47,846 bases of DNA from Bacteroidales bacterium (GTDB lineage: Bacteria; Bacteroidota; Bacteroidia; Bacteroidales; UBA10428), in the NCBI GenBank assembly GCA_016936215.1, contig JAFGPL010000232.1:1-47846 (forward strand), written 5' to 3'. Shown here piece by piece: positions 1 to 47,846 of this stretch; within the stretch, counting starts at the first letter, position 1; every line of letters starts with the position of its first letter. The position numbers and the translations under genes are program-made. Below the pieces are notes generated by a model that worked only from the letters and a program-made list of their open reading frames with translations, was not told the origin of the DNA and searched no databases.

Positions 1-323
1 GCCCGGTTTATAGTTGCTAAAGCTATGTGTAAACAGTCTGCAAAACTGGTTTGCCCAACTACTCCTTCAGCTATGTATTCTGATGCCAACTCTGTTGCTT
101 CATCTGTCACGTCAAGAAACTCTGTATACTCTACCTTTAGTCCTTTTACCAAGTCTTTCACCCTATCAGGAGCATTATTCAGCTCATCCTGAGTCACTGA
201 TGAGAACAATAACTTGAACTCATTGTTTTTAAGCCTATTAAACAATGGCTTTGTATGTTCTGCGAATTCATCATCATAGTATCCGCCAAAAACTGAAGTG
301 TCTATATAAATTCTCTGTTTCAC
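1..323 (-). CDS. PIN-domain protein, VapC-like (3' end outside the window)
   Basis: The reading frame begins with GTG at 323-321 and runs off the left edge, giving about 107 residues. An in-frame TGA lies two codons upstream of the GTG, so no earlier start is possible. The N-terminus reads KQRIYIDTSVFGGYYDDEF, the first acidic strand of a PIN domain, and the last part carries FADCLHIALATIN, the typical late D-x-x-H-I-A helix. PIN proteins of this size are metal-dependent RNases and usually type II toxins. No antitoxin frame is visible just upstream (to the right), so it may be solitary or its partner may lie outside the window. The family call is fairly secure; the toxin role is inferred. Confidence 0.7.
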   Translation of the reverse strand, partial: MKQRIYIDTSVFGGYYDDEFAEHTKPLFNRLKNNEFKLLFSSVTQDELNNAPDRVKDLVKGLKVEYTEFLDVTDEATELASEYIAEGVVGQTSFADCLHIALATINR

Positions 324-393
324 ATGTCAAATTTAAGAAATATAGTAATCATTTTCAATGGTAACGGTTTCCCAGCCTTGTGCATAAAACATC

Positions 394-401
394 CAAATAT
401 A
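394..401 (-). promoter_or_regulatory. Candidate -7 box for the PIN gene
   Basis: The minus strand reads TATATTTG, a perfect match to the Bacteroidota -7 consensus TAnnTTTG, about 70 bases before the GTG start. No convincing -33 TTTG lies at the usual distance. A second match, TAAATTTG, at 328-335 sits too close to the start unless the message is leaderless. Confidence 0.3.
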
Positions 402-667
402 CGTACCCCCTTGCCAAAAAGCACCTATATTTCGCGTATAGCTTGCACGTTAAATCATGATTTTCCATATTTTGTTTCATAGACAGGTAAATGGTTTTAG
501 ATAAACAATTGTGTCATAAAGGAAAAGCAGGGGCAATTTACTAAATATCTATTAGAAGCCAAGCTTTATAGCGGGATAGTTTTCAACGAGTTGGGAACGG
601 GTGAGGAGAGGTGAGAGGGAAGAAAGGCTTTAGGCCTTTAGGGGAAGAAAAGGGTTTCGGGTTTTTT

Positions 668-745
668 CGTGGCTCGCGGCCCTTGGCCCGTGGCTTCTTT
701 ATATGGTTCCGGGTTTCTCACAGCTCGCGGCTCGCGGCTTCTTCA
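668..745. repeat. Degenerate GC-rich direct repeats
   Basis: Copies of a roughly ten-base unit close to GGCTCGCGGC occur at about 670-692 and 721-739, each block followed by TTCTT. The text is compositionally unlike the flanks and reads like degenerate tandem copies. No transposase or terminal inverted repeat was seen. Confidence 0.4.
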
Positions 746-794
746 GGCCTTCGGCCTTTGGGAAAAGACAAAAGACATACCCTTTAACCGCCCC

Positions 795-2666
795 CTACCC
801 TTCCATCTTTTCTTCAAGTTCTATCCACCGGTTGGTTTTGGCATTTATCTCTTCAATCAGCGCACCGATGCGCGTGGATTTTTCACTCAACTCACCGTGG
901 CTGAGGTTGCCGGATGATAACTGTATCTCCAGTTCTTTTTTTTCAGATTCCAGTTGTTCTATCTCCTTTATAAGTCGTTCATGTTCCTGTTTTTCTTTAT
1001 AGGTAGGTTTTGGCTTAACTGCTCTTTCAGGTTTTGCTTTTTCCGGTGCAGCCTGAATCTTTTCAGATGCCTTCTCTTTTTTGATTTTTTGCTCAACATA
1101 CTCCCTGTAATCGGAGTAATTGCCCGGAAAATCTTTTATCACGGCATCTCCTTCAAAAACAAAAATATGGTCAACGATCTGGTCCATAAAGAAACGGTCG
1201 TGCGAAACAATCAATACACAGCCGTTAAAGTTCTGAAGGTAATCTTCAAGAATAGCAAGCGACATGATGTCAATGTCGTTGGTAGGCTCGTCGAGGATTA
1301 GAAAATTCGGCCGTCTCATCAGGATGGTCAGAAGGTACAGCCTGCGCTTTTCTCCCCCGCTTAGTTTTGAAATGTAATTGTGCTGTACCGAAGGCGGAAA
1401 CATAAACTGGGTAAGGAATTGCGAAACATCCACAACATTTCCGTTGCCAAGTGTAACTGTTTCGGCAATTGAGCGCGCGACATCTATCACCTTCTGGCTT
1501 TCATCGAAGGAGATACCTTCCTGCCTCACAAACCCGAAAACAACGGTTTCGCCATGTTCAAGAGTTCCCTTTTCAGGTTTGAGCGCACCTGTAAGCAATT
1601 CGAGAAGCGTTGATTTGCCTGCCCCGTTTTTGCCTATGATGCCGATTTTTTCGTTGCGTGCAAAATTATAACTGAAATCTTTAATATAATAGGTATTGTC
1701 CCATTTGAATGAAAGTCCGTGTGCCTCGAGTATCTTTTTCCCCATGCGCGTAGCGGCAATATTTATTTTCATGTTTTTGGCCTCCTTTTTACCCGAGGCC
1801 ACTTCTTTAAGTTCATAGAAGGCCTCTATGCGCGACTTTGCCTTCGTGGCCCTGGCCTGGGGCATACGCCTCATCCATTCTGTTTCCTTCCTCAGCAGGT
1901 TCCTGGCCTTGCTCACAACAGCCTGTTCATTGGCGATACGCTCTTCCCTTTTTCTTAAAAAATCAGAGTAATTACCGGAATAAACATACAGCCGGTTATT
2001 GTCCATTTCAATAATTTCATCGCAAATACGGTCGAGAAAATACCTGTCGTGGGTAACCATCAGTAATGTGCATCCCGACTTTTTAAGGTACTCTTCGAGC
2101 CATTCGATCATCTCTACATCAAGATGGTTGGTAGGTTCGTCAAGAATAAGAAATTCAGGCTTATTGATGAGTACCTGTGCCAGCGCGACACGCTTTTTCT
2201 GCCCGCCGGAGAGTATTTCAATTTTCTGGTCAAGATCACTGATCTTTAATCTTGTAAGTATCTGCTTTACCCTCACCTCATGATCCCAGGCCTTGTAATG
2301 GTCCATTTTTGCGATGGCGGCTTCGAGCGGTTTTTGTTCGCCCGACACCAGTGCTTTTTCATATTCCCTGATAACCATTATCATTTCATCCGATGAATGA
2401 AATACTTCTTCAAAAACAGTTTTGCCGGCGGTAAGCAAAGGTTCCTGGCGCAGGTATGCTGTTTTTACCTGCCTGTCAAGAAATATCGTACCGCTATCGG
2501 CGCTGTCTGCTCCTGCAATGATGTTCATGAGGGTAGTTTTGCCCACCCCGTTCTTTGCAATAATGGCAACTTTTTCACCGGTATTCACCACGAAAGTAAT
2601 ATCGGAAAAAAGCTGTAGGTCGCCTATTGATTTTGAAATGCCGTCAACCTGAAGTAATACTCCCAT
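795..2666 (-). CDS. ABC-F family ATPase, Uup-like
   Basis: A 623-residue cytoplasmic protein with two ABC ATPase domains and no membrane segment. Domain 1 has Walker A KNGVGKTT (first glycine of the usual GxxGxGK replaced by Ala), signature LSGGQKKR and Walker B LILDEPTNHLD. Domain 2 has GKNGAGKST, LSGGEKRR and LILDEPTNDID. The linker contains WMRRMPQARATKAKSRI, typical of the Uup/EttA group. The C-terminal 90 residues are Lys/Glu-rich coiled coil, as in the Uup DNA/ribosome-binding tail. ABC-F proteins act on ribosomes, and some Uup members influence transposon excision. The gene is divergent from nth. ABC-F is certain; Uup is favoured by the linker and the coiled-coil tail. Confidence 0.9.
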   Translation of the reverse strand: MGVLLQVDGISKSIGDLQLFSDITFVVNTGEKVAIIAKNGVGKTTLMNIIAGADSADSGTIFLDRQVKTAYLRQEPLLTAGKTVFEEVFHSSDEMIMVIREYEKALVSGEQKPLEAAIAKMDHYKAWDHEVRVKQILTRLKISDLDQKIEILSGGQKKRVALAQVLINKPEFLILDEPTNHLDVEMIEWLEEYLKKSGCTLLMVTHDRYFLDRICDEIIEMDNNRLYVYSGNYSDFLRKREERIANEQAVVSKARNLLRKETEWMRRMPQARATKAKSRIEAFYELKEVASGKKEAKNMKINIAATRMGKKILEAHGLSFKWDNTYYIKDFSYNFARNEKIGIIGKNGAGKSTLLELLTGALKPEKGTLEHGETVVFGFVRQEGISFDESQKVIDVARSIAETVTLGNGNVVDVSQFLTQFMFPPSVQHNYISKLSGGEKRRLYLLTILMRRPNFLILDEPTNDIDIMSLAILEDYLQNFNGCVLIVSHDRFFMDQIVDHIFVFEGDAVIKDFPGNYSDYREYVEQKIKKEKASEKIQAAPEKAKPERAVKPKPTYKEKQEHERLIKEIEQLESEKKELEIQLSSGNLSHGELSEKSTRIGALIEEINAKTNRWIELEEKMEG

Positions 2667-2683
2667 ATAATATTGTTTGGGTA

Positions 2684-2691
2684 CAAAAATA
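2684..2691 (-). promoter_or_regulatory. Candidate -7 box of the ABC-F gene
   Basis: The minus strand reads TATTTTTG 18 bases before the ATG, a perfect TAnnTTTG. A TTTC sits about 17 bases upstream where TTTG is expected. Confidence 0.45.
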
Positions 2692-2810
2692 AGAAATATG
2701 TAGTATGAAACCGGAACTGTGAAATGAAAATACCAACTGCTAAAGTGAATACCTGGTTTATCAGATAAGCGGAAGAATTAAAATGCAGGCATGATAATTA
2801 CACCCCCGGC

Positions 2811-2842
2811 TTGTATAAGTTGGCATCAAAATGCTATTTTTG
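2811..2842 (+). promoter_or_regulatory. Bacteroidota-type promoter of nth
   Basis: TTG at 2811-2813 and a perfect -7 TATTTTTG at 2835-2842, 21 bases apart. The -7 box lies inside the longer open frame that begins at 2791, which argues that nth starts at the ATG at 2857. Confidence 0.55.
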
Positions 2843-2856
2843 AGTTTATTTTCACT

Positions 2857-3519
2857 ATGACAAAAAAAGAGCTTTTTCACCTTGTGCTGGAATATTTTCA
2901 GAAACACCGTCCGGTGGCAGAGACCGAACTGGTTTATACAAATCCCTATGAACTGATTGTGGCCGTTATATTATCTGCACAGTGCACCGATAAAAGAGTG
3001 AATATTATTACCCCGAAATTGCTTGAAAAGTTCCCTACCATTTACGATATGGCAAATGCCACCCCTGACGAGGTCTTTACCTATATAAAAAGCTGCTCTT
3101 ACCCAAACAACAAGGCAAAACACCTCGTTAACATGGCCAAAACCGCTGTTGAGAAATTCAACGGCGAAATACCTTCAGAAGTGGAATTGCTGCAGCAACT
3201 CCCCGGTGTAGGTCGAAAAACAGCAAATGTAATCGCTGCCGTTGCATACGATAAACCTGCTATTGCAGTTGACACCCATGTATTCAGGGTTTCTGCAAGG
3301 CTGGGGCTAACCACGGGGGCGAAAACACCACTTGAAACTGAAAAACAACTGGTTAAATACATTCCCGAAGATTTACGTTCTATCGCCCATCACTGGCTGA
3401 TCTTGCACGGACGGTATGTTTGCCTCGCGCGTAAACCTAAATGCCACGAGTGCGGACTGGCTGCCATATGCAGGTATAAAAACAAAAATTTTCAAAATAA
3501 CAAACCCGAACTGATTTAG
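2857..3519 (+). CDS. nth: Endonuclease III (DNA glycosylase/AP lyase)
   Basis: A 220-residue base-excision-repair enzyme that removes oxidised pyrimidines and cleaves at AP sites. Seen: the helix-hairpin-helix LPGVGRKTANVI with its catalytic lysine, the catalytic aspartate in AVDTHVFRV, and a [4Fe-4S] loop with spacing C-x6-C-x2-C-x5-C near the C-terminus (CLARKPKCHECGLAAIC). The open frame extends to 2791, but the promoter overlaps that extension and the 22 extra residues do not look like Nth. The start at 2857 gives the normal family length. It is divergent from the ABC-F gene, with about 190 bases between the starts. Confidence 0.95.
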   Translation: MTKKELFHLVLEYFQKHRPVAETELVYTNPYELIVAVILSAQCTDKRVNIITPKLLEKFPTIYDMANATPDEVFTYIKSCSYPNNKAKHLVNMAKTAVEKFNGEIPSEVELLQQLPGVGRKTANVIAAVAYDKPAIAVDTHVFRVSARLGLTTGAKTPLETEKQLVKYIPEDLRSIAHHWLILHGRYVCLARKPKCHECGLAAICRYKNKNFQNNKPELI

Positions 3520-3562
3520 TATTTCCTGCTTCTAAAATTGTTGATAACTTATTTTCCTGTAT

Positions 3563-3592
3563 TTTGTCAAACAAAACACTTTGTTAACTTTG
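3563..3592 (+). promoter_or_regulatory. Bacteroidota-type promoter of the 3624 gene
   Basis: TTTG at 3563-3566, an 18-base spacer and TAACTTTG at 3585-3592, a full match to the -33/-7 consensus. The ATG follows 31 bases downstream. Confidence 0.65.
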
Positions 3593-3623
3593 TATTTGTT
3601 GAAGTAGAATAGAAATTACAGAG

Positions 3624-4508
3624 ATGACAGATTTAAAAAAGGTTGTACTTCTTTTTCTTCTTTTATTGATCTTGCCGGGAAATACTTTTCAGCGGATTGA
3701 TTACCGTAAAGGAATAAACAACAACGTTTGCAAAAGCCTCAAAGATAATGTACTGCTTTATTTTATTTTTATAGACAGCCAGGAAACTACGCCCTGGACA
3801 GAGTTTGATATTAAATCTACCCTTGACTCGCTAACCCTTGCCGTACAATGGATTGAAAAGCAGGCTGCCTCGCATGGCATCTCTCTGAATATCATCCAGG
3901 ATTATTATATCGGTACCGATTACACCACTATCAAGCGCCCATTGCCCGGGGGTACAGTTTATAAATCGCTTAATGAGCCAAGCCTTCACAAGGGTATACA
4001 GGAATTAAACAGTTGGGCAGACGCCATTGCCAAAAGAGTTGGGGCTACCTTTAATATTACTGAGAAAGACGGTATTCCCGAAGTTAAGAACCCGAGGAAC
4101 AAAGAGCGGCTGGTTGCCTTCTTAAGAGATGAAAAACAGGTTGAGAGCGTGGCTCTGCTTTTTATGGTAAATAATTATTTCAAAAATGATATATCGGTGG
4201 CGGTCAATACCATGGGGCATAACGATGTTGAATTTGCCATTGTAAGTTATAAGTATCCTGCCGTGATAGCCCGTAACATATTGCAGTTGTTCGGCGCCTC
4301 AGAATTAAGCAAATCGCCCTTTCGCAGAAATGACAAAAAAATCGCCCTGGCAAAAGAATTTTTTCGTGCCGATATTATGCAGGAAACAGGTACCGCAGGC
4401 ATTGAAATGTTTGAAATAGGTGAACTTACAAAATACCTAATCGGGTGGTCACCCAATCTTGACCCGAAGTACATGCCTTTGCTAACCGACAAAATAATTT
4501 TCTATTAA
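3624..4508 (+). CDS. Exported protein, possible catalytically dead metalloprotease relative
   Basis: A 294-residue protein with an N-terminal hydrophobic signal segment (KVVLLFLLLLILPG). No family is recognised with certainty. The stretch VIARNILQLFGASEL followed by ADIMQETGTAGIEMFEIGEL and YLIGW resembles the layout of secreted zinc metallopeptidases in which a helix AHEILHLFGA is followed by a D-I-M turn. Here the HExxH residues are replaced (ARNIL), so zinc chemistry would not be expected. It has its own promoter and precedes two further exported proteins. The resemblance is from memory of family patterns and is tentative; the export signal is clear. Confidence 0.6.
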   Translation: MTDLKKVVLLFLLLLILPGNTFQRIDYRKGINNNVCKSLKDNVLLYFIFIDSQETTPWTEFDIKSTLDSLTLAVQWIEKQAASHGISLNIIQDYYIGTDYTTIKRPLPGGTVYKSLNEPSLHKGIQELNSWADAIAKRVGATFNITEKDGIPEVKNPRNKERLVAFLRDEKQVESVALLFMVNNYFKNDISVAVNTMGHNDVEFAIVSYKYPAVIARNILQLFGASELSKSPFRRNDKKIALAKEFFRADIMQETGTAGIEMFEIGELTKYLIGWSPNLDPKYMPLLTDKIIFY

Positions 4509-4694
4509 AATTTTATTGTCAAATAAAAATTGTAATTTCAACTTGAAATTTTGGATGAACATATGTAAGGAACGTAAGATGAAGCTAAATTTTGTAAATA
4601 AAAAAAAAGTATTAATTTTACTACCACTTAGATACATAAATCCTTATAGTAATCATATATAAACTATCAGCCCATGCAACGCAGACATTATTCG

Positions 4695-5612
4695 ATGAAA
4701 ATAATCACAATTCTCTCCGTTATCTGCATTTTATTCCTGACAGATTGTGCTACAGATAAATCGAAACAGAAACAGAAAGATGTGGCTATCGAAGATTTTC
4801 TTAGTGAGGATGATATTTTTGATGACATCAGCAAGGCGAAGAAAATCTTTTATTCTTTACCTTCACCCCTTGAAACTGCAATGCTCATAAAATCTGCAGG
4901 TGCTGAATACGATGAGCAGCTTCTCAACCCTGTAACCAATGCCGGCAATTACACAAGTAACAGGAGCATGGCCCTCAACCTGGGCATTTATACCACCGAT
5001 CTCAGCTTCGCCAGCCTTTTTGACCAGACACAAACATCCATTAAATACATGGAAGCCGCAAGAAAAATGGCAGAAGGCCTTGATATTACTGACGCCATAG
5101 ACGATGAAACAATAAAACGCCTTGAAGACAACCTGGATAACCGTGACGTTATAATGGATATTATTTCCGAAACATTTTTAAACTCCAGTTCGTATCTCAA
5201 GGAAAATGACAGACCTGCTGTTGCAACAGTTGTGCTCATTGGCGGATGGATTGAAGGACTTTACATTGCCACACAGCTTGTTGAAGACAACAACATACAG
5301 GGCAACAAACTGGTTGACAGGATTGCAGAACAAAAATTATCATTCAAAATCGTGTTGAGGATGCTTGCTGAAAACCAGAAAGACCAGACAGGAACCGAGA
5401 ATAAAGACATTACTGAATTAATTGCTGATATAAACGCTTTGAAAAACGTATTTGATAAAATAAAGGTCGAAACATCCGAGATTAAAGTTGAGCCTGATGC
5501 TACAACCAACGTGGCAACACTCAGGTCGCAGACTAAAATCACCATAACACCCGAAGTTTTTAAAGAACTACGTTCATCTGTTGATAACCTTAGAACAAAC
5601 TTTGTACAATAA
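4695..5612 (+). CDS. Putative lipoprotein, unknown function
   Basis: A 305-residue protein from the ATG at 4695; seven residues earlier another ATG (4674) is possible but would put charged residues before the signal segment. The N-terminus MKIITILSVICILFLTDCA looks like a lipoprotein signal, although Asp just before Cys is an unusual lipobox. The mature part is acidic and mostly helical, with an AVATVVLIGGWIEGLYIATQL hydrophobic helix around the middle and a Lys/Asp-rich C-terminal part. I do not recognise a domain. The next gene begins 11 bases after its stop, so the two are almost certainly cotranscribed and may form a cell-envelope pair. Confidence 0.65.
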   Translation: MKIITILSVICILFLTDCATDKSKQKQKDVAIEDFLSEDDIFDDISKAKKIFYSLPSPLETAMLIKSAGAEYDEQLLNPVTNAGNYTSNRSMALNLGIYTTDLSFASLFDQTQTSIKYMEAARKMAEGLDITDAIDDETIKRLEDNLDNRDVIMDIISETFLNSSSYLKENDRPAVATVVLIGGWIEGLYIATQLVEDNNIQGNKLVDRIAEQKLSFKIVLRMLAENQKDQTGTENKDITELIADINALKNVFDKIKVETSEIKVEPDATTNVATLRSQTKITITPEVFKELRSSVDNLRTNFVQ

Positions 5613-5623
5613 ATTAAAAAGTT

Positions 5624-6064
5624 ATGAAAAGAATATTACAAGGACTTTTTGTAATTATACTTCTTGCATCGGTAAGTTTTACAGTTCATGCACAATGCAA
5701 AGGCTTTGCCAAGAAAATATGCAAGCTTGAATTGATACCGTTTATTCATGATGGTAATTATCATGCTGCAATTTTAACCGAAGGCGAAGAGGCCGAATTA
5801 TACAAAACATTCTATTCCGGACAAGATTACCGGATAGCAGTCTGTGGATCAGAAGCATTGGGCAATATCGAGTTTCAGGTTATTGATGCATACAAAAATA
5901 TTTTGTATGATAACAGGGAACACAATAATTCACGTATCTGGGATTTCAGGCTCGAATCGAGCCAGCAGCTTAAGATAGCCATTAAAGTCCCTGTCGGCAA
6001 AGGTGATTCAGAATACCCGGCAAGCGGCTGTGTGTCTATCATGTTTGGTTTTAAAGAAAAATAA
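5624..6064 (+). CDS. Small exported protein, unknown function
   Basis: A 146-residue protein with a classical signal peptide (MKRILQGLFVIILLASVSFT followed by VHAQC, cleavage likely after VHA). The mature part has four cysteines and alternates hydrophobic and polar residues in a beta-rich way. No known family is recognised. It forms an operon with the preceding lipoprotein gene and is followed by a strong intrinsic terminator, so the transcription unit is 4695-6064. Confidence 0.65.
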   Translation: MKRILQGLFVIILLASVSFTVHAQCKGFAKKICKLELIPFIHDGNYHAAILTEGEEAELYKTFYSGQDYRIAVCGSEALGNIEFQVIDAYKNILYDNREHNNSRIWDFRLESSQQLKIAIKVPVGKGDSEYPASGCVSIMFGFKEK

Positions 6065-6085
6065 GATTTTTTCCTCTTAAGATAT

Positions 6086-6118
6086 AACCTGCATTTTTCA
6101 GTGCAGGTTTTTTTATTT
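6086..6118 (+). terminator. Intrinsic terminator after the 5624 gene
   Basis: Perfect eight-base-pair stem AACCTGCA/TGCAGGTT with an eight-base loop, followed by a run of at least six T. Confidence 0.85.
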
Positions 6119-6584
6119 TACCCCTAATACACTATGTTCAATGCAATGTCATTTAATCAAGAGGGATCAAGGAAAATTTAAGAAGACAAGAAAAAATAAA
6201 CTGATACAGGACTTGCTCAATCACAGCCCGATAATTATGATGAAATAATAATGAACAGGAGGAATTACCCCCTGTGGTCGTGATACCTGTTGCGAAGATT
6301 ATTAAATCAAAAAAGCATTTGCTCTCTCCATTCGCATTTAGTCTTTAATTTCTTGATCCAAATTAAATCCCCATATTTTTAGTTTGATCCATCAAGACTT
6401 GTGAATCTTAGTGACCCCGCCTACCTTAGCAGTGCGGCGGGCAGGCCGGCCTGCCAAATCTGCCTGAGGCGGAGGCGGACAGTCCCTTGGTAAAAACCTT
6501 AGCCACAAAGACGCTAAGGCACGAAGAGGTCACTAAGTCAGTATTAAAATTATGATGATAGTCTTAAGTAATCAACATGGATAT
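6119..6584. other. Gene-free region holding a MITE-like element
   Basis: Between convergent genes. The first 280 bases are AT-rich with no supported frame. The rest is mostly the 131-base element at 6407-6537. Confidence 0.5.
6407..6537. mobile_element. MITE-like palindromic repeat element (131 bp)
   Basis: Bounded by perfect ten-base inverted repeats, CTTAGTGACC at 6407-6416 and GGTCACTAAG at 6528-6537. The interior has a 16-base perfect palindrome GGCAGGCCGGCCTGCC (6440-6455) in a GC-rich patch unlike the AT-rich surroundings, then text of the type GCCACAAAGACGCTAAGGC, a kind common in dispersed intergenic repeats. It has no coding capacity. No clear target duplication was found. Confidence 0.55.
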
Positions 6585-9392
6585 TCAATGTGCCAGTTTT
6601 TCCTTTAAAAATTTTCCCGTGTACGATGCACTGCAATTAACAATACCCTCTGGTACCCCCTGGTAAACAATATTGCCTCCGCCCTTGCCCCCTTCAGGCC
6701 CCAGGTCAATTAACCAGTCGGCCGATTTTATTACTTCAGGGTTGTGTTCAATTATCAGCACACTATGACCTCTTTTTATCAGGGCATCAAGGGCGCCTAG
6801 CAGTTTCTTTATATCGTGGAAATGCAAACCGGTAGTCGGTTCATCAAAAATAAAAAGGGTCGGGGTAAGGGAGTTTTCCAACCCGAGAAAAGAAGCGAGT
6901 TTTACACGCTGGCTTTCGCCGCCGCTGAGGGTAGACGAAGACTGGCCCAGTTTTACATAGCCAAGCCCCACCTCGCTGAGTGTCTTCAGCTTTTTAACAA
7001 TCGCCTTTTCTGTATGTCCTTTTTGAGCATCAAAGAATTCTATGGCCTCATCAACAGTACTTTCGAGTATATCGTAGATATTTTTCCCGTGATATTTCAC
7101 TTCCAGGATTTCATCTTTGAACCTTTTCCCGTTACAGCTTTCGCAAACAAGGTGAACATCGGCCATAAACTGCATCTCAACCTTAACTTCCCCTTCTCCC
7201 TGGCATTCGGGGCAGCGTCCTCCTTCAACATTGAACGAAAAATGCGAAGGTTTAAAATCGTTCAATTTTGATAACTGTTGGTCGGCAAAGAGTTTTCTTA
7301 TTTCATCGTAAGCCTTGATATAGGTCACAGAGTTCGACCGTGATGATTTCCCGATAGGGTTCTGGTCTACAAATTCCACCCCCGACACAGCCCTGACATC
7401 ACCCTGTACGCTGCCAAAATCCCCTGTCTTTTCACCCGTTCCGTTATATATCCTGCTTAAGGCTGGGTATACAATATTTTTAATTAGTGATGATTTTCCA
7501 GAACCGCTTACGCCGGATATCACTGTTAATACATTTAAGGGAATTTTTACATCAATATTTTTGAGGTTGTTATGACGGGCACCGGTAAATTCAATAAAGT
7601 GGTTCCATTTTCTTCTTTTGGCAGGAACATCAATCTTTTCGGCCCCTGTTAAATATTTTGCCGTAAGTCCGTCACTCTTATCAAGCATCTTATCAAGGCT
7701 TCCCTGAAATACAATTTCGCCGCCATTTCTTCCGGCATATGGGCCAATATCAATCATTTCATCGGCACTCCGCATGATCTCTTCATCATGTTCTACAACA
7801 ATCACGGTATTGCCAATTTCTTTAAGCCTTTTAAGCACTTCTATGAGTAAATGGGTGTCGCGCGGGTGCAGGCCAATGCTCGGCTCGTCGAGTATATATA
7901 GCGACCCCACCAGGCTGCTCCCAAGTGTTGTAGCCAGGTTAATACGCTGTGACTCACCACCCGAGAGTGTTGCAGAAAGCCTGTTGAGCGTAAGGTAACT
8001 TAACCCGACATGACGTAAATAATCCAGCCTGTTTTTTATTTCAATTAAAATCCTGCCTGCGACTTTATGTTCGAATTTATTCAATTTAAGTTGCGAGAAA
8101 AAATACTGAAGCTCATCAACCGGTATATTCACAAGCTCCTGAATGCATTTACCGTTAATTTTAACATAAGATGCCTCTTTTTTCAGCCTTTTACCGTTGC
8201 ATTCGGTACAGGTGGTTTTCCCCCGGTAACGGGCAAGCATAACCCTGTATTGTATTTTGTATTTTTTTGATTCAAGATAATCGAAAAATGCATTTAACCC
8301 TTTAAAATACCGGTTACCTTTCCACAATAAATCTTTCTGGCTTTCGGTAAGCTGAAAATAGGGTTTATGCACCGGAAAATCAAACTTATCTGCATTGTAA
8401 ACCAGTTTTTCTTTCCATTTGCCCATCTTTTCGCCTTTCCAGCAAACAATTGCATCTTCGTAAACAGATAATCCTTTATCTGGAATAACCAGGTCGGGGT
8501 CTATACCGATAATTTTACCATAACCCTCGCAAACCGGACATGCCCCTACCGGATTGTTAAAGCTGAACATATGCACCGAAGGTTCTTCAAAACTTATACC
8601 ATCAGATTCAAACCTTACAGAAAACTTTTTTTCTGAAGTATCATCCCCTGAAACATTTTTAATGATACATTCTCCCGATCCGAGCCTGAAGGCTGTCTGA
8701 ACCGAATCGGCAAACCTGGAAAGCGAATCTTCATCTTTTGACGCAGTAACCCTGTCAACAACAATATTGATGTTTATTTTTCCGGCAACATCTTCAAAAT
8801 CTTTAGTTTCATCAATCCTGACAACTTCCCCGCTTATTTCAATCCTTGATATTCCCTGGTGCGATAAATCTTCAAGCTGTTGTTTAATGTCAAGACGGCT
8901 CGTTTCAGCGAGGGGGGTAAGAATTAAAATCCTGCTTCCTTCAGCAAATGAGGCAATATAATCAACAACATCCGTCACACTGTCTTTCTTAACAATTTTC
9001 CCCGATACCGGCGAATAGGTTTTACCAATCCTTGCAAAAAGCAATTTCAGATAATCATATATCTCGGTTGATGTTCCAACGGTAGAACGGGGATTACGAC
9101 TGTTAACTTTCTGCTCAATGGCTATTGCCGGCGGTATACCTTTGATAAAATCAACATCGGGCTTGTTCATCCTGCCAAGAAACTGTCTTGCATAAGCCGA
9201 AAGGCTTTCCACATAACGACGCTGCCCCTCTGCATAGATGGTGTCAAAAGCAAGTGATGATTTTCCCGAACCCGATAACCCTGTGATCACTGTCAACTTG
9301 TTACGGGGAATTTTTAAGCTTATGTTTTTTAAATTATGTACCCTTGCCCGGGATATAATGATAAATTCTGAATCCTTTACTAAATCAGGCAT
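6585..9392 (-). CDS. uvrA: UvrABC system protein A (excinuclease ATPase)
   Basis: A 935-residue damage-recognition ATPase of nucleotide excision repair. Two ABC modules with Walker A GLSGSGKSS and GVSGSGKSS, signatures LSGGESQRI and LSGGESQRV, and Walker B ILDEPSIGLHPRD and IFDEPTTGLH. Zinc-finger cysteine pairs are present: CPVCEGYG and CTECNGKR in the first insert, CPECQGEG and CESCNGKR in the second. Length and domain order are normal for UvrA. The gene is monocistronic here, convergent with the exported-protein operon across the repeat element, and divergent from the ECF sigma gene. Confidence 0.98.
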   Translation of the reverse strand: MPDLVKDSEFIIISRARVHNLKNISLKIPRNKLTVITGLSGSGKSSLAFDTIYAEGQRRYVESLSAYARQFLGRMNKPDVDFIKGIPPAIAIEQKVNSRNPRSTVGTSTEIYDYLKLLFARIGKTYSPVSGKIVKKDSVTDVVDYIASFAEGSRILILTPLAETSRLDIKQQLEDLSHQGISRIEISGEVVRIDETKDFEDVAGKININIVVDRVTASKDEDSLSRFADSVQTAFRLGSGECIIKNVSGDDTSEKKFSVRFESDGISFEEPSVHMFSFNNPVGACPVCEGYGKIIGIDPDLVIPDKGLSVYEDAIVCWKGEKMGKWKEKLVYNADKFDFPVHKPYFQLTESQKDLLWKGNRYFKGLNAFFDYLESKKYKIQYRVMLARYRGKTTCTECNGKRLKKEASYVKINGKCIQELVNIPVDELQYFFSQLKLNKFEHKVAGRILIEIKNRLDYLRHVGLSYLTLNRLSATLSGGESQRINLATTLGSSLVGSLYILDEPSIGLHPRDTHLLIEVLKRLKEIGNTVIVVEHDEEIMRSADEMIDIGPYAGRNGGEIVFQGSLDKMLDKSDGLTAKYLTGAEKIDVPAKRRKWNHFIEFTGARHNNLKNIDVKIPLNVLTVISGVSGSGKSSLIKNIVYPALSRIYNGTGEKTGDFGSVQGDVRAVSGVEFVDQNPIGKSSRSNSVTYIKAYDEIRKLFADQQLSKLNDFKPSHFSFNVEGGRCPECQGEGEVKVEMQFMADVHLVCESCNGKRFKDEILEVKYHGKNIYDILESTVDEAIEFFDAQKGHTEKAIVKKLKTLSEVGLGYVKLGQSSSTLSGGESQRVKLASFLGLENSLTPTLFIFDEPTTGLHFHDIKKLLGALDALIKRGHSVLIIEHNPEVIKSADWLIDLGPEGGKGGGNIVYQGVPEGIVNCSASYTGKFLKEKLAH

Positions 9393-9450
9393 AAATATTG
9401 AAAATGGTTATGTATTGTTTTATTAATAAAAAATATTTATTTTTAACCCG

Positions 9451-9458
9451 CAAAATTA
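9451..9458 (-). promoter_or_regulatory. Candidate -7 box of uvrA
   Basis: The minus strand reads TAATTTTG, a perfect TAnnTTTG, about 59 bases before the uvrA ATG. The -33 element is weak. Confidence 0.4.
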
Positions 9459-9566
9459 TTTTATTGGTTTGATAAAAACCGGATTTTGAAATTATTTTAT
9501 TCACTTTAAATAAGGAGGACTGATTATCGGATAAAACTCTACTTTTTTATAATTACCAAATAAAAA

Positions 9567-9580
9567 AGGAGGTTGTTTTG
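9567..9580 (+). promoter_or_regulatory. Strong Shine-Dalgarno site with a TTG start
   Basis: AGGAGG at 9567-9572 is followed after five bases by the TTG at 9578. Such a complete anti-16S match is uncommon in this phylum. It fixes the start, since no in-frame ATG lies nearby. Confidence 0.7.
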
Positions 9581-10168
9581 AAAACACATTATCCGACTGA
9601 TTTAGAATTAATTAATCAGTACCTTGAAGGTGAATATTCCTGCCTCGAAGAATTAATAAACAGACACAGGTCGCGTATTTTCACATACATATTTCTTATG
9701 GTGAAAGATAATCATCTTGCCGAAGATATTTTTCAGGATACTTTCATTAAAGTGATCAAATCGCTTCATGCAGGGAAGTACCACGAAGACGGAAGATTCA
9801 TCTCGTGGGTGATGCGCATTGCACACAACCTGATCATAGACCATTTCAGAAAAAAGAAAAGGATGAGCATTCTTCACAGTGATGATTACAGCAACCAGTT
9901 TTTGTTTGACAGTTGTAATTCTTCTTTAAATGTTGAGGAAGATTCTGTTCAAAACCAGATTTCGAAAGATGTAAGAAACCTTGTTGACGAGCTCCCTCCC
10001 GACCAGAAAGAAGTTGTGATACTTCGGCATTATATCGGGATGAGTTTTAAAGAGATTGCAGATTTTACGAATGTAAGCATCAATACAGCCCTGGGAAGAA
10101 TGAGGTACGCCCTGATAAATCTCAGAAAGCTGATCAAAGAAAAAAATATTTGCTTATCTGTGCAATAA
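9578..10168 (+). CDS. RNA polymerase ECF-type sigma factor
   Basis: A 196-residue sigma-70 family protein. Region 2 covers about residues 20-90 (LINRHRSRIFTYIF, AEDIFQDTFIKVIKSL, FISWVMRIAHNLIIDHFRKK) and region 4 about 125-185 (ELPPDQKEVVILRHYIGMSF, KEIADFTNVSINTALGRMRY). It starts at TTG behind a perfect AGGAGG. ECF factors redirect RNA polymerase to a small regulon and are normally held by an anti-sigma factor. No membrane anti-sigma gene follows, only an 80-residue acidic soluble protein, so control may be transcriptional or rely on that small protein. The family is certain; the stimulus is unknown. Confidence 0.93.
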   Translation: MKTHYPTDLELINQYLEGEYSCLEELINRHRSRIFTYIFLMVKDNHLAEDIFQDTFIKVIKSLHAGKYHEDGRFISWVMRIAHNLIIDHFRKKKRMSILHSDDYSNQFLFDSCNSSLNVEEDSVQNQISKDVRNLVDELPPDQKEVVILRHYIGMSFKEIADFTNVSINTALGRMRYALINLRKLIKEKNICLSVQ

Positions 10169-10263
10169 AAAAAATAAAAAAACAGAGAAACAGACAATAA
10201 TATTTTTTGGTTGGCGTTTTAGGGTTACATTGTTGAAATAATTAAATTTTTAAACATTTGCCT

Positions 10264-10500
10264 ATGGAGAAAATCTCTACCAAACATTCTCTTGATAATA
10301 GTATTTTAAATAATCAAAAAGATGAACTGGCTTCTTTTGTTTCCCTGCTAAATGATGAAAATTTTAATCTGGCTGAAGTAAATAATTACCTGGATAGCCT
10401 TAAAAAAGATGTAAGCGGAAACAGTGTTCAAAAAATCATTGAATTTGCCAGACGATATCGTGAGAACATTAAAAATGAAGAGAATGCAGTAATCAGGTAA
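10264..10500 (+). CDS. Small hypothetical protein downstream of the ECF sigma gene
   Basis: A 78-residue, helix-rich, polar protein from the ATG at 10264 (a TTG two codons earlier is possible). It has no cysteine, no membrane segment and no recognised family. It begins about 95 bases after the sigma gene and ends before a strong terminator, so it could be cotranscribed. Position suggests, but does not show, a regulatory partner for the sigma factor. Confidence 0.55.
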   Translation: MEKISTKHSLDNSILNNQKDELASFVSLLNDENFNLAEVNNYLDSLKKDVSGNSVQKIIEFARRYRENIKNEENAVIR

Positions 10501-10529
10501 TTATTAAGAACAAACTTTCGTTAATATTA

Positions 10530-10562
10530 AAAAGCCGCCTGAAAAATCAGGCGGCTTTTTAA
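10530..10562. terminator. Strong intrinsic terminator
   Basis: Stem GCCGCCTGA/TCAGGCGGC (10535-10543 and 10548-10556) with an AAAA loop, followed by TTTTT. It is preceded by a run of A, so it could also work leftward for the RRM gene's transcript. Confidence 0.9.
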
Positions 10563-10774
10563 TTAATTAAAGATTTTGTAAAAACACAGTCTTAATAACA
10601 TAGCCATATAACACAACCTTTAGATTTAATTGCTTAAATTTATTTTACATGATTAACTTTTCAGATTCAGGTATAATTAAAACCGAACGATGAAGTCTTA
10701 TCTGTAAACTAAATCAATCTTGTCTGAAGGGTTTGATTGTATCTATATTCTGTTTTTACAATCGGTAAACAAAC

Positions 10775-11026
10775 TCAGTTCGAACTTTTTGGCCTGGCCT
10801 CGTTTACCACGATTTTTCTGCTATCCAGTTCTTTTCCGTTGAGTTTGTCAATTGCCGCTTTAGCTTCGGCATCATCAACCATTTCAACAAAAGCAAAACC
10901 TTTACTTCTTCCGCTGTACTTGTCCTTAATAATTTTAACCGAGGTTATTTCTCCAAACTCTTCAAAAACCTGTTTCAGGTCATCCTCACTTAATTTATAA
11001 CTAAGGTTTCCGACATAAATGTTCAT
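10775..11026 (-). CDS. RRM-type RNA-binding protein
   Basis: An 83-residue single RNA-recognition motif with RNP2 IYVGNLS at the N-terminus and RNP1 SKGFAFVEM in the middle, followed by a short ARPKSSN tail. ATG at 11026 is preferred over the TTG two codons earlier, since it puts the first beta strand directly at the N-terminus. Such small RRM proteins are common in Bacteroidota and cyanobacteria and often respond to cold. The 240-base AT-rich stretch upstream could hold a long leader. Family assignment is secure; the RNA targets are unknown. Confidence 0.9.
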   Translation of the reverse strand: MNIYVGNLSYKLSEDDLKQVFEEFGEITSVKIIKDKYSGRSKGFAFVEMVDDAEAKAAIDKLNGKELDSRKIVVNEARPKSSN

Positions 11027-11268
11027 CTTCAAAAATTTAAAATGTTAATAAATGATCAGTTTAGGTATTTCTTTCAATTTTTATTGTCGTTTATTACGAA
11101 GTTAAAATTACAAATATCTGTAAAAATTCCAAATTTTCTATACACATGCGCTAAAACTATTTTTACCGGCATAATATCTTTTCTGCTTTTGCTTTATAAA
11201 TCTTTATCTCAGGGCAAAATCAGAATTACATATTTGCTCTTTTTTCAAATGTAAGTTTATAAAATTCA

Positions 11269-12432
11269 TTACTCGAGCCTTTTTGCCCCGTCATCAATAT
11301 CTGCAACATAAAAATCTGCTTGGTAGCCAATTCTGTTTTTATAATTTTTACCTACCTCTTCAATAAAGGTATCAATGGCATCTTCTTTAACCAGGCTTAC
11401 AGTGCAGCCTCCAAAACCAGCCCCTGTCATTCTTGAGCCAATAACCCCGGTTATCTTCCTGGCTTCTTCAACCAATGTATCAAGTTCAACACCGGTTACC
11501 TCATAATCGTCGCGCAGCGAGTCGTGAGAACCGTTCATCAGTTCGCCAAATTTTACAAGGTTTCCTGCCTTCAGCTCATTTACCGCATCCTTTGTCCTTT
11601 TAATTTCAGTAACCACATGCCTTGCGCGTTTTAATACGTTCTCTTCTGGTATGGCATCCTGTAGCTGAATAAACTCGTCGTAAGTTAATTCACCGAGATT
11701 TTTTATTTTTTTTCTCTGGCTGATATAATCAACCGCCTTTTCACATTCACTCCTTCTTTCATTATATTTTGAATCAGCGAGACCCCTGCGTTTGTTGGTA
11801 TTAGCTATGACAAGCCTGTAACCGCTCAAAACTACAGGTACCCACTCGAAATCAAGGGTATCGCAATTTAAAAAGATGGCAGCATTTTTTTTGCCCATAG
11901 CAGATGCAAACTGATCCATAATGCCACAATTTACACCTACAAACAGATTTTCAGCCCGCTGGCCTATCCTGGCCAGTTCAACACCATCAAATCCCATTTT
12001 GAAAATATCATTTAAAGCATAAGCTGTAACCACCTCAATGGATGCTGATGATGACAATCCGGCACCGTTTGGCACATTTCCCGAAAAAAGCAATTCCATA
12101 CCTGAGAGCTTCCCCCCCTGCTTGATAAATTCATTCATCACGCCAAGAGGATAATTAATCCAGTGATTAGAATGCTTTACAGTTATATTATTTAAATCAA
12201 TACTGGCTTTAAAGGAAAAATTTGTGGATGCAAATTTTATTACATCATCCTGTGTTTTTCGCACTACAAGGTAGGTACCAAAACTAAGCGCACACGGAAA
12301 CACATAACCGCCGTTATAATCGGTATGCTCACCAATAAGGTTGACCCTTCCCGGGGCAAAATAAACCTGCGGTTTGTTTTCTTCTTTACCATATAATTTT
12401 ATAAATTCAGCTTTCAATAATTCAATATTCAT
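11269..12432 (-). CDS. galK: Galactokinase
   Basis: A 387-residue GHMP-family kinase that phosphorylates galactose at C1 in the Leloir pathway. Seen: the galactokinase signature GRVNLIGEHTDYNGG at residues 28-42, the ATP-binding motif PNGAGLSSSASIEV around 120, the catalytic aspartate in GIMDQFAS, and the third motif GSRMTGAGFGGCTVSLV near the C-terminus. Length is normal. It stands alone without galT or mglA neighbours and has its own promoter. Confidence 0.96.
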   Translation of the reverse strand: MNIELLKAEFIKLYGKEENKPQVYFAPGRVNLIGEHTDYNGGYVFPCALSFGTYLVVRKTQDDVIKFASTNFSFKASIDLNNITVKHSNHWINYPLGVMNEFIKQGGKLSGMELLFSGNVPNGAGLSSSASIEVVTAYALNDIFKMGFDGVELARIGQRAENLFVGVNCGIMDQFASAMGKKNAAIFLNCDTLDFEWVPVVLSGYRLVIANTNKRRGLADSKYNERRSECEKAVDYISQRKKIKNLGELTYDEFIQLQDAIPEENVLKRARHVVTEIKRTKDAVNELKAGNLVKFGELMNGSHDSLRDDYEVTGVELDTLVEEARKITGVIGSRMTGAGFGGCTVSLVKEDAIDTFIEEVGKNYKNRIGYQADFYVADIDDGAKRLE

Positions 12433-12471
12433 AGTCTTGTCAATTATTTTTTTTTGATATGATCAGAAACA

Positions 12472-12501
12472 CAAAAGTATCTAAAAATCTTTATGGGACA
12501 A
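12472..12501 (-). promoter_or_regulatory. Bacteroidota-type promoter of galK
   Basis: Reading leftward: TTG at 12501-12499, a 19-base spacer and TACTTTTG at 12479-12472, a perfect -7 box. The ATG follows 39 bases downstream. Confidence 0.65.
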
Positions 12502-12635
12502 GCTTTAATTTAGCTGAAGGAAAACTTTTTTAATCATGGATATTTGGTTCACCATTGCCTTGTATTTTGCCAGAAGCTTTTGTCACGGCCCGTTAGTCAT
12601 CATTATTTATTTAAAATTCACTAATTCAATTTCTT

Positions 12636-12842
12636 ATGGAATGTAAAAAACCCATTAACATCACTTTCTGCAATTGCTCATATCCATGTTCCAAAAAAGG
12701 TATCTGCTGTGAATGCCTGCATTATCACAGGAGAATGGGGGAACTGCCTGCCTGCTATTTCCCTGATGACTATGAAAAAAGCTACGACCGGAGTATCGAA
12801 AGTTTTATTAGGCTTTTCAAAGAAAGGGGCTCCTGGTTTTAA
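12636..12842 (+). CDS. DUF6485 family small cysteine-rich protein
   Basis: A 68-residue protein with many cysteines in the first 40 residues ([20 protein letters not shown], then GELPACYFP), followed by a short helical tail with YDRS. The cysteine pattern matches the DUF6485 family, a conserved protein of unknown function that probably binds metal. It is divergent from galK and lies alone, with no recognised partner. The family call comes from pattern memory; the Cys-rich nature is direct. Confidence 0.75.
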
Positions 12843-13062
12843 AACAAAAATACGGCCAATGCATTGAATAAGTTCTTGTGAAAGTCCTGCTTTAGATTTC
12901 ATTCATGTTCAGACCCGTCAATTATAATAGATGCATGTTGAAAACTTACCTTTTAAATAAGGCCTTGGGTGGTTATTTTTATATAATCATTGCAAAACTG
13001 TAACTCACAGCATAAAATTACAGTAGACAATTATAGAATATTTTTGAAAAGGAGCCTTTGGT

Positions 13063-16000
13063 ATGAGAAGATTTTTTTCCCTGTTTTTGATAAATATTAC
13101 AGCCATTCTGTTATTCGGAATTTTTATAAGGTTTACCCCGGCAAACGATAAACTAAGTATTGTATTTTCATCTTTGCGCCACAAAATTGACCCTCCGTTT
13201 ATTAAGTCGCTCGAAGATAAATGGGTAGATTCTGTTTTTAATTCGCTTTCTGAAGAAGAACGCATTGCCCAGTTAATGATGATAGATGTTTACCCCGGCC
13301 GCGATGAAAACCATTTTAAAGAAATGGAGTACCTTATTGAAAAATATAATCCCGGAGGGATAATTTTTTTTAAAGGCAACCCTGTACAACTTGCAGTATT
13401 GAACAACAGGCTGCAGGAATCTGCCCGTACACCATTGATGACAGCCCTTGATGCCGAATGGGGGCTTAACATGCGCATAGACAGTACAATTTGTTATCCT
13501 AAACAGATGGCTCTTGGAGCGATACAGGATGACAGGCTCATTTATGACATGGGGGTGCACATTGCTCGACAATTAAGAAGAATTGGCATACATGTGAATT
13601 TCGCCCCTGTTGCTGATGTGAACAACAACCCTGAAAATCCTGTCATTAACATGAGGTCTTTTGGTGAAAACCGCGTAAATGTATCTAAAAAAAGCATGTT
13701 GTACCTTACCGGAATGCAGGACAATCATGTGCTGGCAGTTGCAAAACATTTTCCGGGCCACGGGGATACCGACACAGATTCACACCTTGCATTGCCTGTG
13801 ATCAGCCATAACAGGCAAAGGCTTGACAGTATTGAGCTTTTCCCTTTCAGAGAACTTATCTTTGGTGGTGTTGGCGGCATAATGATGGCCCACCTGAATG
13901 TTCCCGCGCTCGACCAGGAAGGGTTATATGCTTCAACACTTTCCCCTAATATTACCGACAGCCTGCTGAAAAAAGAGATGGGGTTTCGAGGCCTTGTATT
14001 CACAGATGCTATGAATATGGGTGGCATTTCAAAACAATTTAAACCGGTTGACGCAAATATCAAAGCAATTAAGGCAGGTAATGATATTTTGCTTATGCCC
14101 GGGGAAATAGCTAAAACCATTGCCGCCATACAGAAAGAGATAAAAAAAGGGGATATAAGCGAAGAGGAAATAAACAAAAGGTGCAAAAAAGTGCTTGCGG
14201 TAAAATTCTGGCTCGGGCTTAGCAATTATAAGCCTGTAAAAACAGATTCACTGGTTTCGGACTTAAATCTTCCGGAATACAAGCTTCTTAAGGAAAAACT
14301 CACAGAGGCCTCTATTACACTGGTTACAAACAATAACCTGCTCATCCCTTTAAGGCATCCCGACACCCTGAAAATTGCCTCGGTAACCATAGGTGGAAAC
14401 AAGAACAATAATTTCTATGAGTATTTGAACCGGTATGCCCCTGTAGCAAATTATTACCTTTCGAAAGAATCGAATGAATTGATTATTAGAAAGCTATACT
14501 CAGAACTTGCTGCATATAACCTTGTAATTGTCGGCATTCACGAAACAGATTCCCGCGCAAGCCGCGATTACGGACTGACTGTTAATGTTGTTAACTTCAT
14601 TGACAGCGTGGTGACTAAAAACAAAGTAATACTAAACCTTTTTGCCAATCCCTATGCCCTGTCCTATTTTAAAAATTTAGACCGCCTGGATGGTTTAATC
14701 GTGTCTTATGAAGATAATGAATTAACACAAAACCTGTCTGCACAATTAATATTCGGATCGCTATCTGCCAATGGATTGCTCCCTGTTACCGGCAGCAAAC
14801 TCTTTAAAGAGGGCAGTGGTTTTCAAACTTCACACCTGGGAAGGCTAAAATATGCATCACCGCTCGAAGCCGGAATTCATGAAAAATACCTTTATAAAAT
14901 TGACTCAATAGCATGTGACGCCATTGAAAAAAAAGCCATCCCCGGTTGCCAGGTACTGGCAGCACGAAACGGTATTGTTTTTTACCAGAAATCATTTGGA
15001 TATCATACTTATCACAACCTGCAGTTGGTAAAAAACACCGATCTTTACGACATTGCTTCAGTTACCAAAATTGTTGCCACCATGCCGGCCCTTATGAAAC
15101 TTCATGACCAGGGTCTTTTCGATTTGAATAAAAATGTATCGGATTATCTCGAATATCTTGACACCACCAACAAAAAAGATATTAGCGTTAAAGATATTTT
15201 GTTCCACCAGTCAAGGTTAAAAGCATGGATTCCCTTTTATATCAATACCCTCGAACCGCTTTATCCAAATCAAAACTTTTCAAGCAACAGGCTTTCTGAC
15301 AATTATCCGATTAGGATAGCCAACAATTATTACGTTAACAAACACCTGAAATATAAAGAAGGTTATTTTAGCTGCGAATACTCAGAGAATTATTCCGTAA
15401 AGGTGGCAGATAAGCTTTACTTGAACAATACGTTTCCTGATACCATTTTTCATACAATTGCCAGGTCAGAGCTGAACGGAACAGAAGGATACAGATACAG
15501 TGACCTGGGCTTTTACTGGTTTTACAAGATAATAGAAAAACTCACGGAAAAATCATTTGAATCCTATCTTGATTCGTCTTTTTACAAGCCTCTTGGTGCG
15601 TGGTCGGTTTGTTTCAATCCTTTAAAACACTTCGATAAAGAATCTATTACCCCTACTGAAAATGACCTTGTATTTCGCAGGCAGGTAGTGCATGGATATG
15701 TCCACGATATGGGAGCCGCCATGCTTGGCGGAGTCTGCGGTCATGCAGGTATATTTTCAAACGCCAACGATCTTGCCAAAATAATGCAGATGTTTCTTAA
15801 TAGCGGTGAGTATGGTAATGTTCGTTACATTGATAAAGCTACTGTAAAATACTTTACCAGCGGACAGGACTCAAATAACAAAAACAGAAGGGGAATTGGT
15901 TTTGACAAACCCGAACCCGATTTAACCAAAAATGGCCCTACCAGCAAACTCGCTTCCCCGGAAAGTTATGGCCATACAGGTTTTACGGGCACAATGGTAT

Positions 16001-16143
16001 GGGCCGACCCTGCATGTAATGTGATTTATATATTCCTGTCAAACAGGGTATACCCGGAGGTTTCCAATAACAAATTGCTGGAAATGAATGTTAGAACACA
16101 GATTCAGGATGTTATTTATTCCTCGATGATTAGTACGAACTGA
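13063..16143 (+). CDS. GH3 beta-N-acetylglucosaminidase fused to a serine beta-lactamase-like domain
   Basis: A 1026-residue exported or membrane-anchored fusion. Residues about 7-27 form a hydrophobic signal segment. Residues about 50-400 are a GH3 (NagZ-like) domain with AKHFPGHGDTDTDSH, which carries the His/Asp dyad typical of NagZ, and the nucleophile Asp315 in FTDAMNMGG. About 400-590 fits the GH3 C-terminal domain. About 610-1015 is a class-C beta-lactamase/penicillin-binding fold with S666-V-T-K669, Y812-S-D814 and an HTG motif. An extra segment of about 90 residues (roughly 710-800) sits between the SxxK and YSD motifs. Expected role (known for the families): peptidoglycan turnover in the periplasm. 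AAAAGGAG lies upstream of the ATG and a TATTTTTG box at 13039-13046. Confidence 0.92.
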   Translation: MRRFFSLFLINITAILLFGIFIRFTPANDKLSIVFSSLRHKIDPPFIKSLEDKWVDSVFNSLSEEERIAQLMMIDVYPGRDENHFKEMEYLIEKYNPGGIIFFKGNPVQLAVLNNRLQESARTPLMTALDAEWGLNMRIDSTICYPKQMALGAIQDDRLIYDMGVHIARQLRRIGIHVNFAPVADVNNNPENPVINMRSFGENRVNVSKKSMLYLTGMQDNHVLAVAKHFPGHGDTDTDSHLALPVISHNRQRLDSIELFPFRELIFGGVGGIMMAHLNVPALDQEGLYASTLSPNITDSLLKKEMGFRGLVFTDAMNMGGISKQFKPVDANIKAIKAGNDILLMPGEIAKTIAAIQKEIKKGDISEEEINKRCKKVLAVKFWLGLSNYKPVKTDSLVSDLNLPEYKLLKEKLTEASITLVTNNNLLIPLRHPDTLKIASVTIGGNKNNNFYEYLNRYAPVANYYLSKESNELIIRKLYSELAAYNLVIVGIHETDSRASRDYGLTVNVVNFIDSVVTKNKVILNLFANPYALSYFKNLDRLDGLIVSYEDNELTQNLSAQLIFGSLSANGLLPVTGSKLFKEGSGFQTSHLGRLKYASPLEAGIHEKYLYKIDSIACDAIEKKAIPGCQVLAARNGIVFYQKSFGYHTYHNLQLVKNTDLYDIASVTKIVATMPALMKLHDQGLFDLNKNVSDYLEYLDTTNKKDISVKDILFHQSRLKAWIPFYINTLEPLYPNQNFSSNRLSDNYPIRIANNYYVNKHLKYKEGYFSCEYSENYSVKVADKLYLNNTFPDTIFHTIARSELNGTEGYRYSDLGFYWFYKIIEKLTEKSFESYLDSSFYKPLGAWSVCFNPLKHFDKESITPTENDLVFRRQVVHGYVHDMGAAMLGGVCGHAGIFSNANDLAKIMQMFLNSGEYGNVRYIDKATVKYFTSGQDSNNKNRRGIGFDKPEPDLTKNGPTSKLASPESYGHTGFTGTMVWADPACNVIYIFLSNRVYPEVSNNKLLEMNVRTQIQDVIYSSMISTN

Positions 16144-16207
16144 CCACTTTAATGGCTTTTAATACAAAGTAATAGTGCATGGATGATGCCAATGTATACA
16201 AAAAACA

Positions 16208-16639
16208 TTAATCCGAAACCGGTTTAATAGAATTCCCAACAACTTCCCCTTTCAGCACAAGCGTAGTGGTTCCCTCCTCGGTATTAGAAGTCACCGTTAC
16301 CGATTTTTGAAAAAAACCGGGTATTTTGGCATCAAACTCTACATACACTATCCCCGATTTGCCAGGCTTAATAGGCTCTTTTGGAAATTCTGCAACAGTG
16401 CAGCCACATTCGGGTTTAACAGAGATTATGAGCAGTGGGACCATGCTCGGGTTTTTAAACTCAAATTCCGCAGTAACCGGCTTATTCTGCTTTATTTTAC
16501 CAAAATCGTGCTCGTAGTTTACCCATTCAATTCCTGCCTTTACAGACAGTTTTGATCTTTGTTCTATGGTAGCCGAAGACAATAAAAATGGCAGGAATAC
16601 CATTAAAACCAATACTTTTGAAACGTTTACAGAATTCAT
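16208..16639 (-). CDS. DUF1573 exported protein
   Basis: A 143-residue protein with a signal peptide (VLVLMVFLPFLLSSA) and one DUF1573 beta-sandwich domain: WVNYEHDFGKIKQNKPVTAE, PLLIISVKPECGCTVAEFPK, then IKPGKSGIVYVEFD and KSVTVTSNT. DUF1573 proteins are abundant in Bacteroidota, related to ASH/immunoglobulin-like domains, and located in the periplasm or outer surface. The exact role is unknown. It is convergent with the GH3 fusion, 64 bases apart. Confidence 0.9.
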   Translation of the reverse strand: MNSVNVSKVLVLMVFLPFLLSSATIEQRSKLSVKAGIEWVNYEHDFGKIKQNKPVTAEFEFKNPSMVPLLIISVKPECGCTVAEFPKEPIKPGKSGIVYVEFDAKIPGFFQKSVTVTSNTEEGTTTLVLKGEVVGNSIKPVSD

Positions 16640-16665
16640 TTTAAATAACTTTAGTAATAATCATT

Positions 16666-16673
16666 CAAAATTA
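16666..16673 (-). promoter_or_regulatory. Candidate -7 box of the DUF1573 gene
   Basis: The minus strand reads TAATTTTG, a perfect TAnnTTTG, 27 bases before the ATG. The -33 element is imperfect. Confidence 0.45.
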
Positions 16674-16837
16674 TTAATAATGGACTTTTAAAGAATAATT
16701 TTTTTCTAAAAAAGTGTTAATAAAGTATAACGCATACATTCTTACAAGGTTTTATAATTGCGCCAAAAAACTGTTAATTTCTTTTTTTGTTTGTTAACAT
16801 AATTCTAATTGACTAATAATATGCATTTTAATATTAC

Positions 16838-16854
16838 GTAACAATGTCTGTTAC
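16838..16854. promoter_or_regulatory. Palindromic candidate operator GTAACA-N5-TGTTAC
   Basis: A perfect six-base inverted repeat with a five-base spacer, about 140 bases before the 16991 gene and 33 bases upstream of the TGAT-N4-ATCA palindrome. A dimeric regulator could bind here. The regulator is unknown. Confidence 0.4.
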
Positions 16855-16885
16855 ATGGTTATTGTCTTATTGGCAGTCTCTTAAG

Positions 16886-16901
16886 GATGATGTAAATCAT
16901 C
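16886..16901. promoter_or_regulatory. Crp/Fnr-type operator, site A
   Basis: GATGAT-GTAA-ATCATC, a perfect six-base inverted repeat with a four-base spacer. The core TGATGTAAATCA (16888-16899) is identical to the site upstream of the chemosensory operon at 20373. The FNR consensus is TTGAT-N4-ATCAA. The open frame that covers this site begins at 16844 and is therefore taken as starting later. Confidence 0.55.
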
Positions 16902-16990
16902 ATGATACGATAATTCATATCACCATCATTTACTTGATTTCGATTAGATTATCCTTTAGTTTTATTTCGTTAAATACTAAAATCATACCT

Positions 16991-17209
16991 ATGGAAACAA
17001 CTTTACAAATTCAAACACCAAAACTGGAAAAAAACAATTGCCTCTCAGGTGATGAACTGGAGTCTATGGGTGTATTTCCAACTAATTTGAACTGCTTTTC
17101 ATATTATCATTACGAATTGTACCAGAAAGGAGACAAACGAGTTATCTTAAAACCCTTACCTCATAACCTTTACAAGGTTATCAGAGTTTACGATTTTATA
17201 AGTGCATAG
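16991..17209 (+). CDS. Small hypothetical protein under a Crp/Fnr-type site
   Basis: A 72-residue soluble protein from the ATG at 16991. The open frame begins at 16844, but the extra 49 residues are translated across two palindromic operator sequences and look hydrophobic and random. No family is recognised; the C-terminal half is rich in Tyr, Lys and Leu (YHYELYQKGDKRVILKPLPH). A hairpin followed by T7 ends the unit about 45 bases after the stop. The shared palindrome suggests coregulation with the signalling genes to the right. Confidence 0.55.
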   Translation: METTLQIQTPKLEKNNCLSGDELESMGVFPTNLNCFSYYHYELYQKGDKRVILKPLPHNLYKVIRVYDFISA

Positions 17210-17252
17210 TATAAAAAACATCTTTTAAAAATTTGTCTTTTATATACGCGAT

Positions 17253-17285
17253 AAACTTTGCATTTTTGCCATGCAAAGTTTTTTT
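17253..17285 (+). terminator. Intrinsic terminator overlapping the start of the next gene
   Basis: An eleven-base-pair perfect stem, AAACTTTGCAT (17253-17263) with ATGCAAAGTTT (17271-17281), a seven-base loop and an uninterrupted T run to 17285. The right arm contains an in-frame ATG of the downstream gene. Confidence 0.75.
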
Positions 17286-17738
17286 ATGCCCTCAAAAACT
17301 GAAAAATACGGCCGTATTTGCCTTCAATTGGAGCAATTGCTGGTAAAATCTAATGACCCGCTGGCAAGGATGGCTTCAATTAATGCTATTTTGTACCATA
17401 AAATGCAGAATTTTTTCTGGGTAGGTTTTTATTTATTAAACCAGGACAGGCTGATAGTTGGACCTTACCAGGGGCCTGTTGCCTGCATGGAACTTGCCAA
17501 AAATAAGGGAGTATGCTGGCATTCCGTTAATACACAAGAAACCGTTATTGTACCTAATGTAAATAAATTTCCCGGGCACATTGCCTGTGACTCACGCTCA
17601 AAATCAGAAATTGCTGTACCATTGTTCAATGCCAAAGGCCAAATTGCCGGCGTTATGGATATTGACAGTAACAAACCTGATTTTTTTGACCGTACAGATG
17701 CAGATTTTCTTGAAAAGATTGTAAAATTGATTTATTAA
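17286..17738 (+). CDS. Free methionine-(R)-sulfoxide reductase, GAF-domain (fRMsr/YebR family)
   Basis: A 150-residue single GAF domain. All three family cysteines are present in GPVACMEL, KGVCWHSV and FPGHIACDSRSKSE; they reduce free Met-R-sulfoxide with thioredoxin. The frame also has an ATG at 17271, but that codon lies in the terminator stem, so the ATG at 17286 is preferred. TTTG at 17232-17235 and AAACTTTG at 17253-17260 (17-base spacer) may be the promoter, overlapping the terminator hairpin. In that case the leader is very short. The enzyme assignment is strong; the start is inferred. Confidence 0.88.
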   Translation: MPSKTEKYGRICLQLEQLLVKSNDPLARMASINAILYHKMQNFFWVGFYLLNQDRLIVGPYQGPVACMELAKNKGVCWHSVNTQETVIVPNVNKFPGHIACDSRSKSEIAVPLFNAKGQIAGVMDIDSNKPDFFDRTDADFLEKIVKLIY

Positions 17739-17749
17739 CCTTGCAAATT

Positions 17750-18121
17750 TCAGGCTTTAATAAAACTTTCAAGTAGTACAGTTATTTTGTGTATTGAATA
17801 CGGCTTTGTAAGTAACTGGTCGAAACCCACGTCCCTGTAATCATCGAAAAAAATTTTCGGGTTATGCGCGGTAAGAGCTACAATAGGAATTTTACATTTG
17901 GGTTCCGGCAATTTCTCCCTGATATACCTGGTAGCTTCAAGGCCGTTCATAACAGGCATTTCAATATCCATTAGAATCAGGTCAATATCATGGTTATTTT
18001 TAAGAAGTTCAACAGCCACTTTGCCATTCTCTGCTTCAAGATGTTCATGACCGAGATCGGCAATAATTTCAGATAATAGCAACCTGTTTGTAAAGATATC
18101 ATCTGTGATAATAATTTTCAT
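17750..18121 (-). CDS. Stand-alone response-regulator receiver (REC) protein
   Basis: A 123-residue receiver with no output domain. Seen: the acidic pair in IITDD, phosphoacceptor Asp in LILMDIEMPVMNG, Thr in VALTAHN and Lys in LTKPY. The sequence resembles receivers attached to hybrid kinases rather than CheY. It lies 27 bases downstream of the Crp/Fnr gene in the same direction, so the two probably form an operon and the regulator may respond to this receiver or the shared stimulus. Convergent with the fRMsr gene, 11 bases apart. Confidence 0.9.
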   Translation of the reverse strand: MKIIITDDIFTNRLLLSEIIADLGHEHLEAENGKVAVELLKNNHDIDLILMDIEMPVMNGLEATRYIREKLPEPKCKIPIVALTAHNPKIFFDDYRDVGFDQLLTKPYSIHKITVLLESFIKA

Positions 18122-18148
18122 AAATGCGGATTTTACATTTAATATTCA

Positions 18149-18832
18149 TCAGCCTAAATTGCTAAGTGTTTTTATAATTTTTATACTGTTTATGGTAACT
18201 TCAGAACCATTTAATTGAATGATCTTGTCGTTCTTAAACTCAGCCAGCGTCCTGATAAAACTTTCTTTTGTAGTGCCGGCAAGTTCTGCCAGTTCCCTTC
18301 GTGTAAACGGAAATTCGAAAGTTTGACTTTTATATATTGTTTCCGCAAAATAAAGGATTACGTCTGCAATCCTTCCCGGCAGTTGTTTATGCGACTGGCT
18401 CATCAATCGGTCAAAAATATATATACCATATATGCTGAGAATATTGATTATTTTCATGGCAAAGTCACCATTTTCTTTTACAAAACCCAGAAAAGTCTGC
18501 AGGTCTATAAAACACACTTCAACAGAATCGATGGCAGAGGCAGAGTACTGGTGCATATCGCTGCCGAAAATTGACATCAGACCGAGATACTCTCCTGGTA
18601 TGGCAATTTTTAGAATGATGAATTTATTGTTCCTTCCTTCTTTATATATTTTAACATATCCGCTTTTCACAAACATGATATGCGAAGTACGGGTGTTTTG
18701 CCTGAAAATATTTTCACGCTTGTTATAGGTAACGATATTACTGTTTTTCTGAAATATTTCAATTTCCTTGCCTGTGAGGCAACTCCCAAATGGGATTAAG
18801 GTTTCTTTATCATTGTTTTGATAAATTGTCAT
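18149..18832 (-). CDS. Crp/Fnr family transcription regulator
   Basis: A 227-residue regulator: cyclic-nucleotide-binding-type beta roll at about 15-125 (VTYNKRENIFRQ, MFVKSGYVKIYKEG, PGEYLGLMSIFG), dimer helix, and a winged helix at about 155-225. The recognition helix reads TTKESFIRTLAEF; Glu and Arg fall where E209 and R213 lie in E. coli FNR and contact the GA of the half site. No FNR-like N-terminal cysteine cluster is present, so it is not an Fe-S oxygen sensor of the classical type. A TGATTTATATCA palindrome lies 76-87 bases upstream, suggesting autoregulation. Targets and ligand are inferred. Confidence 0.9.
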   Translation of the reverse strand: MTIYQNNDKETLIPFGSCLTGKEIEIFQKNSNIVTYNKRENIFRQNTRTSHIMFVKSGYVKIYKEGRNNKFIILKIAIPGEYLGLMSIFGSDMHQYSASAIDSVEVCFIDLQTFLGFVKENGDFAMKIINILSIYGIYIFDRLMSQSHKQLPGRIADVILYFAETIYKSQTFEFPFTRRELAELAGTTKESFIRTLAEFKNDKIIQLNGSEVTINSIKIIKTLSNLG

Positions 18833-18907
18833 GAGTGATCAAAAAAGTTTCACTTAATAAATATAATAAAAATTGTTGATTGTTTGCAAAGTTTTCCTTA
18901 AAAAAGG

Positions 18908-18919
18908 TGATTTATATCA
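18908..18919. promoter_or_regulatory. Crp/Fnr-type operator, site B
   Basis: TGAT-TTAT-ATCA, with the flank GGTGAT/ATCATC, between the divergent crp-like gene and the receiver gene at 19059. It can serve either or both. Confidence 0.5.
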
Positions 18920-19058
18920 TCGTTCAGCGATTATCCTTTACATTTCATAAAGCACAAACCAATAATTATACGATGAAAAGAAGCAATTTTTATCCTGTAT
19001 GGCAAATTTTATCGCTTTATAAATATTTTTTACTATATTTAAATATAAGTTTTAAGCG

Positions 19059-19445
19059 ATGAAAGCATCTAATGAGATAAATATTCTTGTGGTAGACGAC
19101 TCAACCACTAACGTTGTCCTGCTCGAGGCCATACTCGATGAAAAAGGTTACCGAATACACACAGCACTTAACGCCAAAGAAGCCTATTCGATTATTGCAA
19201 AACATAAACCCGATCTAATTTTACTCGATCTGCTTATGCCCAAGATCAGCGGATTTGATTTCTTAAAGGAGATCAAGAAAAACAATGTTACCAAAGACAC
19301 CCCTGTAATTATTGTTTCTGCGCTTACCGATGAAGACAATATAGACAAAATCCTGCAAATGGGTGCGATTGATTTCGTGAAAAAACCAATTGATTTACAA
19401 TATCTTGTAAACAAGGTCGAATCGGTTTTGCATCCCAACAGTTAA
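19059..19445 (+). CDS. Stand-alone response-regulator receiver protein
   Basis: A 128-residue single receiver domain: ILVVDDSTTN at the N-terminus, phosphoacceptor Asp in LILLDLLMPKISG, Thr/Ser in VIIVSALTD and Lys in FVKKPID. No output domain. Divergent from the Crp/Fnr gene across about 226 bases that contain the TGAT-N4-ATCA site. A MITE lies directly downstream. It probably belongs to the signalling island, accepting phosphate from CheA or a kinase encoded elsewhere. Confidence 0.92.
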   Translation: MKASNEINILVVDDSTTNVVLLEAILDEKGYRIHTALNAKEAYSIIAKHKPDLILLDLLMPKISGFDFLKEIKKNNVTKDTPVIIVSALTDEDNIDKILQMGAIDFVKKPIDLQYLVNKVESVLHPNS

Positions 19446-19482
19446 AATCGTTTTAGATTATCCCCCAGGTGTTTTTATCTCT

Positions 19483-19636
19483 TATCTAGTGTTTGTCCAT
19501 AAAGTCGTGTGGCTGTTCTTTAAAGTTCGCAGACGAGGCGCGTGAAGTCCGAAAAAAGAAAGTTTACCATGCGTAAATGACCTTTTTGAGGACGAGCGCA
19601 ACGAAGTATGCGGACTTTAAAGACAGACACTATCTA
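19483..19636. mobile_element. MITE with 18-bp terminal inverted repeats and TATCTA duplication
   Basis: Element 19489-19630 (142 bp). The ends are GTGTTTGTCCATAAAGTC and GACTTTAAAGACAGACAC, matching as inverted repeats at 15 of 18 positions. It is flanked by the direct repeat TATCTA at 19483-19488 and 19631-19636, a likely target-site duplication. A second inverted pair, CTTTAAAGTTCGCA (19518-19531) and TGCGGACTTTAAAG (19609-19622), matches 13 of 14. It contains no coding frame, so it must have been moved by a transposase encoded elsewhere. Confidence 0.75.
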
Positions 19637-19753
19637 TATTCCATCCGTTAATCAACTAATATTCTTATTTGGTCAATCCTTTTGCCGGATTCCCTGAAGA
19701 AACCGAACAATATCAGCCGGTTATCGTTTATTTTAATAAACAGGGATGAGGAA

Positions 19754-20143
19754 ATGAAGAGAATTTTAATTGTTGATGACAACCTGATGATGCGCAAGCT
19801 GATCAGGAACATTTTTGCAGATCACGATTTTGAAATAGAAGAAGCCGAAGACGGTCTTGAAGGCCTTGAAATAGTGAGAAAAATTGATATAGACCTTGTA
19901 ATTACAGATATTATCATGCCCAAAATGGAGGGGCTGGAACTAATTATGAACATAAAACGCGATTTCCCGAATATAAAAATCATAGCCATTTCAGGCGGTA
20001 AACCTTATTATCTATATATGGCAAAAAAACTCGGTATTGAAAAGATATTTACTAAACCCCTGAATATTCAGGATTTTTTAACTGCTGTAAAAAAACTCAT
20101 ACAGTTTCCAAGAAACATCAAATCTTCAACATTTTCTGCATAA
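19754..20143 (+). CDS. Stand-alone response-regulator receiver protein
   Basis: A 129-residue receiver domain starting at MKRILIVDDN; the open frame extends back to 19682, but those 24 residues do not belong to the fold and the ATG at 19754 is preceded by GAGGAA. Phosphoacceptor Asp in LVITDIIMPKMEG, Ser in IIAISGG, Lys in FTKPLN. A Phe/Ser-rich tail of 15 residues follows. Separate from the che operon by 400 bases and a terminator, so expressed on its own. Confidence 0.9.
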   Translation: MKRILIVDDNLMMRKLIRNIFADHDFEIEEAEDGLEGLEIVRKIDIDLVITDIIMPKMEGLELIMNIKRDFPNIKIIAISGGKPYYLYMAKKLGIEKIFTKPLNIQDFLTAVKKLIQFPRNIKSSTFSA

Positions 20144-20275
20144 TCTAAAATCTTTCCGTTACTTACCCAAAATAGATTCAATAAACAACCCCGTTTAATG
20201 ATTCCTGCTTTCTATTTTTAACCCGAATTATTCACCCGTTTTCTTTCAAAATAATGCAGCGGTTCATCAACTCAG

Positions 20276-20305
20276 GATGTGTTTCTGTATACACATCTTT
20301 TTTTT
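20276..20305 (+). terminator. Intrinsic terminator
   Basis: Stem GATGTGT/ACACATC with an eight-base loop, followed by eight or nine T. It lies about 130 bases after the receiver gene and separates it from the che operon. Confidence 0.7.
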
Positions 20306-20372
20306 AACAATAAATAGCTATACCCTTCAACCGCATAAATCTAAGCAGATAGTTACAGTCTCATAGGAATTA

Positions 20373-20399
20373 TGATGTAAATCACCATTTAGTGGTGAT
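20373..20399. promoter_or_regulatory. Crp/Fnr-type operator, site C, overlapping a second palindrome
   Basis: TGAT-GTAA-ATCA at 20373-20384 has the same twelve-base core as site A. Its right half is shared with ATCACCA-TTTAG-TGGTGAT at 20381-20399, a perfect seven-base inverted repeat. Two dimers could not bind both at once, so occupancy may be exclusive. It lies about 160 bases upstream of the first che-operon gene. Confidence 0.55.
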
Positions 20400-20544
20400 G
20401 AAAATCAATAATTTAATTTTCTAATTGTACAAGGATACTGTAAATTTATAAGATAAATAAAGGATTGTATTTATACAATATTTTATGTAAAGACAACAGA
20501 AATAATAACTTCCCGGATTTTTCATTTTCATTTGAAATATCAGC

Positions 20545-22356
20545 ATGACATCAGACAGAAATGATAATAAAATAAAAGCTAAAGAATTACTTGAAGCCTT
20601 TACTGTTGATACGATCGTTGATCATATTACGGATATTAATAATAGAATTAACACGCTTATAAATTGCTCCTCTGAAGATTTTCTAAACCTGCATTCAAAC
20701 TTCATTAAAGCGCATGAGAATATAAAGCGTGTCGTTAATGATGTCTCTGAAATTCTTCAATCCTTTTCTGAAGAAGACAACATAATGTTTATTAATGCGT
20801 GTGATGATGTTACAAACAAATTCAGGACAGGTATAAAAAAAATTATAAAAAGTATTCAGGACAGCCATGATTGCCAGGAAGAAATATCTCGAACCCTTGA
20901 TTACCTGTATATTCCCATTAACAATTATAACCAGAACCTTAAGACCTACAAGCTTATTTCAGCCAACCTGAAACTTGATTCCAATACCATTAAATATTCA
21001 AACGAGATTAATTCCATCATTGAAGATATTATTGAGAAATACCCCGATGTAGTAAAAAACCTGAATAGCCTTAGAAAGCTTTTGAATGGGCCGGATAAAA
21101 CAGAAGAACAATTTGATCCTGAAGTTTTCAGATCGGTTTTTGAAACACTGGACCATATCCAGAACTTCGGACAATACATATTGCGCAAACACCACCAGTC
21201 TATTAAACTGAAGCAACAACTGCAGGTAAAAATCAACATGAGCAATGAAAGCGCCTCAAAGATTATTACTCATCTGCAATACCAGGATATAGTAAGGCAA
21301 AAAATTGAGCACATCCACCAAACCCACCAAGAGATACTTGAGAAATTATCGGGACTGATGGAGAATGAGAGCCACCCTGACTTTATTCTCTCAAAAGCAA
21401 AGCTGCTTATTCAGATTAGGGATATTACAGGACTTCAGGCTGCGCAACTTATTCACGCCAATTCTGAATACCAGAATGCGATAGAAGTTATTACCTCAAG
21501 ATTTATCGGGCTGGGTGAAATTCTGCATGACATTGTTGCCATCTGTACACAGTTTTGTGTTGCTGAAAAATCTGAAAAAGAGCATATAAATCATCCTGAA
21601 AAAATTGCAGAAGAATCATCATCGCTCCTTAAAAGTCTTGAATTATTTAACGATACATTTCTCGAAAAACCCGAATCGGTTAATAAAAGCATCCATAGGT
21701 TCTCAGAAAAATACACCAACCTTAAAAACACCGGCATTCAATTTAATCAACTGGTAAACAAAGTTATGCAAAATGCTTCTCACGCGAATGCCGGTATATT
21801 GGGGCAAATGAACGAGATTTCTGCAGAATTTCTTAAAACCCTTAACCAGGTTGCTGCCTATATCGCAAAAACAACCGAATACTCAGATAAACTCGGGAAA
21901 ATAATTGATGAGGACCTGGCTGGTGAGGCCCTCGAAAAAGAAGTTATTTCTCAATGCAGACGTTTAATATCCATCACAGATGAGTTTAACAGAAAAAAAT
22001 CCACTATCTTTAATAAGTTAAATTCACAGTTTAACCAGTTTTTAGTTTCCGGTGACATCAAAGAATCTATAGAGAGTATTAAATATTATGAGCTGTTTGA
22101 GAAAGAGATTGAAACCATCATCCTTAATCTCGATAATATATCCAAAAAGCTGCACATCGAAGAAGAATTCCTAAATAATGACGATGATGAAACGCTTGAA
22201 TCGCTGAAAAAAAGATATACTGTAAAAAGTGAATTTATTGTACATGAACGAATTTCGAACGAGGCTCAAAAAGGAAAGACGGAACTTTTTGACAAAGACC
22301 AGCGGATAATACCAGATGAAACAGATGAAGAAGATGAAAATCTTGAACTTTTTTAA
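20545..22356 (+). CDS. Long helical protein with a CheZ-type motif, first gene of the che operon
   Basis: A 603-residue soluble, almost all-helical protein with no membrane segment. Around residues 243-260 it reads LQYQDIVRQKIEHI, which aligns with the CheZ active-site helix (QDFQDLTGQVIKRM in E. coli). D248 and Q252 occupy the places of CheZ D143 and Q147, which dephosphorylate CheY-P. The last 20 residues are acidic (DETDEEDENLELF), like the CheY-docking tail of CheZ. No methyl-accepting receptor hairpin tip (ALNAAIEAARAGE type) is present. The STAS gene follows after nine bases. A CheY phosphatase or large adaptor is inferred; the length far exceeds CheZ (about 214). Confidence 0.65.
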   Translation: MTSDRNDNKIKAKELLEAFTVDTIVDHITDINNRINTLINCSSEDFLNLHSNFIKAHENIKRVVNDVSEILQSFSEEDNIMFINACDDVTNKFRTGIKKIIKSIQDSHDCQEEISRTLDYLYIPINNYNQNLKTYKLISANLKLDSNTIKYSNEINSIIEDIIEKYPDVVKNLNSLRKLLNGPDKTEEQFDPEVFRSVFETLDHIQNFGQYILRKHHQSIKLKQQLQVKINMSNESASKIITHLQYQDIVRQKIEHIHQTHQEILEKLSGLMENESHPDFILSKAKLLIQIRDITGLQAAQLIHANSEYQNAIEVITSRFIGLGEILHDIVAICTQFCVAEKSEKEHINHPEKIAEESSSLLKSLELFNDTFLEKPESVNKSIHRFSEKYTNLKNTGIQFNQLVNKVMQNASHANAGILGQMNEISAEFLKTLNQVAAYIAKTTEYSDKLGKIIDEDLAGEALEKEVISQCRRLISITDEFNRKKSTIFNKLNSQFNQFLVSGDIKESIESIKYYELFEKEIETIILNLDNISKKLHIEEEFLNNDDDETLESLKKRYTVKSEFIVHERISNEAQKGKTELFDKDQRIIPDETDEEDENLELF

Positions 22357-22365
22357 CCCATTGCA

Positions 22366-22680
22366 ATGGCAAAAAAAACTGAAAAAAAACCAAAAGAGAA
22401 CAGCACTTTATTTGAAATAAAGGACGGGATTACCATTTCAAATGTAAGCGACATAAGAAAAAAAATGCTCAAGTATATTGAGGGCAGCAAAACGCTGCGG
22501 GTAAAAATAGACAAAACCGAGCAACTCGACCTTTCCGGTATACAGTTACTTTATTCATTGCAGAAATCATGCATTCAACAGGGGAAAAAAATCCAATTTG
22601 ATATAAACCTGGCAGAAGAAACAATGGAACTATTGAAAAATTCAGGTTTTAACAACATAAAAGAACTAGATGTACAGTAA
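22366..22680 (+). CDS. STAS-domain protein (anti-sigma-antagonist-like)
   Basis: A 104-residue single STAS domain. A Lys-rich N-terminus is followed by ITISNVSDIRKKML and the signature DLSGIQLLYSL, where Ser57 occupies the place phosphorylated in SpoIIAA-type antagonists. No kinase of the SpoIIAB/RsbW type is encoded nearby. The gene sits between the CheZ-like protein and CheY with 9- and 23-base gaps, so it is part of the operon. It may bridge the chemosensory pathway to a partner-switching output, which is inference. Confidence 0.87.
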   Translation: MAKKTEKKPKENSTLFEIKDGITISNVSDIRKKMLKYIEGSKTLRVKIDKTEQLDLSGIQLLYSLQKSCIQQGKKIQFDINLAEETMELLKNSGFNNIKELDVQ

Positions 22681-22703
22681 TTTAAAGTAAATACCCAACC
22701 ATT

Positions 22704-23069
22704 ATGACAAAAACAATACTTTTTGTAGATGACTCTGAAAGTATTCGTGAAATCGTAAATTTCACATTACAAAATGAAGGTTACAACGTACTGGTAAGTG
22801 ATAACGGGAAGAATGCACTTAGCCTTCTTGATGGAAAAGACATCAATCTTATTATTACCGACCTTCACATGCCCGAAATGAATGGCATTGAATTGATAAA
22901 AGAAGTAAGAAAAATGCCTCATTATCAGCGCACACCTATTCTTTTTCTCACCACTGAGTCACAGGTGGCAAAAAAAATGGAAGCCAAAGAAGCCGGTGCC
23001 ACAGGATGGATTGTTAAACCCTTTGTACCTGCTAAACTCATTTCCGCGATAACCAAAGTGATAAGATAA
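22704..23069 (+). CDS. cheY: Chemotaxis response regulator CheY
   Basis: A 121-residue CheY-type receiver: ILFVDDSES, phosphoacceptor Asp in LIITDLHMPEMNG, Thr in LFLTTES and Lys in IVKPFVP. The pattern GATGWIVKPF is that of true CheY rather than hybrid-kinase receivers. The stop overlaps the cheA start by one base, so translation is probably coupled and CheY is the direct phosphate acceptor from CheA. What it acts on (motor or other output) cannot be told from this window; no flagellar or gliding genes are present. Confidence 0.95.
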   Translation: MTKTILFVDDSESIREIVNFTLQNEGYNVLVSDNGKNALSLLDGKDINLIITDLHMPEMNGIELIKEVRKMPHYQRTPILFLTTESQVAKKMEAKEAGATGWIVKPFVPAKLISAITKVIR

Positions 23070-25129
23070 TGGACAAGCTGAGGCAAAAGTTTATAGAAGA
23101 AGCATCTGAGCATATCAGGGATATTGAACAATCGTTATTAACCCTTGAAAGCAATCCGGATAACCACGAGCTAATTGAAAAGATTTTCAGGTCATTGCAC
23201 ACACTTAAAGGTTCAGGGGCCATGTTCGGATTTGAAAAAATAAGCGAATTTACTCACGAGCTTGAAACTATTTACGACCTGATCAGAAATAATAAACTAA
23301 TATTAGGCAAAGAAGTATTTGACCTTACCCTCGCCTGTGCAGACCATTTAAAAATATTGATTAGCGATGAAAAGAAAGATAATGCTGAAATAAATGAAGA
23401 GTATCGGAATCTGCTCGAAAAAATACACGAGGTTTATAGCGGGGAAAGCATGCCTGGAAAACCTTCTGCAAATCAGAAAGATAAAAAAACCGCAGATACC
23501 GGTTCAGACCTGAGCACCTATTACATATACTTTAAGCCCAATGCTGACATATTTGACAACGGCACCAATCCGCTTTTTTTGATTGACGAGCTTACTTCCC
23601 TGGGCCATTTTATGGCAATACCTTACCTTCAGGATATTCCTGAAATTGAAACTATAGAACCATACAGATGTTATACTCATTGGGAAGTTATTTTTGCCAC
23701 ATCTGAATCATCGGACACTCTAAACGAAATATTTCTTTTTGTAGAGGATAACTGTGTGCTCGACATCCAGAAACTTGCAAATGGCAATCTTGTTGACAAC
23801 AAGAAATTTGTTAAAAGAATAGAAAAACTTAAAGAAACGGGTAAAGACATTGGGATTGATGCCCTGAAAATCATTTCAGAAGACCTGGAGCAATCTGTTG
23901 CTTCTAAAGTAAAAAAAGCCCTGGGAGATGAATTCAGGACTTCATTCAGAGATTACACCATATCAAGCATCAGGGTTGCATCAGAAAAGCTGGACCACCT
24001 TATGAACCTTGTAAGTGAACTTGTTACCACCCAGGCAAGGCTTTCACTGTATTCAGAAAACGATTCCTCATCTGAGCTAACAGCAATCTCGGAGAACATA
24101 CAAAAGCTCTCACGCCAGCTTCGTGACCTCGCCTTTGAGATAGTGCTGGTTCCAATAGACACCTTGATTACCAGGTTTCAGAGGCTCGTGCGTGATTTAT
24201 CCAAAGAACTGGGAAAAGAGGTTAGTTTTATTGCCAAAGGTACCGAAACAGAACTCGATAAAACAATAATCGAAAACCTTACAGACCCTTTGATGCACAT
24301 TATCCGAAACTGCATTGACCACGGGATTGAAACCACTGAAGAACGCCTGAAAAAAGGTAAACCTGAACAGGGCACTATTTTACTTAACGCCTATCATTCA
24401 AGCACCAATGTGCATATTGAAATATCGGATGACGGCAAAGGTATTGATGCTGAAAAAGTAAGGAAGAAAGCTGTAGCCAAAGGTTTGATCACAGAAGATA
24501 ACTATCTGACAGAAAAACAGATATATGAGCTATTGTTCCTTCCCGGATTTTCCACTGCAGAACATGTAACCGATGTTTCAGGCAGGGGAGTAGGAATGGA
24601 TGTGGTAAAGCAAAAAATCACCAACATAAGGGGAGAAATTGAAATTGAGTCGTCAAAAAATGCGGGCACTAAACTTACACTTAAAGTACCCCTGACTCTT
24701 TCAATTATTGATGGTTTACTCGTTAGGGTTGAAGATATTTTTTACTTGATACCGTTATCTGCTGTCGAAAAAATTTATGCCATAAACCACGAAGATATTG
24801 ACGGGAAATTCAACAACCTGATCGTGCTTGGTGGAGAGCGTATACCCTATTTCTATCTCAGAAAAGAATTTAACCTCGAAGCCGATAACAATATAAATGA
24901 CCAGGTAATTGTCATAAAATATGAAACTCAAAAGGTAGGCTTAGTGGTAGACGAGGTTATCGGTGAGTACCAGGCTGTTTTAAAACCCCTGGGAAGGCAT
25001 TATAAAAACCAGGAGATTATCTCGGCAGCAACCATTCTTGGAGATGGCACCATCGCACTTGTAATTGATGTTAACAGGGCGGTAAATCATTTTGCAAACA
25101 TAATAACACATATGGAGGAAAAAATATGA
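23069..25129 (+). CDS. cheA: Chemotaxis histidine kinase CheA
   Basis: A 686-residue kinase with the full CheA layout. P1 histidine-phosphotransfer domain at 1-105 with His44 in LHTLKGSG; a P2-like region at about 150-240; P3 dimerisation helices at about 290-345 (VASEKLDHLMNLVSELVTTQ); P4 ATPase at about 345-540 with N-box HIIRNCIDHGIE, G1 DDGKGID and G2 GRGVGMDVV; P5 CheW-like domain from about 545. All catalytic motifs are intact, so this is the only kinase in the island with a phosphorylatable histidine seen here. Overlaps cheY by one base and cheW by four. Confidence 0.97.
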   Translation: MDKLRQKFIEEASEHIRDIEQSLLTLESNPDNHELIEKIFRSLHTLKGSGAMFGFEKISEFTHELETIYDLIRNNKLILGKEVFDLTLACADHLKILISDEKKDNAEINEEYRNLLEKIHEVYSGESMPGKPSANQKDKKTADTGSDLSTYYIYFKPNADIFDNGTNPLFLIDELTSLGHFMAIPYLQDIPEIETIEPYRCYTHWEVIFATSESSDTLNEIFLFVEDNCVLDIQKLANGNLVDNKKFVKRIEKLKETGKDIGIDALKIISEDLEQSVASKVKKALGDEFRTSFRDYTISSIRVASEKLDHLMNLVSELVTTQARLSLYSENDSSSELTAISENIQKLSRQLRDLAFEIVLVPIDTLITRFQRLVRDLSKELGKEVSFIAKGTETELDKTIIENLTDPLMHIIRNCIDHGIETTEERLKKGKPEQGTILLNAYHSSTNVHIEISDDGKGIDAEKVRKKAVAKGLITEDNYLTEKQIYELLFLPGFSTAEHVTDVSGRGVGMDVVKQKITNIRGEIEIESSKNAGTKLTLKVPLTLSIIDGLLVRVEDIFYLIPLSAVEKIYAINHEDIDGKFNNLIVLGGERIPYFYLRKEFNLEADNNINDQVIVIKYETQKVGLVVDEVIGEYQAVLKPLGRHYKNQEIISAATILGDGTIALVIDVNRAVNHFANIITHMEEKI

Positions 25130-25641
25130 ACAATGAGGTTAATACCCAGGTAAAATCTTACCTCACATTTAAACTTGGGGATGAGGTTTTTGCAGCCAAT
25201 GTTTCAAAAGTTCTGAATATTCTGGAACTAACAAAAATAACCAAAGTACCCAAAGCCCCTGCATACATGAAAGGGGTAATCAATTTAAGGGGAAGTGTCC
25301 TGCCTCTTATTGACACAAGGATAAAATTCGGAATGTCGGAAACAGAGTTCACCAACAATACCTGCATTCTTGTGCTCGATATTATTTTAAGCGGTGAATC
25401 GGTAAGAATTGGTGCATTGGTAGATGCAGTGCATGAAGTACTTGAAATTGATGACAGTCAAATCTTACCTCCACCAAGTCTTGGAAGTAAATATAAATCT
25501 GAATTCATTGACGGAATGGTTAAACTGGGAGAAGAGTTTATCATGCTCCTGAATGTTGAATTAATTTTTTCAACAGATGATATTTTAAACCTTAAAGAGG
25601 TAACCGGCGAAGTAAAACAAAAGTTTGGCGATGCCGGATGA
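25126..25641 (+). CDS. cheW: Chemotaxis coupling protein CheW
   Basis: A 171-residue single CheW domain: SYLTFKLGDEVFAANVSKVL, KVPKAPAYMKGVINLRGSVL and LPLIDTRIKFGM, the classical family pattern. CheW normally joins CheA to receptors; here no receptor is encoded, so the partner must lie elsewhere or be one of the non-canonical sensors. Overlaps cheA by ATGA. A short hairpin with T6 follows before cheR. Confidence 0.97.
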   Translation: MNNEVNTQVKSYLTFKLGDEVFAANVSKVLNILELTKITKVPKAPAYMKGVINLRGSVLPLIDTRIKFGMSETEFTNNTCILVLDIILSGESVRIGALVDAVHEVLEIDDSQILPPPSLGSKYKSEFIDGMVKLGEEFIMLLNVELIFSTDDILNLKEVTGEVKQKFGDAG

Positions 25642-25660
25642 CAACAGGCTTTAAACGTTG

Positions 25661-25690
25661 CCGTATAATGGTTTGTGCATACGGTTTTTT
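25661..25690 (+). terminator. Candidate internal terminator between cheW and cheR
   Basis: Stem CCGTAT/ATACGG (25661-25666 and 25679-25684), twelve-base loop, then TTTTTT. The stem is only six pairs, so readthrough is likely and it may act as an attenuator for the adaptation genes. Confidence 0.4.
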
Positions 25691-25734
25691 CGCGTTCAAC
25701 TTTTTTGAGTAGTAACTGAAAACTATCCCTGTTA

Positions 25735-26607
25735 ATGGAACCTGAGATTGAAAAAATCAAATCCGGATATTCAGATTATTTCCTGGCACGTTTGTCAGAC
25801 AGGGAATTTGACAAACTTAGCGGTTACATTATGCAGGAATACGGCATCAAAATGCCCCCTGTAAAAAAGGTAATGCTCCAGAGCAGATTGCAAAAAAGGC
25901 TGAAAGAGCTTAACATGGTTTCATTCAAAGAATACATTGATTATGTTTTCAGCCAGAAAGGACAGCAGGAAGAGGTAATACATATGATGGATGTAGTAAG
26001 TACGAATAAAACCGACTTCTTCAGGGAACCCATCCACTTTGAAATACTCTCATCGCATGTACTGCCCGAATTTTATGATTCCCGCGGCAATAATACATTC
26101 AGGATATGGAGTGCAGGTTGTTCAAGTGGCGAAGAACCCTATACAATAGCCATATCACTTGCCGAGTTCGCAGAAAGAAACCCGGGTTTCGATTACTCAA
26201 TCTATGCCACCGACATTTCGACGAAAATGTTAAAAGTAGCTATTGATGCAATATACAAGGAAGATAAGATTGAAATAATCCCGATGGTAGTTAAAAAAAA
26301 ATATTTCCTGAGGAGCAAAAACAGGGAAGAAAAAAAAGTAAGGATAATACCCGGTTTACGTAAGAAAGTTTTTTTTGAAAGGCTAAACCTCATCAGCGAC
26401 AGGTACAATACCCCTGACACCTACGATGTGGTATTCTGCCGTAATGTGTTAATATATTTTGACCGCGAAGTGCAACAGGATATTCTCTCAAAAATATGCA
26501 CAAGGCTAAAAAGAAACGGCTATTTGTTCCTGGGCCACTCGGAATCAATCACGGGCTTAGACCTGCCTCTTAAACATTTGCAGCCCACCGTGTTTAAAAG
26601 ACTTTGA
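25735..26607 (+). CDS. cheR: Chemotaxis methyltransferase CheR
   Basis: A 290-residue SAM-dependent glutamate methyltransferase. N-terminal helical domain at 1-95, then SAM-binding motif WSAGCSSGEEPYTIA at about 126, YATDIS, and FCRNVLIYFD in the C-terminal part, ending with FLGHSES. It methylates receptor glutamates during adaptation. No methyl-accepting protein is present in the window, so its substrate is an open question. It follows cheW after 93 bases. Confidence 0.96.
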   Translation: MEPEIEKIKSGYSDYFLARLSDREFDKLSGYIMQEYGIKMPPVKKVMLQSRLQKRLKELNMVSFKEYIDYVFSQKGQQEEVIHMMDVVSTNKTDFFREPIHFEILSSHVLPEFYDSRGNNTFRIWSAGCSSGEEPYTIAISLAEFAERNPGFDYSIYATDISTKMLKVAIDAIYKEDKIEIIPMVVKKKYFLRSKNREEKKVRIIPGLRKKVFFERLNLISDRYNTPDTYDVVFCRNVLIYFDREVQQDILSKICTRLKRNGYLFLGHSESITGLDLPLKHLQPTVFKRL

Positions 26608-26634
26608 AATAAAGATTGTAAACAATATAAAACT

Positions 26635-27522
26635 ATGATTAGACTATCTGACGAAGACCTGATCAATGAACTGAAAAAAAGGTTTGAGGAGAATAAAAAA
26701 AATCTTGATGAGCTAACCAGGCTGAACAAAATTCTTACAAAGGTAAACAACAGACTTTCGGAAGCCGAGGCCATGAAGAGTCATTTTATCTCCAATATCA
26801 GCAACGAGATTATTAATCCTTTTACATCCATACTGGCTTTATCGAAGACCATTCTCGAATCGAGTAAAGAGAGTTGGAAACAGGTAATTTCAATGGTTGC
26901 ACTCATACATTCCGAAACCTTTAACCTTGATTTTCAATTCGCGAATATTTTTGCGGCAGCCAAACTCGAGGCGGGTGAAATAATGCCCGAAATATCAAAA
27001 ATTGATGTCTGCGGACTTATCAAAGATGTAATTGATTCATTTAAATATGAAGCCAAAAAGAAAAACCTGAAAATCCTTATAAATAGCGAACCGGTTTCAA
27101 AAATACAATCCGGATTGTTTTTTGTATCTGATTATCTAAAAATTAAACTAATTCTTGCCAATCTTTTAAGCAATGCTGTGAAATTTAGTTTTACCGAAGG
27201 GGTGATTGAACTGGAATATAAACTTGAAAATGGCTCTCTGATTCTAAGTTTACAGGATCACGGACAGGGAATTTCACCCGAAAATCATGACATTATTTTT
27301 GACAGGTTTCAAAAACTCGACTCCGGGATTAATTCATTTAACAGGGGACATGGCCTGGGACTATCGGTTATCAAAGCTTTTACAGACCTGCTCGGAGGTG
27401 AAATATCCCTAAAAAGCCTTCCCGGGAAAGGGGCAAGGTTTATTGTTATCCTTCCTGAATCACAAGGCGATATTGAGGGCATCACCTTTAATGGAAATGA
27501 ATTATTGTTCGATGAAGAATAG
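26635..27522 (+). CDS. Histidine-kinase-like protein lacking the phosphoacceptor histidine
   Basis: A 295-residue cytoplasmic protein with an N-terminal coiled coil (10-45), a HisKA-like dimerisation segment (45-115) and an HATPase_c domain (about 160-275) with N-box NLLSNAVKFS, G1 DHGQGI, F-box FDRF and G2 GHGLGLSV. The H-box reads FISNISNEIINP where kinases have SHE: residue 57 is Asn (AAC), one base from His (CAC). It cannot autophosphorylate in the usual way. It has no sensor domain. It lies between cheR and cheD with 27- and 6-base gaps, so it belongs to the operon. ATP binding looks intact; it may act as an ATP-dependent scaffold, transfer phosphate from CheA, or act as a phosphatase. 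Confidence 0.9.
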   Translation: MIRLSDEDLINELKKRFEENKKNLDELTRLNKILTKVNNRLSEAEAMKSHFISNISNEIINPFTSILALSKTILESSKESWKQVISMVALIHSETFNLDFQFANIFAAAKLEAGEIMPEISKIDVCGLIKDVIDSFKYEAKKKNLKILINSEPVSKIQSGLFFVSDYLKIKLILANLLSNAVKFSFTEGVIELEYKLENGSLILSLQDHGQGISPENHDIIFDRFQKLDSGINSFNRGHGLGLSVIKAFTDLLGGEISLKSLPGKGARFIVILPESQGDIEGITFNGNELLFDEE

Positions 27523-27528
27523 GAGAAT

Positions 27529-29119
<1,591 letters not shown>

Positions 29120-29277
29120 TAAGGAACAAGGTATGGTAAACAAACCTTGCAATGAACTTAAAAATTGTTAATATCAACATGGTAAATAAAGGATAGTTTT
29201 TATAAAAATTATATTATTTTGGAAAATATTAACTATTTTTAATTTCACGGCGTAAAAATGTACCATCATTATTTGTT

Positions 29278-31566
29278 ATGGATACGATAAACCAAAGATC
29301 ATTTGTAGTTCAAAATACAATTTATGCATTTGTGCTTTCTTTGTTCTTTCCCTTGCTGGGCATTTCAATTGACCTGATCAACAGCAACGACATGCAGTTT
29401 ACCCTGGAAGGGATAAGAACAGTTTATTCCCAAAATCCGCTGCACTGGATAATTCTTCTGGCAATTATCGTATTGCCATTGGTTTCCTATTATTTCTCAA
29501 ATAAATACATCAGGGATATTGCCAGTAAACAGTCGCACCTTGACCTTCTTTCAGGCAAGATGAACAAAATAAACCATTTTACCCAAAAACTTATTGAAGA
29601 CGACTTTACACAAGCATTTGATATTGAAGGAAATGAAGATTCCCTAGGTAAATCGCTTATTAACCTGAGGGATACCCTTAAAAAAAATAAAGAAGCACAG
29701 GAAAAACGCAGGCAGGAAGATGAGCAACGAAACTGGATTGCCGAAGGGCTTGCCCGGTTTGGAGACATACTCAGGACCAATAACGATAACATGGAACAGC
29801 TCTCTTTTATGGTTGTCAAAGAGCTGGTAAAATACATCAATGCCATTCAGGGATCGTTTTATATGCTTAATAATGACGACCCCAACAACGTTTTTTTCGA
29901 TCAGACTGCACTTTTTGCCTATGACAGAAAAAAGTTCACAGATAAAAAAATAAAATGGGGCGACGGTTTGGTCGGCACTTGCGCACTGGAACGTCAGCCT
30001 ATTTATATGACAAAGATTCCCGAATCTTATGTAAACATTACATCGGGTTTGGGAAAGAGCAACCCTAAATGTTTGCTTCTTTTACCACTGATTTATGAGA
30101 ACGAACTCTATGGCGTAATTGAATTCGCATCATATAATGCTCTTAGCCAGCATGAACTGAATTTTGCAGAAAGAGTTGCAGAGAGCATCGCGGCCACTAT
30201 TGCTTCTGTACGGATAAATGTGCGCACTGCCAAGCTGCTCGAAGACTCGCGCGAACGCACGCAGGCAATGTCCGCCCAGGAAGAAGAGATGAGGCAAAAT
30301 ATGGAAGAGCTTCAGGCTACACAGGAAGAGTTGGCAAGACAGGCAGACAAATTCGTGAAGCTTGAAAATACCGTTAACCACACTATGATAAGGGCAGACT
30401 ATGCGGTTGACGGGACTTTGCTTTATGCCAATACCAAATTCTTAAAAAAACTTGAATACAATAAAAATGAAGAGGTAGAAGGCAAACATATCTCATTATT
30501 TATAGGCGAAAAAGATAAAGAATGGTTCACTCAGTTATGGGATGATCTGGCAAGTGGCGGCAGGCACTATGAAGGGTATATGAAGCACATTACCAAAAAT
30601 GGTAAAGACCTTTGGACAATGGCTACTTACACCTGCATCAGGGGAGAAAACGATGCGGTAGAAAAAATACTTTTCCTTGCCATAGATACCACCGAACATA
30701 AAAAACAAAGCCTCAGGCTTGAAAGTATCGTGGATGCAGTTGATAAATCAAGCATCAAGCTCGAAATGGGAAGCAATGGAAGCCTTATGGAATACAACGA
30801 CAATATGCTGTACCTGTTCGGTTATAACGAAAAAGATGCCAAAAACCTCACCATATTCGACCTTATAGACCCGCTTGAAATTGAAAATTTCAACAATAAA
30901 TGGGATACGGTGGTAAAAGGCATTGCATTTCACGGACAGTTTAAAATGAAATCGAAATCTGAAGACACCTTATGGCTAAGAGGTGCATTCAGCGCACTTT
31001 ATGACATGTACGGGGATGTTACCAGAATTGTATTTATCGGACATGATGCAACCAATGAGAAGCTGATGGATATTGAATTACGTCAACAAACCGATATTCT
31101 TAAAAAGCAGGAGAAAATGCTTCGCGAATCTGAAAGAGAACTAAGCAAGAAGTTACGCGAGGCAAGGATTGAAATGCAGAACCAGTATAAGGAAATAGAA
31201 AAAATTAAGCTAAGAAACGAAAGGACCCTTGAGGGTGCGCTTGATGCAATATTTACTATCGGGAACGACAATAAGATTATTTTCTTCAACAAAGCTGCTG
31301 AAGAACTCTGGGGTTATAGTAAAGAAGAAGTGACCGGACACGATGTAGCAATACTTTTCAGCGCTGCCATTATAGAAGAAGATGATTTTTTAATGAAAAT
31401 GGTTGAACCCGGCAGTAATAAAATTGTTGGCGTTCGAAAGGAAATAAAAATATTCTCCAAATCGGGCGAGGAAAAATCTGTACTTGTATTGTTATCCAAT
31501 GCCCAGGTTGAAAAGGAGAACACCTATACAGCATTTATACAGAATGTAGAAGTGGAACTTTTTTAG
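29278..31566 (+). CDS. Membrane GAF/PAS sensor protein without an output domain
   Basis: A 762-residue sensor. Two transmembrane segments (about 13-33 and 60-77) enclose a short external loop of about 25 residues. Then a HAMP-like helical stretch, a GAF domain (about 150-310), a Glu/Gln-rich coiled coil (about 325-365, with EEEMRQNMEELQATQEE), two PAS domains (about 365-600), another coiled coil, and a C-terminal PAS (about 650-758) ending in NVEVELF. No kinase, cyclase, MCP hairpin or DNA-binding domain. It lies 40 bases before the hybrid-kinase-like gene. A transducer for CheA or for the His-less partner is inferred. The C-terminal -ELF is shared with the 20545 product. Confidence 0.85.
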   Translation: MDTINQRSFVVQNTIYAFVLSLFFPLLGISIDLINSNDMQFTLEGIRTVYSQNPLHWIILLAIIVLPLVSYYFSNKYIRDIASKQSHLDLLSGKMNKINHFTQKLIEDDFTQAFDIEGNEDSLGKSLINLRDTLKKNKEAQEKRRQEDEQRNWIAEGLARFGDILRTNNDNMEQLSFMVVKELVKYINAIQGSFYMLNNDDPNNVFFDQTALFAYDRKKFTDKKIKWGDGLVGTCALERQPIYMTKIPESYVNITSGLGKSNPKCLLLLPLIYENELYGVIEFASYNALSQHELNFAERVAESIAATIASVRINVRTAKLLEDSRERTQAMSAQEEEMRQNMEELQATQEELARQADKFVKLENTVNHTMIRADYAVDGTLLYANTKFLKKLEYNKNEEVEGKHISLFIGEKDKEWFTQLWDDLASGGRHYEGYMKHITKNGKDLWTMATYTCIRGENDAVEKILFLAIDTTEHKKQSLRLESIVDAVDKSSIKLEMGSNGSLMEYNDNMLYLFGYNEKDAKNLTIFDLIDPLEIENFNNKWDTVVKGIAFHGQFKMKSKSEDTLWLRGAFSALYDMYGDVTRIVFIGHDATNEKLMDIELRQQTDILKKQEKMLRESERELSKKLREARIEMQNQYKEIEKIKLRNERTLEGALDAIFTIGNDNKIIFFNKAAEELWGYSKEEVTGHDVAILFSAAIIEEDDFLMKMVEPGSNKIVGVRKEIKIFSKSGEEKSVLVLLSNAQVEKENTYTAFIQNVEVELF

Positions 31567-31606
31567 TAAAGAACCTGTTTATTTACCGGTAATTTTTAAA
31601 GTATCC

Positions 31607-33268
31607 ATGAGGTTTAATAAAAGAAAATCGGAGCTTAATTTACTTAGGGACAAGGTAGCCGAACTCGAAATGCTGAACAGGCAGCTTATGGAACAGGTAC
31701 ATGGTAAACCAATAATGAATGACATAACCGCATGGCATCAAAAATTCCAGGGCTATATTGCCGAAACCGAAAACATTGGCGCAGCCATATTTAATTCAGC
31801 TAACGGAACTATTGGACTATCGCCTGTAGCTCAAAGATATTTCGGGTTGAAAAGTGACACCCATGAACTTACCCTTGATGATATATTAACCTACATTTCA
31901 CCCGATGACAGGGCTGCATTTCAGAAAATCATCGAAGAATCGGTCAGGACAGAAAAAACTTCCGGCATCGAATATAAAATTGTAAGGTCGGAACAGGAGC
32001 GCGAAGTAAAATTTATTGCCTCAAAGTTTAAGTTGATTGAAAAAGATGGTGAAAATAAGCTGGTTTTGTTTACCCTCGTTGATATCACAAAGCATGAAAA
32101 AACCAGGAAAGAACTGGCACGTATCAAGGAAAAAGCTGAAGAATCGGAAAAATTCAGGAACATTTTTTTGTCGAATATATCCCGCGAAATACGCATTCCC
32201 ATGAACTCAATTATGGGATTTGCCGAATTGCTTAACATTGGCAATATCTCGCAGCAGGACAGGGACGAATACGTTAAAATCATCAAACAACAGAGCAACC
32301 TGTTATTTAAGCTCATTGACGATATTTCCGAGATGGCCCGTTTTGAATCGGGTGATGTTAAAGTAAACAAGTCAGTCTGTAACCTAAACCTTTTGCTTAA
32401 CGAAATACTCGGTACATTTAACCAGCAGAAAAAAGCTTATAAAAAAGAAAATCTTGAACTGAAAATAAATGTGCCTGCGGGAAAAGGGCTGATAAGTTAC
32501 ACCGATCCGGGCCGTTTACATCAGTTACTTTCGAACCTTATCGGAAATTCGATAAAATTTACCGAAAAAGGATTTATTGAGTTTGGTTATGCAAAAGAAG
32601 ACGAAAAAAGCATAAGGTTTTTTGTGAAAGACACTGGCATAGGATTAACCAGGGAAGAACAAAAACAGATATTTGACCGCTTTAGGTTACAGGAAGAGAC
32701 CGTTACGAAAAAATATGAAGGTTCCGGGTTAGGGTTATCTATAGCTAAAGGGATCGTGAAATTGCTGGGGGGAAGGATATGGATTGAATCTGAACCCGGA
32801 CAGGGTACCACCATTTTCTTTACCATAGAATATGAGGAGGTACCAAAAGAAAATATCCTTGAATTATCGGACAATGAAACAGTTCAGCATTCGGTAAGCT
32901 GGAAAGACAAACTGATATTGGTGGTGGAAGATGATGATGTAAATTACAAATTTATCGAAGCGGTACTTTTAGAAAACCAGGCACGGGTTATCAGGGCGCA
33001 AAATGGTTTGCAGGCAATAGAGCTCTGTAAATCAATTAATAAAATAGAGCTGATACTAATGGACATAAAAATGCCCGAAATGGATGGGTTTGAGGCCACC
33101 CGGCAGATCAAAGCCCTGAACAAGAATATACCGATTATCGCCCAAACGGCCTTTGCCATGCCCGAGGACCGAGAACGATGCCTGAGAGCTGGCTGCGATG
33201 ATCATATTGAAAAACCAATTGAAGTAGAAAACCTGCTTAACAAGATTAATAAGTTTTTCAACCGGTAG
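31607..33268 (+). CDS. Hybrid-kinase-like protein lacking the phosphoacceptor histidine
   Basis: A 553-residue cytoplasmic protein: N-terminal coiled coil, PAS-like domain (about 55-160), HisKA-like helices (180-250), HATPase_c (about 285-400) with N-box NLIGNSIKF, G1 DTGIGL and G2 GSGLGLSIA, then a receiver (about 430-550) with phosphoacceptor Asp in LILMDIKMPEMDG and Lys in IEKPIE. The H-box reads FLSNISREIRIPMNS where the family has SHEIRTP: residue 193 is Arg (CGC), one base from His (CAC). The ATPase and receiver look intact. It sits next to the output-less sensor, so the two may form a complex. Convergent with speA. Confidence 0.9.
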   Translation: MRFNKRKSELNLLRDKVAELEMLNRQLMEQVHGKPIMNDITAWHQKFQGYIAETENIGAAIFNSANGTIGLSPVAQRYFGLKSDTHELTLDDILTYISPDDRAAFQKIIEESVRTEKTSGIEYKIVRSEQEREVKFIASKFKLIEKDGENKLVLFTLVDITKHEKTRKELARIKEKAEESEKFRNIFLSNISREIRIPMNSIMGFAELLNIGNISQQDRDEYVKIIKQQSNLLFKLIDDISEMARFESGDVKVNKSVCNLNLLLNEILGTFNQQKKAYKKENLELKINVPAGKGLISYTDPGRLHQLLSNLIGNSIKFTEKGFIEFGYAKEDEKSIRFFVKDTGIGLTREEQKQIFDRFRLQEETVTKKYEGSGLGLSIAKGIVKLLGGRIWIESEPGQGTTIFFTIEYEEVPKENILELSDNETVQHSVSWKDKLILVVEDDDVNYKFIEAVLLENQARVIRAQNGLQAIELCKSINKIELILMDIKMPEMDGFEATRQIKALNKNIPIIAQTAFAMPEDRERCLRAGCDDHIEKPIEVENLLNKINKFFNR

Positions 33269-33366
33269 ATATCATTTCATTTTCTTAAAGAAAAAAATAG
33301 TTATTCATTAAGCCCTGAATTTGCAACCGATCTTAATCAATAAGGTTTAATGTAAATTTTTGTACT

Positions 33367-35259
33367 TTATTCCAGGTAAGTATACCCATACAATCCTGAA
33401 CGATAATTTGAAAGAAACTCTTTTCCTTCCTGCATGGTAATGGTACCGGCCTTGACCGAGGATGTTACCCATGTTTCAACCTTTCGTACCATTTTTTTCG
33501 GATTATATTGCACATAATCCAACACCTCAGCAACCGATTCACCATCAATCACCTGGTCTATTTTGTAGCCATTTTCGTTTACCGATACATGCACTGCATT
33601 GGTATCGCCGAAAAGATTGTGCAAATCGCCGAGAATTTCCTGATAGGCCCCTACAAGAAATACACCCAGGTAATAGTTCTCCTTGGATTTAAGTTCGTGT
33701 AAGGGCAGGCTGTGTGAGTAATTACGGGTAGAAATAAAATTATCAATTTTCCCGTCAGAATCGCAGGTTATATCGTGCAATGTCGCAGAAACATTGGGCT
33801 TTTCATCAAGACGATGGATCGGTATAATCGGAAATATCTGGTCAATAGCCCAGGAATCGGGCAATGACTGGAACAGTGAAAAATTACAAAAATATTTATC
33901 AGACAGCATCTTAGACAGTTGTCGCAACTCATCGGGCAGATGTTTTGTTTTGCTTGCCATCTGGTATACTTCACGTGCAATAGACCAAAACAACCTTTCT
34001 GTCTGGGCACGTGTCTTCAGGTCAATAAGGCCAAGGCTGAAACGGTCGAGCGCCTCTTCCCTTATTTGTTCAGCATCGTGCCACGATTCAAGCATTCGCG
34101 GCTGGTTCAACAGGTCCCAAATCTTGTATAATTCCCGCACCAGTTCATGGTCATTTTCATCTACCACCTCTTCTTCGTCCCAACATGGAAGCGAAGCCGT
34201 TTCAAGGACTTCGAACACCAGCACCGAATGATGGGCTGCAAGCGAGCGGCCCGACTCACTGATGATATTGGGGTGCGGAATATTCTTTTTATTGCAGGCA
34301 TCAACAAAAGTGCTCACCGAGTCATTCACATATTCCTGTATGCTATAATTAATGCTGCTTTCGCTGTTCGATGATTTCGACCCGTCGTAATCTACGCCAA
34401 GTCCTCCGCCAATATCAACAAAATCTATTTTAAACCCCATTTCGGAAAGCAGTACATAAAACTGTGATGCCTCACGCAACGCATTTTTAATCCTTCTGAT
34501 CTTGGTAATCTGGCTGCCAATATGAAAATGAATAAGCTTCAGGGAGTCTTTTAAATTATTTTTTTCAATAAAATCAATTGCATCAAGCAGTTCACTCGAG
34601 CTCAACCCAAACTTGCTTACGTCGCCGCCTGATTCTTCCCATTTACCGCTTCCGGCGCTGGCAAGCTTTACACGTATGCCAATATTCGGTTTAATCTTTA
34701 ACCTTCGTGACACCGAAGCAATAAGCTTCAACTCATTTAATTTTTCCACAACAAGAAAAATTCTTTTACCCATTTTCTGAGCAAGGATCGCAAGTTCGAT
34801 ATAATCTTCATCTTTATAACCATTGCAGATAATCACAGAATCGGCTTCGGTGTTTACCGCCAGCACAGCATGCAATTCCGGTTTTGAACCTGCCTCAAGC
34901 CCAATATTAAACTTCTTGCCATGACTCACAATTTCTTCCACCACCGGCCGCATCTGGTTTACCTTTATGGGGTAAATGATGAAATTCTGTCCCTGGTAAC
35001 CATATTCTTCAGAAGCCGATTTGAAACAACCTGAAATGGTTATGATCCTGTCGTCAAGAATATCTGTAAACCTTAGAAGTACAGGGGTAGAAACATCCAT
35101 AAGCTGAAGTTCGTCAATCAGCTCTTTCAAATCTACGGGACTGGCATTCTTTTTCGGGGTAACAATCACATTACCTTTTTCGTTGATTGAAAAATAATTG
35201 ATCCCCCACCCCTCGATGTTATATAAATCCTGCGAATCTTCAATACGCCATTTTCTCAT
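33367..35259 (-). CDS. speA: Biosynthetic arginine decarboxylase
   Basis: A 630-residue PLP enzyme converting arginine to agmatine for polyamine synthesis. The PLP lysine is in IIYPIKVNQMR near residue 100; GLEAGSKPEL, HFHIGSQI, DIGGGLGVDYDG and SESGRSLAAHH are typical of SpeA-type fold-III decarboxylases. Length matches the long bacterial enzyme. Alone, convergent with the signalling island and divergent from the membrane protein at 35709. Confidence 0.96.
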   Translation of the reverse strand: MRKWRIEDSQDLYNIEGWGINYFSINEKGNVIVTPKKNASPVDLKELIDELQLMDVSTPVLLRFTDILDDRIITISGCFKSASEEYGYQGQNFIIYPIKVNQMRPVVEEIVSHGKKFNIGLEAGSKPELHAVLAVNTEADSVIICNGYKDEDYIELAILAQKMGKRIFLVVEKLNELKLIASVSRRLKIKPNIGIRVKLASAGSGKWEESGGDVSKFGLSSSELLDAIDFIEKNNLKDSLKLIHFHIGSQITKIRRIKNALREASQFYVLLSEMGFKIDFVDIGGGLGVDYDGSKSSNSESSINYSIQEYVNDSVSTFVDACNKKNIPHPNIISESGRSLAAHHSVLVFEVLETASLPCWDEEEVVDENDHELVRELYKIWDLLNQPRMLESWHDAEQIREEALDRFSLGLIDLKTRAQTERLFWSIAREVYQMASKTKHLPDELRQLSKMLSDKYFCNFSLFQSLPDSWAIDQIFPIIPIHRLDEKPNVSATLHDITCDSDGKIDNFISTRNYSHSLPLHELKSKENYYLGVFLVGAYQEILGDLHNLFGDTNAVHVSVNENGYKIDQVIDGESVAEVLDYVQYNPKKMVRKVETWVTSSVKAGTITMQEGKEFLSNYRSGLYGYTYLE

Positions 35260-35292
35260 TTCTATGCCAGTTTGTATTAAATAAAAAGTGTG

Positions 35293-35325
35293 TAAAATTA
35301 ATAGATGTTTTAATAAAATTGCAAA
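35293..35325 (-). promoter_or_regulatory. Candidate promoter of speA
   Basis: Reading leftward: TTTG at 35325-35322, a 21-base spacer and TAATTTTA at 35300-35293, one mismatch from the -7 consensus. The ATG follows about 34 bases downstream. Confidence 0.4.
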
Positions 35326-35708
35326 TTAAAACCCTAAATGAATAAAATTGCAAATGAAATGATTACCTGTGAATTTTAAAAACTTTTTCACGGAAAGATT
35401 GCAATAATTTTGCCCTATCATCCATAGCACCTGTTTCATAATCCTGCAAATCTTACTATAAACCGGCAGTAATGCCGATGGCCAGGCATAACTGGATACA
35501 TATACTATTGACATTTGCTTAAGATTCAAGCTGCAATGAATTATTTTTTCTATATTTGTTATACCATGCTCAAAGTGAATGATTTTTAACAATATACTTT
35601 TAAATAATTAAGCATCAGTTTAAATGAAAAACTTTGTTTTCTTAAATAGATGATATTCAGGCAAACAAAAACTAACCCAATACAAAAATAAATTCAGGAG
35701 GAAAAAAA
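35326..35708. other. Gene-free region between speA and the 35709 gene
   Basis: AT-rich. A leftward 88-codon open frame is present but has no recognisable protein and no start signal. Nothing else could be supported beyond the AGGAGG at about 35696-35701 that belongs to the next gene. Confidence 0.4.
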
Positions 35709-36458
35709 ATGGCTGAGAAAAAAACCACTAAAAAAATTACCAGGGTCGGCGGAGATGGAACTACTGTTTCTGCGACCAGTGAGAAAAAAACATTTGTAGC
35801 GAGCGATGAAAGTAAGTCAAAAGCCAAAACGCTTCGCCTCATCGCCATAGCCTCATGGCTTATCGCGATTGGTATTGAAGTTGTTGCAATTCTTCAATTA
35901 AGAAAACCGGAAGTAAATACCACTTTACTAATAATCCTTATAGCGGGCGCTTTGATTTTTGCTGTTATCGGTTCGCTGCTCTGGAAGAAGGCCAACAGGC
36001 TTGATCCGGCTTCTGAAAAAGATAAGGTTAAATTTTTTATCCAAAACCAGTTGGGTTTAATCATGAGCATTATTGCTTTTCTGCCCCTTGTTATCCTTAT
36101 TTTTACCAACAAAAACATGAGCGGGAAGCAGAAAGGGCTTATCGGCACCATTGCCATAGCTGCACTCGTAATTGCCGGTATTTTTGGTATTGATTTCAAT
36201 CCCCCTTCAATAGAGCAGTATACAGAACAAACAGAGGAAGTGAAAGCACTGAATGATGGCGTAAACCATGTGTACTGGACCAAATCGGGTAAAAGCTACC
36301 ACCTGTACCCGGATTGTTCTTACATTAATACCGACAGGACAACAGAAATCTTTGAAGGCACCGTAGCCCAGGCAAGGGAATTGAAAAACATTACCGATCT
36401 CTGCGATCGCTGCGAAAAAAGGGCGAGGAAAGAAAAGGGGCTTGAAGAAAAAGAATAA
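35709..36458 (+). CDS. Four-helix membrane protein with a C-terminal cysteine motif
   Basis: A 249-residue protein. A Lys/Thr-rich N-terminal 40 residues precede four hydrophobic segments (about 43-62, 70-90, 112-132 and 143-163). The soluble C-terminus (about 185-240) reads VYWTKSGKSYHLYPDCSYIN and then DLCDRC, with His and three cysteines likely to bind metal, reminiscent of small metal-binding modules at protein ends. No enzyme activity can be named. A strong AGGAGG sits eight bases before the ATG. It is followed by recQ after 120 bases. Confidence 0.7.
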   Translation: MAEKKTTKKITRVGGDGTTVSATSEKKTFVASDESKSKAKTLRLIAIASWLIAIGIEVVAILQLRKPEVNTTLLIILIAGALIFAVIGSLLWKKANRLDPASEKDKVKFFIQNQLGLIMSIIAFLPLVILIFTNKNMSGKQKGLIGTIAIAALVIAGIFGIDFNPPSIEQYTEQTEEVKALNDGVNHVYWTKSGKSYHLYPDCSYINTDRTTEIFEGTVAQARELKNITDLCDRCEKRARKEKGLEEKE

Positions 36459-36497
36459 TCAGGCTTTTTATTGCATTTTTATTTTCCCGGCTTAATT

Positions 36498-36505
36498 TAC
36501 GTTTG
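36498..36505 (+). promoter_or_regulatory. Candidate -7 box of recQ
   Basis: TACGTTTG, a perfect TAnnTTTG, 73 bases before the recQ ATG. The nearest TTG (36471-36473) is 24 bases upstream, slightly too far. Confidence 0.35.
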
Positions 36506-36577
36506 GGATACGTATTCATTTTATAAATTTGATTAAAATTGCTTTCGCGTTAATCCTGTCAAACGTAAAATTTACCG

Positions 36578-38485
36578 ATGGCCGACTACCACGATATACT
36601 TCAAAAAGTCTGGGGTTTCAGGCAATTCAGGCCTTTGCAGGAAGACATCGTTAAATCGGTGCTTTCAGGCCGTGACACACTTGCCCTGATGCCCACAGGC
36701 GGAGGAAAATCAATTACTTTCCAGGTTCCGGCGCTTACCATGGAGGGAATATGCGTGGTGATCACTCCGCTTATCGCCCTTATGAAAGACCAGGTGGAAA
36801 GGCTGAACAAGCTCGAAATAAAAGCACAGGCCATTTTTTCGGGAATGACTTATGATGAGGTCAATGTGGCGCTGAATAATTGTATATACGGCAATTATAA
36901 GTTCTTATATATTGCCCCCGAGCGCATTGGTTCAGAGCTTTTTATTGCCAGGTTCCAGAATATGCCGGTAAACCTTATTACCGTTGACGAGGCCCATTGT
37001 ATCTCGCAGTGGGGATACGATTTCAGACCATCCTATCTGAAAATCGTTACCCTGAGAAAATATTTCCCCGACATACCGGTGCTCGCACTCACAGCAACAG
37101 CTACTGCCCCCGTTGTAGAAGATATCCAGGAAAAACTGCATTTCAGGTCAAAAAATGTGCTTAAACAAAGCTTTGAGCGTAAAAACCTTATTTATGCCGT
37201 TAAACAATCGGAAGACAAGCAGAAAGACCTGCTTGACATCATTAGGAAAGTTGGCGGCAGCGGGATTGTTTATGCCCGAAATCGCAGAAAATGTAAAGAG
37301 CTATCTGTTTTTCTGAAGCAGAACAAAATATCTGCCGATTACTATCATGCCGGACTTAAACATGAGTTACGAGCCCAACGTCAGGAGAGCTGGACCGAAG
37401 GAAAGACCCGCATTATCGTTGCTACCAATGCTTTTGGAATGGGCATAGACAAAGCCGATGTAAGATTGGTTGTACATATTGACATACCCGATTCCATTGA
37501 GGCATATTTTCAGGAAGCAGGACGTGCCGGCAGGGATGGTAAAACGGCTTATGCCATTTTGTTGTTTGCATCGTCTGATAAAAACATTGCCAGCCAGAGG
37601 ATTACAGCTAATTTCCCCAACCTTGAGACCATAAAAAATGTGTATCAGGCAGCATGCAACCACTGTCGTGTTCCCATAGGAGGGGGTAAAGGCATGTCGT
37701 TTGATTTCAACCTGGCCGATTTTGCCTCACAGTTCAGGTTTAACCCTTTCCAGGCATTCAGCAGTCTTAAAATCCTTGAACGGGAAGGGTATATTGAAGT
37801 CACCGATGAGATGAACAACCCTTCACGTATCAAATTCCTGCTTTCACGCGATGACCTTTATAAGTTTCAGGTAGCCAACGCCAAATTCGATGCATTTATA
37901 AAACTGGTGCTCCGCTCTTATACCGGTATCTTCACCGATTATACCGGCATTGACGAGCTGATGCTTGCCAAAAGGGCCGGTGTGGAGGTAGATATTGTCT
38001 TTCAATACCTCAGCAGGCTAAGCAACCTGAAAGTAATACGTTATATCCCCCAGCGAAAAACACCCTTGCTGATATTCAACGAAGAGCGCCTTGAGGACAA
38101 ATCGCTTTACATCTCGAAAGAAAACTACAGGGACAGAAAAGAACGTTTTGCTGCAAACATTGATGCCATGCTGCATTACACTCAATCAACCGGTAAATGC
38201 AGAAGTGTGATGCTGCTTGAATATTTTGGAGAAAAAAATGCAGACGCATGCGGACAATGCGATGTTTGCAAAAGAAAAACCGAAAAAGAGCTTAGCAGCC
38301 AGGAATTTGAAATGATGAAAGAGGAAATAGAAGCCATTGTAAAAATGGAACCAATAAGCCTCAACAACCTTGTGGACAAAATACCTTTTAACAAAGAGAA
38401 GCTTATACAAACCATCCAATGGATGCTCGACAACGGCAACCTGAAATACAATAAAGAATACAGGCTGGTGTGGGGGAAGGAGTGA
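36578..38485 (+). CDS. recQ: RecQ family ATP-dependent DNA helicase
   Basis: A 635-residue superfamily-2 helicase. Motif I MPTGGGKSITFQ, motif II DEAHCISQWGYDFRPSY, motif III LALTATAT, motif V ATNAFGMGID and motif VI QEAGRAGRDG. The RecQ-Ct zinc cysteines follow: CRSVMLLEYFG and CGQCDVC. No HRDC domain follows, so this is a short RecQ; the last 80 residues form a winged-helix-like region. It acts in recombination and fork repair. Convergent with the polysaccharide operon. Confidence 0.96.
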   Translation: MADYHDILQKVWGFRQFRPLQEDIVKSVLSGRDTLALMPTGGGKSITFQVPALTMEGICVVITPLIALMKDQVERLNKLEIKAQAIFSGMTYDEVNVALNNCIYGNYKFLYIAPERIGSELFIARFQNMPVNLITVDEAHCISQWGYDFRPSYLKIVTLRKYFPDIPVLALTATATAPVVEDIQEKLHFRSKNVLKQSFERKNLIYAVKQSEDKQKDLLDIIRKVGGSGIVYARNRRKCKELSVFLKQNKISADYYHAGLKHELRAQRQESWTEGKTRIIVATNAFGMGIDKADVRLVVHIDIPDSIEAYFQEAGRAGRDGKTAYAILLFASSDKNIASQRITANFPNLETIKNVYQAACNHCRVPIGGGKGMSFDFNLADFASQFRFNPFQAFSSLKILEREGYIEVTDEMNNPSRIKFLLSRDDLYKFQVANAKFDAFIKLVLRSYTGIFTDYTGIDELMLAKRAGVEVDIVFQYLSRLSNLKVIRYIPQRKTPLLIFNEERLEDKSLYISKENYRDRKERFAANIDAMLHYTQSTGKCRSVMLLEYFGEKNADACGQCDVCKRKTEKELSSQEFEMMKEEIEAIVKMEPISLNNLVDKIPFNKEKLIQTIQWMLDNGNLKYNKEYRLVWGKE

Positions 38486-38517
38486 AGGCCTGGGACGATA
38501 GGCTTTGGAGAAAAAAG

Positions 38518-38620
38518 TTCCGGGTTCATTAACGACATCCTCTTCCGTCAAGAAACCTTCAGTGTCCATTTAACAATCTTCCAGGTTCATCAAGCGCCTT
38601 TCCTGGTTCATTAAGCGATT
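38518..38620. repeat. Degenerate tandem repeats of about 21 bp
   Basis: Units resembling TTCCNGGTTCATTAAGCG begin at 38518, 38558, 38579 and 38600; the last three are exactly 21 bases apart. They fill the gap between recQ and the stop of the flippase gene. No hairpin with a T run was found here. Confidence 0.5.
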
Positions 38621-40076
38621 ACTTCATATCAGAATCTCTCACAAATATTTTTATCGGATTGGGTATAAATACAATAATAGTCACAATATAGGCCAAAGCG
38701 AATATTAGTACTTCAATACCCGTTACCATAAAACCTGCCTGTGTTAAAAAATGATTTCTCAGAAAGTAATCTGCAATGAACTGCAAAACAAGAACTATAA
38801 TAACTGGTAACAGAACCTTAAGTCCGTGAAGTGAAAATGAAGTGTATTTGTAATCAAGATAAAAGAAATAAATCATCAGCAGCGAATAACTTATCAATGT
38901 GGAAACTGCAGCAAACCTATAGGTGTAAACGGGAATGAAAAAAAAGTTAAGCAAAATATTAACCACCGCAGTGACTATGTAACCCCAGAATATTTGTTTA
39001 TAGTACATCCCGAACTTCAACCGGTTGTCTGAAAAAAGGGTTAACCCCGAGAAAAAGTTACCGAACATTACCCAGGGAATCAACTTATAACCTATGCGAA
39101 AGTCTTTGCCAAAAAAAACATTTGAAAAATCGAAGGCAAACATTGAAAGATAAGTGGTAACAGGCAGGATGAAAATAATGAATACGATCAGATAATTCAT
39201 TGTTAACCTGTTGGAACCCCTGTAACTGTATTCCAGTGTTTTAAGGAACTTAGGGTTTATAACAGCGAAAAAAACATTGACCAGTGCCATAATGCTTAAC
39301 TGGCTGAAACTATATACCTGGTTGTATATTCCAACCTCATCTATGGTGCCAAACATGGCTATAAAATACCTGTCGCTTGATGCAATTATTATTGCGCTTA
39401 AGTTTGAAATTATCCCCGGCACAGCATAACCAAAGAGTGTTTTTATTATTTTACCGGAAATATCCTTTAGCTTATAACTTATTTTCGAAAGGAAGGAGGG
39501 CGTAATGGCAATCAAAATAATAAGATCAATGCTTAATGAAGCAAGAGGTATGGCCTCTATCCTGAAATCGAGCTGAAAAGTAAGCAGGTATTGAAGTGTA
39601 AAACTTAAAACCACTCTAAATATTGCAATTATATTATATTTTTTAGAACGGTATTCAAGCCTGTCAACTATTAGCATATAATTCAGGGGACTGGCCACAA
39701 GCAGTTGCACGAAAACAAGAATGATAAGAGTGCCTGTGATGCCACCGGATGATAACAAATACCAGCTAAACGCGATGAATAAGAATATGATTGAAAAAAC
39801 AACATACAGCAGGAACAGGTTTAAATAGAATTTATTCAGGATACCTTCCTTTTTATATTGGTTGTAAAATCGCCAGATACAGTTGTTCAGCCAACCGTAT
39901 AAAAAAATTGAAAGAATTGAAAAAGTTATCAGGATTAACCCGTAATAACCATATTCCTCTGGCGTAAAATATCTTGTAAACACGGGAGTTCTTAATACGC
40001 CAACCAATAAGGTGGTTGTTGTTCCTGCCAGGTACCAGAAGAAATCGGTCACAAATTTTTTCGCACTGTATTTCAA
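38619..40076 (-). CDS. Polysaccharide flippase, Wzx/MATE-like
   Basis: A 485-residue integral membrane protein with about 12-14 hydrophobic helices spread over the whole length. The N-terminus (FWYLAGTTTTLLVGVLRTPV, FTRYFTPEEYGYYGL) is typical of polysaccharide-biosynthesis flippases that move lipid-linked repeat units across the inner membrane. It overlaps the upstream gene by four bases (ATGA), the last gene of the leftward operon. A polysaccharide substrate is inferred from the neighbouring glycosyltransferase. Confidence 0.85.
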   Translation of the reverse strand: MKYSAKKFVTDFFWYLAGTTTTLLVGVLRTPVFTRYFTPEEYGYYGLILITFSILSIFLYGWLNNCIWRFYNQYKKEGILNKFYLNLFLLYVVFSIIFLFIAFSWYLLSSGGITGTLIILVFVQLLVASPLNYMLIVDRLEYRSKKYNIIAIFRVVLSFTLQYLLTFQLDFRIEAIPLASLSIDLIILIAITPSFLSKISYKLKDISGKIIKTLFGYAVPGIISNLSAIIIASSDRYFIAMFGTIDEVGIYNQVYSFSQLSIMALVNVFFAVINPKFLKTLEYSYRGSNRLTMNYLIVFIIFILPVTTYLSMFAFDFSNVFFGKDFRIGYKLIPWVMFGNFFSGLTLFSDNRLKFGMYYKQIFWGYIVTAVVNILLNFFFIPVYTYRFAAVSTLISYSLLMIYFFYLDYKYTSFSLHGLKVLLPVIIVLVLQFIADYFLRNHFLTQAGFMVTGIEVLIFALAYIVTIIVFIPNPIKIFVRDSDMK

Positions 40077-41788
40077 TTTGTTTGTAGTGTTTTAATAATA
40101 TGTTCAGCCTGTAAAACTGTTAATATTGCAGGCATTCCATGTTTAATAAAATACTCTCGCCGCCTATGCTTGTAAAGAAACTTTGGAATTTTAGCACTAT
40201 TGATCAGTTCAGAGTCAGAATAAAGAAGAGGTTTAATTAAATTCATGACCTCCGGAAAATGATACCGAAAAGTTTTAAACATGGTATATGTGTCATTCTT
40301 ATCTGGCAAAACGAATAGCTTTTTAATAACTTTCTGAAAAATTGTCAGATGATTCAGGTGAATAGAGAATTCTTCATTTTGCATTTTTATTGTCCGTTTC
40401 TCAACCGGTATATACCTGAATTTTTCCAACTCATTACTAAAATTTAACCGGTACATTGCATTAATATATGCATACTGTCCGAAAAGCGCCTCTTCCGGAA
40501 GGTGTGCCATAAGATCTACAAAATCATAATCGTAATATGGCAGAAGCAAAAATGTATTTTTATCCAACAGTTTATTTATAGACATAATGTATTTTCGCAG
40601 CCTGTTTCTCAATGTCCAATTGAAAAAAGAAGAAATATTATCGGTATAATAAGTTTTCAGATTACTATAAATCCTGGATTTAAGTTCTGCTTCATCTGGT
40701 ATAATCCTGTCGCTGAATATTTCATTATATTTTGAAGGCTGCAGGATAGGTCTATTTTTAAAATAAATATAATCTGTTAATTCCTCAATGTTGCTGAGTG
40801 AAAACAAAGTTTTATTTGTCATTAGCCCTACAAAAAAACCATCTGATCCTGTTAAAAGGTAGTCAATTCCCTTATATTGTTCCGAAATTTTTATAGCTCC
40901 ATAAGCCTGATAATAAGCACATGTAAAACCTAATTCACTTGTTGATTCTTCAACAGATTCTTTCCGGTAAAAATCGAAAAAAGGATCATCAAAAATACAG
41001 GCATTAAACCCAATGCCTGCCTTGTCTGCCAGAGCCCGGACAATTGTAATATCTTCGCTTTGCCGGTCCCCGAATGTATGCAATTGAATGTTTTCCTTCG
41101 GGAAACCATTTTTTAACACCAAACCTAAGATATATCTTGAATCTATACCGCCGGTATGATTAATACCTATATTTTTACCCTGAAATAAACCTTTTTGAAA
41201 TTTTCCAATAATCTTTAATAAAGTGTCCTCAACCGTTTCGATAGCATTATTAAGGGTGTAAACACCTGGTTGATATGAAAATTGCCAATACTCTGCACGG
41301 GATTCTTTAATTTCATTATCGGAATAATTAAATCTGTAAATTGAGGCAGGCAGGATTTCCGAGATATTATTTATTAAGGTATGCCCGGATAATACATAGC
41401 GGAATAAAGCCAATTCCCTGGCTGCAGCAATGTTAATTTTTGGCTTTTCCAAATTACTTGCCACTTCCCATATGTTAGTGCCAATAATAAACATTCCTTT
41501 CCCCGATGTATAAAACAATTGGTCAAAACCATACCTGTCGTTTGCAACAATAATGTTCTTTTCATTCTCATCAAGAATTACAATAGAAAAAACACCATTA
41601 CACCATGAAATAACTTCTTTAAGCTTGTTATCTTTATAAGCCGTGTATATGTAGTCTGCCGCAGTTTTATATGTGTAAGGTGTATCATTTACAAAAAAAT
41701 ATCCATGAAACCATATTGAGGTTCCTTCAATGGTGTGAAATTCTGATTTCTCAAATATTACAATGTCCTTTGATACCTTTATCAGCAT
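40073..41788 (-). CDS. Asparagine-synthase-like protein without the glutaminase cysteine
   Basis: A 571-residue two-domain protein: an N-terminal Ntn-hydrolase-like domain (1-190) and a C-terminal ATP-pyrophosphatase domain with the PP-loop HTGGIDSRYIL and ITIVRALADKAGI. Asparagine synthase B starts Met-Cys; here residue 2 is Leu and no early Cys exists, so glutamine cannot be hydrolysed by this protein. Such proteins in polysaccharide clusters may activate a carboxylate as an acyl-adenylate to form an amide with another amine donor (inferred). It starts 90 bases after the stop of its paralogue and overlaps the flippase gene. Confidence 0.8.
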   Translation of the reverse strand: MLIKVSKDIVIFEKSEFHTIEGTSIWFHGYFFVNDTPYTYKTAADYIYTAYKDNKLKEVISWCNGVFSIVILDENEKNIIVANDRYGFDQLFYTSGKGMFIIGTNIWEVASNLEKPKINIAAARELALFRYVLSGHTLINNISEILPASIYRFNYSDNEIKESRAEYWQFSYQPGVYTLNNAIETVEDTLLKIIGKFQKGLFQGKNIGINHTGGIDSRYILGLVLKNGFPKENIQLHTFGDRQSEDITIVRALADKAGIGFNACIFDDPFFDFYRKESVEESTSELGFTCAYYQAYGAIKISEQYKGIDYLLTGSDGFFVGLMTNKTLFSLSNIEELTDYIYFKNRPILQPSKYNEIFSDRIIPDEAELKSRIYSNLKTYYTDNISSFFNWTLRNRLRKYIMSINKLLDKNTFLLLPYYDYDFVDLMAHLPEEALFGQYAYINAMYRLNFSNELEKFRYIPVEKRTIKMQNEEFSIHLNHLTIFQKVIKKLFVLPDKNDTYTMFKTFRYHFPEVMNLIKPLLYSDSELINSAKIPKFLYKHRRREYFIKHGMPAILTVLQAEHIIKTLQTN

Positions 41789-41878
41789 AATATTTTTCCT
41801 TAGGAAATATTTGTATTTCTATAACCATCAAACAGGTGCATATATAAAGTTTATGATAATAATAACAAATAAAAGATA

Positions 41879-43471
41879 TTATTCATTATCAACTTTTTTT
41901 AATTGTTCTTTTAACTTATGAATGTAAAATTGAATAATCAATCCGTTATAAGTTCTTTCTGTTTTTCTATAGTTTTTGTCATCTGAATGAATAGACCGGG
42001 TAAGAATATCTGTTGCTTCCTTGTAACAGACCCAGTCGTTATTATAGTTTAATTTTTGGATATACCAATCGGGCAACATAAATTTAAATTTATTCTTCAG
42101 ATACTGCAAGTGATACTGAAAACCTGAAGACTGAATATCGTCTTCAAAATCAATACCCCAATCCCTAAAGAAATGGTTTTTTAATGCTTTATTGTAGAAC
42201 TGTTTGCGCGTTTTAAACGAAAATGGTAAATTTTTGAAGAATTCAAGAAAAAGTGAATCCCATAAAGGCATCATTGTTTGGTGGCCAAAAAAATTAAACA
42301 CATTGGCAGAATTTACAATATATTTTGAATGCCTTTCTTTAAGAAGCCAGTTTTCATATAAACTATATGGACAAACCCCTGGAACAAGCGTTGTGTAATC
42401 GTTGAGTTTATTTTGAAGAAGGTTTTCAAGAGCTTTTTTTTCAGATTTGTGCAGGTAGCTGAAATTATAGTATGTATTTAACATATGTCGAGTAAGTTGA
42501 TGCTTTTTAATGTGCTCCAATTTTCCGGAAAAAAAGTGACTCCCTGAAATGGTATCTCCCGAATGTCCGGGAATTACAATTCCTGGTTCAGCCAATACGC
42601 CTTTGTTAAAAAGCTCTTTAACGGCAAAGTATTCCTGCAGGTAAAACATGGACGAGAGGCTTGAAGAGGCCTTGTAATAAGCTTTGAAATAAGAATCGTC
42701 CAGGAACCCGTTGATAAGCTGCTGGTTATATTCCACGTAATGCCAGTCGAATTCAAGCTTATCGGCAACTTTTCGCGAAATATCAACTTCGCGGTTTTTC
42801 CTGCCAAAAGTAAAACAGGTAACATTCTTAATGCCCATCATCTTTAGTATCAATGCTATAAAGCGTGAATCATACCCTCCGCTGAGAGGAAGATATATTT
42901 TTTTATTAACCAGTAAGGGCAAATATTTAGCAGTAACCTTTAAGGTAACCTCCTTAAATTTGTCTAAATAAGAGTTAAAATCATGAACTTTTTTAGGTTT
43001 CGGATATAAATGATGTGCATAAAATTCCCTGTGGATTTTTGCATTTTCAGCCACAACTATCTCACCTGCCTGAACCTGAAAAAGTTCCCTGACCAGGGTA
43101 TATCGGCCTGAAACCAATCCATTTCCCCTCATTTCAGTTACAGAATTTTTATTGAGGGTAAAATTCTTTATCTCATCAAGGTCATGTGGAAGGTCGCAAA
43201 CCAGGTTATTTGAATAAAACAGGGGAAAGGTTCGGGAGCGGTCACAGATAAAATAAATACTATGGTTATTTTTTATGACGATAGCAAATTGACCATCAAA
43301 CTCATTAAGCAGATGGCAAATTTCCGGGAACTCTTTTTTCGTTGTAAGTAACTGGTATAATTCAGCAATGCTGAGAACGGAATTGTTAAATATGACATAA
43401 CCTCTTAGCCATAACTTGTCCTGATACATCTTCCATGTGTATCCTTTATTATTTGTCAGTATAATATTCAA
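41879..43471 (-). CDS. Second asparagine-synthase-like protein without the glutaminase cysteine
   Basis: A 530-residue paralogue-like protein of the same architecture. The PP-loop reads PLSGGYDSRFIALI, followed by REVDISRKVADKL. Residue 2 is Asn rather than Cys, and no Cys is near the N-terminus. Sequence identity to the neighbouring 571-residue protein looks low outside the PP-loop, so this may be an old duplication or independent recruitment. Its start overlaps the glycosyltransferase stop by four bases, so the two are translated together. Confidence 0.8.
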   Translation of the reverse strand: MNIILTNNKGYTWKMYQDKLWLRGYVIFNNSVLSIAELYQLLTTKKEFPEICHLLNEFDGQFAIVIKNNHSIYFICDRSRTFPLFYSNNLVCDLPHDLDEIKNFTLNKNSVTEMRGNGLVSGRYTLVRELFQVQAGEIVVAENAKIHREFYAHHLYPKPKKVHDFNSYLDKFKEVTLKVTAKYLPLLVNKKIYLPLSGGYDSRFIALILKMMGIKNVTCFTFGRKNREVDISRKVADKLEFDWHYVEYNQQLINGFLDDSYFKAYYKASSSLSSMFYLQEYFAVKELFNKGVLAEPGIVIPGHSGDTISGSHFFSGKLEHIKKHQLTRHMLNTYYNFSYLHKSEKKALENLLQNKLNDYTTLVPGVCPYSLYENWLLKERHSKYIVNSANVFNFFGHQTMMPLWDSLFLEFFKNLPFSFKTRKQFYNKALKNHFFRDWGIDFEDDIQSSGFQYHLQYLKNKFKFMLPDWYIQKLNYNNDWVCYKEATDILTRSIHSDDKNYRKTERTYNGLIIQFYIHKLKEQLKKVDNE

Positions 43472-44679
43472 GTGCCTGGTTCCTTATTAAACAAAGAAAA
43501 ATAGAGCCCTGATAGCTTTTCTTCCATTATGGACCAATTATACTTATTTTTTACTGCTACCTGCCCGTTATTACTATATGTTTCCATTATTTCCTTATGA
43601 GTGAGTAAATAACTGATTTTACCCGCAATTTGTGGAATATTTCCCGGATCTACTAACTCACCCGCATTTTCTTTTTGAACAAAATTGGCTATATGACCAA
43701 AATTACTGCATATTAAAGGCAATCCAAATGCCATGTATTCAAAAGTCTTTATTGGGAGAATAGTATGATAAATCGGATTGTCATCAAAAAGGGCCAATCC
43801 TATCCTTGACGTAAGATAATACTGATGAATTTCTTTATAAGGGACAGACTTTTTTATGATTATCAGCTCACTAAGGTTATTGCGGGCCACAAAATCATTC
43901 ATTTCCATTTCAAGTTTTGGCTCATTTATGGCGCCGATAATTAATAAGCTATAATTCTGACCTTGTTTCTTCAAATAAAGGATTGTTTCCAGCATCGTTA
44001 TGGCACCCCTGCGTCGCATGATATTGCCTGTATAAATACAATCAAAAATTTTATTCACTTCTGTTTTTTTTGACAACAGGTTCTTTAAATCGGGGTAATT
44101 GTAAATTATTTCAACCTTTTTGTGAGGAAATATCCTTTGAAATTTTGAATTAACATTTTCTTCGGTGGTGAGAATCATATCCGAATATTTAGATTTTTTA
44201 AATTCCCACCATTTTAAATATATAGAATACAGGTTTGAGAAAATTTTGCCAATGAAAGTCCCTCTCAATGTATACCTTGCAATAATATCATAAGGCTCAT
44301 GTACATCATAAATAATTCTGGGACTATGTTGTGATGATTTCAGTTTATGACTGATCCTGTTTAATTGTATATCATGAATATGATATACATCTGCTTTAAG
44401 TGTTACGGCAGTTTTCAGCAACTCTGAATAGATACCGGACTTTTGAGTAAATGTTTTAAATATCTTATCCAAAAACAGATTTTGAAAATATATCTTTCGC
44501 TTAATGGAAATCAAACGAATCCCTTCATCTGAAATTTTATCATACTTCTCATCTGAAACACCCAAATGGATCACTTCGTACCCGCATTTTTTCAGGCTTA
44601 ATGCCTCTTTCCAGTAAATCCTGTCATCATAAAGGCCGTGAAGACATGACAACATACAGACCTTTTTTTTATCCGCCAT
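43468..44679 (-). CDS. Glycosyltransferase family 4 protein
   Basis: A 403-residue GT-B glycosyltransferase. N-terminus KVCMLSCLHGLYDDRIYWKE; C-terminal domain with FDCIYTGNIMRRRG and the donor-binding PIKTFEYMAFGLPLICSN, the E-x7-type motif of GT4. It transfers a sugar from a nucleotide donor during polysaccharide assembly. The open frame extends to 44805, inside ftsE, but the 42 extra residues do not fit the fold; the ATG at 44679 is preferred, 43 bases after the ftsE stop. Confidence 0.85.
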   Translation of the reverse strand: MADKKKVCMLSCLHGLYDDRIYWKEALSLKKCGYEVIHLGVSDEKYDKISDEGIRLISIKRKIYFQNLFLDKIFKTFTQKSGIYSELLKTAVTLKADVYHIHDIQLNRISHKLKSSQHSPRIIYDVHEPYDIIARYTLRGTFIGKIFSNLYSIYLKWWEFKKSKYSDMILTTEENVNSKFQRIFPHKKVEIIYNYPDLKNLLSKKTEVNKIFDCIYTGNIMRRRGAITMLETILYLKKQGQNYSLLIIGAINEPKLEMEMNDFVARNNLSELIIIKKSVPYKEIHQYYLTSRIGLALFDDNPIYHTILPIKTFEYMAFGLPLICSNFGHIANFVQKENAGELVDPGNIPQIAGKISYLLTHKEIMETYSNNGQVAVKNKYNWSIMEEKLSGLYFSLFNKEPGT

Positions 44680-44722
44680 TTTTGTTTCAGGTGTAAAAAG
44701 TAATATATCTTTTTCGTATGGT

Positions 44723-45424
44723 TTACTCCAACAATGTAAAATCAATCTCTTCGGTATGCCCGGTCTCGGAAAGCTTACCGTTTTCGCATTTAAGGGTGCG
44801 GGCATTATATTTTTTCAGCAAAGTATAGTTGTGTGTGGCCATCACCACGGCCCTGCCTGTACTGCTTATTTCGAAAAGAATTTTTATAATAGATTCCGAT
44901 GTTTCGGGGTCGAGGTTTCCGGTTGGCTCGTCGGCAAGTATAATATCGGGGTTGTTGAGCAATGCCCTGGCTATCACCACGCGCTGTTGTTCGCCGCCAG
45001 AAAGCTGGTGCGGCATTTTATAGTGCTTATGTTCAAGACCGGTTTTTTCAAGCACTTCGTTTATACGCGCTTCCATCTCTGCCTGGTTTTTCCAGCCGGT
45101 GGCTTTAAGCACAAACAGCAGGTTGTCGTATACCGAACGGTCGGTGAGCAACTGAAAATCCTGGAAGACTATTCCCAGCTTTCGCCTGAGTGCGGGTACC
45201 TGCCGGGTTTTAAGGTTTTCGAGCTGAAAGCCGGCCACTTCTGCTGTGCCCTCCTTCAGCGGCAGTTCTGCATTGATGGTCTTGATAAGGCTGCTTTTAC
45301 CGCTGCCTACCCTGCCGATAAGGTAGACAAACTCACCCTTGTCAACTTTAAAAGATACATCGGACAGCACAAGGTAGTTGTCCTGAAATATAGAAGCGTT
45401 TTGAAAGTTTATGATTGAATCCAT
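44723..45424 (-). CDS. ftsE: Cell-division ABC transporter ATP-binding protein FtsE
   Basis: A 233-residue ABC ATPase: Walker [10 protein letters not shown], signature [14 protein letters not shown], Walker [13 protein letters not shown] and switch His in ATHNY. It has the short single-domain shape of FtsE/LolD-type ATPases and the N-terminal [16 protein letters not shown] start common in Bacteroidota FtsE. No ftsX follows; in this phylum the partner is often encoded elsewhere. FtsE is preferred over LolD, though the distinction rests on general pattern. Probably the promoter-proximal gene of the polysaccharide operon. Confidence 0.82.
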
Positions 45425-45479
45425 TAGAATCGGTTTGTTTATTTTTACCCACTTAAATTAATATATTTTGATAAATATA

Positions 45480-45719
45480 CTAATCAACTTTAATACTCTT
45501 CTGATATAAAACTTCCGGATCAAAATCCGCTTCATTATCCCATGCAATGGTGTCAAAACAAGTCCTTACAGTATTAAACAAAGCTTTATCCCTTAATTCC
45601 TGAAAGATACCATATTGAAGATATCGCTTCATATCAAACTGTCTTTTCTCTCCGTTTGAAAAGGTTAATATTAAAAGATAATCACTATGAGATTTAACAT
45701 CTTTAATGGCATGGTACAT
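45480..45719 (-). CDS. DUF2442 domain protein
   Basis: A 79-residue protein matching the DUF2442 pattern: an initial strand VKSHSDYLLILTFSNGEKRQ, FDMKRYL and the end FDPEVLYQKSI. DUF2442 proteins are often found next to DUF4160 genes in toxin-antitoxin-like pairs; none is present beside this one. The start codon overlaps nothing; the gene upstream (45726) ends seven bases before it. Role unknown. Confidence 0.8.
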   Translation of the reverse strand: MYHAIKDVKSHSDYLLILTFSNGEKRQFDMKRYLQYGIFQELRDKALFNTVRTCFDTIAWDNEADFDPEVLYQKSIKVD

Positions 45720-45725
45720 AATAAA

Positions 45726-46487
45726 TTATTCTTTTAGAAATTTTATTATCGGATCTAAAAAAATTTTTGATTTAGTCAATCCATCAGTGTTTTCAAAGAA
45801 CATAGATTCTTCAAATGTTGCTAATTTAAGATACAGATTAATCGTTAGGTTTATCTCTCTAATTACTCTCTGATGAATAAAACCAAAATTACTTTTAAGA
45901 ATATCTTTTAATTCAATACTTATTTCCAATGGTAATTTAGATTCTTTATAGATTTTAATTATTATACTTACTGAGTTGTAAGCAGACACAGAAAAATTCA
46001 ATATCTCATTCTGCCAACACAAAAGAAATTCCATATTTTTCCTTACTTTTCTTTTAAGTATATCATCTGTATAATCAACTTCATCAGGAGTAGTTAAATA
46101 AGTTGAGATATTTTCAAGTTTAGAATCTATATAGATAAATGCGCTATTTCCAACATATTTCTTTTGACTTTTTATGTAAAAATTTTCAATCGCTTTATCT
46201 AACCTGTTAATTTGATTATAGATTATACCAGTGATTCTTTCTATTGAATTCTGAATGGATGTATTCTTTATATCTTGTCGTTGAATTAGTATGGTCATTA
46301 ATATACCCATAAAAGCTAAACCGGAAAAGAATGTATTTAATGCCCCAAAACTATCACCAAAAACTCCACTATCTTTCCAACAATTAAAACTTTTGTTAAT
46401 GATAAAAGCATAAATAGTTAATATTAATAATGCAGAAATGCTAATAATTATAAAAAACTTAAATATATTCTTGCTATCGGTCACCAT
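45726..46487 (-). CDS. Putative phage abortive-infection-type membrane protein (AbiC-like)
   Basis: A 253-residue protein with two hydrophobic segments near the N-terminus (about 9-29 and 47-67). The second is preceded by DSFGALNTFFSGLAFMGIL and followed by LIQRQD, an arrangement I associate with the putative AbiC family (putAbiC). The rest is helical and polar. Low GC and accessory neighbours (antitoxin, DUF2442) fit a defence or mobile context. Family call moderate, defence role inferred. Confidence 0.6.
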   Translation of the reverse strand: MVTDSKNIFKFFIIISISALLILTIYAFIINKSFNCWKDSGVFGDSFGALNTFFSGLAFMGILMTILIQRQDIKNTSIQNSIERITGIIYNQINRLDKAIENFYIKSQKKYVGNSAFIYIDSKLENISTYLTTPDEVDYTDDILKRKVRKNMEFLLCWQNEILNFSVSAYNSVSIIIKIYKESKLPLEISIELKDILKSNFGFIHQRVIREINLTINLYLKLATFEESMFFENTDGLTKSKIFLDPIIKFLKE

Positions 46488-46568
46488 TGAATTAAATTAA
46501 TATTATAATTACTACATAATTAGTTATATATCAATAACTCTGGGAAAACATGTATATACGGGATCATA

Positions 46569-47087
46569 TCAACAAAATATAAAACCAGAGTCTATATATT
46601 TTCCTTTATTGCATAATACATCCAGTAAATTCTCCGCGAAATTCTGACTTACCGGTTTTGAATACCGTAACATTAAATAACTGCGTAGTTTTTCTCTTGG
46701 CCATCCAATATTATAAAGTGTTATTTTACCCGTCTTGTGGGCGTTTAAGTAAGCTTTCTGGTAACGGTAGTTATATACATTGAGTATACTTAAAAGCTCA
46801 TCATCTGACAAGAGTATTTCAATTTCCTTATCATCAATTACAATGTCATCCTCCTTATTATTTCTCATTCTATGTAATTCCGCATTTATAAAATTACTAA
46901 TATCAGAAGTATCAAAGGTGGATTTGATAATACAAAAAGGTTGATTGATATTATAATCAAAATATAGGGATATTTCTTCATAATTTGGAATATTTTCTTT
47001 ATTCATGCTTAAAAATTGTGTGAGTTTTTCAATACAGAAATCCCTATTAACATCATTCTCTAAATTAGGATCTATTTTTATTTTCAT
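46569..47087 (-). CDS. Hypothetical protein in an accessory stretch
   Basis: A 172-residue soluble protein with no signal peptide, no membrane segment and no recognised motif. It has an acidic middle (about residues 95-115, IVIDDKEIEILLSDDELLSI) and a C-terminal part with IGWPREKLRSYLML. Base composition is as AT-rich as its neighbours. It lies between the AbiC-like gene and the toxin remnant. No function is proposed. Confidence 0.55.
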   Translation of the reverse strand: MKIKIDPNLENDVNRDFCIEKLTQFLSMNKENIPNYEEISLYFDYNINQPFCIIKSTFDTSDISNFINAELHRMRNNKEDDIVIDDKEIEILLSDDELLSILNVYNYRYQKAYLNAHKTGKITLYNIGWPREKLRSYLMLRYSKPVSQNFAENLLDVLCNKGKYIDSGFIFC

Positions 47088-47393
47088 ATTTATCTAATTA
47101 CTATAATACAAAATCTGAAAAAAATCAAAAGCTAAATTAACTTCTTTATCTAAAATAAAATGTTTTTATAACAATTTAATTATGAACAGATTTCGTGCAT
47201 TTTAGCGTTAGTCCCATGAAATTGAGTTATCAACATCTGTTAATAATTTTTTGAACGATAATATTAAGAAGTTTAAGAAAAATGTTTAACCTCCATAATG
47301 CCATATCATTCATGTTTTCAAGTATTTTTACTTGAAAACATAATTATTTATCATGATTAGTTAGATAGAAATGTCATGAAAAAGATTTGATTT
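47088..47393. other. AT-rich gene-free stretch after the toxin remnant
   Basis: No supported frame, promoter or terminator. It may contain unrecognisable remains of the DUF3368 toxin's C-terminal part, which would be expected here. Confidence 0.4.
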
Positions 47394-47546
47394 TCATTGA
47401 AATTTGTAATTTTTACAATGGTTAATTTCCTAATAAACGGCTTCCGGTATAAAAATCTTTTTATATAATTCTTTTAATAAATCTAATCGCGAGAGTTTTA
47501 ACAGACAAATTATGGGAGTTGTATTTGAAACTACTTTTTCAGGCAT
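47394..47546 (-). pseudogene. Broken DUF3368 PIN-type toxin gene
   Basis: An ATG at 47546 overlaps the end of the antitoxin gene by eight bases (ATGCCTGA). It encodes MPEKVVSNTTPIICLL, KLSRLDLLKELYKKIFIPEA and VY, the typical start of DUF3368 toxins. A TAG at 47432-47430 (codon 39) then interrupts it. Eleven further codons (EINHCKNYKFQ) still resemble the family before a TGA at 47396. The rest of the expected 150-170 residues is not found, so the gene is broken. Confidence 0.75.
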
Positions 47547-47796
47547 TGGCTAAATCATTATCAATCTCTGCGATCGTTGAATAACCAAAAGGTGAAACCT
47601 GGTATCTTGAAACTGATTCGAGAAAATCCACTCTCGATATTCCAAGCACCTTAGAAGCTGTACCGGAAGAGATTTTGCCCAGTTCAAAGAGTTTAACAAG
47701 CGAACTCATCCTGATCTCATTTACAAATTCCTTTTCATTCATTTTAAGTGAATTAGCCAAAGAAACTGGATACGATATGTTTATTTGTCGTTGCAT
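47539..47796 (-). CDS. UPF0175 family antitoxin
   Basis: An 85-residue helical protein: SYPVSLANSLKMNEKEFVNE, VKLFELGKISSGTASKVLGI and SRVDFLESVSRYQVSPFG, the pattern of UPF0175, a small DNA-binding antitoxin paired with DUF3368 PIN toxins. Its helix-turn-helix part (ISSGTASKVLGISRVDFLE) may autoregulate the locus. Its toxin partner, overlapping by eight bases, is a pseudogene, so the antitoxin is now an orphan. Confidence 0.85.
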   Translation of the reverse strand: MQRQINISYPVSLANSLKMNEKEFVNEIRMSSLVKLFELGKISSGTASKVLGISRVDFLESVSRYQVSPFGYSTIAEIDNDLANA

Positions 47797-47846
47797 ACAT
47801 AAAATTTATTTTCAAAGATAATCATATTATGCAAATCTTCGGTTCA

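Follow-up and report, generated by a model that had tools for sequence, protein, structure and literature searches.

The window is the whole stretch of DNA analysed here, 47,846 nucleotides of a Bacteroidales genome (G000, contig JAFGPL010000232.1). It carries the stand-alone receiver genes of a conserved module, a run of che genes and a membrane sensor gene followed by the gene of a hybrid kinase that lacks its phospho-acceptor histidine, termed HK1. A second His-less kinase, HK2, is encoded among the che genes. The genes are arranged as follows:

17271..17738, + strand: GAF protein, at the edge of the conserved module
17750..18121, - strand: REC123, stand-alone receiver of the conserved module
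18149..18832, - strand: Crp-family regulator of the conserved module
19059..19445, + strand: REC128, stand-alone receiver of the conserved module
19682..20143, + strand: REC153, stand-alone receiver of the conserved module, with a likely ATG start at 19754
20545..29119, + strand: che genes (603-aa ORF, STAS, CheY, CheA, CheW, CheR, HK2, CheD, CheB), between REC153 and the sensor gene
26635..27522, + strand: HK2, HisKA-HATPase without receiver, with Asn57 (codon AAC, 26803-26805) at the His position; outside the HK1 module
29278..31566, + strand: membrane GAF/PAS sensor that lacks a kinase domain; its gene immediately precedes that of HK1 in nearly all orthologous loci
31607..33268, + strand: HK1, 553 aa, hybrid kinase without phospho-acceptor His, in the order PAS-HisKA(DHp)-HATPase_c(CA)-receiver

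HK1 consists of four Pfam domains: PAS_3 (residues 71-153), HisKA (184-249), HATPase_c (300-409) and Response_reg (437-547). The HisKA domain remains recognisable, scoring 48.9 bits against PF00512 with a cut-off of 26.9. Its H-box reads FLSNISREIRIP. The elements of the gene that bear on catalysis are these:

32147..32362, + strand: DHp helices, residues 181-252, containing no His
32183..32185, + strand: Arg193, codon CGC, at the acceptor His position (HK853 residue 260 and DivL Tyr550 by structure alignment)
32195..32197, + strand: Ile197, codon ATT, at the position of the Thr in the HExxT phosphatase motif (HK853 T264); the congener G001 also has Ile, and all other orthologues have Thr
32504..32833, + strand: HATPase_c (CA) domain, residues 300-409, with canonical boxes; Asn314 codon at 32546-32548
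32915..33247, + strand: receiver, residues 437-547; codon of the phospho-acceptor Asp486 at 33062-33064

Aligned with the sequences of solved kinases, Arg193 falls on the His of SHE[IF]R. In the AlphaFold model of HK1 (mean pLDDT 85), Arg193 is located in the first DHp helix; residues 177-411 align with HK853 244-480, and residues 169-409 with DivL 526-756. This structural alignment pairs Arg193 with HK853 residue 260, the phospho-acceptor, and with DivL residue 550, the Tyr replacing His; the offset is taken from the ends of the aligned ranges and is identical in several rows. The loss of the His, proposed in a sequence-only reading of this DNA, is thereby confirmed, and the CGC codon is a single transition away from CAC. 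The same reading held that the ATPase and receiver look functional, and they do: the N, G1, F and G2 boxes are all canonical, including Asn314 of the N box, the residue that binds the ATP-Mg complex. In the receiver, D442, D443, D486, T514 and K536 are all present, and its C-terminal fusion makes HK1 a hybrid histidine kinase by architecture.

Two trivial explanations of Arg193 were considered and rejected. Replacement by a nearby histidine, which the sequence-only reading had recognised as evidence against its own proposal, is excluded by the DHp helices, which contain no His, and by the remaining histidines of the protein (32, 44, 86, 163, 305, 428 and 533), none of which is conserved. A sequencing or assembly error is excluded by G001, a different species of the same genus, whose orthologue is 58% identical and encodes the Arg by a different codon, AGA. 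HK1, as judged from its residues, cannot form phospho-His and probably does not autophosphorylate.

Both Arg193 and Ile197 are common to the two species, so that the Arg substitution is old and, to the extent that two genomes can tell, fixed in the genus, which is sampled by these two only; most genomes of the family are fragmented draft or metagenome assemblies. Identity between the two proteins reaches 70% in the DHp, 74% in the CA and 75% in the receiver, and drops to 18-39% in the coil, PAS and linker. The ratio of the CA rate to the receiver rate, estimated on a fixed tree, is 1.10 in the Arg genus, 1.17 in the intact g5 proteins and 2.91 in one Asn314-less g4 subgroup. Saturation of synonymous sites would be expected at 58% protein identity. 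The DHp, CA and receiver of the Arg proteins thus appear to be still constrained, and their ATPase domain is not evolving as if idle, which would accommodate an ATP-dependent conformational role within the genus.

Across 23 genomes of the family, 18 distinct HK1 orthologues are found. A scan of the whole collection returns only two close full-length matches (L011, L012), which agree with the G020 and G005 proteins in all the stretches compared. No orthologue is detected at E<=1e-45 in those genomes of other families that were searched, and a plasmid search yields only distant kinases, below 60% identity. Within this genome, one comparison is offered by a paralogous Bacteroidota HisKA hybrid kinase (G000:C218:49524-50699), 46% identical to HK1 over DHp-CA-REC and with the same domain order; unlike HK1, it has its His, in SHEIRTP, and its ATPase is canonical.

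The acceptor His is kept in 15 of the 18 orthologues and replaced by Arg in G000, G001 and G016. Retention of the His in orthologues had been put forward by the sequence-only reading as a point against its proposal; it applies to most orthologues and fails within the genus. In the tree, G016 is sister to the His-bearing G022 with a support of 100, and Arg therefore arose at least twice. The G016 protein lacks the PAS domain and its frame is open; its classification as a truncation or pseudogene was rejected, the apparent internal stop belonging to the upstream gene.

A second lesion affects the ATPase. Asn314 is lost in nine of the 18 orthologues: Thr takes its place in G002, His in G005/G018, and either His or Tyr in the six g4 genomes. 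In most of the nine the G boxes are damaged as well. Because the tree joins G002 to g4 with a support of no more than 40, the loss is counted as two or three events. None of 60 kinases retrieved from this genome has lost the Asn (9/18 vs 0/60; Fisher 3e-7, with relatedness ignored), and the only loss in 126 homologous regions of other genomes is that of an HK1 orthologue. The g4 orthologues have in addition lost the Glu after the His. Those proteins that bear the His and lack Asn314 keep the Thr of HExxT. None of the 18 orthologues has lost both His and Asn314, a pattern that is not significant given too few independent events. Six orthologues, all of g5 (G007, G012, G014, G020, G021, G022), have both residues and look catalytic; ancestral HK1 therefore probably had kinase activity, whose loss may reflect lineage and not the function of the family. 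Throughout, the receiver active site (Asp, Thr/Ser, Lys) is intact in 17 of the 17 orthologues that reach this domain. That kinase-dead orthologues keep their receiver suggests that HK1 is fed by another protein.

These lesions bear on three other accounts of HK1. The gene could be decaying, the kinase having become purposeless in several lineages and the HK1 domains looking intact only because the loss is recent. The several independent losses of catalytic residues are in keeping with decay, as is the g4 subclade whose CA evolves 2.9 times as fast as its receiver, but the frames are open in the orthologues found, the receiver residues are kept wherever they can be read, gene order is conserved, and the genus pair, 58% identical overall, rises to 70-75% in the DHp, CA and receiver. 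We regard decay as improbable.

The canonical CA boxes of both Arg genomes of the genus, together with a CA essentially no faster than the receiver, suggest that ATP binding matters, and raise the prospect that HK1 heterodimerises and its intact CA phosphorylates the His in the DHp of a partner kinase. Heterodimers of histidine kinases are known, ChrS/HrrS being a precedent (PMC9491836). Against such trans-phosphorylation, no partner kinase gene lies beside HK1 in the loci examined, and the Asn314-less orthologues outnumber the Arg ones, so that ATP use is not the shared function; this account is doubtful. The ATP-dependent switch of the sequence-only reading fares in the same two ways: it is possible within the genus, where the CA is not relaxed, and does not hold as the common function of a family in which half of the members have lost Asn314.

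HK1 could, thirdly, be a kinase-dead transmitter phosphatase dedicated to removing phosphate from a receiver. The His is not essential for the phosphatase activity of HisKA proteins (PMC12632262), and retention of the HExxT Thr in the His-bearing, Asn314-less orthologues, as in RetS, is consistent with such a role. In both species of the genus, however, this Thr is replaced by Ile197, and its loss abolishes the activity of RetS (PMC5992135); the g4 proteins for their part lack the Glu. A dedicated phosphatase is very improbable.

The missing His is rare. Among the kinases retrieved as similarity matches from this genome, the H-box can be read in 59 and has its His in 57; the two exceptions are HK1 and HK2, which are encoded within one stretch of ~7 kb. 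HisKA domains without His make up 0.9% of those surveyed (722/76,471; PMC12632262), a rate at which about 0.5 case would be expected among the 59, and two such kinases close together are unusual. The DNA pattern for N-I-S-[R/S]-E-I-R-x-P has matches in only three of 295 genomes of the order, and its His version about 70 matches in 60 genomes. The idea that the SRE H-box marks a widespread class was rejected, as one of the three matches (L225) showed no kinase and another (G264, L226) is a separate His-less kinase. The latter, from another family of the order, is a kinase-like protein of 289 aa that reads NISREIRTP, has a damaged G2 box (SSLGLS) and adjoins a His-bearing kinase; it is an independent case of His-to-Arg change. 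In a kinase of Aquimarina sp. 2201CG14-23 (L054), the corresponding stretch is NIPQEIRTP, with Gln at the acceptor position.

The surroundings of HK1 are conserved in two blocks. The first is the sensor-HK1 pair, to which G018 is an exception, the sensor gene being missing upstream of its HK1 orthologue. In the sensor (29278-31566), QEEEMRQN[ML]EEL is almost invariant among 14 orthologues. The second block is a module of a GAF protein, a receiver, the Crp-family regulator and one or two more receivers, present upstream in G000, G001, G002, G005, G022, G016 and g4. Both blocks are conserved with or without che genes, and it is the segment between them that varies. Nine genes including CheA occupy it in G000, che genes without CheA (CheY, CheW, CheR, CheD, CheB) in most g4 genomes, and the 603-aa ORF and CheR alone in G022 and G016; nothing is inserted there in G001, G002 and G019. 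In G002, the HK1 module and the che cluster lie far apart on the same contig. The che genes and the HK1 module are separable: HK1 belongs to an older sensor-receiver module, and the che genes are an insertion here.

The sequence-only reading proposed a scheme in which the phosphate comes from CheA. In this scheme, the HK1 receiver would obtain its phosphate from the CheA encoded in the island, with HK1 serving as an ATP-dependent relay in chemotaxis. CheA is indeed encoded 6.5 kb upstream on the same strand, the HK1 receiver is intact, and the g4 genomes likewise carry che genes at the HK1 locus. G001 speaks against it: this genome, 93% complete, has the Arg protein and the module, no che genes at the locus, and no CheA (E<=1e-40), MCP or CheA-sized Hpt frame, and CheA is therefore not required for HK1. 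The genes downstream of HK1 in G001, judged by eye, are not signalling genes by sequence. CheA is also not detected in G005, G016, G018, G021 and G022, all of which have HK1 orthologues. With orthologues in six genomes without detectable CheA, HK1 does not show the strict co-occurrence expected of a che component; it tracks the sensor and the REC module instead. CheA could still act on HK1 in G000, but the scheme as a whole is unlikely.

Several features of the che genes were recorded alongside. This genome has two CheA genes (G000:C272, and G000:C312 at 23069-25129 of the window), which share 43% identity where they match, and some six MCP matches, all located outside the window. The 603-aa ORF (20545-22356) has no family match above the cut-off and carries LQYQDIVRQKIEHI, whose D-x3-Q spacing is presumably that of the CheZ active site, making it a candidate remote CheZ-like phosphatase. 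In G022 and G016, which lack CheA and MCPs, the CheR gene and the 603-aa ORF adjoin the sensor gene, and CheR may methylate the sensor upstream of HK1 without CheA.

HK2 resembles HK1 in its HisKA-HATPase composition, its intact ATPase and its missing acceptor His; it differs in having no receiver and in always occurring with che genes. Asn is found at the acceptor position in all ten of its orthologues across genera, with N-E-x-x-N-P invariant and the ATPase boxes intact. In che clusters, HK2 adjoins CheD, usually lying between CheR and CheD, and every genome with HK2 also has CheA. Its history is separate from that of HK1, older, and tied to the che genes. The two losses in the island are thus independent, as had been claimed, involving different proteins, different residues and different ages. 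Having occurred in different modules and at different times, they are not evidence for the one shared scheme that had been read into them. The phosphatase motif of HK2 has the ExxN form (N-E-x-x-N-P in 10/10 orthologues), and this protein could plausibly serve the che cluster as its dedicated transmitter phosphatase.

The account we favour, and consider reasonably probable, is that HK1 of this genus is a hybrid pseudo-histidine kinase of the RetS/DivL kind, with a DHp-CA core that binds or senses and a receiver that obtains its phosphate from a different kinase. Input would come from the membrane GAF/PAS protein, itself without a kinase domain, whose gene immediately precedes that of HK1. The DHp-CA core, keeping the kinase fold, would act by binding; its partner on docking would be either another histidine kinase or a receiver in its phosphorylated state, for which REC128, REC153 and REC123 of the same module are candidates. 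On docking, the core would change shape, possibly with ATP bound, and the receiver, charged by the other kinase, would serve as a phosphate sink or switch. The lack of a partner kinase gene beside HK1 in the loci examined counts against this account as well, as do the six orthologues that look catalytic.

A broader proposition, extended to the family, is more tentative. This orthologous group of hybrid kinases, from one Bacteroidales family, may have dropped autophosphorylation on four or five occasions. It would have done so along two complementary routes, one sacrificing the acceptor His and retaining the ATPase, the other sacrificing the ATPase Asn and retaining the His. The reason would be that autophosphorylation was never needed for the actual task of the group, which is to carry a phosphate-accepting receiver on a DHp scaffold gated by a sensor.

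HK1 is a real, genus-conserved pseudo-histidine kinase of an already known kind, and the point of interest is its recurrent inactivation by two routes. Pseudo-histidine kinases are recognised and few are understood, the best-known cases being single proteins with one fixed lesion. Within the HK1 group, some proteins appear to be active, some lack the His and some lack the ATPase, all with conserved gene neighbours, and the group forms a natural series on the non-kinase roles of a sensor kinase. The locus also cautions against taking adjacency for partnership, the neighbouring che genes having been added to a module that exists without them.

Two known systems offer the closest comparisons. In DivL of Caulobacter crescentus, a His-less core reads a phosphorylated response regulator, its partner DivK~P (PMC4211667). 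HK1 shares with it the HisKA-HATPase fold, H, N, G1, F and G2 boxes that are otherwise kept, a PAS domain upstream and the site of substitution, DivL Tyr550 falling on Arg193; the HK1 model matches DivL with a Z of 23.8 and an rmsd of 3.4 over 224 residues. DivL, however, has no receiver, a substitution widely conserved across the alphaproteobacteria and a known partner, whereas HK1 is a hybrid whose substitution is Arg, confined to one genus and one other genome. A DivL orthologue would combine PAS-DHp-CA without receiver with Tyr at the site, a combination absent from HK1, which leaves the claim that HK1 works like DivL unaffected.

In RetS of Pseudomonas aeruginosa, a kinase-dead hybrid, the receiver takes phosphoryl groups from GacS, and this partner is inhibited (PMC5992135). 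The likeness to HK1 lies in a hybrid that is unable to autophosphorylate and yet has a working receiver, both properties being predicted for HK1 from its residues. RetS keeps its His and has lost its G-boxes, whereas HK1 of this genus has lost the His and the phosphatase Thr and kept the ATPase; RetS also carries a second receiver and combines the membrane sensor with the kinase in a single chain, whereas the presumed sensor of HK1 is encoded by the separate upstream gene. The RetS-type pattern, a degenerate HATPase with the His and HExxT Thr kept, is thus not that of HK1 itself and is instead the route common to its orthologues in g4, G002 and G005/G018.
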